DNA from: Arthrobacter tumbae
GTDB lineage: Bacteria > Actinomycetota > Actinomycetes > Actinomycetales > Micrococcaceae
Assembly: GCF_016907495.1 (NCBI RefSeq)
Contig: NZ_JAFBCC010000001.1
Location: forward strand, 186,001 to 250,000
Reading direction: 5' to 3'
Length of the DNA stretch: 64,000 bases
The position numbers and the translations under genes are program-made. Of the stretch, positions 1 through 64,000 are shown piece by piece; the first letter of the stretch is position 1, and each line of letters starts with the position of its first letter. Below the pieces are notes generated by a model that made no database searches, was not told where the DNA came from, and was given only the letters and a program-made list of their open reading frames with translations.

Positions 1-537
1 ACCGGGCCGGGAAACAATCTCCGACACACCGTTCGCTCTATAGCCGAGGCTGCGCGAAACTCCGAGCGAGGAGTTGTTCCACTCGGCTGCCTCCGAAAGT
101 GCAGCGACGGCACCGAGGTGATCGAACGCGAACAGGAGGATTGCGGCTCGCATCTCCTTGCCGAGACCCCGCCCCTGCACGGACTGCGTGAGCCAGGACC
201 CACTGTGAACGGTGCGCAAAAGCGGGAAGTCACGGGCAGAGACGTCCTGCATTCCCACCACCCGGCCCCCGAAGCTCACGGCGAAATTGATCGTCCAGGA
301 CCCAGGCTCGACCGAACAGCGCTGGCGCCACTGGTGCTTGACCGTCTCGCGGATGAGCACGTCCCGCGGCGCGTCCGTCCACGGCAGACCGAACGGCATC
401 TTCACCGGGTCATGAATTCCGTCCTGCACTGCGTCGATCAGCTCCGGCAACTGCTCGTCCCGGACAGGTGCCAGCGACAGCCGCGGCGTCCGGAGTTCCA
501 GGCCGAAAAGCGGCCACACATCGGCGAGGCGCGTCAT
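1..537 (-). CDS. GNAT-family N-acetyltransferase, RimJ/RimL type (C-terminus beyond window)
   Basis: The protein transfers an acetyl group from acetyl-CoA to an unknown amine, possibly a protein N-terminus or small molecule. 179 residues are visible and the reading frame runs off the left edge with no stop. Residues 121-130 (QGRGLGKEMR) match the acetyl-CoA pyrophosphate loop Q/R-x-x-G-x-G, and residues 153-166 (WNNSSLGVSRSLGY) match the Asn/Ser-rich, Leu-Gly-Tyr segment of RimJ/RimL relatives. The ATG at 537-535 overlaps the TGA of the DedA gene (536-534) as ATGA, so the two are probably translationally coupled. The substrate cannot be read from sequence. The family call is secure. Confidence 0.85.
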   Translation of the reverse strand, partial: MTRLADVWPLFGLELRTPRLSLAPVRDEQLPELIDAVQDGIHDPVKMPFGLPWTDAPRDVLIRETVKHQWRQRCSVEPGSWTINFAVSFGGRVVGMQDVSARDFPLLRTVHSGSWLTQSVQGRGLGKEMRAAILLFAFDHLGAVAALSEAAEWNNSSLGVSRSLGYRANGVSEIVSRPG

Positions 538-1205
538 GAGGCCTCGCGTTTGCGACGCACCTTCCGAACCTTGCTTACGATGAAGAAGACCACCACCAGC
601 ACGACGGCGGCAATCACCATTTTCTGGAAGATGCCCGCATACTGCTCCACCAGATGCCAGTTCTCACCCAGGTAGTAGCCGGACAACACGAAGATGGTGT
701 TCCAGATCAGGCTGCCGGCGAGGGTGAGGCCGAGGAACTTCCATACCGGCATGCGTTCAATGCCGGCAGGAATGGAGACCAGGCTGCGGAAGATCGGCAC
801 CATCCGCCCGAAAAACACGGCTTTGTAGCCGTGGCGGTTGAACCACGCCTCAACGCTGTCAACATCCTCGAGATCGACCAGGGGAACTTTGGACACTAGG
901 TGCCTCATCCGGTCGCGGCCAAGCAGGACTCCCAGCAGGTAGAGCAGGTAGGCACCCAAGACCGACCCGGCGGTGGTCCAGAACAGAGCTTCGAACAGGG
1001 TGAAGTCGCCCCTGCTGGCCGTGAACCCTGCAAGCGGGAGAATGACCTCGCTCGGAAGCGGGGGAAAAAGATTCTCGAGGGCGATCGCCAGGCCCGCACC
1101 GGGCGCGCCGATCGTCTCCATCATGGTTACCGCCCAGTCAGCGACACCTCCGAGTGTGGATTCATTCCCGGTCTGCAGGGGCAGGTAACTCATGACTGTT
1201 CTCAT
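534..1205 (-). CDS. DedA family integral membrane protein
   Basis: A 223-residue inner-membrane protein of the DedA/SNARE-associated family, now linked to lipid-carrier (undecaprenyl or phospholipid) transport and membrane homeostasis. The two family signatures are visible: ENLFPPLPSEVILPLAG at residues 44-60 and FFGRMVPIFRSLVSIPAG at 131-148, the latter containing the essential Gly-Arg and Pro-x-x-Arg. A last hydrophobic helix lies at about 196-211, followed by a basic tail. The start is uncertain: ATG 1205 or the in-frame ATG at 1193; neither has a good Shine-Dalgarno. It overlaps the downstream acetyltransferase gene by four bases and follows rdgB after 75 bases. Confidence 0.9.
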   Translation of the reverse strand: MRTVMSYLPLQTGNESTLGGVADWAVTMMETIGAPGAGLAIALENLFPPLPSEVILPLAGFTASRGDFTLFEALFWTTAGSVLGAYLLYLLGVLLGRDRMRHLVSKVPLVDLEDVDSVEAWFNRHGYKAVFFGRMVPIFRSLVSIPAGIERMPVWKFLGLTLAGSLIWNTIFVLSGYYLGENWHLVEQYAGIFQKMVIAAVVLVVVFFIVSKVRKVRRKREAS

Positions 1206-1280
1206 AACCCGGTTAAGTCTGCCCTATCAGGCCGCCCACACCGAAAGCGGGAGCCGGGCCTCTGTCTGGCGAACCGCCAG

Positions 1281-1916
1281 TCACCCCAGGAGTTCGACGA
1301 TCGACGGCAACAGTGCCTCGAACGCCTGCCCCCGGTGGCTGATGGCATTCTTTTCTTCCGGCGCCAGCTCGGCGCAGCTGCGGTCCATTCCTCGGGGCTG
1401 GAGCACGGGGTCGTACCCGAAGCCGCCCTCGCCCCGCGGCTCATGCAGAAGCGTTCCCTCCAGTTCACCACGCCTCACGACGTCCGTCCCGCCCGGTAGC
1501 GCCAGTGCCGCAACGCAGACAAAACGGGCCTGCCGCCGGTCCTGCGGAATGTCGGCGAGCTGGCTGAGCAGGAGATGCAGGTTCGCGGAGTCATCGCCGT
1601 GGCGGCCGGCCCACCGTGCCGAAAAGATGCCGGGAGCACCTCCGAGCACGTCGACAGCCAGCCCGGAGTCATCAGCGATCGACAGGATGCCGGTCGCCTC
1701 TGCAACCGCACGTGCTTTGAGAAGGGCGTTCTCCTCGAAGGTCGTGCCGCTTTCCACGACGTCGGGTGCGCCGGCCGTGACGGCGTCGATCAACTGGGTA
1801 TCGACGTCGAGCCCTGGCACTTTGCCGCGCAGCAACGAGCGCAGCTCACGCAGTTTCCCCGCGTTGCGCGTAGCGAGGACCAGGCGTGCCGGCGCAGCCG
1901 CAGGAGGTTCAGACAC
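1281..1916 (-). CDS. rdgB: RdgB/HAM1 non-canonical purine NTP pyrophosphatase
   Basis: Hydrolyses XTP, dITP and ITP to monophosphates and so keeps deaminated purines out of nucleic acids. The 211-residue length is normal. Visible family motifs are [12 protein letters not shown] near residue 14 (phosphate binding), ADDSGL near 80 with the catalytic acidic residues, FGYDP near 161 and SHRGQAF near 193. The start is GTG 1916, chosen because GGAG lies seven bases upstream and because it overlaps the 3' end of rph by eight bases. The rph-rdgB order is widespread in bacteria and indicates one operon. Confidence 0.95.
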
Positions 1917-2706
1917 CGGCGGACTCCCCTAGTGTCTCGCGCTGGATCTGGGCCAGCTGGGAGGTGCCCAACAGCGCGAGGTCAAGCAGTGCATCCAGTT
2001 CCGCCCGGTCGAAGGGAGCACCCTCGGCTGTTCCCTGAACCTCGACGAAGCTTCCGCTTCCGGTGACGACGACATTCATGTCGGTCTCCGCGCGGACGTC
2101 CTCGACGTACGGCAGGTCGAGCATAGGCACCCCGTCGATGATGCCGACGCTCACCGCGGCGACCGTGTCCGTCAGGGGCCGGGAGGACTGCGGGATCATC
2201 TTGTGTTCTTTGGCATAGCGGATTGCCTCGGCGAGCGCCACGTAGGCTCCGGTGATAGCGGCTGTGCGGGTGCCGCCATCCGCCTGCAGCACGTCGCAGT
2301 CAAGGACGATGGTGTTTTCCCCGAGTGCCCGCGTATCAATGATCGAGCGGAGGGAGCGTCCGATCAGGCGTGAGATCTCGTGGGTCCGGCCGCCGATCCG
2401 GCCCTTCACTGATTCGCGGTCGGAGCGGGTGTTGGTCGCTCGGGGAAGCATTGCGTATTCAGCTGTGACCCAGCCCTTGCCCTCCCCCTTGAGCCACCGC
2501 GGAACTCCGGTGGTCAACGATGCAGTACACAGCACCCGGGTGTTACCGAATTCGATCAGCGCGGACCCTTCCGCCTGGTTGGACCAGCCCCGGGTGATGC
2601 TGATGGGCCTCAGCTGGTCAGGTGTCCGTCCGTCCGCACGGACCACGTTGCTTTCGGAAGTCGATACAGGCGCAAAGTCAGGTGCAGAAGAGGAGGGGGA
2701 AGTCAT
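1909..2706 (-). CDS. rph: Ribonuclease PH
   Basis: A phosphorolytic 3'-to-5' exoribonuclease that trims tRNA precursors and releases nucleoside diphosphates. The 265 residues include a non-conserved N-terminal extension of about 25 residues before RPISITRGW. The core carries [15 protein letters not shown] and the phosphate/active-site region [17 protein letters not shown], followed by [17 protein letters not shown], all close to the family consensus. The ATG at 2706 has TGGAG just upstream. Its stop lies inside the first codons of rdgB, consistent with coupled translation in the murI-MBL-rph-rdgB string. Confidence 0.96.
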
Positions 2707-2774
2707 GGCTCCAGTCTGCCAGAGCCGGTTCAGTACGGGCTATTCAGGCGCGTTTCGGCCGGCACACGCCGAGG

Positions 2775-3566
2775 TCAGACCAGGTACGAAACCCCGGCAA
2801 CCGCCACGGCTACATCCCCCGCATAGCTGCTGCGCGCCTCTTCCATGGTGAGCACGGCGTCGTTCCAGACAGGCAGGTGCGTCAGCAGCAGCCGCCGCGA
2901 GGCGGCAGCGGATGCAACTTCGCCGGCCCGCTTCCCCGTGAGGTGGACGCCGCGGATGGCATCGTCCCTGCCCTCATGGAAGGCGGCTTCGCAGAGAAAA
3001 ATTCCAGAGTCGACTGCAGCCTCAATGAGCCCGTCACACGCGTCTGTATCGCCTGAGTAGGTGAGGACCCGCTTGCCGCCCGGAGCATGCGGATCCGCAA
3101 CCTCGACGCGAAGGGCGTAGGCCTCATCCACGGGGTGAAGGACGGGGTAGGGAGTAATGGTGAACGGACCGACCTGCACGGGAGTGCGCGGCGACCAGGC
3201 ATGGAAGTCGAAGTCATCATGCATGCCCGGATCGAGGTCCAACCCGTAGGCGGTGGCCATCCGGTCCGCGGTTCCGGCGGGACCCCACACGGGGATACGC
3301 GGCTGGTTCCAGCCCGCCGGATCCCAGTGCACCGCCACATGCAAACCGCACAGGTCCATGCAGTGATCGGGATGGAGATGGGTCAGCAGGACGGCGTCAA
3401 TATCCCGCAGGTCCATGTAGCGCTGCAATGCGCCGATGGATCCGTTGCCGAGGTCGAGCAGGATGCGCCAGGTCTTGCCCTCCTCCTGCACCGTCACGAG
3501 GTAGCAGGAGGCAGGCGAGTGAGGTCCGGGGAACGATCCGCTGCACCCGACGATGGTGAGCTTCAT
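2775..3566 (-). CDS. MBL-fold metal-dependent hydrolase
   Basis: A 263-residue metallo-beta-lactamase-fold enzyme. The metal-binding motif H-x-H-x-D-H is at residues 63-68 (HLHPDH), with later ligands expected in YSGDTDAC and the HLTGKRAGE region. Actinobacterial members with this architecture resemble RNase Z-like or cyclic-nucleotide phosphodiesterase-like hydrolases, but the substrate is not known here. The ATG at 3566 overlaps the murI stop as ATGA. In many actinobacteria the same gene lies between murI and rph, so the linkage is conserved, although a functional tie to cell wall or RNA is only inferred. Confidence 0.85.
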
Positions 3567-4519
3567 GGACGGCGGTTCCCGGCAGCGCCGGCGTCCGCCC
3601 GGGCTGTGGAGATCATGTCCGGCGTGATCCGAGCCATGCTTCCTGTTGGATACTGCGCGGACACATGGTCGACATGTTCCACGCTCAAGACTTCCGGTCC
3701 GAGGAAGCGCCGCGCCAGTTCCTCGAAGCGGGCTGCGTTGCCCGTCGCTACGAAGTGGTGCCGGGGCTGGCCGGTTCCGGTGCGCAGCAGATCATGGGAC
3801 ACAAGTGCGCGGTAGACGTCCTTGGCTGTTTCCTCCGCGCTGGAGACGAGGGTCACCGAGTCACCCATGACGTAGGAAATCACGCCCGTCAGAAGCGGAT
3901 AGTGGGTGCACCCGAGAACCAGCGTGTCGACCTCAGCGTCCTGCAGCGGACGAAGGTAGCGGGCGGCGGTCTCCAGAACCTCGGAGCCTGCCGTAACGCC
4001 CGCTTCCACATAGTCAACGAACGCGGGGCACGCGGCGGAGAAGATATCGAGGTGGGGAGCCGCGGCGAAAGTGTCCTCGTAGGCACGGGAGCCAACCGTT
4101 GCACTGGTTCCGATGACGCCGATCCGGCCGGTCCTCGTGGAGGCGACTGCCCTGCGGACTGCCGGCTGGATCACCTCGATGACAGGAATTCCGTACCTCG
4201 CGGTGTAGCGCTCGCGCGCGTCGCGCAGAACGGCGGCGGACGCCGAGTTACAGGCGATGACGAGCAGCTTCACCCCCGAATCCACCAGTTCGTCCATGAC
4301 ACCGAGCGCATAGGCCCGCACCTGCGCAATGGGCAACGGACCGTAGGGTGCGTGCGCTGTGTCGCCCACATAGAGCACCGATTCGTGGGGCAGCTGATCG
4401 ATGACGGCCCGGGCCACAGTGAGGCCTCCGACGCCTGAGTCGAAGATGCCGATGGGTGCTTCGGTGGACCTCAGAGCGGCCAGTTCGGCAGCCTCGGAGT
4501 CGGCGGGGACAGAACTCAT
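3563..4519 (-). CDS. murI: Glutamate racemase
   Basis: Interconverts L- and D-glutamate to supply D-Glu for peptidoglycan. The two catalytic cysteines sit in IACNSAS and [10 protein letters not shown], and [10 protein letters not shown] lies at residues 26-35, all standard for MurI. The start chosen is ATG 4519 (318 residues), which has AGAGGA close upstream; an upstream ATG at 4582 would add 21 residues unlike the family. The product is somewhat longer than the usual 260-290 residues because of a short N-terminal tail and a C-terminal extension after the core. It overlaps the downstream MBL gene. Confidence 0.95.
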
Positions 4520-4624
4520 GATCCTCTGAGGATAGGACGCACCGCCGGAGTTGGCTAAGCAGGCAGGCGTGTCCTTAATCACAACGCTGCTCCGGTGTCC
4601 GGTCTGAAGCGCTCGCCCGAACGG

Positions 4625-5191
4625 TCAATCGGAGGGCCCTGCCGATGAGAGTAGAGCCTGCATCAGGCCCTCCTGCACCCACGTGACGAAGTTGTAGACC
4701 AGCGCAAGGTAGGACTCGAGATCCTCGGCATCCTCAAGGTCCGCGATCCCATGCAGCCGGGCCGCGTCCTCGTCGGTCCTGATCTCCAGGCGGTCCGCCA
4801 GGACCAGCCTGACATCGTTGAGCGCACGGGCCAGCACCTGCGCCTGATCGGGGTTCAAAACCATCTGCGTGTTTTCGAGCAGCAGCGCCGCCCCGCGCAG
4901 GGCACTGACCTTTTCCTCCCGCAGCGACCGTTCGGTGAGGCGGCGGAATTCCAGCGCGCCGTCGTCGTCGTTCCTTACAGCGTCCGGCAGCAGGCGGATC
5001 ACCGCGCTGTCCTCGGGCTTCACTGCCTCGAGATCGAGACCGACCAGTGCCGCCAGCGGATCCTCGTCTTCCCGTTTCTCAGTCTCCAGCAGCTGCACGA
5101 CGTCCGCGAACAACCGCCGGAGCAGCCGCAGCTCCCCCTGCTCGAACTCGCCGGCGATACCGCGCCGCGTTTTGCGAAATGCCCTGGCCAC
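4625..5191 (-). CDS. DUF2017 family protein
   Basis: A 188-residue actinobacterial protein of unknown function. It is soluble-looking, helical and acidic. The C-terminal part contains LNDVRLVLADRLEIRT and YNFVTWVQEGLM, typical of the DUF2017 family. Start is GTG 5191, with GGAG five bases upstream. It follows clpS after only nine bases, and clpS-DUF2017 pairing is very common in actinobacteria. That suggests, but does not prove, a role near the Clp protease or its N-degron adaptor. Confidence 0.85.
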   Translation of the reverse strand: MARAFRKTRRGIAGEFEQGELRLLRRLFADVVQLLETEKREDEDPLAALVGLDLEAVKPEDSAVIRLLPDAVRNDDDGALEFRRLTERSLREEKVSALRGAALLLENTQMVLNPDQAQVLARALNDVRLVLADRLEIRTDEDAARLHGIADLEDAEDLESYLALVYNFVTWVQEGLMQALLSSAGPSD

Positions 5192-5200
5192 TGCCGCTCC

Positions 5201-5506
5201 CTATGCGTCCGCTGTCTGGAAAGTAGCCCACAGGCCGTACGAATGCATTGCCACCGTGTCACGCTCGGCCTGTTCGCGCGAACCGGTGGAGACCACGGAT
5301 CTGCCCTGCTCGTGGACCTCCAGCATGAGGGTTCTCGCTTTCGCCTCGCTGTAACCGAAGTAGGTTTGGAAGACATACGTCACGTAGCTCATCAGGTTCA
5401 CCGGGTCATTCCACACGATGACCACCCACGGAACGGCGGTGCCGGCTGCCAGATCTTCTTCCGTCTCCTCGAGCTGGTGGGTTTCGGGAATTACGCCAAC
5501 ACTCAT
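5201..5506 (-). CDS. clpS: ATP-dependent Clp protease adaptor ClpS
   Basis: ClpS binds N-degron substrates and delivers them to the ClpC/ClpA-ClpP protease. The conserved core is present: [12 protein letters not shown] at residues 31-42 (substrate pocket) and [12 protein letters not shown] at 61-72 (Clp ATPase contact). The chosen start is ATG 5506 (101 residues). Two further in-frame ATGs lie upstream at 5515 and 5530, but a consensus -10 box TACAAT (5519-5514) would place the transcription start at about 5506, so those codons would not be transcribed. First gene of the clpS-DUF2017-murI group. Confidence 0.93.
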
Positions 5507-5513
5507 GGTCCCC

Positions 5514-5519
5514 ATTGTA
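5514..5519 (-). promoter_or_regulatory. Candidate -10 element for a leaderless clpS transcript
   Basis: TACAAT on the minus strand, one mismatch from TATAAT, with seven bases between it and the ATG at 5506. No convincing -35 hexamer was found at 16-18 bases upstream. The spacing predicts transcription starting at or one base before the start codon, a common arrangement in actinobacteria. Confidence 0.45.
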
Positions 5520-5579
5520 GGTTGGCGCATGGTTCTGCCTGCGCTGCGCTCTTCGCGGCACCCGGACGGCGAACGGGGC

Positions 5580-5585
5580 TAGAGT
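5580..5585 (+). promoter_or_regulatory. Candidate -10 element for a leaderless pncB transcript
   Basis: TAGAGT lies six bases before the GTG start of pncB, and there is no Shine-Dalgarno in the short gap. Together these suggest a leaderless message. The -35 region is not recognisable. It shares a 61-85 base divergent region with the clpS promoter. Confidence 0.35.
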
Positions 5586-5591
5586 TTTCCT

Positions 5592-6923
5592 GTGAGCCCA
5601 CATCGAACCTGGCAGCACCCCAATTCCGCGCTTTACACGGACCACTACGAGCTGACCATGCTGCAGGCCTCCCTCCATTCAGGGGCCGCGCACCGCAGAT
5701 CGGTCTTCGAGGTCTTCACCCGGCGCCTGCCCGAGGGCCGCCGCTACGGCATCGTCGCAGGAACCGGTCGTCTGTTGGAGGGCCTGGCGCATTTCCGCTT
5801 CGGGCAGGCACAGCTGGACGCGCTCTCCGCCGCCGGAGTCGTCGACGACACCACGTTGGCCTGGCTCGCCGATTTCCGCTTCACCGGGAACATCTGGGGG
5901 TATGCCGAGGGCGAGGCGTATTTCCCCTCCTCCCCCATCCTCATCGTTGAGGGCACCTTCGCTGAGGCCTGCATCCTTGAGACCTACCTCCTCTCGGTGC
6001 TCAACCATGACAGCGCCATCGCCTCCGCCGCATCCCGCATGACCGGAGCGGCCGGGTCCCGCCCGTGCATCGAGATGGGCTCCCGGCGCACGCAGGAGGA
6101 GTCCGCGGTGGCCGCGGCCCGCGCAGCCATCATCGGGGGATTCGCCACCACCTCCAACCTCGAGGCGGGACGCCGCTACGGCCTGCGCACCGTTGGTACG
6201 GCAGCGCACTCGTTCACCCTCCTGCATGACTCCGAGCCTGAGGCCTTCGCTGCCCAGGTTGCAGCGCTGGGGAAGGGTACCTCGCTTCTCGTCGACACCT
6301 ACGACGTCGAACAGGGCGTCCGTAACGCCGTCGCCGCCGGCGGGCCGGACCTGGGGGCAGTGCGCCTGGATTCCGGCGACCTCGTGGAGCAGGCGCGCTG
6401 GGTGCGGCAGCTGCTCGACGATTTGGGGAACCACCAGACGCGCATTGTGGTGACTTCCGACCTTGATGAGTACGCCATCGGTCTGCTCGCCTCCGCGCCC
6501 GTGGACAGCTACGGCGTCGGGACTTCCCTCGTCACCGGCTCAGGCGCACCCACCGCCGGCATGGTGTACAAGCTGGTCAGCCGGACCGACGACGACGGCG
6601 CTTTTGTTTCCGTGGCGAAGGCGGCCAAGAACAAGACCTCAGTGGGCGGCCGCAAATATGCGTTGCGACGCCTCAACGAGTCCGGCAGGGCAGTAGCCGA
6701 AGTTCTGGGGATTGGCAGCCATCCGTACGACGACGGCAATGACCGCACGCTGCTGCACCAGTTCGTCGCGGACGGCGAGGTGCTACCCGGGTGGACCGGG
6801 CCGGAGGCCGTGCAGCGCGCCGTCGAACGCCACCGCGAGTCGATGGCCGAGCTGCCCGGATCCGTGATGCGGCTGCAGCGCGGCGAGCCGGCCATCCCGA
6901 CCGAATACGAGGAGTCCGCATGA
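5592..6923 (+). CDS. pncB: Nicotinate phosphoribosyltransferase
   Basis: Joins nicotinate to PRPP with ATP hydrolysis, giving nicotinate mononucleotide in the Preiss-Handler NAD salvage route. The 443-residue length fits the family. Visible signatures are DHYELTMLQ near the N-terminus, GTAAHSFTLLHDSE containing the phosphorylatable histidine at about residue 205, and VRLDSGDL at about 255. The GTG start at 5592 has no ribosome-binding site but a -10-like box six bases upstream. The TGA overlaps the pncA start codon as ATGA, so nicotinate made by PncA and used by PncB come from one transcript. Confidence 0.95.
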   Translation: MSPHRTWQHPNSALYTDHYELTMLQASLHSGAAHRRSVFEVFTRRLPEGRRYGIVAGTGRLLEGLAHFRFGQAQLDALSAAGVVDDTTLAWLADFRFTGNIWGYAEGEAYFPSSPILIVEGTFAEACILETYLLSVLNHDSAIASAASRMTGAAGSRPCIEMGSRRTQEESAVAAARAAIIGGFATTSNLEAGRRYGLRTVGTAAHSFTLLHDSEPEAFAAQVAALGKGTSLLVDTYDVEQGVRNAVAAGGPDLGAVRLDSGDLVEQARWVRQLLDDLGNHQTRIVVTSDLDEYAIGLLASAPVDSYGVGTSLVTGSGAPTAGMVYKLVSRTDDDGAFVSVAKAAKNKTSVGGRKYALRRLNESGRAVAEVLGIGSHPYDDGNDRTLLHQFVADGEVLPGWTGPEAVQRAVERHRESMAELPGSVMRLQRGEPAIPTEYEESA

Positions 6924-7543
6924 CACGAGCACTGATTATCGTCGACGTACAGAACGACTTCTGCGAGGGCGGCTCACTCGCCGTCGAAGGAGGTGCGGGC
7001 GTGGCACAGGCACTCAGCGACTACATCGACGCGCAGGGGCACCACTACGACTACATCGTGGCCACCCAGGACTGGCATATCGATCCCGGTTCACACTTCT
7101 CCGATCAGCCTGATTTCGAAGATTCGTGGCCGGTGCACTGCGTTGCGGACCAGTCCGGTGCACAGTTCCACGCCGACCTGGACCTCGAGAGCCTAGACGC
7201 CGTCTTCCGGAAGGGACAGTACGAGGCGGCGTATTCGGGATTCGAGGGCGTCCTTGCGCCCGAGGACCAGGTGCCCACCGGTGACCAGAAGATGAACACC
7301 GCCGATCCGGTCGCAGCAGATGAGGCCGTCTCGCTCGATGACTGGCTGCGTGAGAACGAGGTGGACGAGGTGGCAATCGCCGGTCTCGCCGCCGACTACT
7401 GTGTACGGGCCACAGCGCTCGATGCTGTAGTGGCGGGTTACACCACCCGCCTCCTGGTGGACTACACCCGACCTGTCCACGCCGAACGCCTCACCGAGGT
7501 TCTTGCGGAGCTCGAAGATGCCGGGGTCGAGCTCCTCGACTGA
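6920..7543 (+). CDS. pncA: Nicotinamidase
   Basis: Deamidates nicotinamide to nicotinate for PncB. In mycobacteria the homologue also activates pyrazinamide. The 207 residues keep the catalytic triad: Asp9 in VDVQNDFC, Lys in RKGQYEAAYSGF, and Cys in AADYCVRATALDA. The metal-binding Asp/His cluster is present in TQDWHIDPGSHF and the later PVHCV. The start at ATG 6920 is preferred over upstream in-frame codons because it begins the conserved TRALIIVDVQ segment and overlaps the pncB stop by four bases. Confidence 0.95.
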   Translation: MTRALIIVDVQNDFCEGGSLAVEGGAGVAQALSDYIDAQGHHYDYIVATQDWHIDPGSHFSDQPDFEDSWPVHCVADQSGAQFHADLDLESLDAVFRKGQYEAAYSGFEGVLAPEDQVPTGDQKMNTADPVAADEAVSLDDWLRENEVDEVAIAGLAADYCVRATALDAVVAGYTTRLLVDYTRPVHAERLTEVLAELEDAGVELLD

Positions 7544-7578
7544 CTTCACGGTCAGTCAGTACTGCCGGTCTGTGCGGG

Positions 7579-9357
7579 TCACGTCCGGCCGATGAACCAG
7601 TCCTGCAGCTTCTTGAGCCGTCGCTGAAGCTGTTCCTCGTTTGCCTGCGCCACAGCAGGGCCTCCGCACGCTTTGCGGAGTTCCGAGTGCACGACACCGT
7701 GGGGCATTCCGGAGCGGGCAGACCAGGCCGAGACATTCTTGGCGAGCTGCCCGCGCAGCTCGGTGAGCTGGCGGTGGTCCACCACCTCGGCGGCTACGGG
7801 CTCGTGTGCGGCAACCGGACGCCGTCGTCGTGATTGCTGCTCCTGCTGGCGCTGCCGCAGCAGGACACCCACCTGGTCCGCGTCAAGCAGGCCCGGGATG
7901 CCGAGGAAGTCGAGTTCCTCCTCACTGCCCATCTCACCGCCCGCACCGAATTCGCCGCCGTCGAACAGTACGCGGTCGAACGAAGCCTGGGACTCGAGCG
8001 CCTCGAACTTCTGCTTTGTCAGCTCATCGGAGGCCTTCTCCTCCCGGTTCGCGGCCTCCATGAGCGCTTCCTCCGGCGCAAAACCGTCCTCGTTGTTCTC
8101 CGGCCGGTCCAGTGCGTGGTCCCGCTCCAGTTCGAGCTGGTTTGCCAGCGCCATGAGGTTCGGCACTGACGGCAGGAAGACCGACGCGGTCTCCCCCCGC
8201 CGTCGTGCACGGACAAACCGTCCCACCGCCTGGGCGAAGAACAGCGGCGTCGCAGTGGAGGTGGCATACACGCCGACCGCCAGGCGCGGAACGTCCACGC
8301 CCTCGGATACCATCCGGACAGCAACCATCCAGCGCGTCTCGCCCGCGGAAAAGGCCTCGATCTTCCCGGACGCCTTGGCATCATCGGACAGGATGACCGT
8401 AGGGGACTCGCCCGTGATCTTCTTCAGCTGCCCCGCGTAGGCGCGTGCATCGTCGTGATCTGTGGCGATCACCAGACCGCCCGCGTCAGGCACGGCGCGG
8501 CGCACCTCCGTCAGCCGCCGGTCGGCCGCAGCCAGCACCGCGGGAATCCATTCACCGTTGGGATTCAGGGCCGTCCGCCAGGCCTGCGCCGTGATGTCCT
8601 TGGTGACGGCGGCCTCCCCCAGGGAGGCCGCCATTTCTTCTCCCGCGCTGGTCCGCCAGCGCATCTGTCCGGAGTACGCCATGAAGATGACCGGACGGAC
8701 CACGTGGTCGCGAAGCGCGTCGCCGTACCCATACGTGTAGTCCGACTGCGAACGGCGGATGCCGTCGGCGTCCTGGGCATACTCGACGAACGGAATGGCG
8801 GCCGTGTCCGAACGGAACGGCGTTCCCGTGAGGGCAAGCCGGCGCGTTGCCGGCTCGAACGCCTCGCGGATACCGTCACCCCAGGACAGCGCGTCGCCAC
8901 CGTGGTGGATCTCGTCGAGGATGACCAGCGTCTTGGCCGCTTCAGTTTTGGCCCGGTGCAGCATCGGCTTGCTGGCGACCTGGGCGTAGGTCACGGCCAC
9001 GCCGATGAAGCCATTACCGTGCCGGCCGTCCGCGTTGCGGAAGTTCGGGTCGATCGACAGACCAACCTTTGCGGCGGCGTCGGACCACTGCCGCTTGAGG
9101 TGGTCGGTGGGAGCAACAACCACGATGCGGTTCACGATCCGCCGTTCCACCAACTCGGTGGCAACGCGGAGCGCGAACGTGGTTTTACCGGCTCCGGGCG
9201 TCGCCACAGCCAGGAAATCCTGCGGTGTGTTGGCGAAATACTTCGCAAGCGCCTCTTCCTGCCACTGCCGCAACTTGGGTGCAGTGCCCCAGGCGGCGCG
9301 TTCCGGGTACGCGGGCGGAAGTGCCGGACCAGCGCCGAACAGTGCGTTGTTGCTCAC
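7579..9357 (-). CDS. DEAD/DEAH-box superfamily 2 helicase
   Basis: A 592-residue nucleic-acid-dependent ATPase. Motifs in order: a RQWQEEAL segment near residue 30, Walker A ATPGAGKTTFA at about 52-62, DEIH (in VILDEIHHGG) at about 150, LTGTPFRSD near 175, and motif VI QAVGRFVRARRRGE near 376. The shape resembles XPB/SSL2- or UvrB-like helicases found across Arthrobacter. The final 150 residues are charged and helical, with a QRQQEQQSRRRRP stretch, and have no recognised domain. It starts with GTG 9357, overlapping the MFS gene stop as GTGA. DNA repair or RNA metabolism are both possible roles. Confidence 0.85.
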   Translation of the reverse strand: MSNNALFGAGPALPPAYPERAAWGTAPKLRQWQEEALAKYFANTPQDFLAVATPGAGKTTFALRVATELVERRIVNRIVVVAPTDHLKRQWSDAAAKVGLSIDPNFRNADGRHGNGFIGVAVTYAQVASKPMLHRAKTEAAKTLVILDEIHHGGDALSWGDGIREAFEPATRRLALTGTPFRSDTAAIPFVEYAQDADGIRRSQSDYTYGYGDALRDHVVRPVIFMAYSGQMRWRTSAGEEMAASLGEAAVTKDITAQAWRTALNPNGEWIPAVLAAADRRLTEVRRAVPDAGGLVIATDHDDARAYAGQLKKITGESPTVILSDDAKASGKIEAFSAGETRWMVAVRMVSEGVDVPRLAVGVYATSTATPLFFAQAVGRFVRARRRGETASVFLPSVPNLMALANQLELERDHALDRPENNEDGFAPEEALMEAANREEKASDELTKQKFEALESQASFDRVLFDGGEFGAGGEMGSEEELDFLGIPGLLDADQVGVLLRQRQQEQQSRRRRPVAAHEPVAAEVVDHRQLTELRGQLAKNVSAWSARSGMPHGVVHSELRKACGGPAVAQANEEQLQRRLKKLQDWFIGRT

Positions 9358-10802
9358 TCTTGGGACGGCACCTTTCGTGTGTGGTTTGGTGCTTCAACGG
9401 GCTCCGATTCGCCTCGCGCAGACCTCAACCCGGCCACTATACCGACTACAGCGAACAGGCACAGAGCCAGCCAGATTGCAACAAACACGTGTAGTTCGCC
9501 CGGCGCGGCCGGGTCCCTCAGGAGGGCGAACAGGCCTCCGGCGCCGGCGGTTCCGATGACTCCGCCCAGCTGGTCCGAGAGCTGCAGAGCCGCCGAGTTC
9601 CTGCCCTGCTCGTGCGGCGCCGACAGCTTCAGGACGAGCACCGATGTGCTGGACAACGTAAGTCCCATGGCAAAGCCTGCAGCACTCCACACGAAGACAA
9701 GAACCCAGAAGGGCACCTCGGCAGCTACGGCCAGCGCAAGCCCACCGATACACACGGACAGCAGGGAGGCGCCGATCACGAGCAGCCACTGCCGGCGGAA
9801 GCTGACCCTGGCCTGCACGAAGGAGCCCGCGCTCCACCCGATCGCTGCAGCGCTCAGAGCGAGGCCCGCCGTGGAGGCGCTGAGGCCGCGTGCAGAGACC
9901 AGCATCAGCGGGACAAATGCCTCTGCGCCGAAGAAGGCGACGGTCATCAGCCCACGGGTGGCAATAACGCTTGGAAGTCCCGGCGCCAGCCGAACCGTGC
10001 CGGCGGGCAGTAACCGGGGAAAGGAAACAGCCGCGGCCGCCAGGCCGGCGCCACCCAGCACCACCAGCAGCCAGGCGGCAACGGGATCGTCGAATCCGTC
10101 AGCCGCGATTTTGGTCAGTGCGAACTGCGCTGCAAAAACGCCGCCGGCAAGCAGCACCCCGGTTCCTGCGTTTCTGCGTGCTGCCTGGTCCAGCGGCTCC
10201 GGTGGCCCTGCCACTTTAAGCCGTTCCGTGCGCGGCCAGACCAGGAGGAACGCTGCGACGATGACGGGCGCCACGCCAAGGAAGACCCAACGCCAGCTCG
10301 CCTGCTCTGCGAGGACGCCGGCAACGTAGGGCCCGATCAGTGAAGGAATTACCCATGCCGCCGCAAGCCAGCCGAAGACCACCGGCTGCATCCGCTGCGG
10401 ATAAGCCTTGGCAATAATCACGTAGACGGCAACAATCATGAAGCCGCCGCCGAGTCCCGACACTGCGCGCCCAACAGTCATGATCCAGAAGGCCGGCGCG
10501 CTCCCGGACACCACCAGACCTGCAATCATGAGGCCCATACCAGCGGCAAGTGCCGGGCGGGGTCCACGCCTGTCGCACCAGATCCCACCAAGGACGCTGC
10601 CGAGCAGGGAGGCGGTCAGATACATGGAGAACGCGAGTCCGTAGCTGGATACGCCGTCGAGTTCCGCTGCGACGGAGGGCATCGCCGTCACCACCGCCAT
10701 GGCCTCGAAGGCCGCGCAGGTGATGATGGCGATGACCCCTATTGTCAGGGGTCGCAGCGATGCGGACATCGCCCCGCCGCGCAGCGCCTCAGGGTGTGAC
10801 AT
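9354..10802 (-). CDS. MFS transporter, probable drug/metabolite exporter
   Basis: A 482-residue polytopic protein with about 14 hydrophobic segments. The loop 2-3 motif is recognisable as LGGIWCDRRGPRPAL near residue 76, and FAMGLTLSSTSVLVLKL is seen late in the protein. The 14-segment layout suggests the DHA2-like drug:proton antiporter group, but the substrate cannot be inferred. ATG 10802 has GAGGAAG upstream; an alternative ATG at 10769 is less well placed. It overlaps the helicase gene start. Confidence 0.85.
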   Translation of the reverse strand: MSHPEALRGGAMSASLRPLTIGVIAIITCAAFEAMAVVTAMPSVAAELDGVSSYGLAFSMYLTASLLGSVLGGIWCDRRGPRPALAAGMGLMIAGLVVSGSAPAFWIMTVGRAVSGLGGGFMIVAVYVIIAKAYPQRMQPVVFGWLAAAWVIPSLIGPYVAGVLAEQASWRWVFLGVAPVIVAAFLLVWPRTERLKVAGPPEPLDQAARRNAGTGVLLAGGVFAAQFALTKIAADGFDDPVAAWLLVVLGGAGLAAAAVSFPRLLPAGTVRLAPGLPSVIATRGLMTVAFFGAEAFVPLMLVSARGLSASTAGLALSAAAIGWSAGSFVQARVSFRRQWLLVIGASLLSVCIGGLALAVAAEVPFWVLVFVWSAAGFAMGLTLSSTSVLVLKLSAPHEQGRNSAALQLSDQLGGVIGTAGAGGLFALLRDPAAPGELHVFVAIWLALCLFAVVGIVAGLRSARGESEPVEAPNHTRKVPSQE

Positions 10803-10823
10803 GGCTTCCTCACGGGCATGCGA

Positions 10824-10852
10824 ACGTCCGCCGGGACGTGCCCGGCGGACGT
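10824..10852 (-). terminator. Hairpin terminator after the DUF3039 gene
   Basis: A perfect 12-bp stem (10824-10835 with 10841-10852, ACGTCCGCCGGG arm) around a five-base loop lies 14 bases past the DUF3039 stop and just before the MFS start. There is no clear T-run, so it may act as a processing or attenuation hairpin instead of a strong terminator. Confidence 0.55.
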
Positions 10853-10865
10853 ATGAAGAGTGTGG

Positions 10866-11162
10866 CTAGGACTTGTCCCCTGGCCGCATCGAATTATAGA
10901 TTTCCTTGCATTCCGGGCACACCGGAAACTTCTCGGGATCCCTGCCCGGGGTCCAGACTTTGCCGCACAGCGCGATCACGGGTTCTCCGGAGAATGCGGA
11001 TTCCATGATCTTCTCTTTGCGCACGTAGTGGGCAAATCTTTCCCGGTCGCCGGGCTCAACTTCTTCGCGCAGTTCCTCGCGCTCGATCGTGGCTGTGGAC
11101 GTGCCGGAGTCACCCGGCGCTCCATGCGGGCTGTCGTCAAACGGGTCTGCAGGCATACTCAT
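10866..11162 (-). CDS. DUF3039 family small zinc-binding-type protein
   Basis: A 98-residue actinobacterial protein of unknown function. The N-terminal 40 residues are acidic and disordered-looking. The conserved half contains ERFAHYVRKEKIMESA and two Cys sites, ALCGKVW and CPECKEIY, consistent with a single metal site. It matches DUF3039, a family almost confined to actinobacteria. It is a monocistron between an ABC transporter operon and an MFS gene and is followed by a 12-bp stem hairpin. Confidence 0.85.
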   Translation of the reverse strand: MSMPADPFDDSPHGAPGDSGTSTATIEREELREEVEPGDRERFAHYVRKEKIMESAFSGEPVIALCGKVWTPGRDPEKFPVCPECKEIYNSMRPGDKS

Positions 11163-11200
11163 TCCTCTATCCTACTGCGCGGCACAGGCCCCGACCCGGC

Positions 11201-12772
11201 TTACTTGTTCACGCTGACTGCCTGCAGCAATTCGGATCCACGCTTGTCATACCAGGCTCCCCCAAGCCGGATCCCCCCGATCAGCACGGCCGTCCCAAGC
11301 ACCACCCCGGCAAGGAGCGTCAGCCATCCGAACACTGCATTTCCAGTCAGAAGATAGGCAATCGCCAGGGCGATCTCCGGCAGCAGGAGCACCATCAGGA
11401 CCATCCAGCCAAGGCCTTGGACGGCCAGCATCGAGAATCCCGTTCCCGGCGGTGTCTTGAACGGGCTCTCTCCCGGGAGCGGAACATTGTAGGTATAGCG
11501 TGCAGAGAGAACGCTTGAAAAGCCGGCTCCGGACAGTAACGCCCCCAGGCTCAGCCCGAGCATCATGGGAAGGTCCGCCAGCGATCCGCTCAACCAGAGC
11601 GGGGCGACGGTGAAGACCAGCACCACCGGCGCTGCGAAGACCAGCAGTGCGAGCGTCCTGCCCGCGCGGTCGGCCCTGCCGCTGACTCCCGCGGAAAGGT
11701 GCAGCCAGAACGCCGTGTTGTCATAGGAAATGTCAGCCGAAATGGACCAGGCAAGCAGGAATGCTGTGATGGGACCCAGATAGTTGAGCAGAAACAGGTC
11801 ACCGGAGTCTCGGCTGATGAACCAGAGCAGGACCGGCAGCAGAGGAACCACGATGACGGATGCCGCATACCGAGGGTCGCGCATCCAGTAGGTGAGCGCA
11901 CGTGCTGCGACCGCACCGGTCGGCGTTCCGGGAAAACGCGCGAGCAGGCCGAGGTTACCCGCCCCTTTGCGGGTGACGGCGTTGTACGGAGGCGTGACGA
12001 GTGCATGGCTCAGACTCTTGTGCCACAGGTAGGCTAACCCGCCGATGGTGCCGATACCGATCGCAAAACGAGCCAGGGCGACAAGCGCGTCCCCGGCAGC
12101 GAGATCGGCGGGGATGGCGACGAATACGCCGAGCGGCGTCCACGCGAGGATGTTCGCCAGTTCCCCTGCAAATTCCGGCGAGTTCTGGAACCCGGCAGTG
12201 ATCCCTGCGAAGATCGGGCCGAGAAGGATGAGCGGAATGATCGCGACCGTCGAACTGAGATCCTTGAACCGCCGCGAGGAGGAAAGCGCCGTGCCCGCCG
12301 TCGTTATCAGGCGCGAGCCCACGATGCACAGAAGGACGGCACAAACCGCGCAGACTACCGCTGCAACAGCTGATGCCGGGTAACGTATCCAGGTCAGCGT
12401 CAGGGTGAGGAACGCAATGAGGGTCACAATTCCCGGGATGCCGATCACTCCGCCCAGTGCTAGGCCGGTCATGAGTTGGCGCATCGGTACTGCAAAAGTG
12501 ACGAACCGGGCCGGGTCCAGCGTCATGTCCACCCCGGAGGCGATGAGAGGGATGACCAGCCAGCCGAGTACAGCTGCGGACCCGCCCAGCACGACGACGG
12601 TCCGTATCAGGTCCAGGTCGAGTGCACCGAGGCTGATCAGCCCCGCGACGATCAGTCCTAGCAGGCCAAGACCGTACAGACCACCGAGAATCACTCCGAC
12701 CAGTTGCCAAGTACTGCGGCGAAGGGAGTTGCGCAGGAGCAGGAGCTTGAGTTTCAGGAGGTGCGCAACCAC
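11201..12772 (-). CDS. ABC transporter permease, ABC-2-like exporter type
   Basis: A 523-residue membrane protein with roughly 12 hydrophobic segments spread along its length, as in large fused ABC-2 type permeases. It lacks a nucleotide-binding domain. Start is GTG 12772 within the 3' end of the ATPase gene (19-base overlap), so the pair is translationally coupled and almost certainly forms one exporter. No substrate motif is visible. The paralogous halves expected of a tandem six-helix fusion are not obvious by eye. Confidence 0.75.
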   Translation of the reverse strand: MVAHLLKLKLLLLRNSLRRSTWQLVGVILGGLYGLGLLGLIVAGLISLGALDLDLIRTVVVLGGSAAVLGWLVIPLIASGVDMTLDPARFVTFAVPMRQLMTGLALGGVIGIPGIVTLIAFLTLTLTWIRYPASAVAAVVCAVCAVLLCIVGSRLITTAGTALSSSRRFKDLSSTVAIIPLILLGPIFAGITAGFQNSPEFAGELANILAWTPLGVFVAIPADLAAGDALVALARFAIGIGTIGGLAYLWHKSLSHALVTPPYNAVTRKGAGNLGLLARFPGTPTGAVAARALTYWMRDPRYAASVIVVPLLPVLLWFISRDSGDLFLLNYLGPITAFLLAWSISADISYDNTAFWLHLSAGVSGRADRAGRTLALLVFAAPVVLVFTVAPLWLSGSLADLPMMLGLSLGALLSGAGFSSVLSARYTYNVPLPGESPFKTPPGTGFSMLAVQGLGWMVLMVLLLPEIALAIAYLLTGNAVFGWLTLLAGVVLGTAVLIGGIRLGGAWYDKRGSELLQAVSVNK

Positions 12773-13587
12773 GACAACCCCTCCGCAGTGTTCCTTCCTC
12801 CGACAAGCTCCACGAACCGGTCTTCCAGGCTCGCGTCGCCGCGCACCGCGTCGACCGTCCCCGCCGCCAACACGGTACCGGCCGCGATGACTGCCACGTG
12901 GTCACACATCCGCTGGACGAGGTCCATGACGTGGCTCGACACGATGACGGTGCCACCCGTTGCCACGTAGGTTGCAAGGATGTCGCGGATATTGGCAGCC
13001 GAAACCGGATCGACGGACTCGAATGGTTCATCGAGCACGAGAAGCCCGGGCGCGTGGACAAGTGCCGAGGCCAGCGCGATCTTCTTCGTCATGCCGGCCG
13101 AGTAGTCCACGACAAGCGTCCCTGCGTCATTCGCGAGGTCGAGCGCCCGCAGCAGGTCCGCCACTCGCACAGCGACCTCGTCCCGGTCCATTCCGCGAAG
13201 CAGGCCCGCATAGGTAACGAGCTGTTCACCGGTCAGCCGGTCGAAGAGCCGGACGCCGTCCGGCAGAATGCCCATCAACCGCTTGGCATCCAGCGGGCTT
13301 CCCCACACATCGACGCCATGCACCCAGGCCTGACCATAGTCAGGGCGCAACAGCCCCGTGGCCATCGACAGCGTTGTGGTTTTGCCGGCACCGTTGGGTC
13401 CCACGAGCCCATAGAAAGACCCGGCCGGAACATCGAGGTCAATGCCGTTGACCGCAATCTTCTCGCCGAAACGCTTCGCAAGACCACGCAGCACCAGTGC
13501 GGGCCGGGCCACCGGTGCGGAGTCACCGACCGATGCCTCGCGCTGATCCGGGGCAGGCTGTGGTGCAGAAAAAGGTTGGGACGTCAT
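12754..13587 (-). CDS. ABC transporter ATP-binding protein
   Basis: A 277-residue nucleotide-binding subunit. Walker A is VGPNGAGKTTTLSM near residue 60, the signature is YSAGMTKKIALA, and Walker B is LLVLDEPFESVDP. The YSxGM form of the signature is common in exporters of the CcmA/YhaQ class. It lies directly upstream of and overlaps the permease gene. The N-terminal 28 residues are non-conserved and rich in Ala, Pro and Ser. The ATG at 13587 is preceded by an inverted repeat with CAACGC/GCGTTG arms. Confidence 0.9.
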   Translation of the reverse strand: MTSQPFSAPQPAPDQREASVGDSAPVARPALVLRGLAKRFGEKIAVNGIDLDVPAGSFYGLVGPNGAGKTTTLSMATGLLRPDYGQAWVHGVDVWGSPLDAKRLMGILPDGVRLFDRLTGEQLVTYAGLLRGMDRDEVAVRVADLLRALDLANDAGTLVVDYSAGMTKKIALASALVHAPGLLVLDEPFESVDPVSAANIRDILATYVATGGTVIVSSHVMDLVQRMCDHVAVIAAGTVLAAGTVDAVRGDASLEDRFVELVGGRNTAEGLSWLRTS

Positions 13588-13673
13588 GCGTCAACGCTAA
13601 CAACGGCGTTGGCGCCAGTTCGTCATCCGAAAGGACTAAAAACCGGAACCCCCGGCGCTGATGGGAGCTGGGA

Positions 13674-14672
13674 TCAGAACAATGCCCTCGCCAGTGCACT
13701 CCGCGCCTTGTTCACCCGCGGGTCGGCAGGACCCACGATGTCGAACAGCTCGAGGAGGCGAACCCGAGCGGACTCCCGGTCCTCACCGGCGCTCCGGGCA
13801 ATGAAGTTAGTCAGTCGCGCGAACGCATCTTCCACGTGCCCGCCCGACAGGTCGAGGTCCGCAACAGCGAGCTGCGCCTCGAGGGAATCGGGGGCCTCCG
13901 CCGCTCCTGCGCGGACAGCGGCGGCATCCGCGTCCTGAAGCCGCTGCATGAGCTGCACCTGTGCGAGCCCTGACTTTGCATCGGCGTCGGCCGGCTGTTC
14001 GGCAAGCGCCTTGCGGTACGCTGCGGCGGCCGCTGTGTAGTCGCCTGCTTCGATGGCGTCGAACGCCTCCTGATGCAGCGGTGGCAGCGGTTCCTCGGCC
14101 GGTTCCCCGCTAGCCGCCGGATCGCCGCCCGGCGCGTCGTTCAGCGAACCGCTCACGCCGTTGGCCTGTGCGACCTTGAGCAGTTCCTCCACGTAGGTGC
14201 GGATCTGCGGTTCCGCGAGCGGCCCCTCGAACAGGGGTACGGGCTGCCCTTTGAGGACACCAACGACAGTGGGGACGCCCTGCGCCTGAAAGGCCTGCGC
14301 AATCCCCGGCTGCGCATCGAAATCCACGCGGGCAACCAGGATTCGGCCCGCCTGTTCCACTGCAAGAGCCTCAAGGACGGTGAGGACCTGCGCCGACTGC
14401 TCACTCCAGGACGCGCCGATCGCAACAATCACCGGCACCTGCGCGGACAGCTGAACCAGTTGCGGGAAAACCTGCTCGGTGACATCGACAATGTACGGGC
14501 TGCCGCCTGCCGGCACACCGCCGGCATCCGGGCCTTCGGGGGCCGGACCGCCCTGGCTTCCGGCCGCTCCGCCCGCCGCCTGCGATCGGGCTTTCAACGC
14601 GGAGAGATCGACGGCGCCGCGCAAGTTCATGGACGACGGCGCAGGGCCGCCCGGGATATTCGGAATGGTCAT
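13674..14672 (-). CDS. YbbN-like thioredoxin-fold/TPR co-chaperone
   Basis: A 332-residue cytosolic protein with a thioredoxin fold at about residues 55-165 and TPR-like repeats from about 190 onward (IEAGDYTAAAAAYRKALAE and the following segment). The redox site is lost: the usual W-C-x-x-C is replaced by SWSEQSAQ, with no cysteine. The E. coli relative YbbN/CnoX works as a holdase that hands substrates to GroEL or DnaK; a similar role is inferred. ATG 14672 has AAGGTG six bases upstream. The N-terminal 60 residues are rich in Pro, Gly and Ala. Confidence 0.88.
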   Translation of the reverse strand: MTIPNIPGGPAPSSMNLRGAVDLSALKARSQAAGGAAGSQGGPAPEGPDAGGVPAGGSPYIVDVTEQVFPQLVQLSAQVPVIVAIGASWSEQSAQVLTVLEALAVEQAGRILVARVDFDAQPGIAQAFQAQGVPTVVGVLKGQPVPLFEGPLAEPQIRTYVEELLKVAQANGVSGSLNDAPGGDPAASGEPAEEPLPPLHQEAFDAIEAGDYTAAAAAYRKALAEQPADADAKSGLAQVQLMQRLQDADAAAVRAGAAEAPDSLEAQLAVADLDLSGGHVEDAFARLTNFIARSAGEDRESARVRLLELFDIVGPADPRVNKARSALARALF

Positions 14673-14736
14673 GTTTTCACCTTATTACTGGGTCAACATC
14701 CACGGGCAACTCACGCCCGACGGAATGGAAAGGTCA

Positions 14737-16452
14737 TCAGCGCAGTTCAGCGGACAGCAGCTGCTGGGCGGCGCCGATCACCGTAATCTTCTGATCACTG
14801 CCCACAGCCGGGACGTACATCATCACGGCCTCGCCGTAGCGGACATCGATGCCGTCCTCCGTGGTTTCCTCGCCGGTGAGTGTCTCGTAGACAGTTCCGT
14901 CCAAAGCGATCGAGTCGCCTGGCCCTTCCGGCACGCTGCTGTAGGTGTGTTCAAGGTATCCGAAGACCATCGCTCCCCCGTCACCGGCGGAAATCGCCCT
15001 GGTGTGCTCGGCAACCGGCTCATGGGTGAAGGTGATCTCTGCCGAATCATTATCGGCATCGGCAACAACATCGGTCTGGAAAGAGGTGATCGCATCCGCG
15101 AAGGAGTTCGGTTCGAATGTGGCCTCGTTGCCGCCGTCCGGGCTGGTCAGGTAATCGGCGATTGCAGCAACCGCGTCCTGCGGAGAGGCAACGAGGTCCT
15201 CTCCGCCGTCGACAGGTATCTCCTGAAGTCCCTCCGGCGATCCGGCCGTGGGGAAAGTAGTGCCCGGAAGCATCTGGATGGAGGAGGTGAGCCTGTAGTT
15301 GGATCGGGGATCCTCCTGAACCAGCACGAGTGCCTGCGGCACCGGATTGGACTCGCCCTGCGTCAGCGCGACGACGGTGCGCGGCCAGTCGTTGCCGGTG
15401 GGAATCATACTCGCGAGAACCGGGTCCGCGGCCACAGGGGTGGGAGCCGGCACGTCGTCCGCCTGGGAACGGACGGAGTAGTTTGCGGTTCTCAGGGCTG
15501 CGGCAGCACCTGCAACACGCTGTTCAAGAAGCGTTGCGTCAGCAGCGGCGTCGGCCTCTGACACCGAGGTGGCCACTGCGGCAAGGATACGGTCCAATTG
15601 GCTCTCGAGGAGAACCGGGTACTGCGTATCCTCCGCTTCAGCGGGCGGCTCTGATTCTTCCGGCGACGCTGACCCGCCCGGCGTTGCGGTTTCGGATTCC
15701 GAAGCAGTACCCGCCGCCGTTCCGGTCAAGCCGAGCGCGGCGGCCAGGCCCAGTGCAGCCAACGGACGCACCGGGTGCGCCGCGAAAGCGTTCCCTGGGT
15801 TCCGCCCGCGGTTCTGTTGCCGTGCGTAGGCCCGGGATCCGACAGGTGCAGGTGCACGCCGGGTCTTGCGCGGCTTGATGAAGGCGAGCGCGATCCCGAG
15901 CACCAGCAGCAGCGCACCGAGAATGATCAGCGGAACCGCCCATGGGGTCGCGGTGTCGTTGGGGCTGGTGATTGACACAGCAGTCGGCGCAGCATTCTCT
16001 CCGTCGGCGGCGATCAGGATGGACCACTCGCCCTCCCCCGGGTCCAGCCAGCGGTGGGTCAACGTACCGTCAGCGGTCTCCTCGCTCGTCCACAGATCGG
16101 CGCCGGAAGGGTTGGGAACCGTCTCCTCGCCCTCCGTGAACTCGGTGAGCAACCGGTCCTCTTCCACGCCGGTGACCGTCAGGTGCGCCGCATCCGCCAC
16201 CCAGGCATCGACGTCGGACGCCCTGCCGACCGCAAGGGTGAATGTGCCCTCCGACTGGACCGTGATGTCCATCTCTGAAGCGTCCGCCGCCTTGGCTCCG
16301 GCATCGATCACCGTGACAGGTCCGCTGCGTACATCTGCAGGAACGCTGACCGTGGCTGTCTCCGACGGTGCCCACCAGGTGAGCTGGCCGACACCCAGCA
16401 CCACGAGGAGCGCACCGATCACCATGATGGGAGCAGCAAGAGGAAAGCGCAC
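14737..16452 (-). CDS. Uncharacterised three-segment membrane protein with two extracytoplasmic domains
   Basis: 571 residues with no recognised family. Hydrophobic helices lie at about 5-27, 172-192 and 230-250. Residues 28-170 form a beta-rich domain ending GEWSILIAADG. A basic loop (RKTRRAPAP..., about 193-229) suggests the cytosolic side. After the third helix comes an Ala/Ser/Glu linker with many SESE/PEESEPPAE-type runs, then a domain of about 300 residues with PVPQALVLVQED and DVRYGEAVMMYVPAV. Start GTG 16452. Similar actinobacterial proteins are annotated hypothetical; I infer a cell-surface or wall-associated role from topology only. Confidence 0.65.
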   Translation of the reverse strand: MRFPLAAPIMVIGALLVVLGVGQLTWWAPSETATVSVPADVRSGPVTVIDAGAKAADASEMDITVQSEGTFTLAVGRASDVDAWVADAAHLTVTGVEEDRLLTEFTEGEETVPNPSGADLWTSEETADGTLTHRWLDPGEGEWSILIAADGENAAPTAVSITSPNDTATPWAVPLIILGALLLVLGIALAFIKPRKTRRAPAPVGSRAYARQQNRGRNPGNAFAAHPVRPLAALGLAAALGLTGTAAGTASESETATPGGSASPEESEPPAEAEDTQYPVLLESQLDRILAAVATSVSEADAAADATLLEQRVAGAAAALRTANYSVRSQADDVPAPTPVAADPVLASMIPTGNDWPRTVVALTQGESNPVPQALVLVQEDPRSNYRLTSSIQMLPGTTFPTAGSPEGLQEIPVDGGEDLVASPQDAVAAIADYLTSPDGGNEATFEPNSFADAITSFQTDVVADADNDSAEITFTHEPVAEHTRAISAGDGGAMVFGYLEHTYSSVPEGPGDSIALDGTVYETLTGEETTEDGIDVRYGEAVMMYVPAVGSDQKITVIGAAQQLLSAELR

Positions 16453-16694
16453 GCGAGAAACCTAACGTTGGATTGAGTCAAGCCTGGGGCTACCTCAGGA
16501 ATCGGACTAGATCCCATGGTAACGAAGATGCCCCGTCCGGACCCGCCGGCCGCCGGCACACCTTGAAGGACCCTCTTGACAACGGGCGGAACCGCCCGGG
16601 AGTTTCCCGCGGAGGGCCCGCCGCTCCTGTTACTGTTTCGCTAGTCATGCATCCGGCGCTGCCCGCGCCACCACGCAAATGAAAGCGGACACAC
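16453..16694. promoter_or_regulatory. Divergent intergenic region with a 7-bp inverted repeat
   Basis: A 242-base region upstream of two divergent genes. It holds TTGACA at 16576-16581, matching a -35 box on the plus strand, followed by the inverted repeat CGGGCGG-AA-CCGCCCG at 16584-16599. No convincing -10 box was found at the right spacing. The repeat might be an operator. Confidence 0.3.
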
Positions 16695-18014
16695 GTGAGT
16701 GAACCCGAGGACGTGCCGATCAGCGAGCCGCTGCCTCGCCCGGCGTCATCAGTGAACTCCGCGCCGGAGGCTCCCCGCGTGGACGAACCTGCACCGCGCG
16801 TCGAGGTGCGCCGGCGGGGACTGGGTTTCGCCATGGCACGCCTGCGGCATATGGTGCCGATGGCGCAGCCCCGGCCCAGGTTCGAGTTCCCGCCCGAACG
16901 CGGCGAGGATGTCCCGGTGGACGAGTCCGTCGCCATCAGCGACGACCGCCTCAAGTTCGGTGGCCCACCACCGCGATCGATGCGCCAGCATCCAATCCAC
17001 TTCGGCTTCATGGCCAGTGTGGGCGCGGGGCTTGCGCTGCTGGCCTACTTCATGATCACCAATGTCGGTCAGCTTCTTGTCTGGATCGGCGCAGCGCTCT
17101 TCATCGCGCTCGGGCTGGACCCCATCGTTCGTTGGCTCGAAAACCGGAACGTACCCCGCCCCGCCGGCATTACGCTGGCCCTGGTGATGCTTGTCGGCAT
17201 CATCGTCGGTTTCTTCGCCGTCCTGATCCCGACGATCGTTTCGCAGACCACCCAGCTGGTGGAGCGTGCGCCCGGTTACGCGCGGGAGTTCCTTGCGTCG
17301 GACTTCTTCCAGACGATTGACCAGCAGTTCGAGGTACGCGAACGCGTGACCGAGGAGATCAACAGGTTCTTCGCCAACTCCGAGGCAGTCGGCGGCATCT
17401 TCGGCGGCGTTCTGGGCGTGGGCACGGTCATCATCAACAGCCTGTTCGGCGTTCTCGTGATTCTGGTGCTCACGCTGTATTTCCTCGCTTCGCTGCCGGC
17501 GATGAAGAAATGGGCCTACCGGCTCGCTCCCCGCTCGCGCCGGCCCCGCGTCGAGCGGCTCGCCGAGGAGATCACACGCAGTGTGGGTAACTACGTCATC
17601 GGCCAGGCCTGCGTGGCCCTCCTGAACGCGACCTTCGCCTTCATTTTCATGACCATTGCTGATGTTCCATTCTCGGTCCTGCTCGCATTCGTGGTGGCAA
17701 TGCTGGCATTCATACCGTTGGTCGGCGCGGTGATTGCCGCCGCCGTCGTCAGTCTGGTGGCACTCACCGTCGGGTGGCAGACCGCTGCGCTGTTCGCAGT
17801 GCTGTATGTGGCCTATCTTCAGGTGGAGGCCTACTTCATCTCTCCGCGCATCATGCAGAAGGCGGTGGCGGTACCCGGCGCGATCGCCGTCATCGCGGTG
17901 ATCGCGGGCGGGAGCCTGCTCGGAGTGCTCGGCGCGCTCATCGCCATTCCGCTCGCGGCCGGTGTGATGCTGCTTCTGAAGGAAGTTTTCATCGCCCGCC
18001 AGGACAATCAGTAG
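16695..18014 (+). CDS. AI-2E family transporter (UPF0118-type permease)
   Basis: A 439-residue membrane protein of the AI-2E/PerM family, which includes autoinducer-2 exporters and Na+/H+ or lipid-related permeases. A hydrophilic N-terminus of about 95 residues precedes the first helix (FGFMASVGAGLALLAYFMI). The family segment AALFIALGLDPIVRWLENR follows, then the cytosolic loop APGYAREFLASDFFQTIDQQ and the C-terminal IAVIAVIAGGSLLGVLGALI helix pair. Start GTG 16695. It is monocistronic, and convergent with the next gene after 30 bases. The transported molecule is unknown. Confidence 0.88.
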   Translation: MSEPEDVPISEPLPRPASSVNSAPEAPRVDEPAPRVEVRRRGLGFAMARLRHMVPMAQPRPRFEFPPERGEDVPVDESVAISDDRLKFGGPPPRSMRQHPIHFGFMASVGAGLALLAYFMITNVGQLLVWIGAALFIALGLDPIVRWLENRNVPRPAGITLALVMLVGIIVGFFAVLIPTIVSQTTQLVERAPGYAREFLASDFFQTIDQQFEVRERVTEEINRFFANSEAVGGIFGGVLGVGTVIINSLFGVLVILVLTLYFLASLPAMKKWAYRLAPRSRRPRVERLAEEITRSVGNYVIGQACVALLNATFAFIFMTIADVPFSVLLAFVVAMLAFIPLVGAVIAAAVVSLVALTVGWQTAALFAVLYVAYLQVEAYFISPRIMQKAVAVPGAIAVIAVIAGGSLLGVLGALIAIPLAAGVMLLLKEVFIARQDNQ

Positions 18015-18044
18015 CAGCAATTGCGGTAGCGGTAGCGGGGCACG

Positions 18045-18833
18045 CTAGTCGGCACGCGCCGTGAAGCCGTTCCATTCGGTTGCCAGGGCAACAGGCTTAC
18101 CCAGCACGACGGCGGCAACCTCCTCCAGCACGCGGCTCACGTACTTTTCCCCCACCCACAGGTGCTTGGCGCCGTCCACGCCGGTCACCCGCGCCTGCGG
18201 CACCCGGGCGAAGCGCTCAGCCGCTTCCGGCGGCTGGAGGTAGTCATCGTGCTCGGGTACCAGTACGTGCAGGGGAAGCTCCGCTTCCGCCCAGGAGTCG
18301 AGATCCGCATCCGTGGCGCGATGCAGCGGCGGGGAGAGCAGGACGGCGCCCTCGATGTACTCGGCAACCGGCTCCCTCGCCCCGTATTTCAGGCACAGCT
18401 CGGTGCCGAAGCTCCAGCCCACCAGCCAGACGTTGGTCAACCCCTCGTTGACGACCCACTGCACCGCCGCCTGGAGATCATGCTGCTCCAGTCCGCCGCC
18501 GTCGAATTCTCCGTCGCTGCAACCGCGCGGTGAGCAGGTGCCGCGGGTGTTGAACCGGAGGACCGCGATGTCCGCCAGCGCCGGGAGCCGGAATGAGGCT
18601 TTGCGGTAGACATGTGAGTCCATGAAACCGCCCGCAGTCGGAAGGGGATGCAGCGTCACCAGCGTCGCTGCCGGAGCTCTGCCCTCGGGTGCGGCGAACT
18701 CGCCCACCAGGGTCTTGCCGTCCGCCGTCGTCAGTTCAATGTCGCGGCGGATGGCAGGCAGGACCGTGCCCGCCCTGATTTCAGCGGGTTCGGAGCTTTC
18801 GGAGAACTGGTACGCGGGTTCTGAGCTGGTCAT
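18045..18833 (-). CDS. Alpha/beta hydrolase
   Basis: A 262-residue serine hydrolase of the dienelactone hydrolase-like/YsgA type. The nucleophile elbow is GWSFG (G-x-S-x-G), the acid is probably in VPEHDDYLQP, and the histidine in GAKHLWVGE near the C-terminus. HPLPTAGGFMDS is the oxyanion-hole region. ATG 18833 is chosen because the longer frame upstream is composed of unrelated residues and would overlap the next gene. It follows the small Cys/His protein after 14 bases, so they are probably co-transcribed. Substrate unknown. Confidence 0.85.
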   Translation of the reverse strand: MTSSEPAYQFSESSEPAEIRAGTVLPAIRRDIELTTADGKTLVGEFAAPEGRAPAATLVTLHPLPTAGGFMDSHVYRKASFRLPALADIAVLRFNTRGTCSPRGCSDGEFDGGGLEQHDLQAAVQWVVNEGLTNVWLVGWSFGTELCLKYGAREPVAEYIEGAVLLSPPLHRATDADLDSWAEAELPLHVLVPEHDDYLQPPEAAERFARVPQARVTGVDGAKHLWVGEKYVSRVLEEVAAVVLGKPVALATEWNGFTARAD

Positions 18834-18847
18834 CTGGTTCAGTCTAC

Positions 18848-19168
18848 TTACCCCGACCGGCGGGTACGCCAGCACGCCAGGTGCCAGTGCCGCCGGTCGG
18901 CCAGCGCAGTTTCCGAACCGAGCAATGAGTCTTCCTGCCAGGCAACGAGATGGGCGACGCCGGGCGGAATGTCCCGGTGGCACCCGGGGCACAGATAGTG
19001 CTTGGCGGCATTCTGCTCGGTGATCCGCCGGACCGACCAGACACCGTCACGACCCGATTCCCTAGTGGGAATGCCCGCCCGTGCGCGCTCCAGATCCAGT
19101 TCAGGGGCCTCGGACCATTTGCGGCGCGGCTGGGCGCGCGACTTCCTCGGCTGGTTGGAACGGGGCAT
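18848..19168 (-). CDS. Small Cys/His-rich putative metal-binding protein
   Basis: 106 residues with a basic N-terminus and candidate ligands Cys60, Cys63, His64, His73, His94, His96 and Cys99 (in YLCPGCH and HWHLACW). The CxxC followed by a distant H-x-H-x-x-C resembles a degenerate HNH or treble-clef zinc finger. Actinobacterial homologues are often labelled ATP/GTP-binding protein, but I see no P-loop, so that name is not adopted. It is divergent from nucS across 56-65 bases, which makes a nucleic-acid role attractive but unproven. Confidence 0.7.
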   Translation of the reverse strand: MPRSNQPRKSRAQPRRKWSEAPELDLERARAGIPTRESGRDGVWSVRRITEQNAAKHYLCPGCHRDIPPGVAHLVAWQEDSLLGSETALADRRHWHLACWRTRRSG

Positions 19169-19224
19169 GGATCAAGTCTGCACCGGGGGCGCAGTGAACG
19201 GGAAACCGTCGCGGGGCAGGTATT

Positions 19225-19929
19225 GTGCCAAGGGTGCGTTTAGTCATTGCCCGCTGCTCCGTCGATTACATCGGACGCCTCCGCGCCCACCTTCCCCTCG
19301 CCACCAGGCTGCTCATGGTCAAGGCGGACGGCTCGGTTCTGGTCCATTCCGACGGCGGCTCCTATAAGCCGCTCAACTGGATGAGCCCGCCGGCCACCCT
19401 CAGGATCGTCGAGCCGGCGGCCGACGACGCCGAACTGGGGGTCACCGAAACCTGGAACGTCCAGCATGCCAAGAGCGACGACCGCCTGGTCATCAGCATC
19501 CATGAGCTGCTGCACGAAAGTTCGCATGATCTCGGCGTTGACCCCGGTTTGATCAAGGACGGTGTGGAAGCCGACCTGCAGCGGCTGCTCGCGGAGCAGA
19601 TCAGTCTGCTGGGCGAGGGCTACTCACTCATCCGCCGCGAGTACATGACCGCGATCGGTCCGGTGGACATTCTGGCCCGGGACGGTCAAGGCCGCACGGT
19701 GGCCATTGAACTGAAACGCCGCGGCGACATTGACGGCGTCGAACAACTTACCCGGTACCTTGAGCTGCTGAACCGCAACCCGCTGATGGCTCCGGTCAAA
19801 GGTGTTTTCGCAGCACAGCAAATCAAGCCCCAGGCGCGGGTGCTGGCGCAGGACCGCGGAATCGATTGCCTGACACTTGACTACGATGCAATGCGCGGTG
19901 TCGACGACGCGGATTCACGTCTGTTCTGA
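19225..19929 (+). CDS. nucS: Mismatch-specific endonuclease NucS
   Basis: NucS/EndoMS cuts both strands at mismatches and provides non-canonical mismatch repair in actinobacteria that lack MutS/MutL. The N-terminal domain ([14 protein letters not shown], then [10 protein letters not shown]) binds DNA and the C-terminal RecB-like nuclease carries Asp in GPVDILARD and Glu/Lys in VAIELKRRG, followed by [13 protein letters not shown]. The frame opens at GTG 19225, with GGGGCAGG four bases upstream. Homologues usually start at the equivalent of GTG 19234 (231 residues), where the purine run abuts the codon; both remain possible. The C-terminus DSRLF matches the beta-clamp-binding tail of the family. 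Confidence 0.95.
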
Positions 19930-20243
19930 CCGCAGCCCGCATCTGTTGGCCTGCTGTGACGGTTTGGACCGGTTACCGCAATCCTGAACTTCCGGATATT
20001 CGAATTCCCGCTTAACAATCGGTTTAATCGTCGGAATGTCCGTTGACCTGCACATACGGCTATGTGATGCTTATTTCAGTCTTTGTGTACGTGGTTTTCA
20101 TGCTCGCAAGACAGGTTGCGAGCGTGAAGCTTGTCGTAGGTGCAGGGTCTTTCTTGTCCTCGGTGGAATTCACGCGAAGTAACTCGCGGTCGGCATACAG
20201 TGTGTCGATTCAGAAATATGTTCCATTAAGAGGAGAAATATAA
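19930..20243 (+). promoter_or_regulatory. Long cspA leader and promoter region
   Basis: A 314-base non-coding stretch, lower in GC than its surroundings. A possible -35 TTGACC is at 20043-20048 with a poor -10 (GATGCT) 17 bases on. A transcript starting near 20078 would have a leader of about 165 bases, similar to the cold-sensing leader of E. coli cspA. The leader contains a perfect 8-bp hairpin GCTCGCAA/TTGCGAGC at 20102-20123 and a strong AGGAG ribosome-binding site at about 20230-20236. No gene is called here. Confidence 0.45.
20102..20123 (+). other. Hairpin in the cspA 5' leader
   Basis: Perfect 8-bp stem (20102-20109 with 20116-20123) around the six-base loop GACAGG, about 120 bases before the cspA start. 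It could be part of a temperature-responsive mRNA fold, by analogy with other cold-shock leaders. Confidence 0.4.
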
Positions 20244-20447
20244 ATGGCACAGGGAACCGTCAAGTGGTTCAACGCTGAAAAGGGCTTCGGCTTCATCACG
20301 CCGGACGACTCCGAGGGCGACGTCTTTGTTCACTACTCCGAGATCCAGACCGGCGGATTCCGGAGCCTTGATGAGAATCAGCGCGTGCAGTTCGAGATCG
20401 GCCAGGGAGCCAAGGGCCCCCAGGCTACAGGCGTCACCGCACTGTAA
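20244..20447 (+). CDS. Cold-shock protein, CspA family
   Basis: A 67-residue single cold-shock domain RNA chaperone. RNP1 is KGFGFI at residues 13-18 and RNP2 is VFVHY at 27-31; the aromatic surface residues Trp8, Phe15 and Phe17 are kept. It matches CspA-type proteins closely (start [14 protein letters not shown]). The AGAGGAGAAA ribosome-binding site is strong, as expected of an abundant protein. The gene has its own long leader and its own terminator. Confidence 0.96.
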
Positions 20448-20462
20448 CTCAAGCTCACGCAC

Positions 20463-20500
20463 ATAGTTTGGGCCCCCACTTGTGCGGGGGCCCAAACTAT
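20463..20500. terminator. Bidirectional hairpin terminator between cspA and the DUF2550 gene
   Basis: Perfect 15-bp stem, ATAGTTTGGGCCCCC at 20463-20477 paired with 20486-20500, loop ACTTGTGC. It lies 15 bases past the cspA stop and 31 bases past the stop of the converging DUF2550 gene, so it can end both transcripts, including the ATP synthase operon. T-runs on both sides are weak. Confidence 0.8.
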
Positions 20501-20531
20501 TTAAGCACTGCCCGCCGCCGGAGTGCCTGCG

Positions 20532-20963
20532 TCAGCGCCAGGTGCCGATGCCTATCACAGGACCGGCTTCCAACCAGGAGGACAATCCGGCGTAGACATC
20601 GAACTTCATCGCCAAGAGAACATCTGTCCCCTCGTAACTCAGCGTTACCACTATCGCTCCCGGTTGAATACGTGCCTTTTCCACCTCAGTGGGCTGACGC
20701 CAGCCTTTCAGTTCGAGGGAGCTGCGCACGTACCGGTGCCTCGGCCGTGGGCTCAGCGAGACCAGCCGTAACCACTCCAGGTGCTTATCCGTATAACGAC
20801 AAACCCCCATCCGCCAGCCCTTACTCGGGAGGCGAATGGAGGCGTCGAACGTTCCCAGCGCTGTGCGCAGCTGAAAGCGGCGCAGACAGAAGGCGCCGAT
20901 CATAAGAACTACCAGGGCAAAGAGCACCGCGAGCGTGATGAACGTGATACCGATGCCGTCCAT
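20532..20963 (-). CDS. DUF2550 family membrane-anchored protein
   Basis: A 143-residue protein with one N-terminal membrane helix (about residues 7-27, ITFITLAVLFALVVLMIGAF) and a basic PH-like soluble part containing RYTDKHLEWLRLVSLSPRPR. The family is actinobacterial and of unknown function. It lies 11 bases after atpC, as its mycobacterial counterpart Rv1312 follows atpC, so it is the last gene of the ATP synthase operon. A role in ATP synthase assembly is suggested by position only. Confidence 0.85.
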   Translation of the reverse strand: MDGIGITFITLAVLFALVVLMIGAFCLRRFQLRTALGTFDASIRLPSKGWRMGVCRYTDKHLEWLRLVSLSPRPRHRYVRSSLELKGWRQPTEVEKARIQPGAIVVTLSYEGTDVLLAMKFDVYAGLSSWLEAGPVIGIGTWR

Positions 20964-20974
20964 CAGCCCAACTG

Positions 20975-21259
20975 CTACTTTGCGTCTGCGGTCACTGAGC
21001 CGCCGATCCTGGCATTGTCGGCAACAATCACCACGCGGTTGCTATCCACGGAGAAGAATCCGCCATCGACACCCACAGTGAGGCGTTCGCCGGATACCGG
21101 CTGAATGGCAAGCTCGCCTTCTGCGAGGATTGCGAGAACTGGCGAGTGTCCGGGAAGGATCCCGATTTCGCCGTCGGCCGTGCGGGCTTTAACCATGGTC
21201 GCCGCGCCGGACCACACAAAGTGGTCCGCCGCGACAATCTCAACTTCAAGTTCAGCCAT
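20975..21259 (-). CDS. atpC: ATP synthase F1 subunit epsilon
   Basis: Central-stalk subunit that couples rotation and can inhibit ATP hydrolysis. Only 94 residues, versus about 138 in E. coli. The beta-sandwich domain is intact (GEIGILPGHSPVLAIL, GGFFSVDSNRVVIVAD) but the C-terminal helical hairpin that mediates latch-type inhibition is largely missing, as is common in actinobacteria such as mycobacteria with their shortened epsilon. Start ATG 21259, six bases after atpD. Confidence 0.95.
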   Translation of the reverse strand: MAELEVEIVAADHFVWSGAATMVKARTADGEIGILPGHSPVLAILAEGELAIQPVSGERLTVGVDGGFFSVDSNRVVIVADNARIGGSVTADAK

Positions 21260-21265
21260 GGCGGC

Positions 21266-23706
<2,441 letters not shown>

Positions 23707-23757
23707 ACTTGTCCTTTCCTTCGTAGTCCCCACGAAAGGAACCACGGTTCAGGCATC

Positions 23758-23788
23758 GGGCGTTCACGCGCGGTGCGCGCGAACGCCC
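23758..23788 (-). other. Intercistronic hairpin between atpA and atpG
   Basis: Stem GGGCGTTC/GAACGCCC (23758-23765 with 23781-23788) continued, after one mismatch, by five more pairs (23767-23771 with 23775-23779) around a three-base loop. It sits seven bases past the atpA coding end, inside the operon, so it may tune mRNA stability or subunit stoichiometry. No T-run follows, so full termination is unlikely. Confidence 0.5.
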
Positions 23789-23794
23789 GCGCCG

Positions 23795-25429
23795 TTAGCG
23801 CTTCTGCTTGACGATCTTTTCCTGGTCCACGGCGCCCTCATCGAGGGGACTGTGTTCCTCGTGGCCTGCGACAAGACCATCATGACCTTCGCCGAAGAAC
23901 CCCTGTTTGAAGTCCGTGATGTGGGACTTGAGCTCATCCACGGTGGAGTCTTCGAGCTGATTGGTCTGCGCCAGCGTTGTCAGCACTGAGGACTTGTGGC
24001 GCAGGTGCTCCAGGAACTGCGCCTCGAACTTGCGGATGTCTTCAACCGGAACATCGTCAAGGTACCCATTGGTGCCGGCCCAGATCGAGACGACCTGTTC
24101 CTCAATGGGGAACGGAGCATACTGGCCCTGCTTCAGCAACTCCATGAGGCGTGCCCCGCGGGTCAGCTGCTGACGCGAGGCAGCGTCCAGGTCGGAAGCA
24201 AACATGGCGAACGCCTGCATGTCGCGGTACTGGGCGAGATCGAGTTTCAACGTACCCGAAACCTTCTTCATCGCCTTCACCTGAGCGGCACCGCCAACGC
24301 GGGACACGGACACACCAACATCGACGGCGGGCCGCTGGTTGGCGTTGAACAGGTCTGACTGGAGGAAGATCTGACCGTCAGTGATGGAGATGACGTTGGT
24401 CGGAATGTAGGCCGACACGTCGTTCGCCTTGGTTTCGACCAGCGGAAGACCTGTCATCGAGCCCGCGCCCAACTCGTCCGAGAGCTTTGCACAACGCTCC
24501 AGCAGGCGGGAGTGCAGGTAGAAAACGTCGCCCGGGTAGGCTTCGCGTCCCGGCGGACGGCGCAGCAGCAGGGACACCGCGCGGTAGGCCTCTGCCTGCT
24601 TGGAGAGATCATCAAAGATGATCAGAACGTGCTTGCCGCCGTACATCCAGTGCTGGCCGATGGCCGAACCTGCGTAGGGAGCAAGGTATTTGAAGCCGGC
24701 GGGGTCCGAGGCAGGGGACGCCACGATGGTTGTGTACTCCAGCGCGCCCTTGTCTTCCAGCGTCTGGCGCACGGCCGCAATCGTCGAAGCCTTCTGGCCG
24801 ATGGCGACGTAGATGCAGCGGACCTGCTTCTGCACGTCTCCGGATGCCCAGTTGGCCTTCTGGTTGATGATGGTGTCCACCGCGATGGCCGTCTTGCCGG
24901 TCTGGCGGTCACCGATGATGAGCTGGCGCTGTCCGCGGCCGATCGGGATCATGGCGTCGATGGCCTTGAGGCCGGTCTGCATCGGCTCGTGCACCGACTT
25001 GCGCTCCGTTACGCCCGGTGCCTGGAGCTCGAGTGCACGACGCGCCTCCGACTTGATCTCACCGAGGTCGTCGATCGGCTGCCCGAGGGGGTCAACCACG
25101 CGGCCAAGGAAGGCGTCGCCAACGGGAACGGAGAGAATCTCTCCGGTCCGGTGTACTTCCTGACCTTCTTCGATACCGGTGTAGTCACCGAGGACAACGA
25201 CACCGATTTCACGGGTGTCGAGGTTCTGGGCGAGGCCCAGCGTGCCGTCTTCGAAGCGCAGCAGCTCGTTTGCCATGACAGAGGGAAGTCCCTCTACCCT
25301 GGCGATGCCGTCACTTGCGGATGTTACGCGGCCAACTTCGACCCGCTCCGCGTTTCCGGGTTCGTAGGACGCCGCGAACTCGTTCAACGCATTACGGACG
25401 TCGTCGGCGTTGATGGTCAATTCGGCCAT
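23795..25429 (-). CDS. atpA: ATP synthase F1 subunit alpha
   Basis: Non-catalytic nucleotide-binding subunit, 544 residues. Walker A is [11 protein letters not shown], and the conserved arginine-finger region is [16 protein letters not shown]. The C-terminal extension (about 30 residues past the E. coli end, [16 protein letters not shown]...) is comparable to the regulatory alpha C-terminal tail in mycobacteria, which helps suppress ATP hydrolysis; by eye its sequence is different and its function is inferred. ATG 25429 has AGGGA ten bases upstream. Confidence 0.97.
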
Positions 25430-25457
25430 CTGCAGTCCCTGCTCTCCTGTGTTGTGA

Positions 25458-25477
25458 TCACCGCCGGTAAGCGGTGA
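25458..25477 (-). other. Intercistronic hairpin between atpH and atpA
   Basis: Perfect 7-bp stem TCACCGC/GCGGTGA with a six-base loop in the 106-base atpH-atpA gap. Like the atpA-atpG hairpin, it may affect message processing; it lacks a terminator T-run. Confidence 0.35.
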
Positions 25478-25535
25478 CCGTGTTGTTTTCGTCTGTAGTC
25501 GAAGCCCGCGAGCTTCAGCGTTGCCCTGTCCGCAG

Positions 25536-26350
25536 CTAAACGGCCATCTTTCGACGGAGTTCGGACAGACGGGTTAGTGCCGTGGCGTCAACCACTTCGT
25601 CTCCCACCTTCACGCGAACGCCGCCCACGAGGGACGGGTCCACGCTGACATTGACCTTGAGGTCTCGCCCGTAGAGCGCGTTCAGCCCTGCCTGGAGCCG
25701 GGCCAGCTGCTCATCCGACAGCGGACGGGTAACGCTGACGGTAGCAATCCAGCGCTCCTGGCGCAGGGCAACAAGCTCAATGAAGCGTTCAGCCAACGCC
25801 GAGGGCCTCAGGCCACGCGGCGACAGAACCGCCTGACGGATCAAAAGCCTGGCTTCATCTCCGGCCGAGGGAACGAGCTTCAGCGCAAGGGCCACTTTCG
25901 CGGATCCTTCTGCCTGGGGTTCAGACAGAGCACGCTGCAGATCATGGTTCGATTCAACGACGCTCAGGAATGAGAAAAGATCATTCTCAAGTCCCTCAAG
26001 ACCGTGAATTCCCTGTCCCCTGTTCTCGGCGACGGCGATAGCCACGGTTGCGGCGAGCGCTTCCAGGGCATCACCGATGTCGCGGGGCTTGGCCCAGCGG
26101 CGGGCGACGAGGTCGCGAATGACTTCTGACGCCTCCGGCGAGATACGTCCAGCGAACAGCCGCGTGGAGAGAGCAACTTTCTGCTCTCCGTCGCGGTTGG
26201 GGTCAGTGACGGCGCGGCGGAGCCCGGCGTTCGAATCGAGTGTGTCCAGCACGCCGAACAGTTCCTCAGCCAGCGTCAGCGATGCTGTGCCGAGCCGAGG
26301 CTCGAGTTCCTGCCGTGCCGCCGTGAGGGACTGGCTTGATACGCCTGCCA

Positions 26351-26351
<1 letters not shown>
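25536..26351 (-). CDS. atpH: ATP synthase subunit delta
   Basis: Peripheral-stalk subunit linking b to the top of F1. At 271 residues it is much longer than the 177-residue E. coli protein, a feature of several actinobacteria. The C-terminal core [25 protein letters not shown] (as two adjacent stretches) is the family signature. The ATG at 26351 shares one base with the atpF stop (TAATG), so translation is coupled. Confidence 0.95.
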
Positions 26352-26908
<557 letters not shown>

Positions 26909-26955
26909 TCACCCGTCTTTCTACCACTAGTCCGTTTGGTCAGCCAGCGACTCTT

Positions 26956-27171
26956 CTAGAGAACGAAGGCGAAGACCAGACCGAGGATTGCGAGGGCTTC
27001 GGTCAGTGCCAGGCCAAGGAATGCGATTGGCTGCAGCACACGCTGCGCTTCGGGCTGACGAGCAACACCGTTGATGTACGCGGCGAACACGAGGCCCACA
27101 CCGATACCACCGCCGATTGCGGAGAGACCGTAGCCTACGAGGTTGATGTTGCCGTTGATAATGCCTTCCAT
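26956..27171 (-). CDS. atpE: ATP synthase F0 subunit c
   Basis: Rotor-ring proteolipid, 71 residues from ATG 27171, which has AAAGGAAG upstream. Helix 1 carries the glycine-rich [10 protein letters not shown], the polar loop is ARQPEAQ, and helix 2 contains the ion-binding Glu58 in [11 protein letters not shown]. No Ser/Thr follows the glutamate as would be expected of a sodium-type ring, so proton coupling is inferred. Confidence 0.96.
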
Positions 27172-27246
27172 TTTCTTCCTTTCAAGATGCCGGCTATGCG
27201 GCAGGTTGGTTGGGATCATCCCCAGCGGGGAAGACTTTGTTACGTG

Positions 27247-28071
27247 TTAGTGAGCGTCCGCGTGGAGCGCGCCCTCAATGTAGATCGCGGCCAGCAGGGT
27301 GAAAACGTAGGCCTGCAGAACCATGATCAAAGCTTCGAGCATGTACATGGCAACCGCGCCGCCAAGAACCAGAACGCCGGTTCCCTGAAGGAGTATGTTG
27401 CCGGACAGGGTCATGAATTCGATCGCGCTGCCTGCCAGCATCACGATGAGGTGACCTGCCAGCATGGTTGCGAACAAACGGAGGGAGTGGGTGACCGGAC
27501 GAACCAGGAAGTTCGAAATGATCTCGATCGGAACTACCAGCGGCATGATGTACCACGGCACCCCGGAGGGAACCACGGCGAGCTTGAAGTAGCGCAGGCC
27601 ATGCTTCTTGATGCCGACGGCAATCCAAAGGATGTAGAAGATGGCCGCGATCGCGTACGCACTGCCGGGGTGGGAGAAAGTAGGGATCTGAAGCAGCGGA
27701 ACCGCACCGAAGATGTTGTTCACCAGGATGAAGAAGAACGCGGTGAACAGCCAGGGGACGTACTTCATGTACTCGCGTCCGCCGATGATGTCCTTGCCGA
27801 TGGAGTTGCGAACGAAGCCGTACGCTGCTTCACCAAGGAACTGCAGTTTGCCAGGAACAAGTTGACTGCGGCGGGAGGCAATATAGAAAAATGCGCCGAT
27901 GAGGATAACCGACAGGATGACCAGCAGCATCTGCTTGCCGAAGCCTGGCGCGAACCAAACGCCATACTCACTATTCCAGGGAAGAATGTTCGGCGGATGC
28001 GCTTCTTCGATCGTGGGTGGGACAAAGCCCTCTTCAGTGGTGGTTTGAGCGGGGAGCGCAAGCGCGATCAA
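27247..28071 (-). CDS. atpB: ATP synthase F0 subunit a
   Basis: Proton-channel stator subunit, 274 residues and about five or six membrane helices. The essential arginine is in RPVTHSLRLFATMLAGH. The initiation codon is TTG 28071, an unusual choice, but it has a strong GAGAGGAAA site five to eight bases upstream and no better start downstream. The N-terminal 30 residues face outside. Next comes atpE after 75 bases. Confidence 0.95.
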   Translation of the reverse strand: MIALALPAQTTTEEGFVPPTIEEAHPPNILPWNSEYGVWFAPGFGKQMLLVILSVILIGAFFYIASRRSQLVPGKLQFLGEAAYGFVRNSIGKDIIGGREYMKYVPWLFTAFFFILVNNIFGAVPLLQIPTFSHPGSAYAIAAIFYILWIAVGIKKHGLRYFKLAVVPSGVPWYIMPLVVPIEIISNFLVRPVTHSLRLFATMLAGHLIVMLAGSAIEFMTLSGNILLQGTGVLVLGGAVAMYMLEALIMVLQAYVFTLLAAIYIEGALHADAH

Positions 28072-28156
28072 CGCGTTTCCTCTCTGCAGTGTCCATCGTT
28101 GGGCGTGGTTGGATCGGGCACAGCGTTACTGCTCCGACGCATGAAGTTATGGGACA

Positions 28157-28489
28157 TCACTCAGGGGAACCTTCCTCCGGACCGCGCCTGCGCTCCGGCA
28201 TTGAATCAGGACCGGAGGAGTTGGAACGGGTGAGGTTGTGCTTGTGGGAGAGGTAGAAACCGCCCACTGCACCCAAGAGGCCTCCTGCGAGCACGATCCA
28301 ACGCGTCCCCAGGAGATTGTCCAGCCCCCAGCCTATCAAACTCCAGACTATGATCCCGCCAATGATGTAGCTGAAAACAGCTATTCCATCGTTGTACCCG
28401 GCTTCGCCGTAGCGACCGCGCGCGTCAGCCTCTGGGCGCTCATCGCCCGAGCCCGAGCCGGCGTTGGATGCGCCTTTACGCATGCCCAT
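28157..28489 (-). CDS. AtpZ/AtpI-like F0F1-associated membrane protein
   Basis: A small protein with two membrane helices (about residues 33-50, VFSYIIGGIIVWSLIGWG, and 57-75) followed by the HKHNLTRS tail. It is in the place and has the shape of AtpZ/AtpI, proposed Mg2+ or c-ring assembly factors. Start uncertain: 28489 (110 residues) is used here; ATG 28525 and 28483 are also in frame and none has a strong ribosome site. Overlaps the upstream gene. Confidence 0.75.
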   Translation of the reverse strand: MGMRKGASNAGSGSGDERPEADARGRYGEAGYNDGIAVFSYIIGGIIVWSLIGWGLDNLLGTRWIVLAGGLLGAVGGFYLSHKHNLTRSNSSGPDSMPERRRGPEEGSPE

Positions 28490-28973
28490 CAGCTGCCTGC
28501 GCTCCGGACGACCCGGTCGAGTCATAGTCGTTGTACAGCTGATGGCGAGCCCTGGAAAAGACGGTGACCTCCACTACCTGCCAGAGAACCACTGCTCCCA
28601 CGGCTGCGCCGAAGAACCAGTTGCGTTCCAGCCAGGCCGGGACGCCGATGAAAAACAGGACAGCGGCAAAGCCGACGACCTTGATGGCATAGGTGACCAT
28701 GAAGATACCGAGGGCACCGCTTGGATTCGACCGGCCGACGAAATGACCGATGAGCAGGCTCAGCGCGAAGAAGAGCGCTACCACGGCGTAGCCGAACAGC
28801 ACGCTCGCCGCCCCGCTTCCCCCGTCCACCGCGAACGCGGTGGCCGTAGTGATGACCAGCGCCGCCCCCGTGACAGCGAGGCAACGCAGCAGGATCCGCA
28901 GCCACAGGGACTCAGTGGGACCAGACGCGGAGGCACGGGACACACTGGCGCGCGATGCGTCGGGTGTGCTCAT
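28476..28973 (-). CDS. atpI: AtpI-like protein, ATP synthase operon first gene
   Basis: 165 residues with four hydrophobic segments between about 25 and 140 and hydrophilic ends. It occupies the slot of mycobacterial Rv1303 (atpI) directly upstream of the ATP synthase structural genes. AtpI-like proteins aid c-ring assembly. The alignment is judged by topology and position, so the subfamily is a moderate-confidence call. ATG 28973, with a GGACGGA motif upstream. Confidence 0.7.
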   Translation of the reverse strand: MSTPDASRASVSRASASGPTESLWLRILLRCLAVTGAALVITTATAFAVDGGSGAASVLFGYAVVALFFALSLLIGHFVGRSNPSGALGIFMVTYAIKVVGFAAVLFFIGVPAWLERNWFFGAAVGAVVLWQVVEVTVFSRARHQLYNDYDSTGSSGAQAADGHA

Positions 28974-29033
28974 GGGGTTCCGTCCATCGAGGGGCTGGGT
29001 AGGGCCGGCGTCTCCGCCCGACCGGTCCCTGAA

Positions 29034-29039
29034 ATTCTA
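29034..29039 (-). promoter_or_regulatory. Candidate -10 box for the ATP synthase operon
   Basis: TAGAAT on the minus strand, in the 104-base gap between the wecA-like gene and the operon head. A start near 29027 would give a leader of about 54 bases. No convincing -35 hexamer is present. Transcription may also read through from the wecA-like gene. Confidence 0.3.
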
Positions 29040-29077
29040 CAGCAGATAGAAATCGATCCCGCTTTTAGTTGCCTTTC

Positions 29078-30085
29078 TCAACCGTCAGCCGGAATCAACC
29101 GTCGTCGTGCGAGAATTCTCGGCGAGTAGATATACAGGGCGACGACGGCGGCAGCAAACACCGAGCAGGCAATGGCCAGTGGCGCGGGTGCTGTGGCAAG
29201 GACAAATCCGGCCGCGCCGACCAGTGCAGAACACATGGTCACCACGAGCGCCGACTGCACGTGGGTGAGCCCGACGTCAGTCAATCGCTGGTAGACATGC
29301 TCGCGGTGCGAGGCGTACCAGCGGTCCCCTGCCCTGATCCGCCGCAGGAAGGTGATGAAGGTGTCCGCCAGGTAGATCAGTACCGGGGACAGCAGGTACT
29401 CAAGGTAAACGCCGGCCAGCAAGCCTGCGACCGCCATGCCGGCAATGGAGGCGCCGAGCAGGTAACTGCCGACGTCGCCAAGGAAAACAAAGCCCCGCCC
29501 AAGGTTCCAGGGCAGGAATCCCGCGAAGGCTCCCGCGACAACCAGTCCGGCAACAGTCAGCCAGAACTGGCCCACCAGCATGCCGGCCACCGAATAGAAC
29601 ACTCCCACAAGGACGCCATGGAGGCCGGAGATGCCATTGATGCCGTCCATGAAATTGGCCGCATTCACATAGGCGGCCACGGCGAGTGCTCCAATGGGCA
29701 CCCACCAGTAGGATTGTCCGATCGTCCACGCTAGCGCAGCGGTCCCCACCGCTCCGATCATCAACTGGATCAGCGCACGCAGCCGGATCGACAGACCCCG
29801 GTAGTCTTCGATCCAGCCGAGGACGGCCGCGGCCGAGAGCATGGCCAGGACGATGAGCACCACTGAACGGTCAACCGGGACCAGGCCCGTCAGCAGGGAC
29901 AGAACAAGCCCGACGGCGATACCCACCGCGACGGTGATGCCCACTCCACGGATAACCACCGAGGTGTGGGAGGAGCGTTCATTGGGGATGTCGAGCACAC
30001 CAAGCTTCTGCAGGATCGGCTTGAGTCCAAACGGGAGGACCAGGCTGAGCAGCAGCGACGAACCGACAACAACCCAGAGCAACAT
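29078..30085 (-). CDS. MraY/WecA family sugar-1-phosphate transferase
   Basis: Loads a HexNAc-1-phosphate from UDP-sugar onto undecaprenyl phosphate, starting surface-polysaccharide or teichoic-type polymer synthesis. 335 residues and about ten membrane helices. Family motifs are WIEDYRGL (about 91-98, the Asp-rich loop with ED), NAANFMDGINGI (about 141-152) and SHREHVYQRL (about 262-271). The NFMDGxNGI form and partner dehydratase favour a WbpL-type enzyme using a QuiNAc- or bacillosamine-like sugar over GlcNAc (inference). ATG 30085 lies two bases after the stop of the dehydratase gene, with AAGGGG upstream. Confidence 0.88.
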   Translation of the reverse strand: MLLWVVVGSSLLLSLVLPFGLKPILQKLGVLDIPNERSSHTSVVIRGVGITVAVGIAVGLVLSLLTGLVPVDRSVVLIVLAMLSAAAVLGWIEDYRGLSIRLRALIQLMIGAVGTAALAWTIGQSYWWVPIGALAVAAYVNAANFMDGINGISGLHGVLVGVFYSVAGMLVGQFWLTVAGLVVAGAFAGFLPWNLGRGFVFLGDVGSYLLGASIAGMAVAGLLAGVYLEYLLSPVLIYLADTFITFLRRIRAGDRWYASHREHVYQRLTDVGLTHVQSALVVTMCSALVGAAGFVLATAPAPLAIACSVFAAAVVALYIYSPRILARRRLIPADG

Positions 30086-30087
30086 GA

Positions 30088-31950
30088 TCAGGCCCCTTTT
30101 TCGGCCGGAGGTTGCATGCCCTCCGAATAGGCCTCGATGCCGCCCTTGACCTTCCAGTCACCCAGGTCGAGCATGCCCGGATCAAGCGCCGCTACCCGGG
30201 TATGCGAAATCTTGGGATGAAGGGGCCGGGCGTCGTCCTCGTCGATGCCCACGAGATCCTCATGCAGTTTCTCGCCTTTGCGCAGGCCGGTGAAGACTAT
30301 CTCGATGTCTTTCCCCGACATGGCAATCATCCGCTGGGCCACGTCCAGGATCTTGACCGGCTCCCCCATGTCGAGGATGAGGACTTCGCCTCCGCTGCCG
30401 ATTGCTCCCGCCTGGATGACCAGCTGGCAGGCTTCAGGGATGGTCATGAAGAAGCGGGTCACCTCCCGGTCTGTGACGGTGATCGGTCCGCCCACCCGGA
30501 TCTGCTCAGTGAAGAGCGGCAGCATCGATCCGCGGCTGCCGATGACGTTGCCGAAGCGGACAGACACGTACCTCGCACCCGCCGCGCCGGCTGTCCAGGC
30601 CGTCAGTTTCTCAGCGACGCGCTTCGAGTGGCCGAGAACGCTGGTGGGATTCGCAGCCTTGTCGGTAGAGATGTTCACGAAGTTGCTGACACCGGCCGCT
30701 TCAGCTGCCCGCAGCACGTTGAGCGTGCCGAGGACGTTGGTCTTCCACGCCTCTTCGGGATACTGCTCAAGCAAGGACACGTGCTTGAGCGCCGCCGCGT
30801 GGAAGACCACTTCAGGCTTGCGGTCCACGAAGATCGCGCGCAGCGTGTCCGCTTCCCGGATGTCGGCAAGGACAGTGTCCCTGCCCGTCAGCAGTCCCCT
30901 GCCTGTCAGGGAGATCTGGGTGGTCTGCAGTCCCGTCTCGTCCCGATCCAGCATGATGAGTTCCGCCGGACCGAATTCTGCGAGCTGGCGGCACAGCTCC
31001 GAGCCGATGGAGCCGCCTGCACCGGTCACCAGAACCCGCCTGCCGGCGATGTAGCCGGCCACCTCGTCGGCATGAATGTCCACCGGACGCCGACCGATCA
31101 GGTCCTCGACCGCCACTTCACGGAAATCGGTGAGTCCCTTCTCTCCACCTCCGGCGAGCATCTCCCGCAGCGGAGGCAGCACCAACACCCGCATGTTGAG
31201 CCCCGCTACGAGGTCCGAGACGCGCCGCACCTGGGCCGCTTCAACATCGGAGAACGCAATGACGAGGGCGGTTGCACGCGTGCGACGCGCCATCTCCGGC
31301 AGATCTTCGAGGCGGCCCAGTACCGGAACCGTGGCGAGCCGCAGGTGTTTCTTGGCGGGATCATCATCGATCAGGCCGACAGGAAAGTAGGGGGACTCCC
31401 GGTCCTGCATCATTCGGGTCACCAGTGACTTGCCAAGGAAGCCCGCTCCGTAGATCAGGGTCCGCTGAGCATCGTCGCCGGGTTTGGCCTTACTCTCCAC
31501 ATACATGCGCTTCAGGTAGCGGGTCGATGCCATGAAGATGCAGGCGAACGGGAATGCGATGATGGCCACGCTGCGCGGGATCTGGATAACGCTGATGAAA
31601 GCGATGCTTACCAGCAGCAGGATCACCGAGACAATCACCGTCACGATGACCAGCAGGCGCGCTTCGTGGAAACTGCCGAACGCATAGCGTCCCCGGTAAA
31701 GGGCAAAACTCATGCCGACGACCAACTGGGAGATCACTGCAACGGCGCAGAAGACAACTGCACCGGGAACGTTGATCTGGGTGACCAGCAGCTCCAGGCG
31801 AAGGATCACGGCCAGGAAGACAGCAACAATCCACGCGAACGAATCGAAGGCGTATTGGGACCACAGCCACAGCGCCGGCTTGTCGGTCCTGCCGGCGGAG
31901 TCGTCCCGATTCACGCGAGCCGCGGAATTCTGGTTATCCGTCTGTGTCAT
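30088..31950 (-). CDS. Membrane-bound UDP-sugar 4,6-dehydratase, FlaA1/PglF/CapD type
   Basis: Converts UDP-GlcNAc to a 4-keto-6-deoxy sugar, the first step toward bacillosamine or QuiNAc-type sugars. 620 residues: four membrane helices within residues 1-150, a CoA-binding-like Rossmann fold (LIYGAGFLGKSL near 165), and the catalytic SDR fold (VTGAGGSIGSELC near 310) with NISTDKAANPTSVLG near 430 in the catalytic site. PglF relatives use this Ser-Thr-Asp-Lys arrangement instead of the SDR Tyr-Lys. It has a strong AAAGGA site before ATG 31950. Just downstream is the lipid-linked sugar-phosphate transferase that would use its product. Confidence 0.9.
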   Translation of the reverse strand: MTQTDNQNSAARVNRDDSAGRTDKPALWLWSQYAFDSFAWIVAVFLAVILRLELLVTQINVPGAVVFCAVAVISQLVVGMSFALYRGRYAFGSFHEARLLVIVTVIVSVILLLVSIAFISVIQIPRSVAIIAFPFACIFMASTRYLKRMYVESKAKPGDDAQRTLIYGAGFLGKSLVTRMMQDRESPYFPVGLIDDDPAKKHLRLATVPVLGRLEDLPEMARRTRATALVIAFSDVEAAQVRRVSDLVAGLNMRVLVLPPLREMLAGGGEKGLTDFREVAVEDLIGRRPVDIHADEVAGYIAGRRVLVTGAGGSIGSELCRQLAEFGPAELIMLDRDETGLQTTQISLTGRGLLTGRDTVLADIREADTLRAIFVDRKPEVVFHAAALKHVSLLEQYPEEAWKTNVLGTLNVLRAAEAAGVSNFVNISTDKAANPTSVLGHSKRVAEKLTAWTAGAAGARYVSVRFGNVIGSRGSMLPLFTEQIRVGGPITVTDREVTRFFMTIPEACQLVIQAGAIGSGGEVLILDMGEPVKILDVAQRMIAMSGKDIEIVFTGLRKGEKLHEDLVGIDEDDARPLHPKISHTRVAALDPGMLDLGDWKVKGGIEAYSEGMQPPAEKGA

Positions 31951-32127
31951 GATTCCTTTGGATGGGCGGTTGGCGTAGCGTCACGCCCCCTTCGATCCGG
32001 CGCAAAAAGGCCGTCCGGGCCGTGTAATAGACTTTCCCTACCCGAGAATACTAGCCCGACTGATGTGCGCTCCCTGTGACCTGTCGCAGTGAGCTGAGCG
32101 TTGCGGAGGCTGGCCGAAAGGACCGTT
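31951..32127. promoter_or_regulatory. Divergent intergenic region of the glycan module
   Basis: 177 bases separating the dehydratase (minus) from the glycosyltransferase genes (plus). Contains the AAAGGA sites for both starts and AT-rich words such as GAATAC and TAGACT, but I could not assign a promoter. Confidence 0.3.
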
Positions 32128-33027
32128 TTGCAGGAAACCGTGGCTGTAGCGGCAGTGACTTTCGACAGGCCGGATGATGTACAGACACTCCTTGAAGCGC
32201 TCGCACGGCAGGATCATCCGATCACCTCTGTGGCACTGGTCGACTCGGGCACGCAGGACGTCGCTGCCCTGGCTGAACGTTCCAGCGCGCGCGTCAACTA
32301 CATCCGGTCCTCCACCAATCTGGGCGGCGCCGGCGGATTCTCCCTTGCCATTCTTTCCGCAATGGCCAGCGGCGCCGAATGGATCTGGATCATGGACGAC
32401 GACGCCCACCCGGAGGACACCACAGTCCTGCGCAGCCTGCTGGAAGCGGCCCGCTCGAGGAAACTGGACGTCGTTGTACCGCTGATTGTCGCGCCGACCG
32501 ATTCCACCCGCCTCTCCTTCCCCTTCCGCATTCAGGGGCGCACCACCCACGACCGTGACCAGGTGGAAAACCTCGGCTTCATCCCGGACATTGCGCAGTT
32601 CTTCAACGGCGCGCTGATCCGCACCGATGTCTTCTTCCGGGTCGGACTGCCGGATCTACGCCTCTTCATCCGCGGCGACGAAACTGACTTCATGCTTCGG
32701 CTTCGCCGCGCCGGCATACCGTTCGGCACGGTCACCACCGTCGCGCTCAGCCACCCGCCGGGATGGGCGGAAGTCCAGCACGTGATCGGCGACCGGCTCC
32801 ACGTGCTGGTTCCGGAAACACCCTTCAAGCGCTTCTACTTCTTCCGGAACCGGGGACATCTGACGCGTCGGTACATCCGCGTGCGGTCCTTCGTCGCGGA
32901 CGTGGTGGGCTACCCGGTCTACTATCTCCGCCGCGGTGATATCCGCGGCTTCGCCTCCTGGGCCCGTGCCTACGCTGCCGGAATGCGTGGGCGAAGCTTC
33001 GGCCCTCCTTCGGATTTCGGATTCTGA
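32128..33027 (+). CDS. GT2 family glycosyltransferase, galactofuranosyl/rhamnosyltransferase-like (first of a pair)
   Basis: A cytosolic GT-A fold transferase that adds a sugar to a lipid-linked glycan. 299 residues from the TTG at 32128, picked because AAAGGA lies five bases upstream and the conserved VAVAAVTFDRPDDVQTLLEAL begins at once. The acceptor loop NLGGAGGF (64-71) and the DxD-type MDDDAHPED (89-97) follow. These match the GlfT-like subgroup. The specific sugar is not readable. Tandem with a homologous gene. Confidence 0.85.
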   Translation: MQETVAVAAVTFDRPDDVQTLLEALARQDHPITSVALVDSGTQDVAALAERSSARVNYIRSSTNLGGAGGFSLAILSAMASGAEWIWIMDDDAHPEDTTVLRSLLEAARSRKLDVVVPLIVAPTDSTRLSFPFRIQGRTTHDRDQVENLGFIPDIAQFFNGALIRTDVFFRVGLPDLRLFIRGDETDFMLRLRRAGIPFGTVTTVALSHPPGWAEVQHVIGDRLHVLVPETPFKRFYFFRNRGHLTRRYIRVRSFVADVVGYPVYYLRRGDIRGFASWARAYAAGMRGRSFGPPSDFGF

Positions 33028-33030
33028 CTG

Positions 33031-33996
33031 ATGAGTGCCCAGCCGTCCGTCACCGTGGTGGTGACCACGTTCAACCGCGCCGGCTATCTGAGCCGACTGC
33101 TGGATTCGCTGGGGCGGCTCGATCCGGCGCCTGCCGCCGTCGTCGTCGTTGATAACGCCAGTACCGACTCCACCGGTGAGGTGCTGGAAGCGGCGACTGC
33201 CTCGTTTCCGGTCCCGCTGACCGTGCATCGACTGGCAGTCAATGCCGGCGGATCCGGCGGATTTTCCGCCGGCGTGAAGCGGGCCGTCGCTGACGGCGCA
33301 ACCTGGCTGTGGCTGATGGATGACGACGTCGAAGCCCTGCCCGGCGCGCTGGCGGCCTTCTCCCCGTGGCTCGACAAGTACAGGTGCCTGCATGGCCGGC
33401 GCCTGGACCATACCGGGGAGCCTTTCTTCTGGCAGCACCGCTTCAACGCATTCCTCGGCGTGCATTTCCCGGTTCCCGGCAATGTCTTCGCCTCTTCTCC
33501 GGTTTTCCGCACCAATGTGGCGTGCTTCGAGGGTGTTCTTCTGCATGCGGACGTCGTCCGGGCCGTGGGGCTCCCTGATCCGCGGTTCTTCATCAACGGC
33601 GATGACACCACGTACGGCTGGCTCATCTCCCAGCGGGAACCCGTTGTCTACATCGACGAGTTCGTGCTGCGGAAGGCCCGCCCACAGAAGCAGATCGACC
33701 TCGGCGTGCGCCACCTGAATGATTCGAGCAACCTGGGACGCTACTGCGGAATGCGTAACCGCGGGCATCTCGCGAGGTACCTGATGGAATACGGACAGTT
33801 CAACCGCGTCGGATTTGCCCTCGGCACAGCCCTCACAGCAGCGAAGGAACTGGTACGGCTGATCGCTGTCGAGCGCACGCTCTCGGGGATCGGTCCCCTG
33901 TGGCACGGGTGGCGCGAATCGCGCTTCGTTCTAAGGGATCCAGACTGGCTGCCGATGCCGGCGCTGAATTCCCAGGCGACGGGCGCTGCCTCATGA
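33031..33996 (+). CDS. GT2 family glycosyltransferase (second of a pair)
   Basis: 321 residues. Same layout as the upstream gene: VTVVVTTFNRAGYLSRLLDSL at the N-terminus, NAGGSGGF at 71-78, MDDDV at 96-100 and a GDDTTYGWL segment near 190. The similarity and three-base spacing suggest an old tandem duplication. The two enzymes would add successive residues to the glycan begun by the WecA-like enzyme. The stop overlaps the next ATG. Confidence 0.85.
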   Translation: MSAQPSVTVVVTTFNRAGYLSRLLDSLGRLDPAPAAVVVVDNASTDSTGEVLEAATASFPVPLTVHRLAVNAGGSGGFSAGVKRAVADGATWLWLMDDDVEALPGALAAFSPWLDKYRCLHGRRLDHTGEPFFWQHRFNAFLGVHFPVPGNVFASSPVFRTNVACFEGVLLHADVVRAVGLPDPRFFINGDDTTYGWLISQREPVVYIDEFVLRKARPQKQIDLGVRHLNDSSNLGRYCGMRNRGHLARYLMEYGQFNRVGFALGTALTAAKELVRLIAVERTLSGIGPLWHGWRESRFVLRDPDWLPMPALNSQATGAAS

Positions 33997-34937
33997 TCTG
34001 GTCCGTCGTCGGAGGCAGCGGCTTCGTCGGGAGCGCAGTCCTCAAGGCGCTCACCGACGCGGGCGAGGAAGCACGGCCGGTCCGGGCACCGCGCGTTACC
34101 GCATCAGCGGACACACCGGCGGAAGTGTTCGCCGAGGCTGACCGCCAGGCCGCCGTCGTCGATCGCCTGGCCAAGGAACTTTCCGGTTGCACCGTGGTGG
34201 TCAATGCGGCGGGAGCTGCCGCACCGCGCAGCCCCGGCTCCCGGGAGCTGACCGGCGCCAACGCCCTGCTTCCTGTGCTGCTTGCCCGCGCGTGCGCCGC
34301 GGCGGGAGTACGTCGGCTGGTGCACCTCAGCAGTGCGGCCGTGCAGGGGCACCGTCCGGTCCTCGACGAATCACCGGACACCGCACCCTTCTCCCCCTAT
34401 TCACGGAGCAAAGCGCTCGGGGAGCAGGCACTCGGACTTGGCCGCTTCGGCACGCTGGAGATTGTCTCGGTGCGCGCCACATCCGTCCAGGGCCCTGAAC
34501 GGCCGACGACGACGGCACTGGCCCGGCTCGCCGCCTCACCGCTGGCATCGGTCGCCTCACCCGGCACGGCACCCAGCCCGGTCTCCTCTGTCGATGCCCT
34601 CGCCGAGCTGGTCCGGACGATCGGTCTGCATCAAGGCCCGGTACCGTCAGTCGTGCTGCAGCCGTGGGAAGGGATGACCGTGCGGTCGGTGCTTGAGGCT
34701 ACCGGCGGCACTCCCCTGGTTCTTCCTTCATTTCTCTGCCGACTCATCCTGCGCACGGGATACGGGGTATCCGCGCTATTGAAGGAACGTCTTCACGGAT
34801 CGATCCGGCGGGTTGAGCTGATGTGGTTCGGCCAGGATCAGGTTGCCGGCTGGGTTGCCGGGCAAGGCATCGCCCTTCCTGCCCGCGTCAGTTCGATTCT
34901 TGAGGAGGCCGGGGCTCGTCGCCGGAGTCCCCGTTAG
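33993..34937 (+). CDS. NAD-dependent epimerase/dehydratase (SDR family)
   Basis: 314 residues from ATG 33993 (ATGA overlap with the upstream stop). The N-terminal nucleotide-binding motif is VGGSGFVGSAVL; YSRSKALGEQ gives the SDR Tyr-x-x-x-Lys catalytic pair, with HLSSAAVQG supplying the serine. The C-terminal segment is variable. Together with the two glycosyltransferases it probably supplies or modifies a nucleotide sugar, but the reaction cannot be named. The last 50 bases overlap, on the other strand, the end of the tsaC gene. Confidence 0.85.
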   Translation: MIWSVVGGSGFVGSAVLKALTDAGEEARPVRAPRVTASADTPAEVFAEADRQAAVVDRLAKELSGCTVVVNAAGAAAPRSPGSRELTGANALLPVLLARACAAAGVRRLVHLSSAAVQGHRPVLDESPDTAPFSPYSRSKALGEQALGLGRFGTLEIVSVRATSVQGPERPTTTALARLAASPLASVASPGTAPSPVSSVDALAELVRTIGLHQGPVPSVVLQPWEGMTVRSVLEATGGTPLVLPSFLCRLILRTGYGVSALLKERLHGSIRRVELMWFGQDQVAGWVAGQGIALPARVSSILEEAGARRRSPR

Positions 34938-35709
34938 GGGGCGGGCTTCCAGCGGGTGTCGCGTCGGGCGGCCCCGCAGCTTCTTCCGTGACCCTGTCTT
35001 CTTCCGCGCTCCTATCTCCGTCCGTGCTTTCGTCGCCTGCACCGGCGTCGACGTCGTCGCTCGTTCCACGCACGACCCCGGGAACCACAGCACGCAGTTC
35101 CTCGAATGAGATCACGCCTTCGCGGACCACTACGGGCAGGTCCCCCGTGGTATCCACGATCGTGGACGCACCGGCGTCGGCGGAACGTGCGCCGTCCTCA
35201 AGGTAGACCTCAACCGCGTCTCCCAATTGTGCGTAGGCATCAGCCGCGGTTGCAGCTGCCGGTTGTCCCGTGCGGTTTGCCGAGGAGACGGCAAGCGGGC
35301 CCGTCAGGATCAGGAGGTCCAGGGCAACGCGGTCATTCGGCATGCGAAGCGCCACTGTTCCGAATGTATCGCCGAGATCCCAGGTGAGCGACGGCTGGGC
35401 ATGGCAGATGAGGGTCAGGCCGCCGGGCCAGAACTCCTCTGCGAGCCGACGCGCCTCGAGGCTGATGTCCGTTGCGAGCCCATCCATCGTCTGAACGCGT
35501 GGAATGAGGACCGGCGGCGGCATGCTGCGTCCGCGCCCCTTGGCCGCGAGCAGCGTGGCAACGGCTTGCGGCGTGAAGGCATCCGCGGCGATTCCGTACA
35601 CGGTGTCAGTGGGAATCACCACGCACTGCTTTGCGGCGAGCGCGCGTTGGGCGCGCGCTATTCCCTCACTGCGGTCGGTCGGGTCGGAGCAATCGAAGGT
35701 GGCACTCAC
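34888..35709 (-). CDS. L-threonylcarbamoyladenylate synthase, TsaC/Sua5/YrdC family
   Basis: Makes threonylcarbamoyl-AMP for the t6A modification of ANN-decoding tRNAs. The YrdC core is clear: IPTDTVYGIAAD, GRGRSMPPPVLI, AVSSANRTGQPAA. GTG 35709 is preferred (273 residues) because AAAGGA sits eight to ten bases upstream; ATG 35718 would give three more residues. The C-terminus is a roughly 60-residue acidic, Pro/Ser-rich tail (SDDVDAGAGDEST onward) that is absent from short TsaC proteins, and is unlike the Sua5 domain of longer ones. Follows prmC, as in most actinobacteria. Confidence 0.92.
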   Translation of the reverse strand: MSATFDCSDPTDRSEGIARAQRALAAKQCVVIPTDTVYGIAADAFTPQAVATLLAAKGRGRSMPPPVLIPRVQTMDGLATDISLEARRLAEEFWPGGLTLICHAQPSLTWDLGDTFGTVALRMPNDRVALDLLILTGPLAVSSANRTGQPAAATAADAYAQLGDAVEVYLEDGARSADAGASTIVDTTGDLPVVVREGVISFEELRAVVPGVVRGTSDDVDAGAGDESTDGDRSAEEDRVTEEAAGPPDATPAGSPPPNGDSGDEPRPPQESN

Positions 35710-35726
35710 GCCAGCCATCCTTTCAT

Positions 35727-36575
35727 TTACTGCACGTTGGTTCGAATTGCCGAGGTTGCACGGTCCCGCTCCGAAAGGTCCTGGTGGGTGCAGACAGTTG
35801 TCCACGACGGGTCCGCACCCAGGATCCGCATCAGCGCTTCGGCTTGCACCTCGGCATGTTCCATCACGAAATAGCCGTCCGGCTTCAGGAGTCGCGCTGC
35901 AGCAGCCGCGGCGGCGAGGGGCAGGCGTAGCCCGTCGGCGCTTCCTCCGTACAGCGCAATCTCCGGATCGTGCTCAGCAACTTCGGGGTCGCGGGGAACC
36001 GCATCGGTAGGAATGTAGGGAGGATTAGAGACGACGACGTCGAACGTTCCGTTCTGCCCTGAAAGCGCGCTGGCATAGTCGCCCCTGATCAGGGTGACAC
36101 CGAGCGGGGCGAGATTGCGCTCCGCCCACGCCAACGCCAGGTCGCTCAGTTCAACCGCATGGACGTCCGCGTCGGGCACCTCCTGGGCAATTGAGCCTGC
36201 GATGGCGCCGGATCCTGTGCCGAGGTCGGCCACGCGCGCACCCGGGACACCTTGCGCCGCTGTGATGGCAAGCTGGGCAACCGTCTCCGTCTCCGGGCGG
36301 GGGATGAAGACGCCGGGTCCCACCGCAAGCTCCAGACCGCGGAAGTACGCAACGCCCGTGATGTGCTGGAGCGGCACCCGCTGCGACCGCTCAGCAACGA
36401 GCTCGCTGTACCCGTCCGGCGCCGCAGCCCCGATCAGGGCGAGGGCACGCACCCGGCCGACACTCTCAGCCATCAGGTGCGCTGCAAGAAGTTCCGCGTC
36501 GACCTTCGGACTCGGCACACCTGCCTCAGCCAGCGTCGACGCAGCATCACGCAGGGCATCCGCCAGCGACTTCAT
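35727..36575 (-). CDS. prmC: Release-factor glutamine N5-methyltransferase PrmC
   Basis: Methylates the GGQ glutamine of RF1 and RF2. 282 residues from ATG 36575. The catalytic SAM-MTase motif is VVSNPPYIP, and ADLGTGSGAIAGSIA is the SAM-binding glycine loop; the N-terminal helical substrate-binding domain is normal. It begins 16 bases after prfA, its own substrate's gene. The longer frame reading into prfA was not used. Confidence 0.95.
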   Translation of the reverse strand: MKSLADALRDAASTLAEAGVPSPKVDAELLAAHLMAESVGRVRALALIGAAAPDGYSELVAERSQRVPLQHITGVAYFRGLELAVGPGVFIPRPETETVAQLAITAAQGVPGARVADLGTGSGAIAGSIAQEVPDADVHAVELSDLALAWAERNLAPLGVTLIRGDYASALSGQNGTFDVVVSNPPYIPTDAVPRDPEVAEHDPEIALYGGSADGLRLPLAAAAAAARLLKPDGYFVMEHAEVQAEALMRILGADPSWTTVCTHQDLSERDRATSAIRTNVQ

Positions 36576-36591
36576 GCTGTGGCCGACGCTG

Positions 36592-37668
36592 CTAGGCGTC
36601 GTCGCCGATGGCATCGAGCCGGGTCTGCTCGTCCAGCTCAATGGCGGACTGCACGACCGCTTCGAGTTCACCGTTCATGACGGCGTCAAGGTTGTACGCC
36701 TTGTAGCCCGTGCGGTGGTCAGCGATGCGGTTTTCGGGGAAGTTGTAGGTGCGGATGCGCTCCGACCGGTCCATGGTGCGTACCTGGGATTTGCGGATGT
36801 CCGAGTTGGCGGCGTCGATCTCTTCCTGCTTGGCGGCCAGGATGCGGGAACGCAGCACGCGCATGGCAGCCTCGCGGTTCTGCAGCTGGGACTTCTCATT
36901 CTGCATGGCAACGACGATGCCGGTGGGAAGGTGGGTGATGCGCACGGCAGAGTCTGTGGTGTTCACTGACTGGCCACCGGGTCCGGACGACCGGTAGACG
37001 TCAATCTTGAGATCGTTCTGGCTGATCTCGACCTCTTCGGGCTCATCCACCTCGGGCAGCACCAGCACTCCGGCTGCCGACGTGTGAATACGTCCCTGGG
37101 ACTCCGTGACCGGAACGCGCTGCACACGGTGAACGCCGCCCTCGAACTTCAACCGTGCGTACACGCCTTCGGCCGGATCATTCGATGAACCCTTGATGGC
37201 CATCTGGACGTCCTTGTATCCACCGAGATCGGATTCATTGGCGGAAATGAGCTCGGTCTTCCAGCCGCGCGATTCTGCGTACCGGGTGTACATCCGGAGG
37301 AGATCGCCGGCGAACAGCGCGGCTTCGTCGCCTCCTTCACCGCCCTTGACCTCGATGATGACGTTGCGGGAGTCGTTGGGATCACGCGGGATCAGCAGCC
37401 GTCGCAGCCGTTCCTGCGCAGCGGCCAACTGCTGCTCAAGCTCAGGGATCTCGGCAGCGAATTCAGGGTCCTCGGCCATCTCACGAGCCGCCTCCAGATC
37501 ATCCTCGAGGGCCTGCCACCGTGTGTGCGCTTCCACGATGCCGCTGAGTTCGGCATAGCGTCGGCCAAGTTTGCGAGCCAGGGATTGATCTGTATGCACG
37601 GCTGGATCAGACAGCCGCACCTGCAGCTCGGCGTGCTCATCGAGCAGGCCCTGAATGGACTCAAACAT
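36592..37668 (-). CDS. prfA: Peptide chain release factor 1
   Basis: Terminates translation at UAA and UAG. 358 residues from ATG 37668; a GTG nine bases upstream (37677) is an alternative whose GAAGG lies too close. The GGQ tripeptide is in [19 protein letters not shown] and the stop-codon-reading domain has [14 protein letters not shown]. prfA lies right after rho and its terminator, and leads the prfA-prmC-tsaC group. Confidence 0.96.
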
Positions 37669-37724
37669 GGCAGACACAACCTTCAGTATCGGAATCGAGC
37701 GGGCATGGGTGGCTTAACGCGCAA

Positions 37725-37765
37725 AGCCGTTCGGGACATGCCTGGCCGGCATGTCCCGAACGGCT
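37725..37765 (-). terminator. Intrinsic terminator downstream of rho
   Basis: Perfect 18-bp stem AGCCGTTCGGGACATGCC (37725-37742) with 37748-37765, loop TGGCC, beginning seven bases past the rho stop. On the minus strand it is followed by TTT. The long, fully paired stem supports a real terminator separating rho from prfA. Confidence 0.75.
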
Positions 37766-37771
37766 ACTTAG

Positions 37772-39952
37772 CTAATCGTTGTCGCTTTTTGATCCAAGCG
37801 TGGTCTTTTGGACCTGCATGAGGAACTCGACGTTCGACTGCGTCTCCCGGATCTTGTTGGTAAGCAGCTCGAGTGCTTGCTGCTGCTCCAGCCCGGAAAG
37901 GACCCGGCGGAGCTTCCACATGATCTTGACCTCGTCGGGCGAGAGCAGGTTCTCCTCGCGGCGGGTGCCCGATGCGTTCACATCGACCGCGGGGAAGATT
38001 CGCTTGTCCGCAAGGTTGCGGGACAGGCGCAGTTCCATATTGCCGGTGCCCTTGAACTCTTCGAAGATCACTTCGTCCATCTTCGAACCGGTCTCAACCA
38101 GCGCCGTGGCAAGAATGGTCAGCGAGCCGCCGTTCTCGATGTTGCGGGCTGCACCGAAGAAGCGCTTCGGCGGGTACAGGGCCGCCGAGTCGACGCCACC
38201 GGAGAGGATACGGCCCGAGGCAGGTGCTGCCAGGTTGTAGGCGCGTCCCAGGCGGGTCATCGAGTCAAGGAGTACGACGACGTCCATTCCCATTTCGACG
38301 AGGCGCTTGGCCCGCTCGATCGAGAGTTCGGCAACAGTCGTGTGGTCATCAGCCGGGCGATCGAAGGTGGAGGCGATGACCTCACCCTTGACGGTGCGCT
38401 GCATGTCGGTGACTTCCTCGGGACGTTCGTCCACGAGGACCATCATGAGGTGCACCTCCGGGTTGTTCACCGTGATGGCATTGGCAATAGCCTGCAGGAT
38501 CAAGGTCTTGCCGGCCTTCGGAGGCGACACGATGAGTCCACGCTGGCCCTTGCCGATCGGCGCTACCAGGTCGATGACGCGGGGGCCGATCTTCTTGGGC
38601 TCGGTCTCGAGGCGCAGGCGCTCGGAGGGGTAGAGCGGAACGAGCTTCGCGAAGTCCACGCGGTCCTTCAGCTCTTCCGGGTTCTTCCCGTTGATGGAGG
38701 TCAAACGGACCAGCGCGTTGAACTTCTGGCGGGTGCTGCTCTGGTTCTCACCCTCGCGCGGCGCACGGATGGCGCCGACTACGGCGTCGCCCTTGCGCAG
38801 CCCGTATTTCTTGACCTGTGCCAGCGAAACGTAAACGTCGTTGACGCCGGGCAGGTACCCGGAGGTGCGGACGAACGCGTAGTTCTCGAGGACGTCCAGG
38901 ATGCCCGCAACAGGCAGCAGGACATCGTCATCGGTGACCTCGACGTCGTCGACGTCCGGGTTCTGGTTGCGTCCACGACGGCGCTCGTTGCGGTCGCGGA
39001 ACCGGTTGTTGCGGTCGTCCTCGCGGTTGTTGCGGTTGCGGTTGCGCCGGTTGCGGCTGTTGCCGTCGTCGCGGTCTCCGCGGTCATTCCGGTTGTCGCG
39101 GTCGCCGCGATTGTCGCGGTTGTCACGGTCCCCACGGTTGTCGCGGTCATTCCGGTTGTCACGGTCCCCACGGTCATTGCGGTTATCGCGTTCGTTTTGG
39201 TTATCGCGGGTGTCGTCGTTTGAACGGCGCTCGTCATTGGAGCGTCGCTCATTGCGGTCCCGGTTACGGTCGCGGCGATCATTGCGCCGCTCGCCTTGGG
39301 TATCCGCACCGTCCGTGCTCTCACTATTCTGCTGGGCACCCTGCTCGGCACCCTCGGCCTCAGGGGCTTGCGCACTGCCCTGGGCATCGGACTCGGCGCG
39401 GCGTCCGCGGCGCCCGTCACGGCTGCGGCGGCCGCGATCCGGGGTTTCCGCTTCAGCACCGGAAGTTTCCTGGGCCGGTCCGCCTTCGGACTCAGCCGCG
39501 GCGCCCGCAGCCTGGCCGCCCTGCGCACTGTCAGCGGCGGTCTGGTCGGTCTTTACGACGCCGTCGCTCCCGGCTCGCCTATTACGGTTGCGGGTGCGCG
39601 AGGGCCGCTCGGCAGGCTCAGCTGCCTGTTCCTGCTCCGGAGCACCGGCGCCGTTCTGCGCAGAAGCGCTGCCGGACGAAGCGTTGGAACGTGCGTTTTC
39701 CTGGGCCGGAGCCTGTGCAGACGTCGCCTTGGGGCGGTCTGCCACTGCCGAGCCGCGCTGGTGGTCGGAGATTGCGGCCACGAGGTCGCCCTTGCGCATC
39801 CGCGAACCTACGGTGATGCCAAGCTGACCGGCAAGAGCCTGCAGTTGGGCGAGCTTCAGTCCGGCAAGCCCGGAACTCTTGGAAGCTGGTGCGCCGTTTG
39901 TTTCGGCGGCTTGGGTATCCACGCCTGTCGGCAGGTCAGTGGTTTGAGTCAC
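37772..39952 (-). CDS. rho: Transcription termination factor Rho
   Basis: RNA-dependent ATPase/helicase that ends transcription. 726 residues from GTG 39952, which has AAGGA seven bases upstream. The first ~50 residues hold the Rho N-terminal helix bundle (LAGLKLAQLQALAGQLGI). Residues about 100-340 are a low-complexity Asn/Arg/Asp/Gln-rich insert, with repeats such as RDNRNDRGD, characteristic of actinobacterial Rho. The core starts at about 345: the RNA-binding domain (YAFVRTSGYLPG), Walker A SPPKAGKT at about 476-483 and later the catalytic MTRLGRAYN. The last residues are LGSKSDND. Preceded by a 350-base leader. Confidence 0.96.
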   Translation of the reverse strand: MTQTTDLPTGVDTQAAETNGAPASKSSGLAGLKLAQLQALAGQLGITVGSRMRKGDLVAAISDHQRGSAVADRPKATSAQAPAQENARSNASSGSASAQNGAGAPEQEQAAEPAERPSRTRNRNRRAGSDGVVKTDQTAADSAQGGQAAGAAAESEGGPAQETSGAEAETPDRGRRSRDGRRGRRAESDAQGSAQAPEAEGAEQGAQQNSESTDGADTQGERRNDRRDRNRDRNERRSNDERRSNDDTRDNQNERDNRNDRGDRDNRNDRDNRGDRDNRDNRGDRDNRNDRGDRDDGNSRNRRNRNRNNREDDRNNRFRDRNERRRGRNQNPDVDDVEVTDDDVLLPVAGILDVLENYAFVRTSGYLPGVNDVYVSLAQVKKYGLRKGDAVVGAIRAPREGENQSSTRQKFNALVRLTSINGKNPEELKDRVDFAKLVPLYPSERLRLETEPKKIGPRVIDLVAPIGKGQRGLIVSPPKAGKTLILQAIANAITVNNPEVHLMMVLVDERPEEVTDMQRTVKGEVIASTFDRPADDHTTVAELSIERAKRLVEMGMDVVVLLDSMTRLGRAYNLAAPASGRILSGGVDSAALYPPKRFFGAARNIENGGSLTILATALVETGSKMDEVIFEEFKGTGNMELRLSRNLADKRIFPAVDVNASGTRREENLLSPDEVKIMWKLRRVLSGLEQQQALELLTNKIRETQSNVEFLMQVQKTTLGSKSDND
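39070..39200 (-). repeat. Short tandem-like repeats coding the Rho Arg/Asn/Asp insert
   Basis: Within rho. The plus strand repeats units like GGTTGTCGCGGTC and near-identical GTCATTCCGGTTGTC blocks about 62 bases apart (39084 and 39146). They encode R/N/D/G-rich residues. The repetition suggests expansion by slippage or unequal crossover, and probably varies between strains. Confidence 0.6.
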
Positions 39953-40302
39953 GAAGGATTCCTTCCCCCTCGTCGGGCGATCCATCTCTGATGTGAATCG
40001 CGGTTTTGGTTTGCCCGCCGCCAAGTCGAGAGAGTTGGAAGCTAAGGTTCGGTGCTGGCCGGATGCTCTCCGGCGTGGCCGAGCGTGCTGGAGACCTCAA
40101 GGCCCAGTGCGTAGCAGTCACGATGTGACGTACTGCCGCATCAGGTTCTGGGAGGTACACCTGAGATTGAGCCACTGCTGACACACAGGCAGTTTCACGA
40201 CGGTCACAGAAGATGACGGCCAGATCAACAGAAGCACATCTGAATTCGGAATTGTCTTCGTAAGATCGGTGAGTGATGAACGTCAACGATTCAAGCAGGC
40301 AA
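39953..40302 (-). promoter_or_regulatory. Rho leader region (350 bases, no gene)
   Basis: Between the thrB stop and the rho start. A ribosome-binding site GGGGAAGGA is at about 39960-39968. No open frame here looks real; the frames seen are shadows. E. coli rho is autoregulated through attenuation in its leader, and this length could serve the same purpose, but I found no clear terminator hairpin or -10/-35 pair. Confidence 0.35.
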
Positions 40303-41256
40303 TTACCGTTGGTGCACCTTCACTTTAGCACCTTCTGTGTCCACGTTCAGCCTAAGAACACGCCAGTCACTACCCTCATTCGTGCCGGCGACGATGCGCT
40401 GCACCGCCGCGATGACCGTTGCGGCCTGGTCCTCCCCGACGGCGAGTGTCATTACTGTGGGCCCGGCGCCGGAGATTACTGAGGCGAAGCCCTCGGATCG
40501 CAGTGAGCGCATCAACGTGGCGCTGTGCAGCATGGCCTGGGCGCGGTAGTCCTGGTGCAGCAGGTCCCGGGTGCCGTCGAAGAGGAACTCAGGTGACGTT
40601 GTCATGGCATGCACCAATAGGGCCGCGCGCCCGGCGTTCGACGACGCACTGTTGTGCGGCACGGAAGCTGGCAGAAGGGCGCGCGCTGCCTCTGTTGACA
40701 GTTCGCTGGCAGGGATAGCAACAACAGGCACCACGTCAGGGTGCACCGCGAGGATGGTGCTCTGGTAGGCACGGCCGGTTTCCCAGGACACTGCGAGCGA
40801 ACCCAGCAGCGCCGGTGCCACATTGTCCGGGTGCCCTTCGAGCGTGGAACACAGTTGCAGGACGGCGCGGGCATCCATGCGGGCGGACTCGGGAAGGAGC
40901 GCGTTGGCGGCGAGCACGGAGGAGACGATTGCCGCCGCCGAAGACCCGAGCCCCCTGCCGTGGGGAATCACGTTCCGCGTCTCGATCTCCAGGCCGGGGC
41001 TGGCGAACCCTGCGCGCTCCAGTGTGCCGAGGATGGTTGCTGCAACAAGGTGCGTCCCGTCCCGCGGCAGGGACTCTTCCCCCTCGCCGGTGACCGTCAC
41101 CGTTGTCGTGCCTGTACCGGTGGTCCGGACCTGGATGGAGTCGTAGAGCGTCACGGCCAGGCCAAGGCTGTCAAAACCGGGGCCGAGGTTGGCGCTGGTT
41201 GCCGGAACTTCAACCGACACCTCCTGCCCGGACGCCACCACGGCCGCTGCAGTCAT
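40303..41256 (-). CDS. thrB: Homoserine kinase
   Basis: Phosphorylates homoserine for threonine synthesis. A GHMP kinase of 317 residues. The ATP-binding motif is GRGLGSSAAAIVSSVL, and PATSANLGPGFDSLGLA is the N-terminal substrate loop. ATG 41256 is chosen because GGAG lies eight bases upstream; the longer frame has no family resemblance in its first 52 residues. It follows thrC, which supplies the next enzyme of the route. Confidence 0.95.
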   Translation of the reverse strand: MTAAAVVASGQEVSVEVPATSANLGPGFDSLGLAVTLYDSIQVRTTGTGTTTVTVTGEGEESLPRDGTHLVAATILGTLERAGFASPGLEIETRNVIPHGRGLGSSAAAIVSSVLAANALLPESARMDARAVLQLCSTLEGHPDNVAPALLGSLAVSWETGRAYQSTILAVHPDVVPVVAIPASELSTEAARALLPASVPHNSASSNAGRAALLVHAMTTSPEFLFDGTRDLLHQDYRAQAMLHSATLMRSLRSEGFASVISGAGPTVMTLAVGEDQAATVIAAVQRIVAGTNEGSDWRVLRLNVDTEGAKVKVHQR

Positions 41257-41269
41257 GGCCGGCGCTCCG

Positions 41270-42400
41270 CTAGGCATTTGCCGGCTGGCTTGCATGAGAG
41301 TCCGCCAGGCCCAGCGCACCTGCAACGCTGACGACGTCGAACTCCACCTTGGTGGGCTCGACATCGGACCCGTCGGCCGCCTTGAGCGCCCACTGCGGGT
41401 CCTTGAGACCATGCCCCGTGACCGTGATGACGATGGTCTTGCCTTCGGGAACGTCTCCGGCTGCGTGCTTCTTGATCAGACCCGCAACGCCCGCGGCCGA
41501 CGCCGGTTCCACGAAGACTCCCTCGCGGGACGAGAGCCAGCGGTGCGCTTCGAGGATCTCCTCGTCCGTCACCGCCTCGATGAGCCCGCCCGATTCATCC
41601 CGCGCGGCGATAGCCTGATCCCAGGACGCCGGATTGCCGATGCGGATGGCGGTGGCGATCGTGTCCGGCTCAGTCACGGGGTAGCCCTTCACCAGCGGCG
41701 ATGCGCCCTCGGCCTGGAAGCCCCACATGACCGGGGTTCGAGTCGATACCGCAGGCAATTCACCGGCGCTGAGCGAGGTATAGGGCTGTGAGTACTCCTT
41801 GTAGCCCTTCCAGTAAGCCGTGATGTTTCCTGCATTGCCCACCGGAAGCAAGTGATAGTCGGGGGCGTCGCCCAGGGAATCAACAACCTCGAAGGCGGCC
41901 GTCTTCTGGCCCTCGATGCGGGCCGGGTTCACTGAATTGACGAGGAATACCGGGTAGGACTCCGCCAGCTTCCGGGCCACCTCAAGGCAGTTGTCGAAGT
42001 TGCCGTGCACCTGCAGCAGCTCCGCACCGTGGGCTATGGCCTGGCTGAGCTTGCCCATGGCGATTTTGCCGTCCGGCACCAGTACCGCGCAGGTCAGGCC
42101 CGCCTGGGTTGCATAAGCTGCGGCGGACGCCGAGGTGTTGCCCGTGGAGGCACACACGACGGCCTTCGCCCCGGCCTCGACAGCCGCGGTGATGGCCATG
42201 GTCATGCCGCGGTCCTTGAAGGAGCCGGTGGGGTTCATCCCCTCGACCTTCAGGTACACGCTGCAACCGGTCAGTTCGGACAGCGCCGGTGCAGGCACCA
42301 AGGGTGTTCCGCCCTCGCCGAGCGTGATCACGCGCGTGGACCCCGTCACCGGCAACCGGTCAGCGTACTCGCGGATAACCCCGCGCCATTGGTGAGCCAT
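41270..42400 (-). CDS. thrC: Threonine synthase
   Basis: Converts O-phosphohomoserine to threonine. A PLP enzyme of 376 residues. The Schiff-base lysine is in [11 protein letters not shown] and the phosphate-binding loop in [16 protein letters not shown]. The C-terminal cofactor contacts [11 protein letters not shown] are present. Its ATG (42400) overlaps the hom stop as TGATG, so the three genes hom-thrC-thrB are one coupled operon. Confidence 0.96.
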
Positions 42401-43737
42401 CAGAGTCCCTCTACTCGGAGAACTGACGTCACCGCATTGATGACGTCCAGATCCTGGATATGTTTCACAGTTGTTGCGAGCGCCGATTCGGCTGCCCGGT
42501 GGGTGACGATACGCAGCTCAGCGCTGGCCACACCGCCATCTTCTGCCGGGTGGATGGTCTGCCGCATGGTCTCGATCGAGACTCCATGCTCGGCGAAGAG
42601 CTGTGCGATCCGAGCGAGCACGCCGGGCTGGTCCGCCACGTCGAGCCCGATGTAATAGCTCGTGTTCACCATGTCGATGCTCAGGGCAGGGACATGGCCC
42701 GTCGTTGTTTCGGTGCGCCCCGGACCGCCGAGCACCATGCGCCGGGCAGCGCTCACCACATCTCCGAGGACGGCGGAGGCGGTCGGTGTTCCGCCGGCTC
42801 CCTGTCCGTAGAACATGAGCTCCCCGGCGCTCTCTGCTTCGACGAAGACCGCGTTGAACGCTCCGCGAACAGCGGCGAGCGGATGCTCACGCGGCAGGAG
42901 GGTGGGGTGCACGCGGACGCTGACGCCGTCGTCGCCCGCTTCATCCTTCAGCAGCTCCGCGATGGCAAGCAGCTTGATGACGTAGCCGGCGTCCTTGGCC
43001 GCGGAGATGTCCTCCGCCGAGACCGAGGTGATGCCCTGGCAGTGCACGTTCTCCAGCGCGAAGCGCGTGTGGAAGGACAGGGAGGCGAGGATGGCCGCCT
43101 TGGCTGCAGCGTCATGTCCCTCGATGTCCGCCGTGGGATCGGCTTCCGCGTAGCCGAGGCGCTGCGCGTCTGCCAGCGCGTCGGCGAACTGCGCACCGGT
43201 GGAGTCCATCTGGTCGAGGATGTAGTTCGTGGTCCCGTTGACGATACCGAGGACGCGCGTGATCCGGTCTCCCGACAGGCTGTCGCGGATGGGGCGGAGA
43301 ATGGGAATGGCCCCGGCGACGGCGGCCTCGTAGGACAGCTGGACGTGCGCGGCATCCGCGCGCTCGTAGAGGGTGGGCCCATCCTGGGCGAGCAGGGCCT
43401 TGTTGCCGCTGACCACGGTGGCTCCATGGTCGATCGCACGCAGGATCAGGCTGCGGGCCGGCTCGATCCCGCCCATGAGCTCAATGACGATGTCCGCACG
43501 CTCCACCAGGGATTCCGCATCGGTGGTGAACAGCTCCCGGGGAAGCTCCGCCTCACGGGGTGCGTCGATGGTTCGAACCGCAATACCGGTGAGCTCCAGG
43601 CGCGCACCGGTACGGGCAGCCAGGTTGTCCGCGTCCTCAAGGAGGATCCGCGCAACCTGCGAACCGACGTTTCCGCAGCCCAACAGGGCCACACGCAGCG
43701 TGCCGTCGGAAACGGTGGTTTGGGGGGCATTCATCAA
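42400..43737 (-). CDS. hom: Homoserine dehydrogenase
   Basis: Reduces aspartate semialdehyde to homoserine, the branch point to threonine, methionine and isoleucine. 445 residues: Rossmann NAD(P) site [18 protein letters not shown], the catalytic domain with [14 protein letters not shown], and a C-terminal ACT domain (about 360-445, [20 protein letters not shown]) for threonine feedback. Start at ATG 43737 or the adjacent ATG 43734. Five bases after lysA. Confidence 0.96.
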
Positions 43738-43742
43738 ATCGA

Positions 43743-45203
43743 TCAGGCTCCTGCTTCCAGAGTTGCTCGGTCGTTTTCCGTCCCGCGTAAGACGTCGCGC
43801 GAGAGGAGGTCTTCTTCGGTTTCGCCGCGCACAATGATGCGTGCTTCGCCGTCCTTCACCGCAACCACGGGCGGGCGGGTGAGGTAGTTGTAGTTGCTGG
43901 CCAGCGACCAGCAGTAGGCGCCCGTTCCCGGCACAGCAAGGAGGTCGCCATGCGTGGTGTCCCCGGGCAGGTAGACGCTGCGCACCACGATGTCACCGCT
44001 CTCGCAGTGTTTCCCGACCACCCGCGAGAGCACTGGTTCCGCCGCAGAGGTGCGCGACGCAACTACAGCCGAGTAGTCGGCGTCGTACAGCACAGGGCGC
44101 GCGTTGTCGCTCATTCCGCCGTCAACGGAGACGTAGCGGCGGGGATGGGAGGCGCCGTCGGCATCCACCTGGACTGTCTTGGTGGTGCCTGCGGTATACA
44201 GCGTGAAAGTGCTTGGTCCGGCAATGGCACGGCCGGGCTCGATCGAGATCCGGGGTGCCCGCAGACCGTGCGCAGCGCACGCCTCACCGACGACGGCGGC
44301 CATCGCTTGGGCGATCACGGCGGGCGAGCGCGGGGTGTCCTCTTCGGTGTAGGCGATGCCGTAGCCGCCTCCAAGGTCGAGTTCCTTCAGCTCGACGCCG
44401 TGGCGGTCCCGGACCTCGGCGAGGAAGCCCAGGAGGCGGCGCGCAGCCAACTCGAACCCGGCGGACTCGAAAATCTGTGACCCGATATGGCTGTGCACCC
44501 CGACCAGGCGGATGCAGGGGTGATCCAACGCCGCGGCCACGGCCTGCGCCGCTGGTGATTCCTTGCCCGACGACGACGGCGCCAACGACAGTCCGAACTT
44601 CTGGTCTTCGTGCGCGGTGGCGATGAATTCATGCGTGTGTGCGTGCACGCCGGGAGTCAGCCGGAGCATGACGTTGGCGGTCGCGCCCCGGGCCTGGGCG
44701 AGCGCGCCCACCCGCTGCAGCTCATCGAGGCTGTCCACCACGATGCGGCCGACCTCGAGATCGAGCGCACGGTTCAGCTCAACGTCGGACTTGTTGTTGC
44801 CGTGGAGCGCAAGTTGGCGGCCCTTGAGGCCCGCGCGTACTGCGACCGCCAGTTCTCCGCCGGACGCGGTGTCCAGGCGCAGCCCTTCCTCCGATACCCA
44901 GTGGGCCACCTCCGAGCAGAGGAACGACTTGCCCGCGTAGTAGACGTCCACTCCCCCGCACAGGTCGCGGAACGCAGCGTTGAACGCGTCCCGGAAGTTC
45001 CGTGCGCGGGTGCGGAAATCTGTCTCCGATACCACGTACACAGGCGTCCCGAACTTCTCAGCGAGTTCGGTCACCGGGACACCGTCCACCGACAGGACGC
45101 CGCTTCGCGTTCTCGTGACCGTTGATGCCCACAGTGCGGGGTTGAGCTCGTTGGCGTCCCCCGGGTAGGAGAGCCAGTCGGGAGCCAGGGGTGAGGCAGG
45201 CAC
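43743..45203 (-). CDS. lysA: Diaminopimelate decarboxylase
   Basis: Makes L-lysine from meso-diaminopimelate. A PLP-dependent fold-type III enzyme of 486 residues. The PLP lysine is in YYAGKSFLC, the catalytic Cys in GKHCESGD, and VDGGMSDNARP and EPGRAIAGPS are conserved. Start GTG 45203, one base after the argS stop. Meso-DAP may also feed peptidoglycan in this lineage, or lysine may be used in the cross-bridge. Confidence 0.96.
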   Translation of the reverse strand: MPASPLAPDWLSYPGDANELNPALWASTVTRTRSGVLSVDGVPVTELAEKFGTPVYVVSETDFRTRARNFRDAFNAAFRDLCGGVDVYYAGKSFLCSEVAHWVSEEGLRLDTASGGELAVAVRAGLKGRQLALHGNNKSDVELNRALDLEVGRIVVDSLDELQRVGALAQARGATANVMLRLTPGVHAHTHEFIATAHEDQKFGLSLAPSSSGKESPAAQAVAAALDHPCIRLVGVHSHIGSQIFESAGFELAARRLLGFLAEVRDRHGVELKELDLGGGYGIAYTEEDTPRSPAVIAQAMAAVVGEACAAHGLRAPRISIEPGRAIAGPSTFTLYTAGTTKTVQVDADGASHPRRYVSVDGGMSDNARPVLYDADYSAVVASRTSAAEPVLSRVVGKHCESGDIVVRSVYLPGDTTHGDLLAVPGTGAYCWSLASNYNYLTRPPVVAVKDGEARIIVRGETEEDLLSRDVLRGTENDRATLEAGA

Positions 45204-45204
45204 G

Positions 45205-46845
45205 CTACATCCGTTCCGGCGCGGAGACGCCCAGCAGATCGAGGCCGTTGGCGAGCACCTGGGTCACGGCGTCGTTCAGCCAGAGCCTGGTGCGGTTGGT
45301 GTCGGTGACCGGCTCATCGCCCAAAGGCGTCACGCGGCAGGCGTCATACCAGCGGTGGTACGCACCGGCGATGACTTCAAGGTGCCGTGCAACCCGGTGC
45401 GGCTCACGGAACTTGGCGGCCTGTGCGACAACTGAGGGATATGAACCGAGGTGGGCGAGCAGCTCACTGTCCGCCGGCTGGTCGAGGGCACCGGCGTCGA
45501 ACGCCGAGCGGTCAACGCCGGCGGCGGCAGCGTTGCGTGCCACTGCGCAGGTGCGGGCGTGGGCGTACTGCACGTAGAACACCGGGTTTTCGTTGGTGTT
45601 CTTCTTCAGCAGCTCCGGATCCAGGGACATGGCTGAATCAGCGGGAGACCGGCCGAGCGAGTATCGCAGCGCGTCCGCTCCCAGCCAGTCGAGGAGATCG
45701 CGGAGTTCGATGATGTTGCCGGCGCGCTTGGAGAGCCGGGCACCGTTCACGGAAACCATCTGCCCGATGAGCACCTCGATGTTGGCCTCCATGTCATCTC
45801 CGGCGCAGGCGGCGATGGCCTTCAGTCGGCCGATGTAGCCGTGGTGGTCGGCACCGAGCAGGTAGATCTTCTCGGTGAACCCGCGGTCCTTCTTCGAGAG
45901 GTAGTACGCGGCATCCGAGGCGAAGTAGGTTGGCTCGCCGTTGGCGCGGATCAGGACGCGGTCCTTGTCATCACCAAAATCGGTGGTGCGCAACCAGACC
46001 GCACCGCCGTCGTCAAACACGTGGCCCTGCCCGCGCAACCGGTCCACCGCCTGCTCCACAGCGCCGCCGGAATGCAGGCCGGTTTCGGAGAAGTAGACGT
46101 CGAAATGGACTCGGAAGGCCGCCAGGGTCTCCTTGATGTCATCCATCTGTGCGCGGTAGGCGATGTCCCGAATCGCAGGCAGCGCTTCGTCGTCGGGCAG
46201 GTCCGCGGCGTCGGGGCGCTCAGCGAGCACGGTGCGTCCGAGGTCGGCAATGTACTCGCCCGGGTAGCCGCCCTCCGGCGTCGGCCGGCCCTTGACGGAA
46301 GCCAGCACGGACGCGGCGAAGTTGTTCATCTGGGTACCGGCATCATTGATGTAGTACTCCTTGGTGACCTCCGCACCGCTCGCGATGAGCACGCGCGCAA
46401 GGGAGTCACCGAGGGCAGCCCAGCGGGTGTGCGCCAGATGCAGCGGTCCGGTGGGGTTCGCAGAAACGAACTCCATGTTGATCACGTGGCCTGCGAGCGC
46501 CGCGTTGGTGCCGTATGCCGGGCCGGCTTCAACGATGCTGCGTGCCAATTCCCCGGCAGCGGCGGCATCCACCCGGATGTTGAGGAAGCCCGGACCCGCG
46601 ATCTCCACGGAGGCAACGCCGTCGAGCGCCTCCAGCCGGCCCTTGAGGAGTTCCGCGAACGCGCGCGGATTCATTCCAGCCTTCTTCGACAGCTGCAGCG
46701 CGATATTGGTGGCCCAGTCCCCGTGCTCGCGGCTCTTGGGCCGCTCAACCCGCACCTCTGAGGGCAGCTCCACGTCGATCTCACCGGCAGCGACGGCGTC
46801 TTTCAGGCATGAGGAGATTGCGGAGGAGAGTTCTTCGGGAGTCAC
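45205..46845 (-). CDS. argS: Arginyl-tRNA synthetase
   Basis: Charges tRNA-Arg. Class I synthetase, 546 residues. The HIGH motif is in NPTGPLHLAHTRWAALG and the KMSKS-like segment in NGARLSKRAGNII. The GTG start at 46845 has a weak GGATGA upstream. argS leads the argS-lysA-hom-thrC-thrB group, as in mycobacteria. Its cognate tRNA-Arg(CCG) lies about 3 kb away on the other strand. Confidence 0.96.
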   Translation of the reverse strand: MTPEELSSAISSCLKDAVAAGEIDVELPSEVRVERPKSREHGDWATNIALQLSKKAGMNPRAFAELLKGRLEALDGVASVEIAGPGFLNIRVDAAAAGELARSIVEAGPAYGTNAALAGHVINMEFVSANPTGPLHLAHTRWAALGDSLARVLIASGAEVTKEYYINDAGTQMNNFAASVLASVKGRPTPEGGYPGEYIADLGRTVLAERPDAADLPDDEALPAIRDIAYRAQMDDIKETLAAFRVHFDVYFSETGLHSGGAVEQAVDRLRGQGHVFDDGGAVWLRTTDFGDDKDRVLIRANGEPTYFASDAAYYLSKKDRGFTEKIYLLGADHHGYIGRLKAIAACAGDDMEANIEVLIGQMVSVNGARLSKRAGNIIELRDLLDWLGADALRYSLGRSPADSAMSLDPELLKKNTNENPVFYVQYAHARTCAVARNAAAAGVDRSAFDAGALDQPADSELLAHLGSYPSVVAQAAKFREPHRVARHLEVIAGAYHRWYDACRVTPLGDEPVTDTNRTRLWLNDAVTQVLANGLDLLGVSAPERM

Positions 46846-46942
46846 TCATCCAGCATAACGGCGCGGGTCCAATCCCCCGGGTTCTGTGACGGACGCCTTA
46901 TCCGGGATCATCGGCAGCGCCGCCCATCCGGAGGACCGCGCT

Positions 46943-46974
46943 GAACCGAATCAGGTTCGCTAGCGTTGTACAAA
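46943..46974 (+). promoter_or_regulatory. Candidate promoter with inverted repeat upstream of the FMN operon
   Basis: A possible -10 box TACAAA at 46969-46974 would start transcription near 46981, 37 bases from the first gene. The inverted repeat GAACC-N6-GGTTC (46943-46958) covers the -35 position. It could be an operator for a redox- or iron-responsive regulator; the sequence does not fit the full DtxR/IdeR consensus. Confidence 0.3.
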
Positions 46975-47017
46975 AGCGTAGACCGGCCCCAGCTGCGTCT
47001 GAGACCAAGGAGATTCT

Positions 47018-47482
47018 GTGACCCCCGCCGTGAAGAAGCCTTACCAGCGCTGGGCCCTGACGGGGCTGGCGGCCGTTTCCCTCCTGGGCTCTGCAGCCTG
47101 TGCTGCCGGCCCCACGCCGTCGCCCGGCGCCGGTGGGGATGCCGCCAATGCAGCTGAGCCGGACGCTGGGGTTTCCGGGTCCGGCGACTACGCGGACGGA
47201 ACGTACTCCGCCACCGGGTCCTATCAAACGCCCGGCGGCGAAGAGGAAATCGGGGTGACGGTCACGCTTGAATCGGGCAGTGTCAGCGACGTGCAGACCG
47301 AGCCGATGCCGAGCAATCCCACCACCGAGCTCTACCAGGGCAAGTTCAGCAGCGGCATTGCAGAACAGATCGTTGGAACGCCCCTCAGTGAGCTGAACGT
47401 TGACAAGGTGTCCGGTTCGTCGCTGACCAGCGCCGGCTTTCGGAACGCCGTCGAGCAGATTATGGGCGAAGCCTCACAGTGA
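47018..47482 (+). CDS. Exported FMN-binding domain protein
   Basis: 154 residues starting at GTG 47018, with AAGGAG five bases upstream. An N-terminal signal of about 27 residues precedes Cys28 in GSAACAAG; the lipobox is weak (Ser at -3), so lipoprotein status is likely but not certain. A Pro/Gly/Ala linker follows, then an FMN-binding domain (about 55-150) ending in the flavinylation motif DKVSGSSLTS, where Ser135 takes the place of the usual Thr in SGAT. ApbE is encoded next, so FMN is probably attached by a phosphoester bond. Electrons would arrive from the membrane fusion protein. Confidence 0.87.
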   Translation: MTPAVKKPYQRWALTGLAAVSLLGSAACAAGPTPSPGAGGDAANAAEPDAGVSGSGDYADGTYSATGSYQTPGGEEEIGVTVTLESGSVSDVQTEPMPSNPTTELYQGKFSSGIAEQIVGTPLSELNVDKVSGSSLTSAGFRNAVEQIMGEASQ

Positions 47483-48348
47483 GCCCCGCGGGCCAACTGC
47501 AACGGTTCAGCTTCGACGCCATCGGCACGGCCTGGCACATCGATACCGCGACGGAGTTGTCAGCGGAGGCCCGCGCCGCCGTCGTCCTGGTCATAGAACA
47601 GTACGACGCCGTCTACTCCCGTTTTCGTCCCGACTCGGTCATTTCTTCGCTCGCCGGCGGCGGCAGCGTTACCCTTCCGCCGTCCGGTGAGGCGCTGGGT
47701 GACCTCTACCGGAAGCTCTACCGGCTGACGGACGGGGCGATGTCTCCCCTGGTGGGGCGGTCCCTTGAACAGCTGGGGTACGACGCCGGATATTCCTTCA
47801 TGCCGCACGGCGGCCCTGTGCCTGCCGCTGTCTGGGACGGGACGTTCGAGTGGAGCGGAACCACGATCCGGTCCGAGCATCCGGTGACCCTGGATGTCGG
47901 AGCAGCCGGCAAAGGACAGCTCGTTGACCTCGTGTCCGCGGCACTGCGGGACGCCGGCTACCCGGAGCACACGGTTGACGCGGGCGGGGACATGCTGCAC
48001 CGCGGGCCCACACCGCTGCGGGTCGCCCTCGAGCACCCGTACGCCGCTGATTCGGCGATCGGGGTGGTGGACCTTCAGGACCGGGCGCTGTGCGCATCCG
48101 CCTCCAACCGGCGCCGCTGGGCGGACGGCCTGCACCACGTCCTGGATGCCACAACCGGACGATGCGTGGATACAGTGGTGGCTAGCTGGGTACTGGCCGA
48201 CGACGCAATGGTTGCGGACGCTCTCGCCACTGCCCTTTTCCTTGTTCCGCCCGACGTGCTGCTGGCCGAGTTCGACTTCGACTACGTCCGGATCAGCTCC
48301 GAGGGACGCGCACAGTATTCATCATTCCTGACAGGAGCGTTGTTCTAG
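47479..48348 (+). CDS. apbE: FAD:protein FMN transferase ApbE
   Basis: Covalently attaches FMN from FAD to Ser/Thr in [S/T]GA[T/S]-type motifs. 289 residues. Typical features are YDAVYSRFRPDSVIS, the flavin/Mg site TLDVGAAGKGQLVDLV, and DAGGDMLHRGP, with the Asp-Asp-Ala-type segment WVLADDAMVADALAT. No export signal is obvious, so it may act in the cytosol before secretion, or the N-terminus is unusual. Start GTG 47479 overlaps the upstream stop as GTGA. The neighbouring FMN-binding protein is the clear substrate. Confidence 0.92.
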   Translation: MSPAGQLQRFSFDAIGTAWHIDTATELSAEARAAVVLVIEQYDAVYSRFRPDSVISSLAGGGSVTLPPSGEALGDLYRKLYRLTDGAMSPLVGRSLEQLGYDAGYSFMPHGGPVPAAVWDGTFEWSGTTIRSEHPVTLDVGAAGKGQLVDLVSAALRDAGYPEHTVDAGGDMLHRGPTPLRVALEHPYAADSAIGVVDLQDRALCASASNRRRWADGLHHVLDATTGRCVDTVVASWVLADDAMVADALATALFLVPPDVLLAEFDFDYVRISSEGRAQYSSFLTGALF

Positions 48349-49860
48349 ATGGTCGGACAGCCGAAGTGGCTCACCAAACTCGACACGTTCCTTGGCCGCG
48401 CCACAATGTACCGGCTCGTACTGATTCTGCTGCTGATTCTGACGGCGTACGCGTTTGTCCTGTCCGGCCTTGGGCTCCTTGCCTTTACCCCGGCGGAGCT
48501 CGGCGCGACGCTGGCTACCGCCGTTATCGCCTCCTGGGGTGGCACGCGCGTCATGGCGATGATGCTCCGGACGCGCCCGCATACGGAATCCTCACTCATC
48601 ACCGGCCTGCTGCTCTTTTTCGTGATGTTTCCCTCGGACGACGCCGCCGGTGTGGGCGGGATTGCGCTGGCGGGCCTTCTGGCGGCCGCTTCGAAGTACC
48701 TGATCGCCGTCCGCGGCCGGCACATCTTCAATCCGGCCGCGTTCGGAGCAGCAGCGGTGACGCTGCTGGGCCTCGGCGCAGCCGCGTGGTGGGCAGCCAA
48801 TCCCGCCATGCTGCCTCTCGTGCTCATCTGCACCATCCTGATCCTGTACCGGACGCGGAAACTTTCCATGGGAGCCGTCTTCCTTGTCCTCGCCGTCGGG
48901 ATCCTGGTGGTGCGCCTCGCGGCCGGCGGCACGGATCCTATCGCTGCCCTGCAGCTCGTCTTTGTGTCGTACCCCGTCCTTTTCCTGCTCGGTTTCATGC
49001 TGACTGAGCCGCTGACCCTCCCGCCCCGGCGCTGGCAGCAGCTGCTGGTTGCCGCCGTCGTCGCCGTAGTGCTGGCACTGCAGATCAGTATTCCGCCGGT
49101 GTTCCTCGGACCGGAGTACGCCCTGCTGATCGGGAATGTGGTGGCTTTCGGCATGGGCCAGCGGCGGCGCATCCGCCTGCGTTTTGTGGGATCACGGCAG
49201 CTGACCCCGACCAGCGCGGAGGTCTCCTTCACTCCGGAGGCGCCCGTGCGGTTCGAACCAGGCCAGTACATGGAGCTCACCCTGCCGCATGCGCGGGCGG
49301 ACCGGCGCGGCCTTCGCCGCATCTTCAGCATCAGTTCAGCGCCCGACGACGGCACGGTCCGTTTTGGCCTGCGCCTCTCGGATCCGCCCAGCTCCTTCAA
49401 GGCGGCTCTCCTGAACCTGCGGCCAGGTGCTCCGGTCGATGCGACGAGTGTGGCGGGCGACTTCCTCCTCCCTGCCGATCCGTCAGTGCCGCTGATGCTG
49501 TTCGCCGGAGGAATCGGTGTCACGCCGTTCCTCAGCCAGCTGCGCTCGGCGGCAGGAGCAGAACGCGACATCGTCCTTGTCTACGTTGTGAGCGCACCGA
49601 GCGAGCTGGGCTACGTCGAGGAACTGGCGAACTTCCGGGTGATCCTGTTCTGTCCCGGCGATCCGGGACAGCTGCCTGCTGCCTGGACCCACGGCGGTGG
49701 AAGCTTCCCCAGCGCCGGGGAACTGCGCTCCTCGGTTCCGGACGTTGGCCGGCGGCGCGTCTATCTGTCGGGTTCGCCGGCCAACCTCGCACGGGCCAAA
49801 CCCGTCATTCGCGACGCCGGCGGGAAGTCCATCCGAACCGACGCATTCCTCGGCTACTAG
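48349..49860 (+). CDS. RnfD/NqrB-like membrane domain fused to a ferredoxin-reductase (FNR) domain
   Basis: 503 residues. Residues 20-265 have about nine or ten membrane helices with RnfD/NqrB hallmarks: HIFNPAAFG at 125-133 and FMLTEPLTLPP at 216-226 (analogous to FMATDPV). The Ser/Thr-Gly-Ala-Thr flavinylation site of canonical NqrB/RnfD is absent. Residues 275-503 are an FNR module: RRIFSIS at 323-329 binds FAD, AGGIGVTPF at 386-394 binds NAD(P)H. The fused protein could pass electrons from cytosolic NAD(P)H across the membrane to the exported FMN protein. Starts just after the apbE stop. Confidence 0.85.
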   Translation: MVGQPKWLTKLDTFLGRATMYRLVLILLLILTAYAFVLSGLGLLAFTPAELGATLATAVIASWGGTRVMAMMLRTRPHTESSLITGLLLFFVMFPSDDAAGVGGIALAGLLAAASKYLIAVRGRHIFNPAAFGAAAVTLLGLGAAAWWAANPAMLPLVLICTILILYRTRKLSMGAVFLVLAVGILVVRLAAGGTDPIAALQLVFVSYPVLFLLGFMLTEPLTLPPRRWQQLLVAAVVAVVLALQISIPPVFLGPEYALLIGNVVAFGMGQRRRIRLRFVGSRQLTPTSAEVSFTPEAPVRFEPGQYMELTLPHARADRRGLRRIFSISSAPDDGTVRFGLRLSDPPSSFKAALLNLRPGAPVDATSVAGDFLLPADPSVPLMLFAGGIGVTPFLSQLRSAAGAERDIVLVYVVSAPSELGYVEELANFRVILFCPGDPGQLPAAWTHGGGSFPSAGELRSSVPDVGRRRVYLSGSPANLARAKPVIRDAGGKSIRTDAFLGY

Positions 49861-49960
49861 GGCTTTGCTGAGCAGCGCCCGCAGGGGTTTCGTTCCGCCA
49901 ACTTTTCCCTGCTAAGCTTCATAAGTCCCTTTCGACCGCTGGTTAACGCCGGCTGGCCGT
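49861..49960 (+). other. Gap before tRNA-Arg
   Basis: 100 bases without a gene. It contains TAAGCT at 49913-49918, a possible tRNA -10 box; otherwise nothing recognisable. Confidence 0.3.
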
Positions 49961-50033
49961 GCCCTCGTAGCTCAGGGGATAGAGCGTCTGCCTCCGGAGC
50001 AGAAGGTCGTAGGTTCGAATCCTATCGAGGGCA
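49961..50033 (+). tRNA. tRNA-Arg (anticodon CCG, reads CGG)
   Basis: A 73-base cloverleaf. The acceptor stem GCCCTCG pairs with CGAGGGC before discriminator A; CCA is not encoded. The D-arm is GCTC-AGGGGAT-AGAGC, the anticodon stem TCTGC/GCAGA with loop CTCCGGA (anticodon CCG at 49994-49996), and the T-loop GTAGG-TTCGAAT-CCTAT. A T-run (CTTTTTC) follows directly and may end transcription. CGG is a frequent arginine codon in this high-GC DNA. Confidence 0.97.
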
Positions 50034-50114
50034 CTTTTTCGCATCCGCCGGGCTCGGCGGACTCCATCGCACCGCCTAGACTGATCCCACGGACGAACGA
50101 CGCGGGAGGCCTTG

Positions 50115-50888
50115 ATGCAGGTGCGCAGACCCCGTGCCGTGCGCGCCGATCCGCTCCTGTTTTTCGGCGTCCTGACCCTGCTGCTTGTCGTGGTTGCGGC
50201 CGGCTTCGTTGGACCGCTCACCGCCGTGGCACCGGAGCTGGAGCTGAACAACGGCGCCCTCCTTCCCACCGCTGAGCCCACCCCCTCCAACACGGATTCT
50301 GGACAGGACGAGTCGCGGGAACTTCCCGATGCAACGCGTTCCTCGCTGCCTATTGTGATTTTCACGATCGTTCTGCTCGCCTGCACCTTCTACCTCGTTT
50401 CCTTCCTTGCATCCCTTCGCCGCGAGAGGCTGCCGTACGCCCACCAGGTTGATTACGTGGATGATTCCAGCGCTGCCGGGAGCCCGGAAGCTGGCCGCGG
50501 GGGCGTCTTCGACGGTCTCGCGCTCGCCGAAGCAGAACTGCATGGACCAGCCGATTCAAGGAACGCGATCGTTGCCTGCTGGCTCGCCCTTGAGCGCGCA
50601 ACGTCGGCTGCAGGCCTCCCGCGAGTTCGCCAGGAAACGACGGCGGAATATGCCGGACGTGTACTCGCTGCATTCAATGCGCGGGCAAGCGATATCGCTG
50701 TCCTTCAACGACTCTATGACCGCGCGCGGTTCGGCGCAGGCACCAGCGGCCGGATGACTGAAGAAGACCTTGCAAGCGCACGGACGAGCCTCGGTGCCAT
50801 CAGTGCGGCCGTCAGTCTGCACGAGCCGGCAGCTCACCATCCTGGCCCGGCAATCACCCGCCCTTCGGCCCGGACGGACCACCCGTGA
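50115..50888 (+). CDS. DUF4129 domain membrane protein
   Basis: 257 residues. Two membrane helices lie at about 17-37 and 80-105, separated by an extracytoplasmic Glu/Pro-rich loop. The C-terminal half holds the DUF4129 domain (NAIVACWLALERATSAAGLP, then ETTAEYAGRVL). Start ATG 50115, with GGGAGG nine bases upstream. DUF4129 often occurs with MoxR, DUF58 and transglutaminase-like proteins, all thought to work in cell-envelope maturation. The stop overlaps the next GTG start. Confidence 0.87.
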   Translation: MQVRRPRAVRADPLLFFGVLTLLLVVVAAGFVGPLTAVAPELELNNGALLPTAEPTPSNTDSGQDESRELPDATRSSLPIVIFTIVLLACTFYLVSFLASLRRERLPYAHQVDYVDDSSAAGSPEAGRGGVFDGLALAEAELHGPADSRNAIVACWLALERATSAAGLPRVRQETTAEYAGRVLAAFNARASDIAVLQRLYDRARFGAGTSGRMTEEDLASARTSLGAISAAVSLHEPAAHHPGPAITRPSARTDHP

Positions 50889-51388
50889 CCGCGGGACAGT
50901 GGCGGGTAACGGCTCTGCTGGTGGTACTCGCCCTCGCGTCCGCACTCTTCCTCCGCCTCGATCCTGCGCACGCCGTCGTCCTGGTGACAGCGGCATTCAC
51001 AGCCGGGGTGGTGAACGGAATCCTTGACAATCTCGACGCCGACCGCCTGCCTGCTTTGAGCACGCCGCCACGGTCCAGGGGGCTGGCCGAGGTACAGGCC
51101 CTTGAGTTCTCGCTGTCCGGCTCCCAGTCCGGCGTGGGAATACGCGCAGTCAACCAACTGGCCGACCTCGCTGCCGCCGCGCTTGAATCGCGGCGGATAA
51201 ACCCCCTCACTATTGAAGGACCGCTTGCAACCCTCCTCGCTGCCCGGCGGGGAATTGACCCGTCAGCCGTGGTTGACGCAGGCGTGTTCGACGCCGCGAT
51301 GGATCAGCTGGAACAGCTGGTCCGGGCGGAACCGGACGTACTGCCCGGCCACCGCCGGCTATCCCCACCACCGAAGGATTCCCAATGA
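50885..51388 (+). CDS. Small two-helix membrane protein of the MoxR cluster
   Basis: 167 residues with two hydrophobic helices (about 6-24 and 30-50) and a cytosolic helical tail. No domain is recognised by eye. It overlaps both neighbours by four bases (GTGA and ATGA), so it is translationally tied to the DUF4129 and MoxR genes, and is presumably part of the same envelope complex. Confidence 0.75.
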   Translation: MTAGQWRVTALLVVLALASALFLRLDPAHAVVLVTAAFTAGVVNGILDNLDADRLPALSTPPRSRGLAEVQALEFSLSGSQSGVGIRAVNQLADLAAAALESRRINPLTIEGPLATLLAARRGIDPSAVVDAGVFDAAMDQLEQLVRAEPDVLPGHRRLSPPPKDSQ

Positions 51389-52362
51389 CGCGAAGCCTGA
51401 CACCGGAGCAAGCCGCCGCACGCTGCGGCGACGTCCTGAGCGAGATCGGAACAGTGGTGGTCGGCGTGGACGCCACCCTCAAACTGGCCCTCGGGGCAGT
51501 CCTGGCCGGTGGACACGTCCTGTTCGAGGACCTTCCCGGACTCGGCAAGACGCTGGCCGCAAAGACCATGGCGCAGGCTTTGGGACTGGGCTTCCGACGG
51601 TTGCAGTGCACACCGGACCTGCTGCCCTCCGACGTCACCGGCTCCTCCATCTTCGATCCGGCGGAACGTCGCTTCGAATTTGTGCCGGGCCCCGTCTTCA
51701 CCAATCTCCTGTTGGCGGACGAAATCAACCGTACCTCGCCCAAGACGCAGTCCGCCCTGCTGGAAGCCATGGCCGAAGCGCAGGTCTCGGTCGAGGGACG
51801 GACGCTTGTCCTCGATCAGCCCTTCCACGTGTTCGCCACAGCGAACCCGATTGAATTCGAGGGCACCTATCCGCTGCCCGAGGCGCAGCTGGACCGGTTC
51901 CTCATCCGCGTCGATGTCGGCTATCCGGAACCAACGGCCGAGCAGGACATCATTCGCCGTCGCCTCGACCGGGGTACGGAGGTGACCGCAGTGCGTATCG
52001 TCCTGGAACCGGGCGAACTCCTGGAGCTTCGACGGGCGGTCAACCGCGTCGAGGTGGATCCCGACGTCGTGGACTACGCGGTGCGGCTCACTGCCGCGAC
52101 CCGCTCGCATGACGCCGTCGATGTCGGCGCCTCCCCTCGGGGTTCGCAGGCGCTGGTCCTGCTCGGGCGTGCGCTGGCACTGATGGACGGCCGGGCATTT
52201 GTCCTTCCCGAGGACATCAAGCTGGGGACCACACCCGTACTCGCGCACCGCTTGACCCTGACCCCGGGTTCCTGGGCGCGCGGGATACGGGCAGCGGACG
52301 TCGTCGCACAGGTGGTGAACAGGGTGTCCACCCCGACCACCGCGTCAGCCCATGAGCGGTAG
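51385..52362 (+). CDS. MoxR family AAA+ ATPase
   Basis: A chaperone-type AAA+ ATPase that remodels partner proteins, often with DUF58/VWA proteins. 325 residues. Walker A is EDLPGLGKTLAAK, Walker B LLLADEINRTSP, sensor 1 FATANPIEFEGTYPLPEAQ, and sensor 2 is in the helix near ASPRGSQAL. Its ATG overlaps the upstream gene, and its stop overlaps the DUF58 start by 11 bases. Confidence 0.93.
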   Translation: MTRSLTPEQAAARCGDVLSEIGTVVVGVDATLKLALGAVLAGGHVLFEDLPGLGKTLAAKTMAQALGLGFRRLQCTPDLLPSDVTGSSIFDPAERRFEFVPGPVFTNLLLADEINRTSPKTQSALLEAMAEAQVSVEGRTLVLDQPFHVFATANPIEFEGTYPLPEAQLDRFLIRVDVGYPEPTAEQDIIRRRLDRGTEVTAVRIVLEPGELLELRRAVNRVEVDPDVVDYAVRLTAATRSHDAVDVGASPRGSQALVLLGRALALMDGRAFVLPEDIKLGTTPVLAHRLTLTPGSWARGIRAADVVAQVVNRVSTPTTASAHER

Positions 52363-53728
52363 GGACGGCTTTCGCCCTGGCGGACAGTGGAGCCTCGCCT
52401 CGATCACCATGATGGTGTGTCTCGTCGTCGGGCTGTTCGTGGGCCGGCCCGACGTCGTCGTGCTTGGTCTTCCACTCGCTTTCGCCGCCGCCTCGGGGTG
52501 GAGCGCACTCCGTCGGGCAGCCGATGGGCGCGCTGAATCTTCGACCGGCACGGATCCGGTGACATTCGGGATCGAGGCGGACCCCGTGGAGTCCGACGAC
52601 GGACACCGCAGCTTCCGCGTGGCCTCCGACGGTCCGGGCGGAATTGCCCTGATCCAGGCGGGCGCTCCGGGGCGGCCGGCTGTTTCCGCGCTTACGCTTG
52701 TCGGCGGTCCGTTCGCGGTTTCGGTTCCGGTTCCACGTTCCGGGCGGACGAGGGTGCTTGCGGTCGGTGCAGCCGTGCTGACCCTGGACGGTGTCATGCG
52801 CCAGGAGGCCCGGGAACTCGAGCCTGTTCGGTTGACCGTCCTGCCGGGGATCCGTGAAGCCAGGCTGCTTCCATTGCCGCATCGCCTGCGGGGGCACACC
52901 GGTGAGCACACCTCGCGAAACACGGGGGACGGCGGGGAGCTTCGGAGTATCGACGAGTTCCGCTCCGGGGACCAGCTGCGACGCATTGACTGGCGGGCAA
53001 CCGCCCGACAGTCCGCGAACGAAGATCGCCTTTACGTGCGCCGTTCCTATGCACGCTCCGAAGCAGGCGTCCACCTCGTTCTGGATACGGCACACGACTA
53101 TCCTGCGCGTCTGCACGCCTGGTTCCCGCTGCGCACCGGGCCCGTGAGCGAACTCAGCTCGCTCCACCTCGCCCGGGAAGCAGCCACACTGCTCGCTGCG
53201 TCCTATCTCGCCGCCGGTGACCGGGTAGGGCTCAACGATCTATCCGGCAGGCATTGGCCGGTGCGGGCTGCCGGCGGGCGCCGGCAGCTGGAGCTGATCC
53301 GCACTCATCTTGCCCTGATGGCGCCTTCCGGGCGGCCCGAGCGGCCCTTGCGCGATCCGGGTGCGCCGGCGGGTTCCCTCATCTACGTGGTGAGCACCTT
53401 CACTGACGAGGAACCGGTGAGGCTCATGCGGTCATGGCAGGCGACAGGTCACAGGGTTATCGGTGTGGACATTCTTCCTGTGCTGGAAGGCAGCGCCGCG
53501 TCCCCTTCCGGCCGCCGGGCCTCCCGTCTTGTACTGCTACGACGCCGCGAAGTGATGAACAGCCTGGCGGCGTCCGGGATGGCGGTTCTTGGCTACCGCG
53601 GCGAAGGATCGATGGATGGGGCCGGTGCGCTGGACTCGATTCCCGGGCAGCTTCCGCTCGAAACGGGGCTGGCGGCGTTGCGACGGCCGGCCGGACGCGC
53701 CCGGTCCGCAGCAGGCGGACCGGCATGA
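52352..53728 (+). CDS. DUF58 domain protein, MoxR partner
   Basis: 458 residues: two N-terminal membrane helices (about 14-50), then an extracytoplasmic or cytosolic beta-rich region, and the DUF58 signature RSIDEFRSGDQLRRIDWRAT followed by ARQSANEDRLYVRRSY. The VWA-like C-terminal part (VHLVLDTAHDYPAR and later LIYVVSTFTDEEPVRL) resembles MIDAS-type folds. It starts at ATG 52352 inside the MoxR coding end. Together with MoxR it probably helps assemble or mature an envelope complex. Confidence 0.9.
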   Translation: MSGRDGFRPGGQWSLASITMMVCLVVGLFVGRPDVVVLGLPLAFAAASGWSALRRAADGRAESSTGTDPVTFGIEADPVESDDGHRSFRVASDGPGGIALIQAGAPGRPAVSALTLVGGPFAVSVPVPRSGRTRVLAVGAAVLTLDGVMRQEARELEPVRLTVLPGIREARLLPLPHRLRGHTGEHTSRNTGDGGELRSIDEFRSGDQLRRIDWRATARQSANEDRLYVRRSYARSEAGVHLVLDTAHDYPARLHAWFPLRTGPVSELSSLHLAREAATLLAASYLAAGDRVGLNDLSGRHWPVRAAGGRRQLELIRTHLALMAPSGRPERPLRDPGAPAGSLIYVVSTFTDEEPVRLMRSWQATGHRVIGVDILPVLEGSAASPSGRRASRLVLLRRREVMNSLAASGMAVLGYRGEGSMDGAGALDSIPGQLPLETGLAALRRPAGRARSAAGGPA

Positions 53729-54270
53729 GGGGCAGCCTGAGGGGCGGCGCGAATACGCGCCCTCCGGCCGGGTCCGTCCGAACACTGGACATCGGACCCT
53801 CGTTTTCTGTGGGCTGGCTGCGGATCTTCGCCTTCGCGCTGTCTGCCGTTCTCGGTCTGTCGCTATGGCAGAACACTCCCCTGGTCCTCGTGCCGCTGGC
53901 CTTCTTCGCTGCCTCGGTGCTGGTTCCGGTCGTCCTGCTGCCGCTTGGATCGCTCCTGTTGATCGCAGGCAGCTATGCGGCGATTGTTCCGGGTGGATCC
54001 TGGGCGGTCTTCCCCTATGCCGCCGGCCTCCACCTGCTTTTCGTGTGCTACGCCCTGTTGCTCGGCATCCCGCGGCGAACCGATCTGAGCACCGCAGCGG
54101 CGCTGCAGTTTCTTGTTCGCGCCGGGAAGATTCAGTTGCTCGTACAGCCGGCGGCGGCCGTCGCCTTGCTCGTGCAGGACGCCGGAACTCAACCGGTGCT
54201 TGTCGCTATCGCCTGCGCTGCCCTGGGCGGATGGGCGTTCTGGCTGCTCAGGACGCTGCGGCGGACGTAG
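53725..54270 (+). CDS. Membrane protein completing the MoxR/DUF58 cluster
   Basis: 181 residues from ATG 53725 (ATGA overlap with the DUF58 stop). About five hydrophobic helices: RIFAFALSAVLGLSLW, VLVPLAFFAASVLVPVVLL, LLIAGSYAAIVPGG, AAGLHLLFVCYALLLG and others. It occupies the position of the usual TgpA-type transglutaminase-like protein, but no transglutaminase Cys/His/Asp domain is present. The last 23 bases overlap the end of the convergent DinB gene. Function unknown. Confidence 0.75.
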   Translation: MRGSLRGGANTRPPAGSVRTLDIGPSFSVGWLRIFAFALSAVLGLSLWQNTPLVLVPLAFFAASVLVPVVLLPLGSLLLIAGSYAAIVPGGSWAVFPYAAGLHLLFVCYALLLGIPRRTDLSTAAALQFLVRAGKIQLLVQPAAAVALLVQDAGTQPVLVAIACAALGGWAFWLLRTLRRT

Positions 54271-54829
54271 CATTCCTGCCGGGCCCGTGTGCCCAGAGGT
54301 CACGCAGCAGCGCGATCTCGGCAAGATGGTGGATCATCTCACGGTTGATGTGCTGAATCAGGGCAGCCATGGGAGCTTCCGCGAACGGGCCTTCGGCAGG
54401 TCCCACCGGCCGCTCCAGGCCAACGGGTGACAGCGAGGATACAGCGCTGTGCCAGTGCGCATACATGCCGTCCAACTGCTCGAGGGCACCATCGGCTGTT
54501 CCCGGATACTCATACGTTTCGTAGCTGACCGGCGCACCGCCGAAGTGGGACTCCAGCCGCCCTCCCAGCACGCCGACCAGGATGTGGCCAAACCGCCAGG
54601 CGATCGTGGTGACCGGGGCGGGCACCGGTTCAGGAACGGCGAAGTCGATCGTATAAGCTCCGCTGCCGACCTGCAGCGGCGCTGTGCCCGATCCCCGCGG
54701 TCTCACGCTCCAGCTACCGGGCACGGGCTCCCAGAAATACTCCTCATCACCCAGACCGTTCAATCGTGGCCGCGCGTGATTCTGCCAGTGCCACTGAAGC
54801 TGGTCGGTCAGTTCCCTGCGAATGTCCAT
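54248..54829 (-). CDS. DinB family metal-dependent hydrolase-like protein
   Basis: 193 residues from ATG 54829, with a four-helix DinB/YfiT fold expected. His clusters that may bind metal are seen in HWQNHARPRLNG, FGHILVG and NREMIHHLAEIAL. Actinobacterial DinB family proteins can be mycothiol- or bacillithiol-dependent S-transferases or thiol-linked detoxification enzymes; this is inference. Divergent from a WYL-domain regulator 86 bases away, which may control it. Its 3' end overlaps the MoxR cluster by 23 bases. Confidence 0.82.
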   Translation of the reverse strand: MDIRRELTDQLQWHWQNHARPRLNGLGDEEYFWEPVPGSWSVRPRGSGTAPLQVGSGAYTIDFAVPEPVPAPVTTIAWRFGHILVGVLGGRLESHFGGAPVSYETYEYPGTADGALEQLDGMYAHWHSAVSSLSPVGLERPVGPAEGPFAEAPMAALIQHINREMIHHLAEIALLRDLWAHGPGRNATSAAAS

Positions 54830-54915
54830 TGGTCTTTCCCTCCGTGTATGCGATGAGTTCAGTGTAGGAAGCATTGCGGACAGCAAGTGTCCGCATTGGT
54901 CGGTACCGTGGTGGC
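54830..54915. promoter_or_regulatory. Divergent promoter region between DinB and WYL regulator genes
   Basis: 86 bases between the two starts. It includes GTGTAGGAAGCATTGC and AGTGTCCGCATTGGTCGG but no convincing -10/-35 pair. As WYL regulators often act on their divergent neighbour, an operator may lie here. Confidence 0.3.
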
Positions 54916-55923
54916 ATGTTGGAAACCTCGGCGCGGCTACTCCAGCTCCTCTCCCTGCTTCAGCTAAGGCGCGAGTGGACGGGGCCCGCCCTCGCGGAAC
55001 GGATGTCCGTCACCGAGCGCACAGTCCGCAGGGACATCGGCAAGCTGCGCACTCTCGGCTACCCCATCCACGCCTCCCCCGGCATCGCCGGCGGCTACCA
55101 GTTGGGCGCCGGTGCCCAGCTGCCTCCGCTGCTGCTCGATGATGACGAAGCCCTCGCCGTTGCCATCGGATTGAGTGCCGTCACGGCGAGTCCTGTGTCG
55201 GGCCTCGGTGAAGCATCAGTCCGGGCTCTCACCAAGTTGGAACAGGTTCTTCCCGGCCGGCTCAGGCCGAAGTTCGCCGGCCTGCGTACCGCCGTCACCC
55301 GGATGGCTGCGGTCAGCACACCGGTCAACCCGGAAGTTCTCACTGCTTTATCAGCGGCCATCACCGAGCGCCGGGTGGTGGTCTTCCGCTACGCACGCCA
55401 TGACGGTGAATCCTCCCGGCGGGTCGTTGAGCCGGTTCGCCTCGTGGACACGGGCCGCAGATGGTATCTCGTGGCGTGGGACACCGGGCGGCAGGACTGG
55501 CGGACCTTCCGCGTGGACCGGTGCCAGAGCGTCCCGTCGCCGCGGGACAGATTTCCCGGACGTCCGCCTCCCGCCAAGGATCTTGCCGCCTACGTACAGA
55601 AGGCGATCACCCGCTCGCCGTACAGCCATGACATAGTGGTGCGGATCCACGCCCCTGCTGCTGACGTCAGCCAGCTGGTCCCACCCAATATCGCGGAACT
55701 CGAGGACGACGCCGGGAGCACCATTATGCGATTCGGCGCGGACTCGCTCGACTGGCCCCTGATGCACGTTGTGGCTCTGGGCTTCGACTTTGACATTCTC
55801 GAGCCCCGGGCCCTCCAGGAACACGCAATCACGGCTGCCGGGCGGCTGATCCGCGCGGCCGGGCCAGCCGCCCGCGCCACGGAGCCCGGCGTCGGCCATG
55901 GCCCAACCCGAAGTCCGTCATAG
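54916..55923 (+). CDS. Helix-turn-helix WYL-domain transcriptional regulator (YafY type)
   Basis: 335 residues from ATG 54916. The N-terminal HTH (MSVTERTVRRDIGKLRTLG) is of the HTH_11 type. The WYL domain lies near 130-230, with RRWYLVAWDTGRQDWRTF giving the Trp-Tyr-Leu signature, and a WCX-like C-terminal end. WYL proteins bind single-stranded nucleic acid or ligands and control DNA-damage or metabolic responses. Flanked by DinB and an AlkD-like gene, a DNA-damage link is attractive. Confidence 0.9.
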   Translation: MLETSARLLQLLSLLQLRREWTGPALAERMSVTERTVRRDIGKLRTLGYPIHASPGIAGGYQLGAGAQLPPLLLDDDEALAVAIGLSAVTASPVSGLGEASVRALTKLEQVLPGRLRPKFAGLRTAVTRMAAVSTPVNPEVLTALSAAITERRVVVFRYARHDGESSRRVVEPVRLVDTGRRWYLVAWDTGRQDWRTFRVDRCQSVPSPRDRFPGRPPPAKDLAAYVQKAITRSPYSHDIVVRIHAPAADVSQLVPPNIAELEDDAGSTIMRFGADSLDWPLMHVVALGFDFDILEPRALQEHAITAAGRLIRAAGPAARATEPGVGHGPTRSPS

Positions 55924-55954
55924 GCTGGACCCGGCACGAAGACAGGAGACCACC

Positions 55955-56641
55955 ATGGTTAAGGCAGCACACGCGGAGACGACTGTCGATGAGGTGATGG
56001 CCGAGCTTGCCGCGCTCGAGGACCCGCGGATGCGTGAGGTGAACGCCAGGCACGGTGATGACCACGGAGTTAACCTCAGCAAGCTGCGTGCGCTCGCCAA
56101 GCGCCTGAAGACGCAGGAGGAGCTTGCCTCCAAACTCTGGGAGACGAACGACACCGCGGCTCGGCTCCTCGCGATCCTGATCTGTCGCCCCAAAGCACTC
56201 GGGCCGGATGACCTGGATGCGATGCTGCGCACGGCGCGCGCACCCAAAGTGGAGGACTGGCTCATCAGCTACGTGGTGAAGAAGAATCCGCACGCGGAGG
56301 ATCTGCGCCTCGCCTGGTTCGCTGATCCGGATCCGGTGGTCGCCGGTGCAGGCTGGGCACTGACCGCCGACCGGGTGGCGAAGAAGCCAGCCGGGCTCGA
56401 CCTGCCGGGGCTTCTGGACGTCATCGAGGCGGAGATGAAGAACGCACCGGAACGCCTGCAGTGGGCCATGAATACCTGTCTGGCCCAGATCGGGATCGCG
56501 TACCCCGAACACCGCACTCGGGCACTGGAGATCGGTGAGCGGCTGGAGGTCCTGAAGGACTACCCCACCTCCCCCGGCTGCACCTCGCCGTTCGCCCCCG
56601 TCTGGATCAATGAAATCGTGCGCCGACAGCAGGCCGGATAG
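55955..56641 (+). CDS. DNA alkylation repair protein, AlkD-like
   Basis: 228 residues of HEAT-like helical repeats. Start ATG 55955, with CAGGAG eight bases upstream; the longer frame has no family support. Helices such as SKLRALAKRLKTQEELASKL, LWETNDTAARLLAILI and PVVAGAGWALTADRVAKK match AlkD-like glycosylase folds. The usual AlkD catalytic Trp/Asp positions are hard to place by eye, so activity is uncertain. It begins 31 bases after the WYL regulator and is probably its target or in one unit. Confidence 0.82.
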   Translation: MVKAAHAETTVDEVMAELAALEDPRMREVNARHGDDHGVNLSKLRALAKRLKTQEELASKLWETNDTAARLLAILICRPKALGPDDLDAMLRTARAPKVEDWLISYVVKKNPHAEDLRLAWFADPDPVVAGAGWALTADRVAKKPAGLDLPGLLDVIEAEMKNAPERLQWAMNTCLAQIGIAYPEHRTRALEIGERLEVLKDYPTSPGCTSPFAPVWINEIVRRQQAG

Positions 56642-56652
56642 GACCGGGGCTG

Positions 56653-57591
56653 TCAGCCGTCGGCGAAGCGCAGGACGGCGCGGTTCACCTCGTCGATCAT
56701 GCCGCTGCCGCCGTGGCCGTCCTGATCGACAACGACCAGCTCCGCCGCGGGCCATGCCTGGGCGAGATTCCACGCAGTCGAGAGCGGGGAGCTGACATCC
56801 AGACGACCATGGATCATCACGCCGGGAATGGAGGCGATGCGGTCCATGCGGTTCAGCAGATCGTCACCTCCGAAGCCCGCATGACGCCAGTAATGGGTCA
56901 CGAGGGTGGCGAAGAGGAGCCGGAATTCCGGCGGTTGAAGCTGAAGATGCGGCTCGGCCTTGGGATCCAGGGACATATGCACGTCCTCCCAGGTGCACCA
57001 GGCCAGGGCCGCACGCTCGCGGGCTGCCGCGTCAGGGCCGGTAAGCATCCGGTGGTAGGCGTCAATGATCCGTTCATCCGATGCCGGCCCCGCCGCAGCA
57101 CGGAATGCGTCCCACTCCCGGGGAAAGATCTTGCCCATGTCTTCGGTAATCCAGGAAACCTCCGCGCCCGACGTCGTCGTAACCGCTGCAAGGATGATGC
57201 CCGACACCCGATCAGGGTGTGCCTGAGCGTAGGCAAGGGTGAGCGTGGTCCCCCAGGAACCGCCGTACAGCAGCCATTGCCGCACCTGCAGGTGCTCACG
57301 CAGCACCTCCATGTCGGCGATGAGCGCCTGCGTGGTGTTGGTGGACAGGTCCGCCTCGGAATCTGTTGCGAGCGGCCGGCTCCGTCCGCACCCTCGCTGT
57401 TCGAAGCCGACAATGAAGAATTTCTCCGGGTCGAAGTGCTGTCTGTAACCGCCCCGCATCCCGGAGCCGGGCCCTCCATGCACATAGAGTGCGGGCTTCC
57501 CGTCCGGGTTGCCGGCCGCCTCCCAGTAGATTGTGTTCGCATCGCCGACGGACAGCATTCCACTGTCGACAGTTTCGTTTGAGGTGAACAT
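56653..57591 (-). CDS. pip: Prolyl aminopeptidase
   Basis: Releases N-terminal proline from peptides. Alpha/beta hydrolase of 312 residues with the HGGPGSG oxyanion motif near 40, nucleophile GGSWGTTL (Ser near 113), Asp in HGRLDVSSP and His in DQDGHGGS. The motif set is close to the S33 family. Divergent from hrpA across 52 bases; convergent with the AlkD-like gene. Confidence 0.93.
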   Translation of the reverse strand: MFTSNETVDSGMLSVGDANTIYWEAAGNPDGKPALYVHGGPGSGMRGGYRQHFDPEKFFIVGFEQRGCGRSRPLATDSEADLSTNTTQALIADMEVLREHLQVRQWLLYGGSWGTTLTLAYAQAHPDRVSGIILAAVTTTSGAEVSWITEDMGKIFPREWDAFRAAAGPASDERIIDAYHRMLTGPDAAARERAALAWCTWEDVHMSLDPKAEPHLQLQPPEFRLLFATLVTHYWRHAGFGGDDLLNRMDRIASIPGVMIHGRLDVSSPLSTAWNLAQAWPAAELVVVDQDGHGGSGMIDEVNRAVLRFADG

Positions 57592-57626
57592 CCAGCCAGC
57601 CTAACCGCGGGCGGGATAGCGCCGAG

Positions 57627-57632
57627 TAAACT
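57627..57632 (+). promoter_or_regulatory. Candidate -10 element for hrpA
   Basis: TAAACT followed 11 bases later by the hrpA ATG, with no ribosome-binding site in between. A start near 57639 would make a near-leaderless transcript. The -35 is not clear. Confidence 0.3.
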
Positions 57633-57643
57633 TTGACGTAATC

Positions 57644-60600
57644 ATGTCGCTGACTATCACTTACCCTGCCCAGCTCCCGGTCTCGGAACGGCGGGCAGAC
57701 ATCATGGCTGCCATCGCGGCGAATCAGGTCACCATCATCGCCGGCGAAACGGGCTCGGGAAAAACCACGCAGATCCCCAAGATGTGCCTCGAACTCGGCC
57801 TCGGCCGGTCGGGAATGATCGGTCATACCCAGCCGCGCCGCCTGGCGGCCCGCACCGTTGCCGAACGCATCGCCGAGGAATTGGACGTCAAGCTCGGAGA
57901 AGAGGTTGGATACCAGGTCCGGTTCACCGGCGAAGTGGGCCGGAGCACGCGCATCAAGCTGATGACGGACGGCATCCTGCTCGCCGAGATCCAGCATGAC
58001 AAGCTGCTGAGGAAGTACAGCACCATCATCATCGACGAGGCCCATGAGCGCAGCCTCAATATCGACTTCATTCTGGGCTATCTTAAGCGCATCCTGCCCA
58101 AACGCCCCGATCTGAAGCTCATCATCACCTCGGCCACCATTGATCCGGAGCGCTTCGCGAACCACTTCGCCGCAGATGAGGCTGCGCCGGTCAAACAGCC
58201 CGCGCCCATCATCGAAGTGTCCGGGCGGACCTACCCCGTGGAGATCCGGTACCGTCCGCTCAGCCAACCCGCCGGTGACACTGACTCTGACGCTGAGTTC
58301 GGCGCACAGGACGAACTTGAGGAAGACCGCGATCCACTGGACGCCGTGTGCGACGCCGTTGACGAACTTGCCCGCGAAGCGCCCGGCGACATTCTGGTCT
58401 TCTTCTCCGGCGAGCGCGAGATCCGGGACGCAGCCGACGCACTCCGCGCCCGGGTACAGGTGAACCCGCGGCTTCGCGGGACCGAGATCCTGCCCCTCTT
58501 TGCCCGCCTGTCACTGCAGGAACAGCACCAGGTCTTCAAACCGGGCGGCGCCGGACGGCGCATCGTCCTCGCTACCAATGTTGCTGAAACATCCCTGACC
58601 GTTCCCGGGATCAAGTACGTCATCGATACCGGAACCGCCCGCATTTCCCGGTATTCGCACCGCACGAAGGTGCAGCGGCTGCCCATCGAGCGGGTATCGC
58701 AGGCATCCGCGAACCAGCGGTCTGGCCGTTGCGGCCGTGTGTCCAACGGCATAGCGATCCGCCTGTACTCCGAGGAGGATTTCGACTCCAGACGGCCCTT
58801 CACTGATCCGGAGATCCTCCGGACCAACCTTGCGGCCGTTATCCTCCAGATGGCGGCCATGGGGGTCACCCGCGGCCCGAAGGATGTTGCAGCCTTTCCC
58901 TTCGTGGAGCCGCCGGACTCAAAAGCCATCAACGACGGCGTCACGCTCCTTCGCGAGCTCGGCGCGCTTACCGCTGACGGCGGCATCTCCCCGGTGGGTC
59001 GGCAACTGGCACAGCTGCCCGTTGATCCGCGCCTCGGGCGCATGATCGTTGAGGCCGGGCGCCGCGGCTGCACCAAGGAGGTCATGATCCTGGCTGCGGC
59101 ACTTACTATCCAGGACCCGAGGGAGCGTCCGCAGCCGGACCAGGCAGCGAAGCTCCAGAGCGCCACCGAGAAGCACCGCAGGTTCGCGGATGAGAAATCC
59201 GACTTCACGGGATACCTCAACCTGTGGCGGTATCTGCAGGAGCAGCAGAAGGAGCTGTCCTCCACCCAGTTCCGGAAGCTGTGCCGAAACGAGTTCATCA
59301 ATTACCTGCGCGTGCGCGAGTGGCAGGATCTTTTCGCCCAGCTGCGGCAGCTCGCCAAGCCGCTGGGGATCACACTGGCTCCCAGCGAAGTGGATCCGGT
59401 GGGCCAGCATGATGCGATCCACATCAGCATGTTGTCCGGCCTGCTCAGCCACATCGGCCTGTATGACCAGCGCAAGCGCGAATACTCCGGCGCGCGCGGC
59501 ACCCGTTTTGCCATCTTCCCGGGCAGCGCACTGTTCAAGAAGAGCCCTGACTGGGTCATGGCAGCGGAGCTCGTGGAAACCTCCCGGCTGTGGGCCCGCG
59601 TGGTCGCCGCATTTGATCCGCTCTGGGCCGAGGAAGTGGCACCGGATCTGGTGAAGCGCAGCTACAGTGAGCCCCATTGGTCGCGCAAAATGGGCTCCGT
59701 CATGGCCTATGAGAAGGTCACCCTCTACGGCGTGCCGATTGTGCCCCAGCGGCGCATCAACTATGGCCGCATCGACAGGGAGCTGGCGCGGGAACTCTTC
59801 ATCCGCCATGCGCTGGTGGAGGGTGACTGGCGCACCCACCACAAGTTCTTCCATCGCAACAAGGCGCGCATCGCCGAGATCGAAGAGATGGAAAACCGGA
59901 TGCGCCGCCGCGACCTCATGGTGGACGATGAAACCCTGTTTGCGTTCTACGATGCCCGCGTGGGTTCGGATGTGGTGTCGGAGCGCCACTTCGACAAGTG
60001 GTGGAAGCAGGCACGCCAGGACAACCCGGATCTGCTGGACTTCAAACCCGAGGAACTGCTCAGCCGCGACGCCGACCTCGACGAGAGGGCGTTCCCGAAG
60101 ACGTGGCACCAGCAGGGCTTTGAACTGCCGCTCAGTTACGAGTTCTCCCCCAACACTCCGGGTGCCTCAGACGGCGTCACCGTGCAGGTTCCCATTCTGT
60201 TCCTGAACCAGCTGGAGCCGGCCCCCTTTCAGTGGCAAATCCCCGGGCTGCGCGTCGAACTGGTTGCCGCGCTCATCAAGTCCCTGCCCAAACAGGTTCG
60301 CAAGAATTTCATTCCCGCTCCCGACGTCGCACGGAGCGCCGTCGATGCCCTGCACGCCGATTTCGATCCGGGCCGGGACGCACTTGAGCCCTCGCTTGAA
60401 CTGGCCCTGCGCAGATTGAAGGGACACATCATTCCCCCGGGGTCCTGGAACCGGGACACCCTGCCGCCGCACCTCTTGATGAGCTTTGAGGTGACGGACG
60501 GGAACGGACGCATTCTGGACGAAGACAAGGACCTGCAGGCGCTCCAGGAGCGGCTTGCCCCGCTGACCCGGCGGGCAATCGCCGAATCACTCGGCGCCAC

Positions 60601-61570
60601 CCCTGGATCTGTTCAGCAGATCTCGAAGGCGGCAAGTCGAAAGCAACAGGCAGCGCCGTCGTCGTCGTCGTCATCATCAGGAGAAGCCACACCAGGGATC
60701 AAGGAGGTCAGCGGCGCGACGGCGTGGACCTTCGGTACAGTTCCCCGGGACGTTTCCAGGATCGTGGGTGGCCACCGGGTGACGGGGTACCCCGCGCTGG
60801 TTGACGAGAACACCGCGGTTGGGCTGAGGGTTTTCCCCGACGCCGCCGGGCAGGCAGCTGCCATGCGGGCAGGCGTTATCCGCTTGCTTGCGCTGCGGGT
60901 TCCGAGCCCCGCCCGGTACGTCCTTGAGCACCTCAGCAACGCAGAAAAGCTTACGTTCAGCCAGAATCCGCACGGCAGTGTCGCGGCGCTGATCGAGGAC
61001 TGCTCCATCGCAGCGATCGACAAGCTGACTCCCGAGGAGCTGCCGTGGACCGTCGGCGAGTTCGACGCGCTCTATGAAACCGTCCGCGCCGAACTCATCG
61101 ATACGGTGTTCACCGTCACGGCAACGGTTGAGAAGATCCTCGCCAGTGCCCGAAGGATTGAAAAGCGGCTGAAGGGCACCACGAGCCCGGCACTTATCAC
61201 CGCGCTCAACGATGTGAAGAGCCAGCTTGAGCAGCTCGTCTTTCCGGGCTTTGTCGCGACGACCGGCTACGCACAGCTGGCGCACCTCCCCCGCTACCTC
61301 GCCGGCATCGAAAGGCGGCTTGAGAAGCTGGAGACCAATGTCCAGCGCGATGGCGTGAACACTGCAACGGTGCAGCGCCTGGAGGACGAGTACGACGACG
61401 CCGTTGCCGCCGTCGCTCCGCACGGACGGCCGGTGCCGCCCGCGCTACGACGCGTTCGCTGGATGCTCGAGGAACTCCGGATCAGCCTGTTCGCCCAGGA
61501 GCTGGGAACCGCCTACTCGGTCTCCGAGAAGCGCATCAGGACAGCCCTCGGCGAAGCACTGGCTGCCTGA
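57644..61570 (+). CDS. hrpA: ATP-dependent RNA helicase HrpA
   Basis: DEAH-box RNA helicase of 1308 residues, full length for bacterial HrpA (E. coli 1300). Walker A is GETGSGKT (34-41), DEAH at 131-134, the SAT motif in LIITSATID, motif VI in QASANQRSGRCGR near 350, then the HA2 and OB-fold regions and the large C-terminal DUF3418 segment (GLRVELVAALIKSLPKQVRK). In E. coli it resolves stalled ribosomes; the same role is inferred. A serine-rich linker (SSSSSSSG, near 1010) is a local peculiarity. Confidence 0.95.
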   Translation: MSLTITYPAQLPVSERRADIMAAIAANQVTIIAGETGSGKTTQIPKMCLELGLGRSGMIGHTQPRRLAARTVAERIAEELDVKLGEEVGYQVRFTGEVGRSTRIKLMTDGILLAEIQHDKLLRKYSTIIIDEAHERSLNIDFILGYLKRILPKRPDLKLIITSATIDPERFANHFAADEAAPVKQPAPIIEVSGRTYPVEIRYRPLSQPAGDTDSDAEFGAQDELEEDRDPLDAVCDAVDELAREAPGDILVFFSGEREIRDAADALRARVQVNPRLRGTEILPLFARLSLQEQHQVFKPGGAGRRIVLATNVAETSLTVPGIKYVIDTGTARISRYSHRTKVQRLPIERVSQASANQRSGRCGRVSNGIAIRLYSEEDFDSRRPFTDPEILRTNLAAVILQMAAMGVTRGPKDVAAFPFVEPPDSKAINDGVTLLRELGALTADGGISPVGRQLAQLPVDPRLGRMIVEAGRRGCTKEVMILAAALTIQDPRERPQPDQAAKLQSATEKHRRFADEKSDFTGYLNLWRYLQEQQKELSSTQFRKLCRNEFINYLRVREWQDLFAQLRQLAKPLGITLAPSEVDPVGQHDAIHISMLSGLLSHIGLYDQRKREYSGARGTRFAIFPGSALFKKSPDWVMAAELVETSRLWARVVAAFDPLWAEEVAPDLVKRSYSEPHWSRKMGSVMAYEKVTLYGVPIVPQRRINYGRIDRELARELFIRHALVEGDWRTHHKFFHRNKARIAEIEEMENRMRRRDLMVDDETLFAFYDARVGSDVVSERHFDKWWKQARQDNPDLLDFKPEELLSRDADLDERAFPKTWHQQGFELPLSYEFSPNTPGASDGVTVQVPILFLNQLEPAPFQWQIPGLRVELVAALIKSLPKQVRKNFIPAPDVARSAVDALHADFDPGRDALEPSLELALRRLKGHIIPPGSWNRDTLPPHLLMSFEVTDGNGRILDEDKDLQALQERLAPLTRRAIAESLGATPGSVQQISKAASRKQQAAPSSSSSSSGEATPGIKEVSGATAWTFGTVPRDVSRIVGGHRVTGYPALVDENTAVGLRVFPDAAGQAAAMRAGVIRLLALRVPSPARYVLEHLSNAEKLTFSQNPHGSVAALIEDCSIAAIDKLTPEELPWTVGEFDALYETVRAELIDTVFTVTATVEKILASARRIEKRLKGTTSPALITALNDVKSQLEQLVFPGFVATTGYAQLAHLPRYLAGIERRLEKLETNVQRDGVNTATVQRLEDEYDDAVAAVAPHGRPVPPALRRVRWMLEELRISLFAQELGTAYSVSEKRIRTALGEALAA

Positions 61571-61577
61571 GAACCAG

Positions 61578-61641
61578 GAACTTTTGCGCAGCTCCGGCGG
61601 GTTCCGCACCCCTCGGATCCGCCGGAGCTGCGCAAAAGTTC
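61578..61641. terminator. Long perfect inverted repeat between converging hrpA and HIT genes
   Basis: 23-bp perfect arms (61578-61600 with 61619-61641) around an 18-base loop, beginning seven bases past the hrpA stop and ending ten bases before the HIT stop. It can end both transcripts. The arms read AACTTTTGCGCAGCTCCGG, and the TTTT/AAAA parts give short U-runs on either side. It is longer than a typical terminator, so a repeat family is possible. Confidence 0.65.
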
Positions 61642-61651
61642 GCTTGGGGAG

Positions 61652-62077
61652 TCAGCCAGGAACGTTGTCGCCGAACCCCGCGCTGCGCAGGGCAGCCCGG
61701 AGCCGTTCTGCGTTCTCGTCGAGCTTCGCCGGATCCGGAGCGCGGTCAACGTTGTGCACGTCGAAGTCCGCCGGACTCTGCGTCGGCCAGATGTGCACGT
61801 GTACGTGGGGAATTTCGTAACCCTCCATCAGCACTCCGATGCGTTTTGCGTTGAAGGCTGATTCCTGGACTCTCGCAAGCTTCTGGGCCACATCCATGAC
61901 CTTGCCGAGCAGATCCGGCTCGAGGTCCACCCAGTGCGCAACCTCGCGGCGCGGGACGACCATGAGGTGCCCGTCGGTGATGGGCTCGATGGTCAGGAAC
62001 GCCACCACGTCCTCGTCCTTCCAGACGAACCGGCCCGGGATTTCGCCGGCGATGATCTTGGTGAACAGCGTGCTCAT
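61652..62077 (-). CDS. HIT family protein
   Basis: 141-residue nucleotide hydrolase or transferase of the histidine-triad superfamily. The triad is HVHVHIWP near residue 95, with LMVVPRREVAHW upstream. It resembles HIT/Hint-type AMP-lysine or AMP-imidophosphate hydrolases. ATG 62077 has a strong AAGGAGGA site. Monocistronic; convergent with hrpA. Confidence 0.93.
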   Translation of the reverse strand: MSTLFTKIIAGEIPGRFVWKDEDVVAFLTIEPITDGHLMVVPRREVAHWVDLEPDLLGKVMDVAQKLARVQESAFNAKRIGVLMEGYEIPHVHVHIWPTQSPADFDVHNVDRAPDPAKLDENAERLRAALRSAGFGDNVPG

Positions 62078-62148
62078 GAATCCTCCTTCAGGTTCACGGC
62101 TACTCTCTCACGGGCGAACGTCCGCAGCCGAGTGGATCCGGCGCAGGG

Positions 62149-62982
62149 TCAGGGACCGGTTGCCACCGGCAGATCCGCACGCTGGGACCACTGTGACCAC
62201 GATCCCGGATACAGCGCGGCCTGGTAGCCGGCAACCTCAAGAGCGGCAATCTCGTGAGCGGCAGTGATACCGGATCCGCAGTACACGGCAACGTCTGCGG
62301 TCTCGGAGATGCCCAGCGCAGCGAAGCGCCGGCGCAGTTCCACCGGCGGCAGGAATGTGTTCTCCGCCGTGAGGTTCGCGGATGTGGGAGCGTTGGAGGC
62401 TCCCGGAATGTGCCCGGCTTTCGGGTCAATCGGCTCGGTCTCACCACGGAAGCGCTCGGGCGCCCGGGCATCGAGCAGGACACCGTTGCGCGCCAGGGTG
62501 AGAACGCCGTCGACCGCCGTCAGGACAGGCATGTGTCCGGAGCTCAGGGTGACTTCGCCCAGGCAGTGCTGCTCCTCGCCGCGCTCGGTCTCGTAGCCGG
62601 CCGCCTGCCACGCACTCAGCCCTCCGTCGAGCAGGTGGACTCTGGTGAGGCCCGCGTCGCGAAGCAGCCACCACAGGCGTGCTGCAGAAAGATTCCCCAT
62701 GTCGTCGTAGGCAACGACCACATCGCCGTCGTTGATGCCCCACTGACGGGCCGCTTCCTCGAGCGCCGCCGGTTCCGGCAGCGGGTGCCGTCCCTCCGCC
62801 GCGGATGGGCGGGAACACAGCTGCGTTTCAAGGTCAACGTAGACGGCGCCTGGAATATGGGCTGATCGGTACTGCTCGTGGCCGTGGGGGTTGCCCAGCG
62901 TCCAGCGAACATCCAGCAGGACGGTCTGCTGACCGGAGGTCATCCGGTTCCGCAGCGCCTGCACGTCCATCAGAGTCTCCAT
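62149..62982 (-). CDS. Sulfurtransferase, thiosulfate/3-mercaptopyruvate type
   Basis: 277 residues with two rhodanese domains. The catalytic Cys is in VYCGSGITAAHEI, the CGSG-type loop typical of 3-mercaptopyruvate sulfurtransferases. LLDVRWTLGNPHG and HIPGAVYVDLE are the N-terminal domain motifs. ATG 62982 has AAGGAGA seven bases upstream. It transfers sulfur from thiosulfate or mercaptopyruvate to acceptors, possibly cyanide. Confidence 0.93.
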   Translation of the reverse strand: METLMDVQALRNRMTSGQQTVLLDVRWTLGNPHGHEQYRSAHIPGAVYVDLETQLCSRPSAAEGRHPLPEPAALEEAARQWGINDGDVVVAYDDMGNLSAARLWWLLRDAGLTRVHLLDGGLSAWQAAGYETERGEEQHCLGEVTLSSGHMPVLTAVDGVLTLARNGVLLDARAPERFRGETEPIDPKAGHIPGASNAPTSANLTAENTFLPPVELRRRFAALGISETADVAVYCGSGITAAHEIAALEVAGYQAALYPGSWSQWSQRADLPVATGP

Positions 62983-63141
62983 GAAGATCTCCTTATGAAA
63001 GTGTGACCGGTGGCACACCGGTCACAGGTGTGAGCCAAGTTCACCACAGCTCCGCGCTCCCCTCCAAGCCGGCGGCACCGAACCGGCGAGGGCCCTGCCG
63101 GGGCTCTGGTCCTGACGGGCGCCAAGGGGTACAAAAGGGTA

Positions 63142-64000
63142 ATGACAGCTTCACTGGTGCTCGGTCCGATGCTCCGGTATGTCGATGAAACCTCAGCGAC
63201 GCTGTGGATGGAAACCAGTGCAGCCTGCACGGTGGAGCTGCGCGCCGGTGGAAAAACATGGACCGCTGCCACCTTCGGCGTCCATGGTCATCACTATGCG
63301 CTGGTGGAGGCGGAGGATCTGCCGCCGGGGACCTCTGTGGAGTACACCGTAGGCATAGCCGGCGAGCGCGTGTGGCCGGAACCTGCGTCGCCGTTCCCTG
63401 CGCCGACCATCCGTACCCTTCATCCTGAAGGGCGGCTGCGGCTCGCCTTCGGCTCATGCCGAACCAGCGTCCCGCATGACACTCTGGGCAACGCTACCCA
63501 CGGCGTCGACGCGCTCCGTGCCTTCGCGCTGCATCAGGCACACAACGACGACGACGGCGCCCGCCCCGATCTGGTCGCCTTCCTGGGAGATCAGGTCTAC
63601 GCGGATTCCACGAGCAACGAGATGCAGGATTTCATCCGGTCACGGCGGTCTCTCGATGATCCGCCGGGCGAGGAGCTGAAGGACTACGAGGAGTATGCCC
63701 AGCTGTACAAACTCGCCTGGTCCGACGACGCGAACCGCTGGCTGCTCTCCACCCTTCCCAGCGCGATGATGTTCGATGACCACGACATCCGTGATGACTG
63801 GAACGCGTCCCTCTCCTGGCGGGAGAAAATGGACGGCACCACCTGGTGGCAGGGCCGCATCGTTGCCGGGCTCGCTTCCTACTGGGTGTATCAGCACCTG
63901 GGAAACCTCTCACCGGCTGGACGCGGCGGGGATATCCTGTGGCAAAAAGTCCGCGCCCATCAGGGCCCCGACGAACTCGATTTCACCGCTGACCTTGAAG
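63142..64000 (+). CDS. PhoD-like alkaline phosphatase/metallophosphatase (cut by window edge)
   Basis: 286 residues are visible and the frame continues beyond 64000. The N-terminal beta-sandwich domain (about 1-100) precedes the metallophosphatase core with AFLGDQVYAD (metal-binding Asp) and MFDDHDIRDDWN (about 210-221), both PhoD hallmarks. No signal peptide is seen, unlike secreted PhoD, so this is likely a cytosolic relative. ATG 63142 has AAAGGGT upstream. Substrate unknown. Confidence 0.88.
   Translation, partial: MTASLVLGPMLRYVDETSATLWMETSAACTVELRAGGKTWTAATFGVHGHHYALVEAEDLPPGTSVEYTVGIAGERVWPEPASPFPAPTIRTLHPEGRLRLAFGSCRTSVPHDTLGNATHGVDALRAFALHQAHNDDDGARPDLVAFLGDQVYADSTSNEMQDFIRSRRSLDDPPGEELKDYEEYAQLYKLAWSDDANRWLLSTLPSAMMFDDHDIRDDWNASLSWREKMDGTTWWQGRIVAGLASYWVYQHLGNLSPAGRGGDILWQKVRAHQGPDELDFTADLE

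Follow-up and report, generated by a model that had tools for sequence, protein, structure and literature searches.

A compact NQR/RNF-like flavin operon in Arthrobacter tumbae with an apparently signal-less ApbE and a non-canonical candidate acceptor site

Results

Three co-directional flavin genes lie between argS and a tRNA gene

The stretch of DNA that we analyzed (hereafter 'the window') comprises 64,000 nucleotides of the complete 3.70-Mb genome of Arthrobacter tumbae (G000), and it contains a co-directional trio of genes, all on the plus strand. The first (47018–47482) encodes a predicted lipoprotein precursor of 154 amino acids with an FMN_bind domain (PF04205, 24.3 bits against a cut-off of 22), the second (47479–48348) an ApbE-type FAD:protein FMN transferase of 289 amino acids (PF02424, 126.8 bits), and the third (48349–49860) a 503-amino-acid protein in which an NqrB/RnfD-like membrane domain (residues 1–271, 48349–49161, assigned with hhalign) is fused to an FNR-type FAD/NAD(P)H domain (residues 272–503, 49162–49857). 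The FMN_bind gene and apbE overlap by 4 nucleotides, and the start codon of the fusion gene directly follows the apbE stop codon, which confirms the original prediction of three overlapping or abutting genes at 47018–49860, including its gene set. On the left the trio is flanked by the divergent argS (45205–46845, minus strand, named from sequence) and on the right by a tRNA-Arg(CCG) gene (49961–50034, plus strand, called by ARAGORN and Rfam), which forms the right boundary of the cassette; both lie outside the system. This tRNA was the only RNA element in the window to reach an Rfam gathering score, and searches for promoter-like sites (1, compared with 0.3 in shuffles) and terminator-like sites (2, compared with 2.8) gave no clear signal. 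Because the GC content and third-position GC content of the three genes approximate those of argS and lysA, the operon looks resident rather than newly acquired. The closest homologues of the fusion protein were those of A. parietis (90% identity) and Arthrobacter sp. Soil782 (91%).

The fusion protein resembles RnfD in its membrane half and reductases in its cytosolic half

The NqrB/RnfD half escaped detection when the single fusion sequence was searched against Pfam, NCBIfam and PDB sequences, and a profile of 25 family members returned only matches to the FNR half among the best 60 of 180. The Pfam model for NqrB/RnfD proteins, PF03116, matched nothing anywhere in the source genome and, when run on all 38 genomes of the genus, missed the operon in each of the 35 that carry the fusion. 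Profile comparison and an AlphaFold2 model nonetheless both supported the RnfD-like half, with hhalign placing RnfD-like homology in residues ~49–267 at moderate probability (66–77%). When the whole fusion model was used as a Foldseek query, the top 50 matches were all of FAD/NAD(P)H-reductase types; an RnfD match came further down, in output that reports each alignment by its two end residues alone. In the other half, PF00175 fell below its cut-off, and the fusion had no Pfam match to a 2Fe-2S domain or to Ferric_reduct (PF01794). The earlier reading of this protein as an RnfD/NqrB domain joined to an NAD(P)H/FAD reductase, with PF03116-like homology anticipated in residues 20–265, thus agrees with where the RnfD-like homology was found.

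The membrane domain appears to keep one flavin site and to have lost another

In Vibrio cholerae, NqrB holds riboflavin through Thr162, Asn200, Asn203 and Asp346 (PMC9325719). These residues aligned in hhalign with Thr85, His125, Asn128 and Glu220 of the fusion, and the four positions were nearly invariant among 104 distinct sequences of the family: Thr in 101 and Ser in 3 at the first, and His, Asn and Glu in all 104 at the others. The covalent FMN of V. cholerae NqrB is carried by Thr236, and residue 236 of the PDB sequence is the Thr of an SGAT. No [ST]GA[ST] was present in any of 118 membrane domains of the fusion family. With the riboflavin positions conserved and this motif absent, the membrane domain looks to have kept the non-covalent flavin site and lost the covalent one. 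Loss of the flavinylation site together with an apparent non-covalent site has been described for the NQR/RNF-like class (Huang 2024, PMC11334425), to which our analysis adds residue-level conservation of the riboflavin-site positions.

Since the riboflavin of NQR serves the quinone step (PMC9325719), conservation of its site in the fusion family would also suit a protein that mainly reduces membrane quinone, the FMN lipoprotein being a side branch or a sensor. We consider this quite unlikely: no NqrA-type partner was present among the five flanking proteins that we scanned, and the fusion is consistently accompanied by both the FMN lipoprotein and ApbE, as described next, which would be unexpected of accessory proteins.

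The three genes are inherited together

Among the 38 genomes of the genus, 35 encode the fusion (split in G033 into two partial matches, each on its own contig) and three do not (G005, G010 and G036); ApbE (PF02424) was found in the same 35 and was missing from the same three. The order FMN_bind–apbE–fusion was preserved in all 37 fusion loci that we fetched, which represent 33 of the 35 fusion-bearing genomes of the genus, the source genome included (G023 and G033 are the two outside this set), plus G045, G046, G056 and G094. In 34 of these 37 loci argS was nearby, and the recurrent neighbors that we saw were argS and lysA. The three genomes without the fusion have only ~150–160 bp between argS and tRNA-Arg(CCG), which leaves no room for any operon gene, and they group together in a lysA tree. 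Because the operon is also retained next to argS in other genera of the family (L077, L079 and L080), the simplest reading is that the cassette was lost as a unit in this clade.

Looking across 80 named loci, 13 of which repeat other fetched loci (rows and distinct sequences are counted separately throughout), we found both partners beside the fusion in 77, as the original prediction had anticipated for the neighbors in relatives. Two of the remaining three loci are truncated at contig ends. The third, L178 (JACMLL010000008.1), is a metagenome-assembled contig labelled Candidatus Saccharibacteria whose fusion relative, at 42% identity, has neither an FMN_bind gene nor an apbE gene in the 2.3 kb upstream, and it counts against the electron-conduit interpretation developed below. 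In a class-wide sample, near full-length fusions were found in 27 of 394 genomes (our own included).

Some of these loci had features of their own. One further genome of the class-wide sample, G499, has a more distant locus (L219) in which the FMN_bind and apbE genes are present and the fusion frame is interrupted by a stop codon; the pieces of the fusion were seen separately, and the gene is possibly decaying or possibly affected by a sequencing error. A complete operon is also present on a contig bearing the title Vibrio cholerae strain 35D (L112, WNZI01000018.1). Because G026, which is placed in the genus of A. tumbae, encodes an identical fusion, that title is probably a mislabel. The argS beside lysA occurs in the genus as two diverged types, found in 13 and 21 of 34 loci (genus loci only, from L061–L103), with mean identities of 87.5% and 86.9% within types and 66.0% between them. 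The neighboring lysA ignores this split (81.6% and 81.5% within, 80.9% between), a pattern suggestive of repeated replacement of argS at its locus.

The FMN_bind protein has a lipobox-like pattern and a variant acceptor site

The FMN_bind protein has a lipobox-like pattern ending at Cys28 (47099–47101), and 110 of 114 homologous rows likewise showed the pattern with its Cys. The pattern that we used follows the PROSITE one. Of the four rows lacking it, L074 and L113 come from the same genome and are masked with N, L102 is broken at a contig edge, and L135 has a visible PLAGC that the pattern rejected. By this pattern the protein is predicted to be an exported lipoprotein precursor. We considered and rejected the possibility that the lipoprotein is folded and flavinylated before export by the Tat pathway: paired arginines were found close to the Cys in just 27 of the 110 lipobox rows, so the family as a whole is not characterized by a Tat signal.

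A putative FMN acceptor site, DKVSGSS (47402–47422, plus strand), aligns by position with the motif D-x-x-[ST]-G-A-[ST] (PMC12052999) and places Ser135 (47420–47422) where the motif has its linked residue. The canonical motif was found in none of 99 distinct homologues, and the protein of the window is likewise non-canonical. At the corresponding site the 99 have AGSS (78), SGSS (17), GGSS (2) or ASSS (2), such that [AS]GSS occurs in 95, the terminal Ser in all 99 and the leading Asp in only 40. The flavinylation motif in the original prediction therefore survives as a candidate site, and not as a canonical one: it is of the form [A/S]GSS rather than [S/T]GA[S/T].

ApbE lacks a visible signal peptide

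ApbE itself has the domain with its catalytic motifs. Among 116 rows, 115 have the HHxxD-type motif and 114 the GxGKG-type motif; GGD[MIL] appears in only 16, mostly replaced by SGD, and AD[AG]xAT appears in 81, with ADGLCT in most of the remaining rows seen. On visual inspection and from the length of its N-terminus, the ApbE of the window has no visible signal peptide or lipobox, and its frame has no start codon upstream of 47479. We surveyed relatives in the same way, covering starts up to 40 nucleotides inside the upstream gene, and could assign the start in 73 of 79 (the other 6 being unassignable): 72 have at most 21 amino acids before the domain, and one relative has 45 amino acids of Pro/Ala-rich repeats there. 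Likewise, across 30 class-wide loci (L220–L249), none of the 23 ApbE N-termini that could be assigned had a signal peptide by eye, the remaining 7 having been left out when our script did not place the start.

Several genomes of the genus contain further flavinylation genes. In G024 a second locus (L215) combines another ApbE with a Ferric_reduct protein and two FMN_bind matches; G006 (L217), G028 (L218) and G020 each encode a second ApbE along with two more FMN_bind matches; and a locus in G015 (L216) has an ApbE, a Ferric_reduct protein and a NuoF-like protein. These resemble the actinobacterial MsrQ-like flavinylation systems, which share with the present operon FMN_bind proteins, ApbE and a membrane protein linked to NAD(P)H, and their ApbEs also appear signal-less (L215 and L216, by eye). 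Unlike the present operon, they use a protein with the PF01794 domain that the fusion lacks, and L215, L217 and L218 encode FMN_bind proteins with the canonical SGATYTS; we observed [A/S]GSS in the present family alone. Because both the ApbEs of these MsrQ-like loci and 23 of 23 assignable class-wide ApbEs look signal-less, the missing signal probably extends beyond the present family.

The variant acceptor site, with its leading Asp in fewer than half of the homologues, and an ApbE that is apparently cytosolic would both fit a protein that binds FMN non-covalently while ApbE modifies some other substrate. We regard this as unlikely. The FMN_bind and apbE genes overlap, and they co-occur in 77 of the 80 named loci. 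The operon's ApbE and FMN_bind protein are the only ApbE match and the only PF04205 match in the source genome, and 30 of the 35 fusion-bearing genomes of the genus have no second ApbE gene. Finally, the terminal Ser is invariant, and Ser residues are known flavin acceptors (PMC8238504, PMC12052999).

Discussion

A probable outward flavin electron conduit

We think it probable that this operon encodes an NQR/RNF-like flavin electron conduit in which ApbE supplies FMN to the lipoprotein. This reading is based on the observed gene set, domain folds, conserved residues and co-inheritance. As homology and the conserved residues suggest, NAD(P)H would reduce FAD in the C-terminal FNR domain on the cytosolic side, and the electrons would then pass to a non-covalent flavin in the membrane domain, held by Thr85, His125, Asn128 and Glu220. 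From there they would move outward to a covalent FMN on the outward-facing lipoprotein, which ApbE, given its linkage, would have attached, probably on Ser135, and finally to an extracytosolic acceptor, for which ferric iron, a quinone or an oxidized envelope protein are candidates. We say only that the lipoprotein may be covalently flavinylated, because its acceptor site is off-motif in every homologue and ApbE has no visible export signal. No acceptor gene was identified beside the operon among the recurrent neighbors recognized, argS and lysA; a crude clustering of other ORFs around the fusion loci also returned recurrent, unannotated clusters. We found no biochemistry on this operon in the literature. 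The route from cytosolic NAD(P)H to an extracytoplasmic flavin that the original prediction sketched is thus favored by the sequence comparisons, as is its statement that other Rnf/Nqr subunits are absent, none having been recognized among the five flanking proteins scanned. For the same reason we see no sign of ion pumping, and the suggestion of a pump finds no support.

The FNR domains of the fusion's closest solved relatives mostly oxidize NAD(P)H, and no energy-coupling subunit was found among the flanking proteins scanned. Both observations argue against the reverse flow, in which an extracytosolic donor would reduce the FMN lipoprotein and the FNR domain would make NAD(P)H. Sequence does not fix the direction, and inward flow is allowed in principle by Meheust 2021 (PMC8238504); we nevertheless consider it highly improbable and retain the outward conduit as our interpretation.

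Relationship to known systems

Systems of this class have been published: the 127 NQR/RNF-like clusters of Meheust 2021 (eLife, PMC8238504), primarily from Actinobacteria and CPR, and the AlphaFold-multimer model of an NQR/RNF-like complex in Huang 2024 (mSystems, PMC11334425), such that the earlier view of a one-protein NqrB–FNR conduit in an actinobacterium as less described does not hold. The present operon shares with them an NqrB/RnfD-like membrane domain fused to a cytosolic NAD-binding domain (PMC8238504, PMC11334425), an adjacent extracytosolic FMN_bind protein (export here being judged from the lipobox-like pattern) and apbE, loss of the NqrB/RnfD flavinylation site, and a proposed one-way flow from NAD(P)H outward. 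It differs in its ApbE, which has no visible signal peptide, and in having [AS]GSS in place of a motif like [S/T]GA[S/T] (PMC8238504, PMC11334425). The class is therefore already known, and what distinguishes the operon is the location of ApbE and the acceptor site. In the parts of Meheust 2021 and Huang 2024 available to us there is no biochemistry on the class, which is known from bioinformatics.

The more distant relatives are the classical complexes. Na+-NQR has homologous membrane, FMN-carrier and FAD/NAD domains (in NqrB, NqrC and NqrF), and its riboflavin-site positions are kept here as Thr, His, Asn and Glu. Unlike Na+-NQR, in which NqrB and NqrF are separate, the operon combines both in one polypeptide, with no Pfam 2Fe-2S domain and no covalent-FMN motif in the membrane domain, and no NqrA, NqrD or NqrE was recognized among the flanking proteins. 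It departs similarly from the Rnf complex (RnfD, RnfG), in that the membrane domain is fused to an FNR domain and has no [ST]GAT, and in that no RnfA, RnfB, RnfC or RnfE was found among the flanking proteins.

Because PF03116 detected the operon in 0 of 35 fusion-bearing genomes of the genus, PF04205 detected its FMN protein in only 2 of 35, and no signal is visible on the ApbE, the pipeline of 2021 (PMC8238504) probably would not have assigned these loci, with the caveat that Pfam versions differ. Members like the present operon were probably undercounted in that survey, and the failure of PF03116 and, mostly, of PF04205 on this genus suggests that surveys relying on those models undercount the class.

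Possible flavinylation before export

For a signal-less ApbE with an exported substrate, flavinylation in the cytosol before export would be the likeliest consequence. More broadly, and tentatively, since we hold it to be possible and somewhat doubtful, Arthrobacter and many other Actinomycetes may flavinylate envelope proteins in the cytosol, using a signal-less ApbE, cytosolic FAD and the variant [A/S]GSS site, with the modified pre-lipoprotein then exported by means of a Sec-type lipoprotein signal. In its favor, truncated, cytosolic forms of ApbE are active, and the cytoplasmic fumarate reductase of Klebsiella is served by an ApbE that is itself cytoplasmic (PMC12052999). Against it, most ApbEs are secreted, and an ApbE deprived of its signal did not restore thiamine-independent growth to an apbE knock-out (PMC12052999). 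In a limited literature search we found no published description of a signal-less actinobacterial ApbE acting on exported proteins.

The operon offers a compact test case: the genome has a single ApbE gene and a single FMN_bind match, and the cassette-less clade of the same genus is available for comparison. Its apparently signal-less ApbE and [A/S]GSS site open two assumptions to direct testing, namely that flavin is attached to exported proteins outside the cytosol and that [S/T]GA[S/T] is required by ApbE. If cytosolic flavinylation is true, FAD export would be unneeded, unlike in the periplasmic or Listeria pathways.
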